Shown here one piece after another: positions 1-22,895 of a DNA stretch of 22,895 nt. The position numbers and the translations under genes are program-made. The stretch lies in the IMG/VR virus record IMGVR_UViG_3300007523_001329, positions 1 through 22,895 of that record; one strand, given 5' to 3'. Source of the DNA: a virus. Every line of letters starts with the position of its first letter. Within the stretch, counting starts at the first letter, position 1. The notes below the pieces were generated by a model. It worked only from the letters and a program-made list of their open reading frames with translations, made no database searches and was not told the DNA's origin.

Positions 1-14
1 CTAATGAGACAGGA

Positions 15-1139
15 ATGTCCGAGCGTGATGAACTATCTGATTCACTGTCAGCGGCTTTAAATAAAGTCTTTAAAAATCAAAAAATAGCATATTCCCTTTA
101 TGATTTAGATGCACCAACAAATGTATCTGATTGGATTTCAACGGGATGTGATATGCTTGACCTTGCTATCTCTAACCGACCAAACGGGGGAATCCCCGTT
201 GGTCGGATCACAGAGATAACAGGATTAGAGCAAAGCGGAAAATCTTTACTTTCATATCATCTATTAGCGGAAACCCAAAAAAAAGGTGGAGTAGCTGTTT
301 TAATAGATACGGAAACGGCAGTTGATAATCCATTCTTAACTGCAATTGGAGTCAATCTGAATGATTTGGTTTACGTCAATGTTATGACAGTAGAAGAGAT
401 ATTTTCAGTAATTGAAGCAATTATTTCTAAGATTCGTGAAAAGGCACCCGATAGGCTTGTGACCGTCGTCGTCGATTCGGTCGCTGCGGCAACCACTGAA
501 TTAGAACAATCAGCTGATTATACCAAAGATGGTTGGTCGACTGGGAAGGCTATTATTCTTTCAAAGGCAATGCGTAAAGTTACAAATATGATCGGCAGAC
601 AGAAGATTACTCTTGTGTTCACAAATCAACTTAGAATGAAACTTAATGCAATGTTTGGTGATCCGTATACTACAAGCGGAGGCAAGGCATTACAATTTCA
701 CTCATCTGTTCGACTTCGATTGAAGAAAAAAGGAAAACTGAAAGTTAAAACTGAAATGGGCGATAGTATAGTCGGTATTACAACGCAAGCGGTGATAATA
801 AAAAACAGAATGGGACCACCTGAAACTACAGTTGAATTTGATATTCTATTTAACAGTGGAGTAGATAATTACGGGTCTTGGTTCAATGCATTGAAAAAAG
901 CAAACCTCATAAGCGGTAAAGGTTGGTACGTGTACGAAGTAACTAACATTGATACAGGTGAAGTTGAAAGAGAATGGAAGTTTCAAATGAAGGATTTTGT
1001 AAAAACGTTAGAAACCGATAAGCCTCTTCGTGATAATATATATAATCGCATTTGTAACGCTGTTATAATGGATTATATCAAACGAGAAGAATCTATCATA
1101 AACGGAGAAATCCAACAAGAACGGGATGAGGACGAATGA
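15..1139 (+). CDS. uvsX: UvsX/RecA-like recombinase
   Basis: Probable ATP-dependent strand-exchange recombinase of the RecA/UvsX family, expected to coat single-stranded DNA and drive recombination-dependent replication and repair. Seen: a Walker A loop GLEQSGKS at residues 70-77; LIDTETA near 97-102, with the acidic residue in the place of the RecA catalytic Glu; Walker B-type VVVDSVAA near 151-158; the TNQLRMK segment near 203-209, which corresponds to RecA's NQIRMK; and TTSGGKALQFHSSVRLRL near 219-236, matching the RecA TTGGNALKFYASVRL region. The 374-residue length is close to T4 UvsX. The ATG at 15 lies near the window edge and has only AGGA directly against it, so a start just upstream cannot be fully excluded. 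The stop overlaps the next start (ATGA at 1136). A strong hairpin lies inside the coding region at 176-206. UvsX and RecA subtypes cannot be separated by eye, but the family call is firm. Confidence 0.93.
   Translation: MSERDELSDSLSAALNKVFKNQKIAYSLYDLDAPTNVSDWISTGCDMLDLAISNRPNGGIPVGRITEITGLEQSGKSLLSYHLLAETQKKGGVAVLIDTETAVDNPFLTAIGVNLNDLVYVNVMTVEEIFSVIEAIISKIREKAPDRLVTVVVDSVAAATTELEQSADYTKDGWSTGKAIILSKAMRKVTNMIGRQKITLVFTNQLRMKLNAMFGDPYTTSGGKALQFHSSVRLRLKKKGKLKVKTEMGDSIVGITTQAVIIKNRMGPPETTVEFDILFNSGVDNYGSWFNALKKANLISGKGWYVYEVTNIDTGEVEREWKFQMKDFVKTLETDKPLRDNIYNRICNAVIMDYIKREESIINGEIQQERDEDE
176..206 (+). other. GC-rich hairpin inside the recombinase gene
   Basis: Left arm CCGACCAAACGGGG (176-189), loop GAAT (190-193), right arm CCCCGTTGGTCGG (194-206). 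The arms pair over 13 base pairs with one bulged A in the left arm. This is unusually strong for such an AT-rich genome. It lies in codons for residues about 55-64, just before the Walker A loop. There is no T-tract, so it does not look like an intrinsic terminator. It could be an RNA structure that affects translation, a protein-binding site or chance; the sequence does not decide. Confidence 0.6.
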
Positions 1140-2185
1140 AAGTAAATCCAAAGTATTATGAACTATTCAAAAATATGGAAGGCCGATTTGAAAAAAACGA
1201 ATCACTTACCGGAAATTCAAATGTTCTTATAATAGATGGGATGAATACATTTATTCGATGTTGGTCTGTAGTACCAAATCTGAGTGATAATGGGGAGCAT
1301 ATTGGAGGCGTGACTGGTTTTTTAAAATCAATAGGGTACGCTATTCGAGAGCTTAATCCAACTCGGGTAATTGTCGTATTCGATGGAAACAATTCATCCA
1401 GACGCCGGAAGAAAATTCATTCTGATTATAAAGCCAATCGTGGTAAGAATAAGCTTAGAGTAAATCGTGGAATATACGAACAGCTAAGTGATGAGGATGA
1501 ACAACAATCCAAGCGTAGACAGATAATTATCCTAGCTGAACTATTGACGATGCTACCAGTCACTACTATGATTTATGATGGAGTGGAAGCGGATGATGTA
1601 ATGGCTTATATCGTCAATAGATTATGTGATGAACATTCCATCATCATGTCGGAAGATGGTGACTTTTTACAATTAGTAGATGATACTTGTATGGTATGGA
1701 AACCAACCAGTAAGAAATTGTATACACCCGAATTAGTATTGGAAACGACTGGCATCCCATCTCATAACTTTTTAATGTATCGTATTATGGATGGAGACAA
1801 GTCGGATAATATCAGCGGCATTAAAGGCGCCGGCATTAAGACCATAATGAAGTTGTTTCCCAAAATTACAACGAATTCTAAACTAACTATTGATGAAATC
1901 ATATCTCATTCAGAAAATAAGCAAGGAAATGGAAAACTCTATGATACTATATTAGACAACAAAGATGTTCTTGGTCGAAACTTCAAATTAATGCAATTAG
2001 AAGATGTTGATATACCAGGTTCAACAAAATTGCAAGTACAAAGTAGATTTCGTGAAGATATCCCAAAATTGGATAAGGTTTCATTTATTGGTACATTAAA
2101 ACGAGAGAAAATGTCGGACGCGTTTAGAGACCCGATAGGGTGGTTAACATCCACATTTAATACAATAGAATCATATAGAAAATGA
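1136..2185 (+). CDS. 5'-3' exonuclease, FEN/T4 RNase H family
   Basis: Predicted metal-dependent 5' nuclease that would remove RNA primers and 5' flaps during lagging-strand synthesis, like T4 RNase H or the pol I 5' nuclease domain. Seen in order: LIIDGMN with D34; VVFDG with D83, followed by a basic segment (88-104) in the helical-arch position; GVEADDV with E151, D153 and D154; SEDGDF with D174 and D176; and IMDGDKSDN with D219, D221 and D224, leading into the helix-three-turn-helix stretch SGIKGAGIKTI (227-237). These acidic residues fit the two-metal site of the family. The 349-residue length is slightly longer than T4 RNase H. The start overlaps the recombinase stop by ATGA and the end overlaps the helicase start by ATGA, so the three genes are probably translationally coupled. 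Confidence 0.92.
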   Translation: MKVNPKYYELFKNMEGRFEKNESLTGNSNVLIIDGMNTFIRCWSVVPNLSDNGEHIGGVTGFLKSIGYAIRELNPTRVIVVFDGNNSSRRRKKIHSDYKANRGKNKLRVNRGIYEQLSDEDEQQSKRRQIIILAELLTMLPVTTMIYDGVEADDVMAYIVNRLCDEHSIIMSEDGDFLQLVDDTCMVWKPTSKKLYTPELVLETTGIPSHNFLMYRIMDGDKSDNISGIKGAGIKTIMKLFPKITTNSKLTIDEIISHSENKQGNGKLYDTILDNKDVLGRNFKLMQLEDVDIPGSTKLQVQSRFREDIPKLDKVSFIGTLKREKMSDAFRDPIGWLTSTFNTIESYRK

Positions 2186-3543
2186 CAGAAAGACACGACA
2201 CTTTATCGAAATATGGCACATCATTTCAGAATAAAGTAGTATCATGTCTCCTATCTGACGGTGATTTTTTATCTAACGTTGATGATATCCTGTTTGTGGA
2301 TTACTTTGAAAGTGAAGCAAATAAATGGATTGTAGATGAAATAAAGAAATATTTCGCTAAGTTTGGGACAATACCATCACTGGATGTATTTAAAGTAAAT
2401 ATATCAGATGTTAAGCATGATGTACTCAAACAATCAATTACGGATAATCTCCGATCGGCTTGGGGATTTCGTGGCGCTACTGATTTAGATTTTGTAAAGG
2501 AAAAGTTTACTGATTTTTGTAAGAATCAGAAAATGAAAGAAGCCATTATGAAATCTGTCGATTTGATGGAGTCTGGAAACTTCGAACAAATTAGAGCAGA
2601 AATTGATGCGGCATTAAAGGCTGGCAATCAAGATGACATTGGGTATGATTACATATTAAATGTTGAATCTCGTTTGAATGATGAAAGCACACGAGATACT
2701 ATAGCAACTCCATGGGGCATTATAAATGAACTAATGGATGGTGGATTGGGCCCAGGTGAACTTGGGTGTATTATGGCAGCAACCGGCGGCGGTAAAAGCT
2801 GGATGTTAGGTGCAATAGCCGCTCAGGCAGTTTCTGCAGGCAAAGTTGTTTTTCATTATTCTCTTGAAAATGGGACTAAACTCGCTGCAGAACGATATGA
2901 CAGTCTTTTCACCGGAATCGTATCCCAAAAACATAAGTTAAACAAAGATAAGATTCGGCATAAAGTCGAATCTTTGACGGGTAATCTAATTATTAAGGTA
3001 TATCCGACTAAGACCGCTTCAGTTAGGACGATAATATCCCATATGGAACGTTGTAAGGCTACGGGCGTTGTGCCGGATTTGATTATAGTGGATTATGCCG
3101 ACCTTCTCAGACCATCATCTAAAGCAAGTGATAGTAAGTATGAAGAACTAGGTGGAATATATGAAGAGCTACGTGGAATGGGCGGTATTCTTAATGTTCC
3201 AGTATGGACTGCGTCTCAAGTAAATCGTGATGGTACAGAAGATGAAATTATTAGAGTAAGCGCTATCGCCGATTCATATGCAAAAGCTTTCGTATCGGAT
3301 TTCATCATGTCAATTAGTAGAAAAGATAAAGATAAAATAAGTAATACAGCTAGAGTTCACATCGTTAAAAACAGATTAGGGCCAGATGGATTAACATTGC
3401 ATTCAAATATGGATTTATCAAATGGGCAGGCGGAAATTCATCCACCGAACTCAAGCAATTCAGTTATGGCTGAAAAGAGTTCAAGTGTAGCCGGTAATGC
3501 ACATCGTGAAAATTTATCCAAGAAATATAGCGAATTAATGTAA
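2182..3543 (+). CDS. Replicative DnaB-family helicase (T4 gp41-like)
   Basis: Predicted hexameric 5'-3' replicative helicase with a RecA-type motor. Residues 1-150 form a helical N-terminal region. The motor domain begins near residue 175. It shows Walker A AATGGGKS (199-206), HYSLEN (225-230) at the usual DnaB motif H1a position, Walker B DLIIVDYADLL (299-309), the ASQVNRDG segment (344-351; DnaB has SQLNR), and an arginine-finger-like region VKNRLGPDG near the C-terminus. The 453 residues match gp41/DnaB. It follows the 5' nuclease with an ATGA overlap. No loader (gp59-like) or separate primase was recognised in this window, so priming is encoded elsewhere or is done by a protein not recognised here. 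After the stop there are 64 bases before the reductase gene, the largest real gap in this part. Confidence 0.92.
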   Translation: MTERHDTLSKYGTSFQNKVVSCLLSDGDFLSNVDDILFVDYFESEANKWIVDEIKKYFAKFGTIPSLDVFKVNISDVKHDVLKQSITDNLRSAWGFRGATDLDFVKEKFTDFCKNQKMKEAIMKSVDLMESGNFEQIRAEIDAALKAGNQDDIGYDYILNVESRLNDESTRDTIATPWGIINELMDGGLGPGELGCIMAATGGGKSWMLGAIAAQAVSAGKVVFHYSLENGTKLAAERYDSLFTGIVSQKHKLNKDKIRHKVESLTGNLIIKVYPTKTASVRTIISHMERCKATGVVPDLIIVDYADLLRPSSKASDSKYEELGGIYEELRGMGGILNVPVWTASQVNRDGTEDEIIRVSAIADSYAKAFVSDFIMSISRKDKDKISNTARVHIVKNRLGPDGLTLHSNMDLSNGQAEIHPPNSSNSVMAEKSSSVAGNAHRENLSKKYSELM

Positions 3544-3607
3544 ATAAAACACACTATATATCCTACTTATTAGTACCGAATTTAATTTTATAACAACAGA
3601 GAACTTT
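3544..3607 (+). other. Leader between helicase and ribonucleotide reductase
   Basis: This 64-base AT-rich gap is the longest uncoupled junction in the first 9 kb. It holds no ORF. AGAGAA ends a few bases before the ATG at 3608 and may act as a weak ribosome-binding site. A TATATAT stretch near 3554-3562 could belong to a promoter, but no matching upstream element is clear. No terminator hairpin with a T-tract was seen. Confidence 0.3.
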
Positions 3608-6400
3608 ATGAACATAAGCAATCAGATTTTATCTGACTTAACAACTTACATGAAATATGCAAAATATCAACCAGAATTAGGTCGCCGAGAGACTTGGGAT
3701 GAATTGGTTACTAGAAATATGAATATGCATATAAAACGATACCCCAGCCTCACAGATGAAATAAGAAAAGCATATAAATTTGTATATGATAAGAAAGTTT
3801 TACCATCAATGCGAAGCCTACAATTCGCCGGCAAATCAATTGAAATATCGCCCAATAGAATATATAATTGTCTGGCAAGAGAACAAGAATTTATAACATC
3901 GACTGGTGTTATGTCATTTGATGATTTCAATGATGGAGACGAAATTTCTGTTTTAAGTCATCTTGGTAATTGGAAAAGGGCGACGGTGAAGTCATATGGG
4001 AAGCAATTACTTAATCGAATTACATTTGTTAGAGGAAAATCTAAATATGAAGTATATGCTACAGATTCTCATAGATGGGTATTATATGACGGGGCGGAAA
4101 CGACGGAATTAAAACCGAAAGATATAATTTACCCATCTCAGAAAACTCAGAATTTTGACTATGATTCCGCGGACCCTTTCGAGAAATTATATTGGGCATA
4201 TGGATATGTATATGGGGATGGGACGGTAACATCCAATGGAACATCTAAATACTCTATGGTTAGGTTATGTGGAGAAGAATCCAATAGATATCGTTATAGG
4301 TTCGAAGAACTCGGATTTAAAACATCTACATCATTATCATTGGATGGTGATTTTATGGCATATACTGGAAAGTATTTAAAAACATTACCGGAAGTAGACA
4401 AAACTGATTTAAATTTATTAAAGGCATTTGTTTCTGGTTTGCTCGATGCGGACGCATATAAAAACCCGGATTGGTACGGTAATAATACACTAGGGAAATA
4501 TCGAAGTATCCTACAACATTCAGCTGAAACCGTCGATTTTTTGAAAACGTCTCTTCCGCTGATTGGATATTATATTACAAATATAAAAGATATTGCGGGA
4601 CACGAAACAGCATATGGCATACGTCCTGACGGAGCAGCATCTATCCACATAACAAATCATATTGGCAGTAGACGAAATACCGCTTGGAGTGTAAAGAAGA
4701 TAGAACAAACAGAACGATATGAAACAGTGTGGTGTCTTGAAGTAGAAGATGATCATTCATTTATGTTTCCATCCGGATTAGTAACTGGAAATTGCGCGTA
4801 TTTACCCATCGATGATTTCCGGGCATTTAGCGAAACAATGTTTCTTTTATTGGGAGGAACCGGAGTTGGGTACTCTGTACAATTCCATCACGTCGATCAA
4901 TTGCCGGAAATACGAAAACCCAACCCAAACAGGACGCGCCGGTTTTTAATAGGAGACTCAATTGAAGGATGGGCGGATACCGTAAAGGTTCTTATGAGAG
5001 CATATTTTGAAGGAAAATCAACACCAATTTTTGATTATTCGGATATTAGACCAAAAGGTGCACAATTAATAACATCTGGTGGAAAAGCACCCGGTCCTCA
5101 ACCTCTAAAGGATTGTGTACATAACATCACAAAGATTTTAAATGCTAAAGAAAATGCCAGTAAGTTAACATCATTGGAAGTCCACGATATAATCTGTTTC
5201 ATAGCAGATGCGGTATTGGCAGGCGGAATACGTAGAGCGGCTCTGATTTCACTATTTTCATTTGATGATGGATCAATGTCGACTTGTAAGTTTGGAAATT
5301 GGTGGGAATTAAATCCACAACGTGGTAGGTCAAACAATTCAGCTGTCATTATGCGACATCGTGTTAAGAAACGTGAATTCTTGACATTTTTCGAACGTGT
5401 GAAGAACAGCAGAAGTGGAGAACCTGGTGTGTATTTTTCTAATGATAAAGATATGGGTACAAATCCATGTGCTGAAATTTCTCTTAGACCAAATCAATTT
5501 TGCAATCTGACGGAAATCAACTCATCCGATGTAAAAGATCAAGCCGATCTGAACGATCGAGCCATCACCGCCGCTTTCCTAGGAACGTTACAAGCAGGAT
5601 ATACCGATTTTCATTATCTCAGAGACGTATGGAAGCGAACGACCGAAAAGGAAGCATTAGTCGGTGTTGGTATGACTGGAATTGCAAGTGGTACGGTATT
5701 CCCCTTGGATTTAGAAGAAGCGGCCAGAGAAGCATTGAAAGAAAATACCAGAGTCGCAAAATTAATTGGAATCAATTCAGCCGCTAGAACAACGACGGTT
5801 AAACCATCAGGTACATCATCGTTGGTACTTGGTTGCTCTTCAGGAATTCACGCTTGGCATGCTAAATATTACATTCGACATATTAGAGTCGGTAAAAACG
5901 AAGCAATATATCAGTATTTGGCACTAAATCATCCAGAACTTGTTGAAGATGAATACTTTAGACCACAAGAACAAGCGGTAATTAAGATTCCACAAATGGC
6001 TCCAGATACTGCAATTACTAGAGAAGATGAAACAACATTATCTTTCTTAGAACGTGTGGCACGCTGGAATGATGAATGGGTCGCAACCGGCCACCGGAAG
6101 GGACCAAACACACATAATGTATCAGCTACAGTTTCAGTCAAATTAGATGAATGGGATATGGTCGCAGAGTGGATATGGAAGCACAGGTCTAAAGTTAATG
6201 GATTGAGTTGTTTACCTCATAATGATTCAGACCACTCGTATATGCAGGCACCATTTCAAGAATGCACAAAAGCCGAATATGTGAAAATGATGAAATCACT
6301 AACAGAGGTGGAACTAATTAACATACGTGAAGTAGAAGATAATACCACATTGAGCCAGGAACTCGCATGCGCAGGTGAAGATGGGTGCGAAATTATATGA
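3608..6400 (+). CDS. nrdJ: Class II ribonucleotide reductase with intein
   Basis: Predicted monomeric adenosylcobalamin-dependent ribonucleoside-triphosphate reductase, which would supply dNTPs for phage replication. The 930-residue precursor contains a 308-residue intein (residues 88-395); the spliced protein would be 622 residues. Seen in the exteins: the substrate-side cysteine C396 after splicing junction RIYN|CAYLP; FDYSDIRPKGAQL and SGGKAPGPQPL; AGGIRRAALIS; NPCAEISL with N619, C621 (thiyl-radical Cys) and E623; FCNLTEIN with C632; and KPSGTSS. The 11-residue spacing from C621 to C632 equals C408-C419 in the Lactobacillus leichmannii enzyme. A cysteine pair at the C-terminus (C921, C927) is in the position of the redox pair that takes reducing equivalents. 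The product is shorter than the bacterial enzyme (about 740 residues), mainly at the N-terminus. Activity requires cobalamin and intein splicing. Confidence 0.94.
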   Translation: MNISNQILSDLTTYMKYAKYQPELGRRETWDELVTRNMNMHIKRYPSLTDEIRKAYKFVYDKKVLPSMRSLQFAGKSIEISPNRIYNCLAREQEFITSTGVMSFDDFNDGDEISVLSHLGNWKRATVKSYGKQLLNRITFVRGKSKYEVYATDSHRWVLYDGAETTELKPKDIIYPSQKTQNFDYDSADPFEKLYWAYGYVYGDGTVTSNGTSKYSMVRLCGEESNRYRYRFEELGFKTSTSLSLDGDFMAYTGKYLKTLPEVDKTDLNLLKAFVSGLLDADAYKNPDWYGNNTLGKYRSILQHSAETVDFLKTSLPLIGYYITNIKDIAGHETAYGIRPDGAASIHITNHIGSRRNTAWSVKKIEQTERYETVWCLEVEDDHSFMFPSGLVTGNCAYLPIDDFRAFSETMFLLLGGTGVGYSVQFHHVDQLPEIRKPNPNRTRRFLIGDSIEGWADTVKVLMRAYFEGKSTPIFDYSDIRPKGAQLITSGGKAPGPQPLKDCVHNITKILNAKENASKLTSLEVHDIICFIADAVLAGGIRRAALISLFSFDDGSMSTCKFGNWWELNPQRGRSNNSAVIMRHRVKKREFLTFFERVKNSRSGEPGVYFSNDKDMGTNPCAEISLRPNQFCNLTEINSSDVKDQADLNDRAITAAFLGTLQAGYTDFHYLRDVWKRTTEKEALVGVGMTGIASGTVFPLDLEEAAREALKENTRVAKLIGINSAARTTTVKPSGTSSLVLGCSSGIHAWHAKYYIRHIRVGKNEAIYQYLALNHPELVEDEYFRPQEQAVIKIPQMAPDTAITREDETTLSFLERVARWNDEWVATGHRKGPNTHNVSATVSVKLDEWDMVAEWIWKHRSKVNGLSCLPHNDSDHSYMQAPFQECTKAEYVKMMKSLTEVELINIREVEDNTTLSQELACAGEDGCEII
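3869..4792 (+). mobile_element. Intein with LAGLIDADG homing endonuclease
   Basis: In-frame insertion of 924 bp (308 residues, C88 to N395 of the precursor) in the reductase gene. The N-terminal residue is Cys (CLAREQEF), as in class 1 inteins. Block B shows the TxxH motif (T152 to H155). Block F is VWCLEVEDDHSF, and the end is GLVTGN, followed by Cys as the +1 extein residue. The penultimate residue is Gly instead of the usual His, which occurs in some inteins but may slow Asn cyclisation. Two LAGLIDADG-type motifs are visible, AYGYVYGDGTV (about 197-207) and FVSGLLDADAY (about 274-284), so this is a full-size element that may still be able to home. The host site is the most conserved catalytic cysteine of the reductase. 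Junctions were placed from the restored motif RIYNCAYLP. Confidence 0.95.
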
Positions 6401-6432
6401 TATTGAATTTTGTTACAATTAAGAGGAAATAG
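6397..6432 (+). other. Eleven-codon mini-ORF between RNR and polymerase
   Basis: ATG at 6397 overlaps the reductase stop as ATGA. The frame runs 11 codons to TAG at 6430-6432, two bases before the proposed ATT start of the polymerase at 6435. It spans the Shine-Dalgarno of the polymerase. The peptide resembles nothing known. If used, it would bring terminating ribosomes to the polymerase start, a coupling arrangement. It could also be coincidence. Confidence 0.3.
6421..6427 (+). promoter_or_regulatory. Ribosome-binding site that fixes the polymerase start
   Basis: AAGAGGA lies seven bases upstream of the ATT codon at 6435 and is one of the clearest Shine-Dalgarno sequences in the window. No ATG, GTG or TTG in the polymerase frame follows at usable distance; the first TTG is at 6627, nearly 200 bases on. 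This site is the main evidence that translation begins near 6435. Confidence 0.6.
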
Positions 6433-6434
6433 AT

Positions 6435-8948
6435 ATTTACCAAAACATTTTTATAAAAAGAACGAAGCAAGGTAATATAGTTAATTTATGGGATGATCAG
6501 AAAGGATTCTCTCAGTTTAGGTTCGATAGATATTGCTACATAAAAGACCCACAAGGTGAGTTTACAAGCATTTACGGTGATCCATGCAGTAAAACATATA
6601 GTTGGGAGGGCGAGAGTGAAGATGATTTGTTTGAACATGATGTAAATCTTACGACTCGTGTTCTTGTTGATCTATATGTAGATTCCGATACACCATCGGT
6701 TAATCATACATTACTTAACTTTGATATTGAAGTTGAAATGATTACAGGATTGCCCGACCCAACAAAAGCTGAACAGGGAATCACATCAATAGCAGCTCAT
6801 GATTCAGTGTCAAATTCCTACGTTGTTTTTATTTTAGATGAAGATAAAGTAGTTAAGAATAGTAAATCTGGAGATCGTGAAATACGATCCTTTGTTGATG
6901 AATACGATCTATTGATGGATTTTGTTCGATATTGGGAAACCATCCGTCCGACAATCATAACGGGCTGGAATTGTGATAAATTCGATGTCCCATATCTTTA
7001 TAATAGGCTTGTTAAAATATGCGGCACGTCAAATGCCAATAGACTTTCTGAAATAGGTGAAGTATCATATTCACCATTTAAGGGTAAGTTTCAAATCGCT
7101 GGGGTTAGTTGTCTTGATTATATGATTTTGTATAAGAATTTCTCATCCTCGGAATCCGTATCATATTCCCTTAACGCAATTGCAATGAAGGAATTGGGCC
7201 GCGGTAAAATTGAATATAAAGGAAATCTTGATCAGCTGAAACGTGATGATATTGAAAAATTCATAGAATACAATATTACCGATGTTGAACTCGTAGTTGA
7301 AATTGATAGGTTGAAAAAATACATTGATTTGGCTCGCAGTATTTGCCACGCGGGCCGCGTACCATATGAAGAGATTGTATATTCATCTAAATATCTTGAA
7401 GGGGCTATTCTAGCTTTCTTGAAACAAAAGAATATGGTAGCATGTAATAAGATGAAACACGCACAATCCAAAATGAAGGAAATCAAAGAATCAGGCGAAA
7501 AGGGATTCGCTGGTGCATTTGTAAAAGAACCAGTAGCTGGTAAATACAATTGGATATATGATTTGGATTTAACTTCATTGTATCCATCTATTATAATGGG
7601 ACTTAACATTTCACCTGAAACTAAAATTGGTAAAATAACCAATTGGAATATTGAGAAGTTCGTCAAAGGAACGTGTGATGAATGGTTCATTGGTGGGAAA
7701 GTATGGACGAACGAAAAGCTCAGAGCTACCCTCGATGAGATGAATATATCAGTAGCATCAAATGGTGTGATGTATCGGCAAGATGTTCGAGGTTGTATTC
7801 CTGAAATTCTTAATACTTGGTTCGACCAGAGAAAGGTATATCAGGCCAAAATGGAAGATTTAGATATAGGATCCGCCGAGTACAAATTCTATGACCAACG
7901 GCAAGAACTACAGAAAGTATTACTTAATTCACTTTACGGAGTCTTGGGGCTCCCGGTATTTCGTTTTTATGATCTGGATAATGCTCTAGCGGTGACAGCG
8001 ACTGGAAAAGATGTCATTCTGAATACAGCTAAAATGGCAAATCTAAAATATAACAATGAATTGGGAGTTGTTGATGAACATGTAAAGTACATAGATACGG
8101 ATTCAATTTATGTCGCCGCTGAACCTATTTTAAAGCATAGATTTTCCGATTATGAAAAATGGGATGATGCTCGTATCGCTGCTGAGGTATATAACATCGC
8201 TGATGAAATGCAATCATATTTGAATAATTTTTATGATACAATGGCGAAGCGGTTTTTTAACGTAACTGAACATCGGTTCGAAATTAAAAAAGAAACGGTA
8301 GCGCGCCGAGCTATTTTCATTACAAAGAAACGATACGCACAGTGGCTTATCATGTCAAAGGGAAAGGAAACGGATAAATTGAACGTAAAGGGGTTGGATT
8401 CGGTAAGATCAAGCTATCCAAAGCTCTTTAGAAAGTTTATGGCTACAATCTTAACAGAAATTTTAAACGATTCGACCCGCGAAACCATAACGGATATGAT
8501 AGTTATATTTAAGAAAGAGTTATATCAATCAAGTCCATTGGATGTTGCAAAGAATTCAGGATTAGGAGAATGGGATAAGTATATTGTAACGGATAAGAAC
8601 AGGTTATTCGAATTCAAGAAAAAAACCCCGGCACATATCAAAGCTGCATTTGCATACAACACGTTAATGGTTCATTTTAAGTGCCCATTTAAATACGAAC
8701 CAATTAAGGAGGGTGATAAAATAAAATGGGTATATCTCACAGACAACTCATATGGATTGGATGCTCTTGCGTTTAAGGGCGACAATGATCCTCCTGAAAT
8801 TATGGAATTAATTAATACATATGCAGATAGGAATGCTATGTTCAAAAAAGAATTGCAAACAAAACTACAACAATTCTACGACACATTGAAGTGGGGAACA
8901 TTAATCAGTGATAAAACATCGGCTGATAAATTCTTCTCATTTAATTAA
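6435..8948 (+). CDS. T4-type family B DNA polymerase, probable ATT start
   Basis: Replicative DNA polymerase with proofreading. Counting from the ATT at 6435 (837 residues): exonuclease motif I NFDIEVE with D97 and E99; motif II GWNCDKFDVPYLYNRL with D184; motif III YNITDVELV with D283; polymerase motif A DLDLTSLYPSII with D378; motif B KVLLNSLYGVLG with K494 and Y501; motif C YIDTDSIYV with D554 and D556. The C-terminus ADKFFSFN resembles the clamp-binding tail of T4/RB69 gp43. The frame is open back to 6423, and residues 2-64 match the family N-terminus (IYQNIFIKR; FTSIYGDPCSK is like FDIYGKPC of RB69), so starting at the TTG at 6627 would remove a conserved domain. No ATG is available in frame; ATT 6435 sits seven bases after AAGAGGA. 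A base error turning ATG into ATT is the main alternative. The function is very secure; the start is an inference. Confidence 0.92.
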   Translation: MYQNIFIKRTKQGNIVNLWDDQKGFSQFRFDRYCYIKDPQGEFTSIYGDPCSKTYSWEGESEDDLFEHDVNLTTRVLVDLYVDSDTPSVNHTLLNFDIEVEMITGLPDPTKAEQGITSIAAHDSVSNSYVVFILDEDKVVKNSKSGDREIRSFVDEYDLLMDFVRYWETIRPTIITGWNCDKFDVPYLYNRLVKICGTSNANRLSEIGEVSYSPFKGKFQIAGVSCLDYMILYKNFSSSESVSYSLNAIAMKELGRGKIEYKGNLDQLKRDDIEKFIEYNITDVELVVEIDRLKKYIDLARSICHAGRVPYEEIVYSSKYLEGAILAFLKQKNMVACNKMKHAQSKMKEIKESGEKGFAGAFVKEPVAGKYNWIYDLDLTSLYPSIIMGLNISPETKIGKITNWNIEKFVKGTCDEWFIGGKVWTNEKLRATLDEMNISVASNGVMYRQDVRGCIPEILNTWFDQRKVYQAKMEDLDIGSAEYKFYDQRQELQKVLLNSLYGVLGLPVFRFYDLDNALAVTATGKDVILNTAKMANLKYNNELGVVDEHVKYIDTDSIYVAAEPILKHRFSDYEKWDDARIAAEVYNIADEMQSYLNNFYDTMAKRFFNVTEHRFEIKKETVARRAIFITKKRYAQWLIMSKGKETDKLNVKGLDSVRSSYPKLFRKFMATILTEILNDSTRETITDMIVIFKKELYQSSPLDVAKNSGLGEWDKYIVTDKNRLFEFKKKTPAHIKAAFAYNTLMVHFKCPFKYEPIKEGDKIKWVYLTDNSYGLDALAFKGDNDPPEIMELINTYADRNAMFKKELQTKLQQFYDTLKWGTLISDKTSADKFFSFN

Positions 8949-8987
8949 AAATAAAGTAAGTAAAGTAAAATAAAAGGTTAAACACTA

Positions 8988-9683
8988 ATGAATAAAAACA
9001 AATTTGAAGGTTTCTTGAATCGCTATAACTTGGGCGGTGAAGTCGAGTCGGTAATGATAAATGTGGAAAACGATACAGTATCTACTCGTATGATTTCCGA
9101 TGATAAAACGTTATTGGGAACGGTTTCTATGAAAGAATCCGCTCTTCCAGTTGGTAGATATGGTGTATACACCACATCTCAATTAAAGCAATTACTATCG
9201 GTATTAGATAATAATATAGAAGTTACGGCAAATGATAGTTCACTTGTGTTCACAGATGAAGTATCAAAAATGCAATATATGCGCGCTCAGGAATCAGTAA
9301 TTCCAAATGTGCCTGATCTTAAAGACCTTCCAAATTTTGATGTTGAAATCACATTGGATGATGAGTTTGTAAATAGATTCATCAAATCAACAGGTGCACT
9401 TTCTGATTCGGATAAGTTCACATTCACATCAAAGAACGGAGTACATGAAATTGTTCTTGGATTCGCTACAATCAATACGAATAGGATTTCTATTAAGGTA
9501 GATGCCAAAGTCGAAAAGGATGTAGATTCAATATCATTTTCAGCTAAGTTCTTGAAAGCTATTTTGGTTGTAAATAAGGGAAGTACACAATCTTCGCTTA
9601 AGATCGCAACAGGCGGGCTTTGTGTTGCATCATTCGCAGGTGGTGATTATACATCTGAATATTTCTTAGTCGAAATCGAATAA
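8988..9683 (+). CDS. Sliding clamp, T4 gp45-like
   Basis: Predicted processivity clamp that encircles DNA and tethers the polymerase. The 231 residues match T4 gp45 (228). The pattern fits two tandem clamp folds: a mixed strand/helix N-terminal half with the helix YTTSQLKQLLSVL (about 61-73), a linker rich in Pro (VIPNVPDL, about 104-111), and a second half ending in the strand SEYFLVEIE, comparable to the YVVALE end of gp45. Sequence identity to T4 is low and the call leans on length, pattern and position between the polymerase and the clamp-loader genes. The 39-base leader is A-rich with AAAGG about ten bases before the ATG and holds repeated AAGTA units; in T4, clamp and loader genes are under RegA translational control, but no RegA gene was recognised here. 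Confidence 0.85.
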   Translation: MNKNKFEGFLNRYNLGGEVESVMINVENDTVSTRMISDDKTLLGTVSMKESALPVGRYGVYTTSQLKQLLSVLDNNIEVTANDSSLVFTDEVSKMQYMRAQESVIPNVPDLKDLPNFDVEITLDDEFVNRFIKSTGALSDSDKFTFTSKNGVHEIVLGFATINTNRISIKVDAKVEKDVDSISFSAKFLKAILVVNKGSTQSSLKIATGGLCVASFAGGDYTSEYFLVEIE

Positions 9684-9687
9684 AGTT

Positions 9688-10914
9688 ATGTCATTTTGGG
9701 ATGTAGATGTTAAACCAACCGAGTTCAACTTCGATTTGGAAAAAAAGAAGTTTATTGAAAATATGAACTATTTGTTTTCAATGTCGGTTGAAGAACAAAC
9801 GTTGTATAAGAAATGGGTAGAATGGAATGCTGATTTGGGTAAAACATATCCAATGAAATCATACTTGGGTGTGTATTTTGATGAAATTTGGAAACCAACC
9901 GACATTAATGACGTACAGAAAACCATTTCAGAAATAGAAGCACTTGATCCATATGTTGATGTAGTGACTGAGCCAAAAGATGCAACTAAATGGACGGAAA
10001 TCCGAAAGTTAATTCATACGATGGAATTTACAGCCAATCCTGGACGTAATTTGAAATGTTACGTCCGGGATTCAGTGACTGGAAAGATTTTAGGTCAAAT
10101 ATGCCTAGGTTCCGACGTAACCGCATTGAAAGTTAGGGATGATTATATCGGGTGGACTCGGGACAATCGCTTCAAGGATGGTAAATTGAATCACACAACG
10201 ATTGCGACTACTATTGTGGCAACCCAACCGCTTGGATTCAATTTCTTAGGTGGTAAATTGATTGCGGCATTGGCAACATCACCAACAATTAGAAATGCTT
10301 GGAAGGAAAAATATGAAAATGAATTAATAGCGGTAGGTACAACTTCGTTATATGGTATTCATTCTCAGTATAATGGAATTCCTCATTTTAAAACGTTAGG
10401 TGTGACAGCTGGTAAAATGGCAATTAAACCAGATGATTTAGTATATGAGCCATGGCATCAATGGTTAAAGGAAAATGATAATACATGGTATTCCACAGAA
10501 ATAACAGAAGAACGTGCACGAAACGGAGAAAATATGTACGGAAAAGAATCAGGCCGTTCTGGTCCAGTAAGTGGTATTAAACAAAAGATTCTTGGTAGAA
10601 TTTTCAAACATCTTGGCATTAAAGGTTCTCAATATCATCATGGGTTTCAAAGAGGATTCTATTTCGCTATGATGTACGATAATGGTAATGATTTCCTTCG
10701 CGGCAATATAGAACAATCCGATTTAATAATGAAGAAGAAATTTACGGAAGGAGATGAATATACTATAAATTGGTGGAAACCAAAGGCAATACGACGCTAT
10801 ACTAATATGATAGAACAAAAACGAATTAAGGACGAAACGCTATTCTATATTGATGCTATTGGTATTTCGTGGGAAGAAATGAAACAAAGGTACTTGAAAG
10901 ATGTTGGGAGATAA
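9688..10914 (+). CDS. DUF4338/DruA-like protein
   Basis: The 408-residue product appears to carry a DUF4338-type domain, the family that includes DruA of the Druantia defence system and many phage proteins of unknown role. Core seen at about 128-245: GKILGQICLGSDVTALKVRD, then YIGWTRDNR, a PLGFNFLGGKLIAAL helix, VGTTSLYGIHSQYNG, and FKTLGVTAG. This follows the family order of G-x-ISFGS, RD-x-WIGW-R, a hydrophobic helix and an aromatic/G-rich end. An N-terminal helical region (1-110) and a long C-terminal extension rich in Tyr, Trp and Lys (about 250-408) lie outside the core. It starts four bases after the clamp stop and overlaps the next gene by 14 bases. A GNAT-like fold shared with Mom is a possible relationship but is inference. 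Its biochemical activity is unknown. Confidence 0.6.
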   Translation: MSFWDVDVKPTEFNFDLEKKKFIENMNYLFSMSVEEQTLYKKWVEWNADLGKTYPMKSYLGVYFDEIWKPTDINDVQKTISEIEALDPYVDVVTEPKDATKWTEIRKLIHTMEFTANPGRNLKCYVRDSVTGKILGQICLGSDVTALKVRDDYIGWTRDNRFKDGKLNHTTIATTIVATQPLGFNFLGGKLIAALATSPTIRNAWKEKYENELIAVGTTSLYGIHSQYNGIPHFKTLGVTAGKMAIKPDDLVYEPWHQWLKENDNTWYSTEITEERARNGENMYGKESGRSGPVSGIKQKILGRIFKHLGIKGSQYHHGFQRGFYFAMMYDNGNDFLRGNIEQSDLIMKKKFTEGDEYTINWWKPKAIRRYTNMIEQKRIKDETLFYIDAIGISWEEMKQRYLKDVGR

Positions 10915-11353
10915 AAAAGAATTTTGGGATGGGCAAATTGAAGGCCGGTATCTAAACGCAGCAAGCAGCTACTTAATGAGCGCCGTTAAATCGTCTGCTA
11001 AGCCAGAATATATAAAACATGGCTGGAGAAACGGAGGACGGACGTTTTTTAGAAAAATAACACTTACAAAGAACGATATCACAAAAAGATTAATCGAAAT
11101 AAATTGGAAATGTGAAGTCACAGATGCGCCGCTATTACAGTTGCCAACGGCCAAAGAATACAGTGGTTACAGAGCCACCGAAGGAATAGAAGAAAGATTA
11201 ATTCCATCGATCGACGGAATAGATGATACAAAGGGATATCATATGGATAATATTCAAATAGTATGTCGATTATATAACAACGGAAGAAACACATCATCCG
11301 ATGCTCGCGCGCGGTATGCTCTTGATAAAATAATAGAAGCAGCTAAAAAATGA
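10901..11353 (+). CDS. HNH-like putative endonuclease
   Basis: The 150-residue product has a C-terminal segment typical of many phage HNH-type proteins: WKCEVTDAP (69-77) and, after a spacer, PSIDGIDDTKGYHMDNIQIV (102-121), then CRLYN with N126. In that group an Asp in the S-x-D-x-ID motif often takes the place of the first His. Only one Cys is present in the CEVTDAP segment, so a zinc-binding pair is not complete. The N-terminal 60 residues are helical and basic, possibly DNA-binding. The ATG overlaps the upstream gene by 14 bases and is preceded by AAAGG about ten bases upstream. The stop overlaps a mini-ORF by ATGA. It may be a free-standing homing-type nuclease, or part of the adjacent modification cluster; activity is uncertain. 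Confidence 0.55.
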   Translation: MLGDKKEFWDGQIEGRYLNAASSYLMSAVKSSAKPEYIKHGWRNGGRTFFRKITLTKNDITKRLIEINWKCEVTDAPLLQLPTAKEYSGYRATEGIEERLIPSIDGIDDTKGYHMDNIQIVCRLYNNGRNTSSDARARYALDKIIEAAKK

Positions 11354-11415
11354 AAGTTTTATTCGAAGTCAATCACAAACAAAAAGTATCAAACTTAATA
11401 AAGGAATTTCATTAA
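11350..11415 (+). pseudogene. Truncated copy of the Mom-like gene start
   Basis: ATG at 11350 overlaps the previous stop as ATGA; the frame encodes 21 residues and ends with TAA at 11413. The peptide tail KVSNLIKEFH is identical to the first part of the Mom-like protein that begins at 11888, and the DNA of 11386-11414 matches 11918-11946 at 28 of 29 positions. In the intact gene the sequence continues into HYSGR; here it stops after His. The 5' half of the two copies has diverged more. It looks like the remnant of a duplication or insertion. Its AAAGGAA may also serve as the ribosome-binding site of the next gene. Confidence 0.7.
11386..11414 (+). repeat. Direct repeat, copy 1 (29 bp)
   Basis: 29-base direct repeat with 28 matches to 11918-11946; copies start 532 bases apart. 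This copy is inside the truncated mini-ORF and includes AAAGGAA upstream of the ATG at 11418. The pair brackets the 157-residue gene of unknown function. Confidence 0.85.
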
Positions 11416-11417
11416 TA

Positions 11418-11891
11418 ATGACAAAGCAATATTCAACTAAGACTATATCGTTCTTTGATCTCATTGATATCTATGATGTAGATACAACGGATTTGTGGTG
11501 TGAAGCGTTAACGCTTGAGGACGTTCCATATACGAGGATAGACTTACCCGCACATACACTATCAGATGGTACTCAACTTATATGTAGAAGTAGACAGGCA
11601 GGGCTATGGCGTCCAGGTATGGTAAAAGAAGATGTAGTAAACGTTCTTAGGGAAAGGGCGACTAAGTATTGGAGAAAGGATCCTGATGAAACCCCCAAAA
11701 TGGTATACGTACACTCTTCCCGAATCAATCTTATGGGATTCCGAAACAGTTGCACTCGCTCTACTGTAGTCCCAGAAGAACGATACGTTACAATGGTTGA
11801 TGGGACGGTGGTACGAGTAGCAGACTACATACCTCCCAATATAGGATATATTATTTCCACGCGAGTGGCCTTCGAATGGGACAAACCATGA
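11418..11891 (+). CDS. Protein of unknown function bracketed by repeats
   Basis: A 157-residue protein that is not recognised. It is soluble and mixed alpha/beta, has three Cys residues that do not form an obvious metal site, and shows no signal peptide or membrane segment. Seen: an N-terminal SFFDLIDIYDVDTTDLWCEAL, a basic middle (ERATKYWRKDPDE near 78-90) and a beta-rich C-terminal part ending FEWDKP. The start ATG at 11418 follows the AAAGGAA carried by the upstream repeat copy, with a rather long spacing. A perfect 14-base palindrome AAGCGTTAACGCTT lies in the coding region at 11503-11516. The stop overlaps the Mom-like start as ATGA. Its position between the two repeat copies suggests it was inserted into, or captured by, the junction between the HNH-like gene and the Mom-like gene. 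Confidence 0.75.
   Translation: MTKQYSTKTISFFDLIDIYDVDTTDLWCEALTLEDVPYTRIDLPAHTLSDGTQLICRSRQAGLWRPGMVKEDVVNVLRERATKYWRKDPDETPKMVYVHSSRINLMGFRNSCTRSTVVPEERYVTMVDGTVVRVADYIPPNIGYIISTRVAFEWDKP
11503..11516 (+). other. Perfect 14-bp palindrome
   Basis: AAGCGTTAACGCTT is its own reverse complement. It lies in the coding sequence of the unknown 157-residue protein. It may be a binding site for a dimeric protein or chance. Confidence 0.3.
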
Positions 11892-12502
11892 TATTTTGTG
11901 TAAATCAAAAGGATAAGGTATCAAACTTAATAAAGGAATTCCATTATTCAGGCCGATCAGTTAACTCTATTTGTACATTTTCTTGGCATCTACCAAAGGA
12001 TTCTCCTTGGGGAATTATTCCAGGTGAATGTGTGGCAGGTGCAGTATTTTCATCACCTCCAACCAGATGGTCTGAACCCGTAATCGAATTACTTAGATTG
12101 GTAAGAACAGAAATGGAAGGAATTCCACCATTAACAGGTCTCCTCTCAGAGTCTCTTAAATACCTTAAAACAAATACAGAACATGACCTTATCGTATCGT
12201 TCGCAGATAGTACACAAGGACACCACGGTGGTATATATCAAGCTGCATCGTGGAAGTACCACGGAAAGCGCGCAAAGGCAAATGATGGATTAATTATTGA
12301 TGGTGTATTTGTGCCGGGAAGAACGTGTAATGCTAGATATGGTACACGAAGTCCTATCAAATTAAAAGAACAACGTCCCGATTTAGATATAGAAGCTCAT
12401 TACGATGAAGGAAAATACTTATATTGGAAACCGTTAAATCGCAGCGGAAAGAAAAAGGCACAACGGTTAAAATTAGAATCTAATAAATATATAAAAGAAT
12501 AA
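11888..12502 (+). CDS. Mom-like DNA modification protein (GNAT-type fold)
   Basis: Predicted member of the phage Mom-like family. Mu Mom converts adenine in DNA to a carbamoylmethyl form that protects against restriction, and related phage proteins are often annotated as Mom. Counting from 11888 (204 residues): FHYSGR near 18-23; GECVAGAVF near 46-54, the usual core strand; IELLRLVR near 66-73; and SFADSTQGHHGGIYQAASW near 104-122 followed by KYHG, which is the family signature. The C-terminus is basic. The ATG at 11888 is preferred to the one at 11876 because it forms an ATGA overlap and because the truncated paralogue at 11350 aligns from this Met. The substrate base and the added group cannot be read from sequence. 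A second, more diverged copy begins at 22550. Confidence 0.78.
   Translation: MIFCVNQKDKVSNLIKEFHYSGRSVNSICTFSWHLPKDSPWGIIPGECVAGAVFSSPPTRWSEPVIELLRLVRTEMEGIPPLTGLLSESLKYLKTNTEHDLIVSFADSTQGHHGGIYQAASWKYHGKRAKANDGLIIDGVFVPGRTCNARYGTRSPIKLKEQRPDLDIEAHYDEGKYLYWKPLNRSGKKKAQRLKLESNKYIKE
11918..11946 (+). repeat. Direct repeat, copy 2 (29 bp)
   Basis: Second copy of the 29-base repeat also found at 11386-11414, here in frame in the intact Mom-like gene, coding for VSNLIKEFHY. One mismatch (TTC in place of TTT for Phe) is synonymous. Confidence 0.85.
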
Positions 12503-12503
12503 T

Positions 12504-13457
12504 ATGAATTTTTTTGAAAAGGTGGATGATTCCATTAAAGTTACAAATTCGTTGTGGTGTGAACGTTATCGGCCTACAACTTTGGATCAATATGTTGGCA
12601 ACGGTGTACTAAAAGAACGCATTAAGGCGTATTTAGATGAAGGTGATATTCCTCATCTTTTGCTTTACGGAAGAGCAGGAACTGGAAAAACTACATTGGC
12701 TCGGTTGATTGTCAAATCCATAGAATGTGATTATCTGATTATTAACGCATCCGATGAGAATAACGTAGATACGGTACGTAATAAGATTAAAGGCTTCGCA
12801 TCTAGTCAAGGATTCAAACCATATAAAATTGTTATATTGGATGAAAGCGATTATTTAACTCCGAACTCTCAGGCGATTCTCCGTAATTTAATGGAAACAT
12901 TTTCCGGCCATTGCAGATTCATTCTTACATGCAACTATGTTCAGAAAATAATCGAACCAATCCAATCGAGATGTCAAACGGAAGCAATTACACCTCCATC
13001 TAAAAAGGATGTTGCTCTTCAATTAACTAAAATTCTTGAAGCTGAAAACATTCAATATGATTTGAAAGATTTGGTTCCTATTCTTGATTCGTGTTATCCT
13101 GATATTCGAAGGGCGATCAACACACTCCAACGGCAATCCAAATCGGGTAAACTGAAAGTAGACCAGCAGGCTATTCTTGATTCTGATTTCAAACATAAAA
13201 TTATTGATGTGTTGGCATCTAAGAAAGGGGCAAGAGATTCATTCTTTGAAATTAGACAAATCATTGCCGACAATTCGATTAGAGAATTTTCGGATATGTA
13301 CACTCTATTGAAGGATAAACTTGATGATTTCGCAAACGGCAAACAAACTACTTGTATATTGATATTAGCGGATAGACAAGCCCAGGACGCTCTAGTAGTG
13401 GACAAAGAAATAACGTTTTCCGCTTGCATTATCCAATTACTATCAGAAATACGATAA
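12504..13457 (+). CDS. Clamp-loader ATPase subunit, T4 gp44/RFC small-subunit-like
   Basis: AAA+ ATPase predicted to open the sliding clamp and load it on primer-template DNA together with the small subunit encoded at 14415. Seen: the RFC-type opening WCERYRPTTLDQYVGN (18-33); Walker A LYGRAGTGKTT (54-64); Walker B IVILDESD (109-116); sensor 1 region FILTCNY (139-145); and the SRC motif QSRCQ (154-158), which supplies the arginine finger. The 317 residues match gp44 (319). The C-terminal collar domain is helical (about 230-317). It follows the Mom-like gene by one base (TAATATG) and has no clear Shine-Dalgarno, so it is probably translated by coupling. In T4 the loader genes 44 and 62 adjoin each other; here three other genes lie between. 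Confidence 0.93.
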   Translation: MNFFEKVDDSIKVTNSLWCERYRPTTLDQYVGNGVLKERIKAYLDEGDIPHLLLYGRAGTGKTTLARLIVKSIECDYLIINASDENNVDTVRNKIKGFASSQGFKPYKIVILDESDYLTPNSQAILRNLMETFSGHCRFILTCNYVQKIIEPIQSRCQTEAITPPSKKDVALQLTKILEAENIQYDLKDLVPILDSCYPDIRRAINTLQRQSKSGKLKVDQQAILDSDFKHKIIDVLASKKGARDSFFEIRQIIADNSIREFSDMYTLLKDKLDDFANGKQTTCILILADRQAQDALVVDKEITFSACIIQLLSEIR

Positions 13458-13469
13458 AATAATAAATAA

Positions 13470-13739
13470 ATGAAAATAAATAATATGGGAAATCCTCCCG
13501 CTCAACCAACACAACAAGCAGTAGCCGCAGCTCTTGCTAGTTCTCAATATGTAACGTGTGTAACTAAAGAATGTAATGGTAAAATGTTTTTGCAAGCATC
13601 TGCTTACAAGCGATTATCAAAAATAGCGTTGGCAACCGATCAAGATATGTTGGTTCCAATTGAATTAAGTGTATGTGGAAAGTGTGGCGCTGTTCAAACA
13701 GAGTTGCTACCTGAAAATATGAAAGAAGATTTTAGCTAA
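13470..13739 (+). CDS. Small zinc-ribbon-like protein
   Basis: An 89-residue product with two cysteine pairs, CVTKEC (about 30-35) and CGKC (about 69-72), spaced as in a zinc ribbon. The N-terminal part is rich in Pro, Gln and Ala and probably flexible. No function is recognised. The ATG at 13470 is taken, but the in-frame ATG at 13485 is equally possible; neither has a convincing Shine-Dalgarno. It lies between the clamp-loader ATPase and the ClpP-like gene, so it may be a DNA-binding accessory of the replication module, but this is only inferred from position. Confidence 0.7.
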   Translation: MKINNMGNPPAQPTQQAVAAALASSQYVTCVTKECNGKMFLQASAYKRLSKIALATDQDMLVPIELSVCGKCGAVQTELLPENMKEDFS

Positions 13740-13742
13740 TAT

Positions 13743-14354
13743 ATGATGAAAAACACAAGAAATTCAATACAATGGGGCTCGATGAACAATCAAACGAACG
13801 AATCATTGCCGGCCGCAAATAACGACGTAAATGTGGCAGAAAATGTAATCCATTTTTGTTCAGCAGTCACAGACGAATCGGTTGCAAAGTTTAATGCAGA
13901 GCTCAGAAAGCTTGACCTAAAACTACAACAACAAACTATAGCATATGGATGTTCTCCTATTGTAATCAAGCTATATATCAGCTCACACGGTGGAGATGTA
14001 ATGGCCGGCTTTTCGGCGATGGACACAATATTGAATTGTAAGTCTCCAGTCGAAACATACGTCGACGGTTATGTCGGTAGCGCTGGAACATTTATGAGTA
14101 TAGTAGGCACAACTCGATATATGTACAAACATTCACATATGCTGATTCATCAATTAGCATCCGAATTTTGGGGCAAGATGGATGAATTTGAGGACAATAA
14201 GGAAAATATGGATAGAATACATAATATGATTAAAAACTTCTATTTAGAATATGCGAAATTACCACCGGAATTGTTGGATGAAATATTGAAGCATGATTTA
14301 TGGTGGGATGCTGAAACTTGCCTTTCATTTGGACTCATTGATTACATTGTATGA
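13743..14354 (+). CDS. ClpP-like serine protease
   Basis: Predicted S14-family peptidase. Seen: KLYISSHGGDVMAGFSAMD (76-94), the ClpP strand-turn-helix with the SxGG element; the nucleophile S113 in YVGSAGTFMSI; H136 in MLIHQ; and a third residue, probably D185 in KHDLWWDAETCLSFGLID, where ClpP has DR(D)xxMSAxEAxEYGLID. The 203 residues agree with ClpP. The first 35 residues are non-homologous and polar; in-frame ATGs at 13746 and 13782 are alternatives. No ClpX/ClpA-type unfoldase is in the window. Phage ClpP-like proteins often mature the capsid, yet this one sits inside the clamp-loader operon, which leaves a regulatory or processing role open. The next small ORF overlaps its stop (ATGATGA). 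Confidence 0.88.
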   Translation: MMKNTRNSIQWGSMNNQTNESLPAANNDVNVAENVIHFCSAVTDESVAKFNAELRKLDLKLQQQTIAYGCSPIVIKLYISSHGGDVMAGFSAMDTILNCKSPVETYVDGYVGSAGTFMSIVGTTRYMYKHSHMLIHQLASEFWGKMDEFEDNKENMDRIHNMIKNFYLEYAKLPPELLDEILKHDLWWDAETCLSFGLIDYIV

Positions 14355-14530
14355 TGAACCCGAAGCCAGATAATGGAAAAGGCGACGAATATAGACGAAT
14401 AAACATTGATAAATATGAAAGCAACTACGACAGAATCTTCTCCGATAAAAAAACCGACAAGCCTCTTCCAACATTTGAACCAAATAACTCAAGTACAGGA
14501 TCCGTTGTATTGGGACAAACTAACGGATGA
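14351..14530 (+). CDS. Small overlapping ORF, unknown function
   Basis: A 59-residue ORF starting ATGATGA across the ClpP stop, in a frame different from the next gene. The peptide has a polar N-terminus and the segment INIDKYESNYDRIFSDKK (18-35), whose NYDRIF element resembles small phage proteins of unknown role. Its last 116 bases overlap the clamp-loader small subunit. The tight stop-start overlap supports translation; the long out-of-frame overlap argues against it. Without this ORF the stretch 14355-14414 would be a rare non-coding gap in this tightly packed region. Confidence 0.5.
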   Translation: MMNPKPDNGKGDEYRRINIDKYESNYDRIFSDKKTDKPLPTFEPNNSSTGSVVLGQTNG

Positions 14531-14900
14531 AGATCGCAAGAGCTGGAGCAACTTTATGGTATTAAGGTTCCTTTCTATGGATTATGACTTCATAGATGTT
14601 GTAAGCGAACTCCAACCGATTGTTCAGACTCTAGAACCGCATCTTTTGTATAAGGTGTTGATTGGTGTTATTCCAAGAGGCCGGCGGTATTTGAAATACG
14701 TGAAAGGAAAAACGGCAGATAAATATGAACCATGGTTAATTCAAAATGTGATGCATCACTTTGAATGTTCAAACGAACAAGCCATAGACTATCTCGATAT
14801 ATTGTATGGTACAGAAAACGGACGTAAGACAATTATGAAGTTATGTGGAATGTACGGGGTGGATGAGAAGCAAATCAAAAAATTGAAATTACAGGTATAG
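14415..14900 (+). CDS. Clamp-loader small subunit, T4 gp62-like
   Basis: Predicted partner of the gp44-like ATPase in the clamp loader. Two segments fit T4 gp62 well: YKVLIGVIPRGRRYLKYVK (gp62 has NYLMAAVPRGKRYGKWAK) and FECSNEQAIDYLDIL (gp62 has YQVNTNDAINYKSIL), in the same order and spacing. Upstream, YWDKLTDEDRKSWSNFMVLR is the type of N-terminal segment seen in divergent gp62 proteins. From the ATG at 14415 the product is 161 residues, against 187 in T4; the frame is open a little further to a TTG at 14406, but the ATG is preferred. No clear Shine-Dalgarno. It is one base from the nuclease gene downstream. Confidence 0.8.
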   Translation: MKATTTESSPIKKPTSLFQHLNQITQVQDPLYWDKLTDEDRKSWSNFMVLRFLSMDYDFIDVVSELQPIVQTLEPHLLYKVLIGVIPRGRRYLKYVKGKTADKYEPWLIQNVMHHFECSNEQAIDYLDILYGTENGRKTIMKLCGMYGVDEKQIKKLKLQV

Positions 14901-14901
14901 G

Positions 14902-15777
14902 ATGGGGCGCTCGAGTTATTCACAGTATTCAATGTGGACTTCATGTCCACAGAAATACAAATTAAGTTACATTGATAAGAAAAGAAAACCAGCAGGAATA
15001 CATGCTCAATTTGGAACTGCAATGCACTCAACAATGCAGCATTATTTAAGCGTATATTATAACGTTACAAAGAAAGCGGCAGATGAAATAAACATTGAAA
15101 AGCTACTACAGCAGAATTTAATGGAAGCGGTAGCTAAGGATTCTGAAAAGTTACCCGATGGTGAATTTGTATGTACTAGAGCAGAAATTGAAGAATTCTA
15201 TTGGCAAGGCGTTGAGATACTTAGGTATTTTGTAAGGGATGCAAATATTAGGAAACTGTTTCAGAAGAAAGGATATGAATTAGTCGGTATTGAAGTTCCT
15301 GTTAATATTAAGATACGGGAGGGTGTAAGTGTAATTGGATTCATCGATGTTATATTGAAGGACGACCTCGGCAATTATATTATTATTGACTTAAAAACAT
15401 CCACCTCTGGCTGGTCTAATTGGCAGAAGAATGATGAAGTAAAGAAGAATCAAATTATTCTATATAAAATGTGGTATTCAGAACAATATAATGTACCGAT
15501 TGATAAGATAAGAGTTGCGTTTCATATTATGAAACGAATTATACCCGCTGAAACAGAAGCCAACCCATGGCCCAATCCTCGTATATCTACGTTTGTTCCT
15601 CCAAGCGGTAAAATCAAACAACGACAGGCTATCGATGATTTTATGTACTTCATCAATGAAGTATTTGATGCAAATGGTAAGCATATAGATAAAGATTATG
15701 TGAAGAAACCTGGTAAGCATTGTTCTTGGTGTGATCATCACATATCAAACGGTGGAGAATGTGATGGAATTTCATAA
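14902..15777 (+). CDS. Cas4/RecB-type PD-(D/E)XK nuclease with cysteine cluster
   Basis: Predicted single-strand or end-processing DNA nuclease. Seen: N-terminal SQYSMWTSCPQKYKLSYID with C15; AMHSTM with H42; GFIDVIL with D149; YIIIDLKTS with D163 and K165 (the DxK core); QIILYKMW with Q184 and Y188 (QxxxY motif); and C-terminal CSWCDHH...C with C274, C277 and C287. One N-terminal plus three C-terminal cysteines is the layout of the 4Fe-4S staple in Cas4 and AddB nucleases. The 291 residues suit a phage Cas4/RecB-like protein, and there is no CRISPR array or other cas gene nearby, so a replication or recombination role together with the recombinase is more likely than adaptation. The start ATGG at 14902 is one base after the previous stop. 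Confidence 0.88.
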   Translation: MGRSSYSQYSMWTSCPQKYKLSYIDKKRKPAGIHAQFGTAMHSTMQHYLSVYYNVTKKAADEINIEKLLQQNLMEAVAKDSEKLPDGEFVCTRAEIEEFYWQGVEILRYFVRDANIRKLFQKKGYELVGIEVPVNIKIREGVSVIGFIDVILKDDLGNYIIIDLKTSTSGWSNWQKNDEVKKNQIILYKMWYSEQYNVPIDKIRVAFHIMKRIIPAETEANPWPNPRISTFVPPSGKIKQRQAIDDFMYFINEVFDANGKHIDKDYVKKPGKHCSWCDHHISNGGECDGIS

Positions 15778-15815
15778 TCTTATATACTTATATATGAATT
15801 AAATGAGATATTGCA

Positions 15816-16019
15816 ATGGAAAAATCCACTGGGAAAACAAAGCTGACAAGTGTAAAATTATTGACTGGGGTTTATAAAAACTTTAAGATGATGGCGCTAC
15901 AGCAAGGAATCACACTACAAGAAGTAGTAAATCGTTCTATTTGGTTATATAATAATAATGCCGAATACAGAGAAAAAATAGATAGAATAACAGATTTAGA
16001 AATAAGTGGTTCATTTTAA
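15816..16019 (+). CDS. Ribbon-helix-helix-like small protein
   Basis: A 67-residue basic protein with the pattern of a ribbon-helix-helix DNA-binding domain: a short strand TKLTSVKLLT (8-17), helix A VYKNFKMMALQQG (19-31), turn with ITLQ, and helix B EVVNRSIWLYNNN (36-48). Such proteins are dimeric and usually repress transcription or assist DNA transactions. It follows a 38-base AT-rich gap and precedes the glycosyltransferase gene by 13 bases, so it could regulate either, but no operator was identified. Its start has no clear ribosome-binding site. Confidence 0.7.
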   Translation: MEKSTGKTKLTSVKLLTGVYKNFKMMALQQGITLQEVVNRSIWLYNNNAEYREKIDRITDLEISGSF

Positions 16020-16032
16020 GAAATAAGGTTAT

Positions 16033-16605
16033 ATGAATAAGAAGAAAAAGATATTGCTCTTGTCAGACGACCTCAGGATGTCGTCGGGCATCGCGACTGT
16101 GAGCAGACAACTAGCAATGGGTACTGTGCATAAGTATGATTGGGTTCAGCTAGGTGCGGCAATCAAGCATCCCGAACACGGAAAAATGATTGATATAAGT
16201 GAAGATGTTAGAAAGAAAACAGGAGTAGAAGATGCTAATATACGAGTATTGGCAAATTCCGGATACGGTAACGCTGATTTGCTCCGGCATTTAATCAACG
16301 TGGAACGACCCGATATCATTTTACATTTTACAGATCCAAGATATTGGATTTGGTTATATGAAATCGCTCATGAAATACGTGAAATGGTTCCATTGACATT
16401 CCTCACAATTTGGGATTCACTACCTTCTCCAACATACAATGCTAACTTTTACGCATCGTGTGATTCATTGTTTTGTATTTCTAAACAGACATATGGAATA
16501 GTGAATCGAGTTCTCCACAATGAATTCGGCAATGAACTCAATATTTTAAGAGAAGGATACATGTCGTTGGAAAAGACATGGGACGATAAAAATTTATGGC
16601 TATAA
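16033..16605 (+). CDS. GT-B glycosyltransferase, N-terminal part
   Basis: First half of what appears to be a GT4-like glycosyltransferase. The 190 residues include the N-terminal Rossmann-type acceptor domain: KILLLSDDLRMSSGIATVSR (6-25) with the Gly-rich turn, DIILHFTDPRYWIWL (94-108) and LTIWDSLPSPTYN (about 122-134). It ends in a TAA at 16603-16605. The next ORF begins at 16609 in the same reading frame and supplies the donor-binding domain, so a single in-frame stop divides the enzyme. The start has AAGG five to six bases upstream, better than most in this window. It may be a separate subunit, a nonsense mutant or a sequencing error. Confidence 0.85.
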   Translation: MNKKKKILLLSDDLRMSSGIATVSRQLAMGTVHKYDWVQLGAAIKHPEHGKMIDISEDVRKKTGVEDANIRVLANSGYGNADLLRHLINVERPDIILHFTDPRYWIWLYEIAHEIREMVPLTFLTIWDSLPSPTYNANFYASCDSLFCISKQTYGIVNRVLHNEFGNELNILREGYMSLEKTWDDKNLWL

Positions 16606-16608
16606 CGA

Positions 16609-17520
16609 ATGCAGAATATTACAAACGATAAAAGAGACACAAGAGTTTATTACTGCCCACACGGCATGAATTTTGATTGGTATTATCCCATAACAAAACC
16701 AGATGAACTGGAAAATCTTAACAAATTCAGAATAGATTTACTAGCAAATGCGGGAAAGGAAAAAACCTTCATTCTATTGTGGATTAATAGAAATGTTAGA
16801 AGAAAACAACCAGGTGATGTTATATGGGCGTATAAAGCATTCTGTGATAGTATTCCAAGAGAAGAAGCCGACAAGTGTTTATTGGTTATGCACACTCAGC
16901 CAATTGATGATAATGGAACTGACCTATATGCAGTTAAAAGCAGAATGTGTCCAGATTATGATGTAGTATTCTCTGCCGGGCAAATGGATGAAACGCATAT
17001 GAACTATCTTCACAACGCTGCGGATGTTACAATTAATATTGCCAACAATGAAGGCTTTGGGTTGACTACGTGTGAATCATTAGCGGCAGGTACTCCAGTC
17101 ATCGTGAACGTAACAGGCGGACTTCAAGACCAATGTGGATTTTCACAAAATGGAAAAGAACTAACCGCTGATGATTATATTGAAATAGGTTCTCTTCATA
17201 ATTGGAGAGAATGGGAAAATAAAGTGGAACATGGCGAATGGGTAATACCCGTTTGGCCCAGAGCACGATCATTGAACGGATCACCTCCAACTCCATATAT
17301 TTCAGATGATAGGGTTGATATCGAAGACGTAGCAGAGGCAATTAAAAAATGGCATTCTCTAACAGCAGATGAGCGAAAGAGAAAAGGATTGCTTGGGCAT
17401 GCTTGGTTAAAAGCCGGAAAGTTAAATCAAGAATATATGTGTGATGTTTTGATGAAGGGGATAGATGAAACTCTTGAAAACTTTAAACCACTACCAAGAT
17501 TCAAATTATATAAGGTATAA
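16609..17520 (+). CDS. GT-B glycosyltransferase, C-terminal donor-binding part
   Basis: Second half of the split glycosyltransferase, 303 residues. It begins with the linker YYCPHGMNFDWYYP (14-27), typical of the position between the two GT-B domains, then FILLWINRNVRRKQP (54-68) and the nucleotide-sugar-binding signature NEGFGLTTCESLAAGTPVIV (147-166), with the E-x7-E-like acidic residues E148 and E156. It would need the upstream half to form a complete active site. The ATG at 16609 is three bases past the stop of the first half and has no Shine-Dalgarno, so termination-reinitiation or readthrough would be required. Combined length without the stop would be 495 residues. The donor sugar and acceptor are unknown. 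Confidence 0.85.
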   Translation: MQNITNDKRDTRVYYCPHGMNFDWYYPITKPDELENLNKFRIDLLANAGKEKTFILLWINRNVRRKQPGDVIWAYKAFCDSIPREEADKCLLVMHTQPIDDNGTDLYAVKSRMCPDYDVVFSAGQMDETHMNYLHNAADVTINIANNEGFGLTTCESLAAGTPVIVNVTGGLQDQCGFSQNGKELTADDYIEIGSLHNWREWENKVEHGEWVIPVWPRARSLNGSPPTPYISDDRVDIEDVAEAIKKWHSLTADERKRKGLLGHAWLKAGKLNQEYMCDVLMKGIDETLENFKPLPRFKLYKV

Positions 17521-17523
17521 GGT

Positions 17524-17817
17524 ATGAGAACATTTGATGATTTTATAGAAGAATGGAAACCATTCCATAATGACATATGTATTTTTTATGATTTGTTTTT
17601 GGCTAGGTTAATTGGAGTACGTGAAACGGGTGAAGATTGGTATTACATATACAAAATGCTAGACGGTAAAGTAGAACGAGGCACGGCAGTTGGTTGGTGC
17701 GTTTCATTGAAAGCCACATATCCAATAAAAAGATATGAACATATGGAGCATATATTCCACATGAACCAATCCAAACGCGAAGATGCATTCAAAATAGAAA
17801 AATATGAAAGTAATTAA
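17524..17817 (+). CDS. Hypothetical protein, 97 residues
   Basis: Not recognised. The sequence has an acidic and aromatic N-terminus (DDFIEEWKPFHNDICIFYD) and an aromatic beta-like middle (GEDWYYIYKMLDGK), with no clear signal peptide or membrane segment. It begins three bases after the glycosyltransferase stop and overlaps the NDT-like gene by 14 bases, so it is co-translated with its neighbours. Confidence 0.65.
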   Translation: MRTFDDFIEEWKPFHNDICIFYDLFLARLIGVRETGEDWYYIYKMLDGKVERGTAVGWCVSLKATYPIKRYEHMEHIFHMNQSKREDAFKIEKYESN

Positions 17818-18271
17818 AGCAGCAAACCCATTTGCAACTGAATTAGCAGAAAACTTTTCTGTTTTCTTGGCCGGTTCAATCGAGATGGGCGAAGCTGAAA
17901 ATTGGCAAAAACAAGTAGAGCGCTTACTTGAAAATGAAAAGGGATTGATTTTAAATCCTAGACGCGATGATTGGGATTCATCTTGGGAACAAGTTGAAGG
18001 TGATAATGAATTTACTCGGCAAGTAGTATGGGAATTATGGGCACAAGATAAATGTGATATGATTATTATGTACTTCGACCCGAATACAAAAGCACCTATC
18101 ACACTATTGGAACTTGGACTTGCCGCGGGTTTGTATCCTAAGAAATTAGTTGTATGTTGCCCGGATGGATTTTATAGAAAGGGAAATGTAGATGTTACTT
18201 GCAAGTGGAAAGATGTTAAGCAAGTAAATTCTATCGAAGCACTTGTAGAAGAAGTAAAAAATAGACTATGA
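17804..18271 (+). CDS. Nucleoside 2-deoxyribosyltransferase-like protein
   Basis: A 155-residue protein of the NDT-like family. Seen: FSVFLAGSIEMGEAENWQ (18-35), the Rossmann opening with the AGSIxMG element; LILNPRRDDWDSSWEQ (48-63); FTRQVVWELWAQDKCDMIIM (69-88), in which the E-L/D region is typical; PITLLELGLAAG (98-109), with the LLELGL segment carrying the catalytic-type Glu; and VVCCPDGFYRKGNVDVTC (about 116-133). Known enzymes of the fold transfer deoxyribose between bases or cleave the N-glycosidic bond; relatives in phages are mostly uncharacterised. Next to glycosyltransferases it could shape nucleotide pools or nucleotide-sugar chemistry. The stop overlaps the next start (ATGA). Confidence 0.82.
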   Translation: MKVIKAANPFATELAENFSVFLAGSIEMGEAENWQKQVERLLENEKGLILNPRRDDWDSSWEQVEGDNEFTRQVVWELWAQDKCDMIIMYFDPNTKAPITLLELGLAAGLYPKKLVVCCPDGFYRKGNVDVTCKWKDVKQVNSIEALVEEVKNRL

Positions 18272-18528
18272 TGAAAATAGACGAACTAAAAATATACCAT
18301 AACACGTACGTATACGGTGCGGGAGAGTATGAAACTCTGATTGCATATTTGGGAAAAGATAAAGGAAATGACTATTTTCCATATCTGTTACAAAATCAGT
18401 CTGATCGGCGGATTGTGTTATTGAGAGAATATTCTAATCAATACAAAGACCCCACACAAGAATGGTTCATTCCAGCATATATGATTTTAGAATTAGCAGA
18501 TAAAATTAGAGAACAAACAAATGAATAA
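18268..18528 (+). CDS. Hypothetical protein, 86 residues
   Basis: Not recognised. The protein is rich in Tyr and Asp, without membrane segments. The start is ATGATG across the previous stop (ATG at 18268 or 18271), and its last eight bases overlap the following glycosyltransferase (ATGAATAA), so it belongs to the same translational unit. Confidence 0.65.
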   Translation: MMKIDELKIYHNTYVYGAGEYETLIAYLGKDKGNDYFPYLLQNQSDRRIVLLREYSNQYKDPTQEWFIPAYMILELADKIREQTNE

Positions 18529-19807
18529 ACCATTATTAGTAATAAGTGCTCCGGTAGCGACGCGATCGGGATACGGAGATCATTCACGTGATTTGGTATT
18601 ATCTCTAATTAAAATGGATAGATATGATGTTAAAATCATATCAACAAAATGGGGAGCAACACCCATGAACGTTTTAGATCCTAACGACGCAAATCATAGG
18701 TTGATATTAGAACGTGTGTTGATGCAACCAATACAACAACAACCTGATATATGGATTCAAGTCACCGTCCCAAATGAGTTCCAAAAAATCGGTAAATACT
18801 CGATTGGCATTACCGCAGGAATAGAAACCACCGTGATGCCGATAGACTGGGTAAACGGATGCAACAATATGGACTTGATCATCGTACCATCTGAACATTC
18901 AAAAGCGGTAATGCTATCAACTCAATACCAGGAAGTCAACAAACAAACAGAACAAATTGTCGGTATGCATAAAGTAACCACTCGAGTTGAAGTATTATTT
19001 GAAGGATCCGATTTGAACGTTTACAATGATGTATTTACATCAAATATTGAATTGGATGCTCAATTAGATGCAATCCCAGAAGATTTTAATTTCCTCTTTG
19101 TGGGGCATTGGTTGGATGGTGAAATTGGACATGATAGAAAAGATGTCGGCATGATGATTAAGACATTTTTAACTGTATTCAAAGATAAAAAAGATGCTCC
19201 TGGTTTGATTTTGAAAATAAGTAGGGCAACGTTCTCTATCTTAGACAGAGTAGAACTTGAAAATAGAGTTAAAGCAATTAAACATAGTATGAAAGGCAAA
19301 TTGCCCAATGTATATATTTTACATGGTGACCTTTCACCCGACCAAATGAATTCATTGTATAATCATTCTAAGGTTAAAGCGATGCTATCATTTACAAAAG
19401 GCGAAGGGTACGGTAGACCGCTGCAAGAATTTATGTTTTGTGGTAAACCAATAGTGGCATCAAATTGGTCCGGGCACCTAGACTTCTTGACTGGATACGC
19501 TGAATTGATTGGTGGTAGCCTCACAGACGTACACAAATCAGCAAGGAATAACTTCTTAATTAAAGGTTCAAAGTGGTTCACGCTTGATTACAATCAGGCC
19601 GCGCAAACAATGGATGTGGTGCACAGTGATTATACTAACATTAGTAAGAAAACAAAACAAGCTGCAAAGCAGAAACGTTCAAAGTTTTCATTGGAAGCTA
19701 TGGATTCGGCATTTGACGTGTTAATGAAAAATACCGTTAACGCAACTACACATAAAGAACTAGTGCTCCCTGCATTAAAATTACCAAAATTAAAAATGGC
19801 AAAATAA
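18521..19807 (+). CDS. GT-B glycosyltransferase (GT4-like)
   Basis: Predicted retaining GT-B glycosyltransferase of 428 residues. Seen: LVISAPVATRSGYGDHSR (6-23), the Gly-rich acceptor-domain opening; DLIIVPSEHSKAVM (118-131), where GT4 enzymes carry the same VPSEH/S-type segment; LFVGHWLDG near 192-200 at the start of the donor domain; and KGEGYGRPLQEFMFCGKPIV (293-312) with E295 and E303 forming the E-x7-E signature. The C-terminus is Lys-rich. It is probably cytoplasmic. It differs from the split enzyme upstream in sequence but shares the fold; together with the GT-A enzyme at 21040 it makes three glycosyltransferases in 6 kb, suggesting modification of DNA, capsid or host glycans. Confidence 0.9.
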   Translation: MNKPLLVISAPVATRSGYGDHSRDLVLSLIKMDRYDVKIISTKWGATPMNVLDPNDANHRLILERVLMQPIQQQPDIWIQVTVPNEFQKIGKYSIGITAGIETTVMPIDWVNGCNNMDLIIVPSEHSKAVMLSTQYQEVNKQTEQIVGMHKVTTRVEVLFEGSDLNVYNDVFTSNIELDAQLDAIPEDFNFLFVGHWLDGEIGHDRKDVGMMIKTFLTVFKDKKDAPGLILKISRATFSILDRVELENRVKAIKHSMKGKLPNVYILHGDLSPDQMNSLYNHSKVKAMLSFTKGEGYGRPLQEFMFCGKPIVASNWSGHLDFLTGYAELIGGSLTDVHKSARNNFLIKGSKWFTLDYNQAAQTMDVVHSDYTNISKKTKQAAKQKRSKFSLEAMDSAFDVLMKNTVNATTHKELVLPALKLPKLKMAK

Positions 19808-19822
19808 AATGACAAAATTAAA
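19803..19822 (+). repeat. 20-bp direct repeat, copy 1
   Basis: AATAAAATGACAAAATTAAA, spanning the stop of the glycosyltransferase and the first codons of the next small gene. An identical copy lies at 19966-19985. Confidence 0.8.
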
Positions 19823-19970
19823 CAAAAAAGATATAACTAGGATTCGTGAATGGGCCCTTAGTTTGGATATATATTATAAACAAGGGGCTGGGTATGGTGG
19901 ATGTAATTGGGGGAGAATGTTTATATTCAATATGTTTGGGGATGTTTTACAATTAGATTTATTTGAATAA
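19809..19970 (+). CDS. Small hypothetical protein, 53 residues
   Basis: A short ORF of 53 residues beginning MTKLNKKDITRIREWAL and ending FGDVLQLDLFE. It has a helical basic N-terminus and a Gly/aromatic-rich middle (GAGYGGCNWGRMF); the function is not recognised. The ATG is one base after the stop of the preceding gene (TAAAATG) and the stop is one base before the next ATG with the same sequence context. The whole gene fits between two identical 20-base repeats, so it looks like a small cassette at a gene junction. Confidence 0.6.
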   Translation: MTKLNKKDITRIREWALSLDIYYKQGAGYGGCNWGRMFIFNMFGDVLQLDLFE

Positions 19971-19985
19971 AATGACAAAATTAAA
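19966..19985 (+). repeat. 20-bp direct repeat, copy 2
   Basis: Identical to 19803-19822. It spans the stop of the 53-residue gene and the start of the 56-residue gene, so both genes begin MTKL. Period of the pair is 163 bases. Confidence 0.8.
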
Positions 19986-20142
19986 ATTTATAAATATGAT
20001 ATACTTCCAATGGTTCTGTGTTAGATTGGCTAAAATAGTCAATACCGAAACCGGAAATGTTGAAGGGTATACATTCATAGGCCCCGTTTTACCTCTAACC
20101 GGTTGGAATTCAAAGTATATATGGATAGGAAAGCGAAAATAA
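19972..20142 (+). CDS. Small hypothetical protein, 56 residues
   Basis: A 56-residue basic protein: N-terminal hydrophobic IYFQWFCVRLAKI (10-22), a polar loop TETGNVEG, and IGPVLPLTGWNSKYIW (36-51). The FQWFxVRLA and LPLTGW elements resemble small uncharacterised phage proteins, which supports its being real. Membrane association is possible but not shown. It is followed by the ASCH gene after one base (TAATATG). Confidence 0.6.
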   Translation: MTKLKFINMIYFQWFCVRLAKIVNTETGNVEGYTFIGPVLPLTGWNSKYIWIGKRK

Positions 20143-20143
20143 T

Positions 20144-20452
20144 ATGCAAGAAATTAAATTAGATCCAAAGTACGCTGACCTTGTTAAATCGGGAAGAAAG
20201 ACTCAAACAATTAGATTCGGCAAACGTGATTATAAATTAGAACCATCTCAATTCAAAGCAGGAAATGAACACATTTCCATATTAATTACCAACGTTGATT
20301 TTGTTCCTGTTAGGAAATTGGATGTGATGGATGCAAAAATGGATGGGTTTGATTCATTGAATGAACTTACGTCGGCACTCAAAAAACACTACCCGCATAT
20401 TACAGAAAATAGTTGGGTGACTGTAATTTCATTTGATTTAAAGAAATACTAA
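20144..20452 (+). CDS. ASCH-domain protein
   Basis: A 102-residue protein that fits the ASCH domain, a PUA-like beta-barrel thought to bind RNA. Seen: LDPKYADLVKSGRKTQTIRF (6-25), in which the G-x-KTQTIR segment is the domain signature; YKLEPSQFKAG (31-41); VDFVPVRKL (51-59); MDGFDSLNELTSALKKHYP (66-84), the usual DGF helix; and VTVISFDL at the end. Some ASCH proteins have nuclease or amidohydrolase activity on modified nucleosides, but nothing here distinguishes that. Coupled to both neighbours by TAATATG junctions. Confidence 0.78.
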   Translation: MQEIKLDPKYADLVKSGRKTQTIRFGKRDYKLEPSQFKAGNEHISILITNVDFVPVRKLDVMDAKMDGFDSLNELTSALKKHYPHITENSWVTVISFDLKKY

Positions 20453-20453
20453 T

Positions 20454-21056
20454 ATGGCTAATTATTATAACTTATATCAAAGGGCAACGATTGAAGAAGT
20501 TGTAAAATATACTGGTAATATATATCCAGGTCAACTTCTATCATTTGGATATGGAGCTAAATCCACAGCTCCTCGGATCGTTCTATCAATTGGAATGTGG
20601 GAAGGAAAGCTACATTGTTTAAAATTGAATGAAGTTAATCCAAATACACTCGGCAAATTATTCAGAGCAGTTGTTTCCAGTGAGCTCATAGATAGGTATG
20701 AAAAATCAATCAAATATGGTATCTATGATGAAGTCCTACGAAAAAATGAATATCAGTTTCCAATTAGTATGCCGGTAGCCGGTAGAGATACGACGGCTGA
20801 ATACTTCTATAGGAATGTGATTAAACCATCCGCTCTGCTCAGAAGCAACAACGTATATCGAACATACACAATAGCAGAAATCAAAAATCTACGAATAGTG
20901 GTTCCTAATTTACAATTACTTGGTTTTCTTGATAAACGTATTAAGCAGATACCAGTAACCGCATTGAAAAAATCAAAATTTCTAAGTGAAGGGGCTGCAT
21001 TAGATAAAGACATTAATAAACCAAGATTTGGAAAACAAGATGAAGAATTCGATTAA
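20454..21056 (+). CDS. Hypothetical phage protein, 200 residues
   Basis: Not recognised. It has an N-terminal YYNLYQRATIEEVVKY, a strand-rich middle with PGQLLSFGYGAK and PRIVLSIGMWEGKLHCLKLNEV (reminiscent of phage proteins with a G-x-NLHYL-type segment, not conclusive), VYRTYTIAEIKNLRIV near 134-149, and a charged tail ending DEEFD. No membrane segment. Its last 17 bases overlap the following glycosyltransferase from the ATG at 21040. Confidence 0.7.
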   Translation: MANYYNLYQRATIEEVVKYTGNIYPGQLLSFGYGAKSTAPRIVLSIGMWEGKLHCLKLNEVNPNTLGKLFRAVVSSELIDRYEKSIKYGIYDEVLRKNEYQFPISMPVAGRDTTAEYFYRNVIKPSALLRSNNVYRTYTIAEIKNLRIVVPNLQLLGFLDKRIKQIPVTALKKSKFLSEGAALDKDINKPRFGKQDEEFD

Positions 21057-21684
21057 ATTATCATATGCCATTCCAGTGTGTAATGAAGCAGACGAATTAA
21101 TACGACTTCTTGATTTGCTAATAGAACATAAACAAGAACAAGATGAAATTATAGTTGTCACTGATGCTGATTCGGCTACACCTGAAGTTTTATCTATTAT
21201 AGAAGATTATGAAATAATCGAAGGCACTGATAATATTAAAGTATTTCGTAATTCTCTGAATGGGAATTTTGCACAGCATAAAAATTATTTGAATAGTAAA
21301 TGTACTGGCGATTGGATCGTGCAACTTGACGCTGATGAATACATTACAGAAACATTATTGGCAAACATACATACGATTCTTGAATCAAATACAGACGTCG
21401 ACGCAATTTGGCTCCCGAGAGTCAACACAGTTGAAGGATTAACACAAATCGATATTACTAAGTGGGGATGGAATGTTAATGGAGAAGGACACGTAAACTG
21501 GCCCGATTTTCAGTGTCGGTTGTACAAGAACAAACCAGAAATAAAATGGAAAAACAAAGTACACGAACAGTTGACTGGCTATGAAGCATCATCAAATTTT
21601 CCATTGATAGAAGCCTTTGCTATTCAACATCCAAAGACAATTGATAGACAACGTAAACAAAACGATTTTTACGAAACATTATGA
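21040..21684 (+). CDS. GT-A glycosyltransferase (GT2-like)
   Basis: Predicted GT2-type glycosyltransferase of 214 residues. Seen: SYAIPVCNEADELIRLLDLL (the family opening, with NEAD); EIIVVTDADSATPEV (36-50); FAQHKNYLNSKCTGDWIVQL (77-96); the DAD motif in QLDADEYIT (95-103), which binds the metal and nucleotide-sugar diphosphate; and WPDFQCRLYKNKPEIKWKNK with KVHEQLTGY near the C-terminus, typical of small bacterial GT2 enzymes of the beta-1,4-glucosyltransferase-like kind. The ATG at 21040 is preferred; an in-frame TTG lies at 21028. The stop overlaps the next start (ATGA). Confidence 0.88.
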   Translation: MKNSIKLSYAIPVCNEADELIRLLDLLIEHKQEQDEIIVVTDADSATPEVLSIIEDYEIIEGTDNIKVFRNSLNGNFAQHKNYLNSKCTGDWIVQLDADEYITETLLANIHTILESNTDVDAIWLPRVNTVEGLTQIDITKWGWNVNGEGHVNWPDFQCRLYKNKPEIKWKNKVHEQLTGYEASSNFPLIEAFAIQHPKTIDRQRKQNDFYETL

Positions 21685-21860
21685 ACGATTATAATATAAC
21701 AACATATTCCACAATAACAGAATGGAGAATTGGATACGATTGCCACTATAACGATGGATTTCATAAGCATTTGTTTTTGGGTCCATTTTGTATTTATTGG
21801 TTCCCAGATGGAAAATGTAAAATTACACATTGGACATTTCCTAAATTATTTAAAGATTAA
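21681..21860 (+). CDS. Small hypothetical protein, 59 residues
   Basis: An ORF of 59 residues with ATGA overlap to the glycosyltransferase stop. The peptide is rich in aromatic and His residues (WRIGYDCHYNDGFHKHLF, then FCIYWFPDGKCK), without a known domain. The stop is one base before the next ATG (TAATATG). A longer reading of the following frame from 21730 would overlap this gene and is less likely. Confidence 0.65.
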   Translation: MNDYNITTYSTITEWRIGYDCHYNDGFHKHLFLGPFCIYWFPDGKCKITHWTFPKLFKD

Positions 21861-21861
21861 T

Positions 21862-22029
21862 ATGAACGCACCTAAAAGTAAATTAGCTTGTAAAATACTA
21901 GCCGACCCAATAGCATCTCAACAACTTACAAAGGCTGTTTTTGATAAGACACAACCAATCACAATAGATGGAAAGATTTATTATTTAAAAGATGCACCAT
22001 CGTATTATTCGATTATTGATAAGAAATGA
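21862..22029 (+). CDS. Small hypothetical protein, 55 residues
   Basis: A 55-residue basic peptide starting MNAPKSKLACKILADPIAS with a C-terminal beta-like ITIDGKIYYLKDAPSYY. Not recognised. The frame is open upstream to 21730, but the ATG at 21862 is the natural start because it follows the preceding stop by one base in the recurrent TAATATG arrangement. Its stop overlaps the next ATG. Confidence 0.6.
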   Translation: MNAPKSKLACKILADPIASQQLTKAVFDKTQPITIDGKIYYLKDAPSYYSIIDKK

Positions 22030-22550
22030 AATTTATATCACATCGTGGAAATATAGATGGAGTTCGCCCAGCATTTGAAAACAATCCACAATACGTAGAT
22101 ATTGCTTTGCAGTATGGATATTACGTTTTTATTGATGTATGGTACGACAGTGGGAACTTTTGGTTGGGTAATAAAGTAAAACAGTATTCAATTTTTGAAG
22201 GGTTTCTTGAACAGGAAAAATATATCTGTAATCCCAAAGACTGGAAAACATTCGACAAGTTATTTAGCAATGAGCACATTCACACGTTATGGAACGATAT
22301 AGATTATTACACAATTACAAGCAAAGGATGGGTATGGGCACATGAGCATGCAGAAGATTATTCGGAAAATTCAATTATTACTCATTTTAATGATATGGAT
22401 GTTGTACCTGGGGTTGCAGGCGTGTGCAGCAACTATATTCGAAGTATTCGAGAAAAAATAACACATATAGACCATCCTCCGTTTAATTGGAACGATGCCA
22501 GAGATGTGATGGATATTGTTCCCGATTGGGTTTTGAAAAACTTAGAATAA
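22026..22550 (+). CDS. PI-PLC/GDPD-like protein
   Basis: A 174-residue protein resembling the phospholipase-C/glycerophosphodiesterase TIM-barrel family in a short phage and bacterial version. Seen: FISHRGNIDGVRPAFENNPQ (3-22), with the HRG and ENNP elements; YYVFIDVWYDSGNFWLGN (32-49), where the family has EIDVW; a central Lys/Asn stretch with NEHIHTLWNDIDYYTITSKG (82-101); and WVWAHEH near 102-108. The family Glu of the EID motif is replaced here by Phe (FIDVW), and the catalytic His partner is unclear, so activity is doubtful. It overlaps neighbours at both ends. Confidence 0.78.
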   Translation: MKFISHRGNIDGVRPAFENNPQYVDIALQYGYYVFIDVWYDSGNFWLGNKVKQYSIFEGFLEQEKYICNPKDWKTFDKLFSNEHIHTLWNDIDYYTITSKGWVWAHEHAEDYSENSIITHFNDMDVVPGVAGVCSNYIRSIREKITHIDHPPFNWNDARDVMDIVPDWVLKNLE

Positions 22551-22895
22551 TGAGCACATTATCAGATTATACAATAGAAATAATAACATTCAGTACAATA
22601 TCTCCATTTATTGAAAAATACCATTATTCAAAAAAAACAAAAGGACTTAAGGTTCAGATTTGCTTTGGTCTTTTTCGTCCTGGTAAATTTGGCATTCCTG
22701 AATTGGTGGGCGGAATAATATACGCTTTACCGGCAATGCCCCATGCATCGCAAAAATATTACCCATCTGACCCATCGGCCACCATAGAACTTGTTAGGTT
22801 ATGTTGCGTTGATGATACTCCAAAGAATACTGAAAGTTATTTCATATCTAGTACAATTCGATATTTAAAGAAAAATACTGAATTTAAGGTAATCA
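22550..22895 (+). CDS. Second Mom-like protein, partial (C-terminus beyond window)
   Basis: The ORF begins at ATG 22550 (taATG overlap with the previous stop) and is still open at the end of the window, giving 115 residues. Its parts align with the Mom-like protein at 11888: IEKYHYSKK near 21-29 with FHYSGR; LVGGIIYALP (52-61) with CVAGAVFSSP; and IELVRLCCVDDTPKNTESYF (79-98), followed by ISSTIRYLKKNT, with IELLRLVR...LSESLKYLKTNT. The stretch that would hold the FADSTQGHHGGIYQA signature is cut off. Sequence identity to the first copy is low, so it is an old paralogue or separately acquired. Confidence 0.75.
   Translation, partial: MSTLSDYTIEIITFSTISPFIEKYHYSKKTKGLKVQICFGLFRPGKFGIPELVGGIIYALPAMPHASQKYYPSDPSATIELVRLCCVDDTPKNTESYFISSTIRYLKKNTEFKVI

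Follow-up and report, generated by a model that had tools for sequence, protein, structure and literature searches.

Genes and features of the polymerase locus

The window, meaning the whole stretch of viral DNA analysed here (22,895 nucleotides, IMG/VR record IMGVR_UViG_3300007523_001329), carries a DNA polymerase gene between genes for a ribonucleotide reductase and a DNA polymerase processivity factor. The features on which the analysis draws are as follows.

3608..6400, plus strand: class II ribonucleotide reductase, intein-containing (Pfam); its stop lies 34 nt before the ATT and is a possible source of re-initiating ribosomes
6421..6427, plus strand: Shine-Dalgarno (SD)-like AAGAGGA, 7 nt before the ATT, with an AAGAGG counterpart in the relative L011
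6434..6434, plus strand: U at -1, which could pair with A37 of the initiator tRNA (extended codon-anticodon pairing)
6435..6437, plus strand: ATT, putative initiation codon of the DNA polymerase, ungapped against the Met of homologues, with ATT/ATC recurrent there in relatives
6435..8948, plus strand: DNA polymerase, family B, T4 gp43-like, 837 codons (PF00136, PF03104; phrog_262; RB69/T4 gp43 PDB chains)
6627..6629, plus strand: TTG, first canonical in-frame start, 64 codons after the ATT and not accepted as the true start
8988..9683, plus strand: DNA polymerase processivity factor (clamp), phrog_223, E 2.4e-10, ATG start, used as a control gene

A Pfam search of the polymerase matched PF00136 and PF03104, phrog_262 covers residues 7-835 of its 837, and its PDB matches are RB69 and T4 gp43 chains. 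Polymerase and 3'-5' exonuclease domains and full-length homology identify the product as a family B polymerase of the T4 gp43 type. The intein match in the upstream ribonucleotide reductase, to PF14890, covers residues 127-392 and falls short of the curated cut-off.

After a TAA at 6420, the polymerase frame runs uninterrupted from 6423 to 8948, and its first ATG, GTG or TTG codon is the TTG at 6627. The complete list of near-start codons before that point is ATA 6429, ATT 6435, ATT 6447, ATA 6453, 6477 and 6540, and ATT 6570. ATA 6429 was rejected as a start, being just 1 nt from the SD; ATT 6435 follows AAGAGGA by seven bases (AATAGAT), and the remaining genes of the window show hardly any SD or none. 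Read from ATT 6435, the protein begins I-Y-Q-N-I-F-I-K, and its relatives in other phages, which begin M-Y-Q-N-I-Y, M-Y-Q-A-V-Y or M-Y-K-N-I-Y, align to it with no gap. The Met of L002, L003 and L006 (the last being Microcystis phage Mel-JY01), each with an M-Y-Q/K start, falls on the exact position of the ATT, and in the closest relative, L011 (75% amino acid identity), this position is occupied by a TTG behind a similar SD, AAGAGG(T). A start at TTG 6627 was likewise rejected, as the protein would then lack conserved residues of its N-terminal domain. A sequence-only reading of this DNA had claimed the lack of a canonical start, the seven-base spacing, the match to the Met of homologues and the conserved coding upstream of 6627, and all four held when the frame was re-read and the N-termini aligned. 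At the sequence level, a near-cognate codon replaces ATG, GTG or TTG at a conserved N-terminus, and ATT 6435 seems to be the real polymerase start, at which initiation would take place.

Several other genes of the window were observed in passing. Two in-frame ORFs at 16033-17520, with a single TAA (16603-16605) between them, resemble one glycosyltransferase-like protein, the second half matching the later part of phrog_2170; this may be a split gene, a case of stop read-through or decay. A Mom-family protein (PF25680) at 11876-12502 suggests DNA base modification, and a head maturation protease/ClpP-like match at 13743-14354 lies inside the replication module. No phage tRNA was found in the window, and megablast of the window against sequenced phages returned no match.

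Recurrence of ATT and ATC starts among relatives

Polymerase loci were gathered by profile searches and one pattern scan. Among 123 distinct loci with a readable start, 80 begin with ATG, 28 with TTG, 10 with ATT and one with ATC, and four have an ATG one codon upstream. With L177, a product of the pattern scan, set aside and the window and L012 counted once because they are one phage, the unbiased share of ATT/ATC is about 9/120 (~8%), with ATG making up about two thirds and TTG about a quarter of the roughly 120 loci. Targeted ATH scans added L178 and L179 (ATC) and L180, L182 and L185 (ATT), which were counted as lineages and excluded from the frequency.

All ATT/ATC loci are metagenomic, and in every one of them a stop 4-8 codons upstream closes the frame with no canonical start in between. 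Several contain an internal TTG at codon 15 or 20, and L180 an ATG 13 codons in, the use of which would lose conserved residues. The loci fall into nine start-region groups: the window, the L093 clade (found in five metagenomes), L107, L145, L148/178/179 (ATC), L165, L180, L182 and L185. On a 111-tip protein tree, from which L177 and L185 were left off as too short, parsimony gives nine changes for ATT/ATC versus other codons and 23 changes between start codons overall. The relatives around L165 and L107 have TTG, and those around the L093 clade and L182 have ATG. Weak support at some tree nodes leaves the count of origins approximate; this reconstruction gives a minimum of six, with eight or nine probable. 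The AUU start, which had been taken as a one-off, is instead recurrent for this gene in the phage group. Each record holds one polymerase, and no second copy was found in any of them; thus the AUU-start gene is not a spare copy. In the L180 record (G012:C1:11260-13996), the ATT-start polymerase is present as two adjacent pieces of one gene, matching query residues 1-547 and 552-834.

Within clades, the weak start is conserved. Pairs from the L093 clade differ at 10-29% of 4-fold sites, except L093/L166 (4%), with few amino acid changes, and despite this divergence the ATT, the SD and their spacing are constant. L095 carries a 30-bp tandem duplication approximately 12-72 nt upstream of the ATT, including the end of the upstream gene, and its SD and ATT unit is intact. 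The ATC clade L148/178/179 has kept its ATC while 16-19% of 4-fold sites changed.

Gene specificity of the weak starts

Neighboring genes in the same loci served as controls. The clamp starts with ATG in 93/93 aligned N-termini, and in one more an ATG is close by; the corresponding figures are 49/49, with six more close by, for a DruA-like gene and 16/16, with two more close by, for a gp44-like clamp loader. No TTG, ATT or ATC was found among the aligned clamp, DruA-like and clamp-loader starts of these loci. As the neighbors are ATG-only, the trait is specific to the polymerase and does not characterise these phages at large. Together with the presence of ATT/ATC at the same codon in other divergent lineages, this pattern exceeds coincidence.

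In the window, the DruA-like protein (PF14236) is encoded at 9688-10914, directly 3' of the clamp gene. Its homologs are present in the polymerase loci of many relatives, and it is therefore perhaps a replication gene rather than a defence gene. Shortly 3' of the polymerase of one relative lies a GroEL-like chaperonin gene (L097:5590-6300, phrog_5725).

Sequence context of the start codon

The -1 base was compared after groups had been collapsed by start-region similarity. U occupies this position in 8/9 ATT/ATC groups (the ninth has C), 14/17 TTG groups and 12/43 ATG groups. The difference from ATG groups gives p = 0.001 for ATT/ATC and p = 5e-6 for all weak starts, in a comparison where overlapping upstream stops partly set the -1 base of the ATG genes. 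U at -1 can pair with A37 of the initiator tRNA, and such extended pairing reportedly helps weak starts.

A strong SD, AAGGAGGT, precedes the ATT in two groups, the L093 clade and L182, and genes near the L093-clade polymerases have no SD. No SD of at least 5 nt upstream was found for any of the 74 ATG-start polymerases scored. The AAGAGGA of the window is weaker than AAGGAGGT, and several ATT/ATC relatives have no SD. Leaders have weak structure or none. A hairpin operator like that of T4 was considered for the window and rejected, as shuffled sequences fold as well as 6380-6480 (z 0.90), and an Rfam search yielded no matching element.

Host of the phage group

The element TAnnTTTG, which we take to be the Bacteroidota -7 element, occurs within 80 nt upstream of 38/113 polymerases, versus 6.2 expected; directly upstream of the window polymerase it is absent. 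The only bacterial genome contig with a relative belongs to a Flavobacteriales MAG, in which the polymerase starts with ATG. Microcystis phage Mel-JY01, the relative with a named host, shows an identity of just 47%. A bS21 gene was found in 4/5 records of more than 200 kb searched, and published work assigns phages with bS21 to Bacteroidetes (PMC9723584). The hosts of this phage group are probably Bacteroidota, and the phage of the window would by extension share them. A phage IF3 gene was found in none of 17 related records, most of which are fragments; host IF3 would act regardless.

Interpretation

We consider it reasonably probable that the polymerase is translated from AUU 6435 as a weak start that caps its synthesis. 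Recurrent, independent ATT, ATC or TTG starts that are confined to the polymerase suggest throttling of its synthesis at the start codon. The position, recurrence, gene specificity, context and conservation of the codon are read from sequence, and we infer initiation itself, a low rate and selection for that rate. Under this model, fMet-tRNA would initiate the polymerase at AUU 6435, and the weak codon would keep polymerase output below that of the clamp, with its ATG, and of the other replication proteins. The weakness of the codon would be partly offset by U at -1, by the SD in some lineages and by the barely structured leader, and the low rate of polymerase synthesis may be useful and may be what is selected. 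That the AUU caps polymerase translation, as initially suggested, is still a deduction, one that recurrence and gene specificity have strengthened. Dependence of the polymerase on initiation-factor balance, the other part of that suggestion, is conjectural.

To our knowledge, AUU and AUC starts are established for very few genes, and we found no report of one in a phage replicative DNA polymerase in the open-licence literature. In Escherichia coli infC, encoding IF3, an AUU start limits expression (Butler 1987; Brombach and Pon 1987, cited in PMC9845219). infC resembles the window polymerase in its AUU codon, in near-cognate pairing with the initiator tRNA and in the limit on expression. It differs in that its own product rejects AUU, which closes a feedback loop, while no part in choosing start codons is known for a DNA polymerase. 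Streptomyces sigR is reported to have a GTC start that lowers translation through IF3 (PMC5472188). It is likewise a case of a rare start codon outside infC, but in a cellular sigma factor and as one codon, unlike the several separate origins in a phage polymerase seen here. The homologous gp43 of T4 and RB69 is restrained at translation initiation as well, by autogenous repression in which gp43 binds an upstream RNA hairpin (PMC3014915); there the operator is a hairpin, whereas the leader in the window is barely structured.

Re-initiation, or translational coupling, is compatible with a capping AUU, and we regard it as possible, though not likely, that the codon is mainly served by ribosomes leaving the upstream gene, for which a poor start codon is tolerable. 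The gap from the upstream stop to the ATT is 34 nt in the window, 12 nt in the L093 clade, 4 nt in L107 and 14 nt in L182, and assays in E. coli have addressed re-initiation at non-canonical codons (PMC2268962). This account fits less well in L145, L148/178/179, L165 and L185, where a TAnnTTTG element lies 29-45 nt upstream of the ATT/ATC; because of this Bacteroidota-type element, the polymerase there probably leads its own transcript.

It is also conceivable, but in our estimate unlikely, that the AUU is used and merely tolerated, with little polymerase needed and ATG drifting to TTG, ATT or ATC for no selected benefit. Frequent start-codon change on the tree and the commonness of TTG at the polymerase start are what such drift would produce. 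However, the L093 clade keeps its ATT and strong SD while synonymous sites change, even though ATT to ATG needs one step only, and the SD and U at -1 that accompany ATT/ATC look like maintained intermediate initiation.

A more specialised proposal, which we hold to be decidedly doubtful, is that the weak AUU/AUC, together with a strong SD in some lineages, gates the polymerase to specialised ribosomes such as those lacking bS21. The usual ribosomes of Bacteroidia disregard SDs, and strong SDs are read by those that lack bS21 (PMC9976891); an SD with AUU could therefore make the polymerase depend on bS21-lacking ribosomes. The L093 clade and L182 resemble Bacteroidota rpsU, the bS21 gene, in having a strong SD where host ribosomes normally ignore SDs (PMC9976891). 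The strong SD, AAGGAGGT, is seen in these two groups; the window has only the weaker AAGAGGA and a host assigned by extension, and several ATT/ATC relatives have no SD. If true, gating by specialised ribosomes would tie replication to phage takeover of translation.

Use of another start, either an upstream frame entered by frameshift or the internal TTG 6627 or ATG 6738, is very improbable. Gene callers restricted to ATG, GTG and TTG would place the start at 6627, but internal starts lose conserved N-terminal residues, and six further ATT/ATC loci also lack a canonical start in their first 25 codons. Frameshift entry through the 11-codon ORF that begins at ATG 6397 was rejected, since no slippery heptamer was seen there by eye. 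That the ATT is a sequencing or assembly error for ATG or TTG is scarcely credible even with TTG in the nearest relative (L011), since a second metagenome yielded a contig (IMGVR_UViG_3300032462_000062) that matches the window without a difference for 4,432 bp spanning the start site. That contig was also the sole match, with ATT, in a scan of all IMG/VR viral contigs that left the third base of the codon as N, and ATT/ATC occurs on several further contigs, unrelated to one another and drawn from separate metagenomes.

A weak AUU that caps polymerase synthesis is the reading we prefer, and its consequences extend to the phage group. Standard gene callers truncate the N-terminus of the polymerase in these phages. 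The repeated origin of weak starts in one gene beside ATG-only neighbors amounts to a natural experiment on weak start codons, and it provides a connection, open to testing, of phage replication with unusual translation initiation in Bacteroidota.
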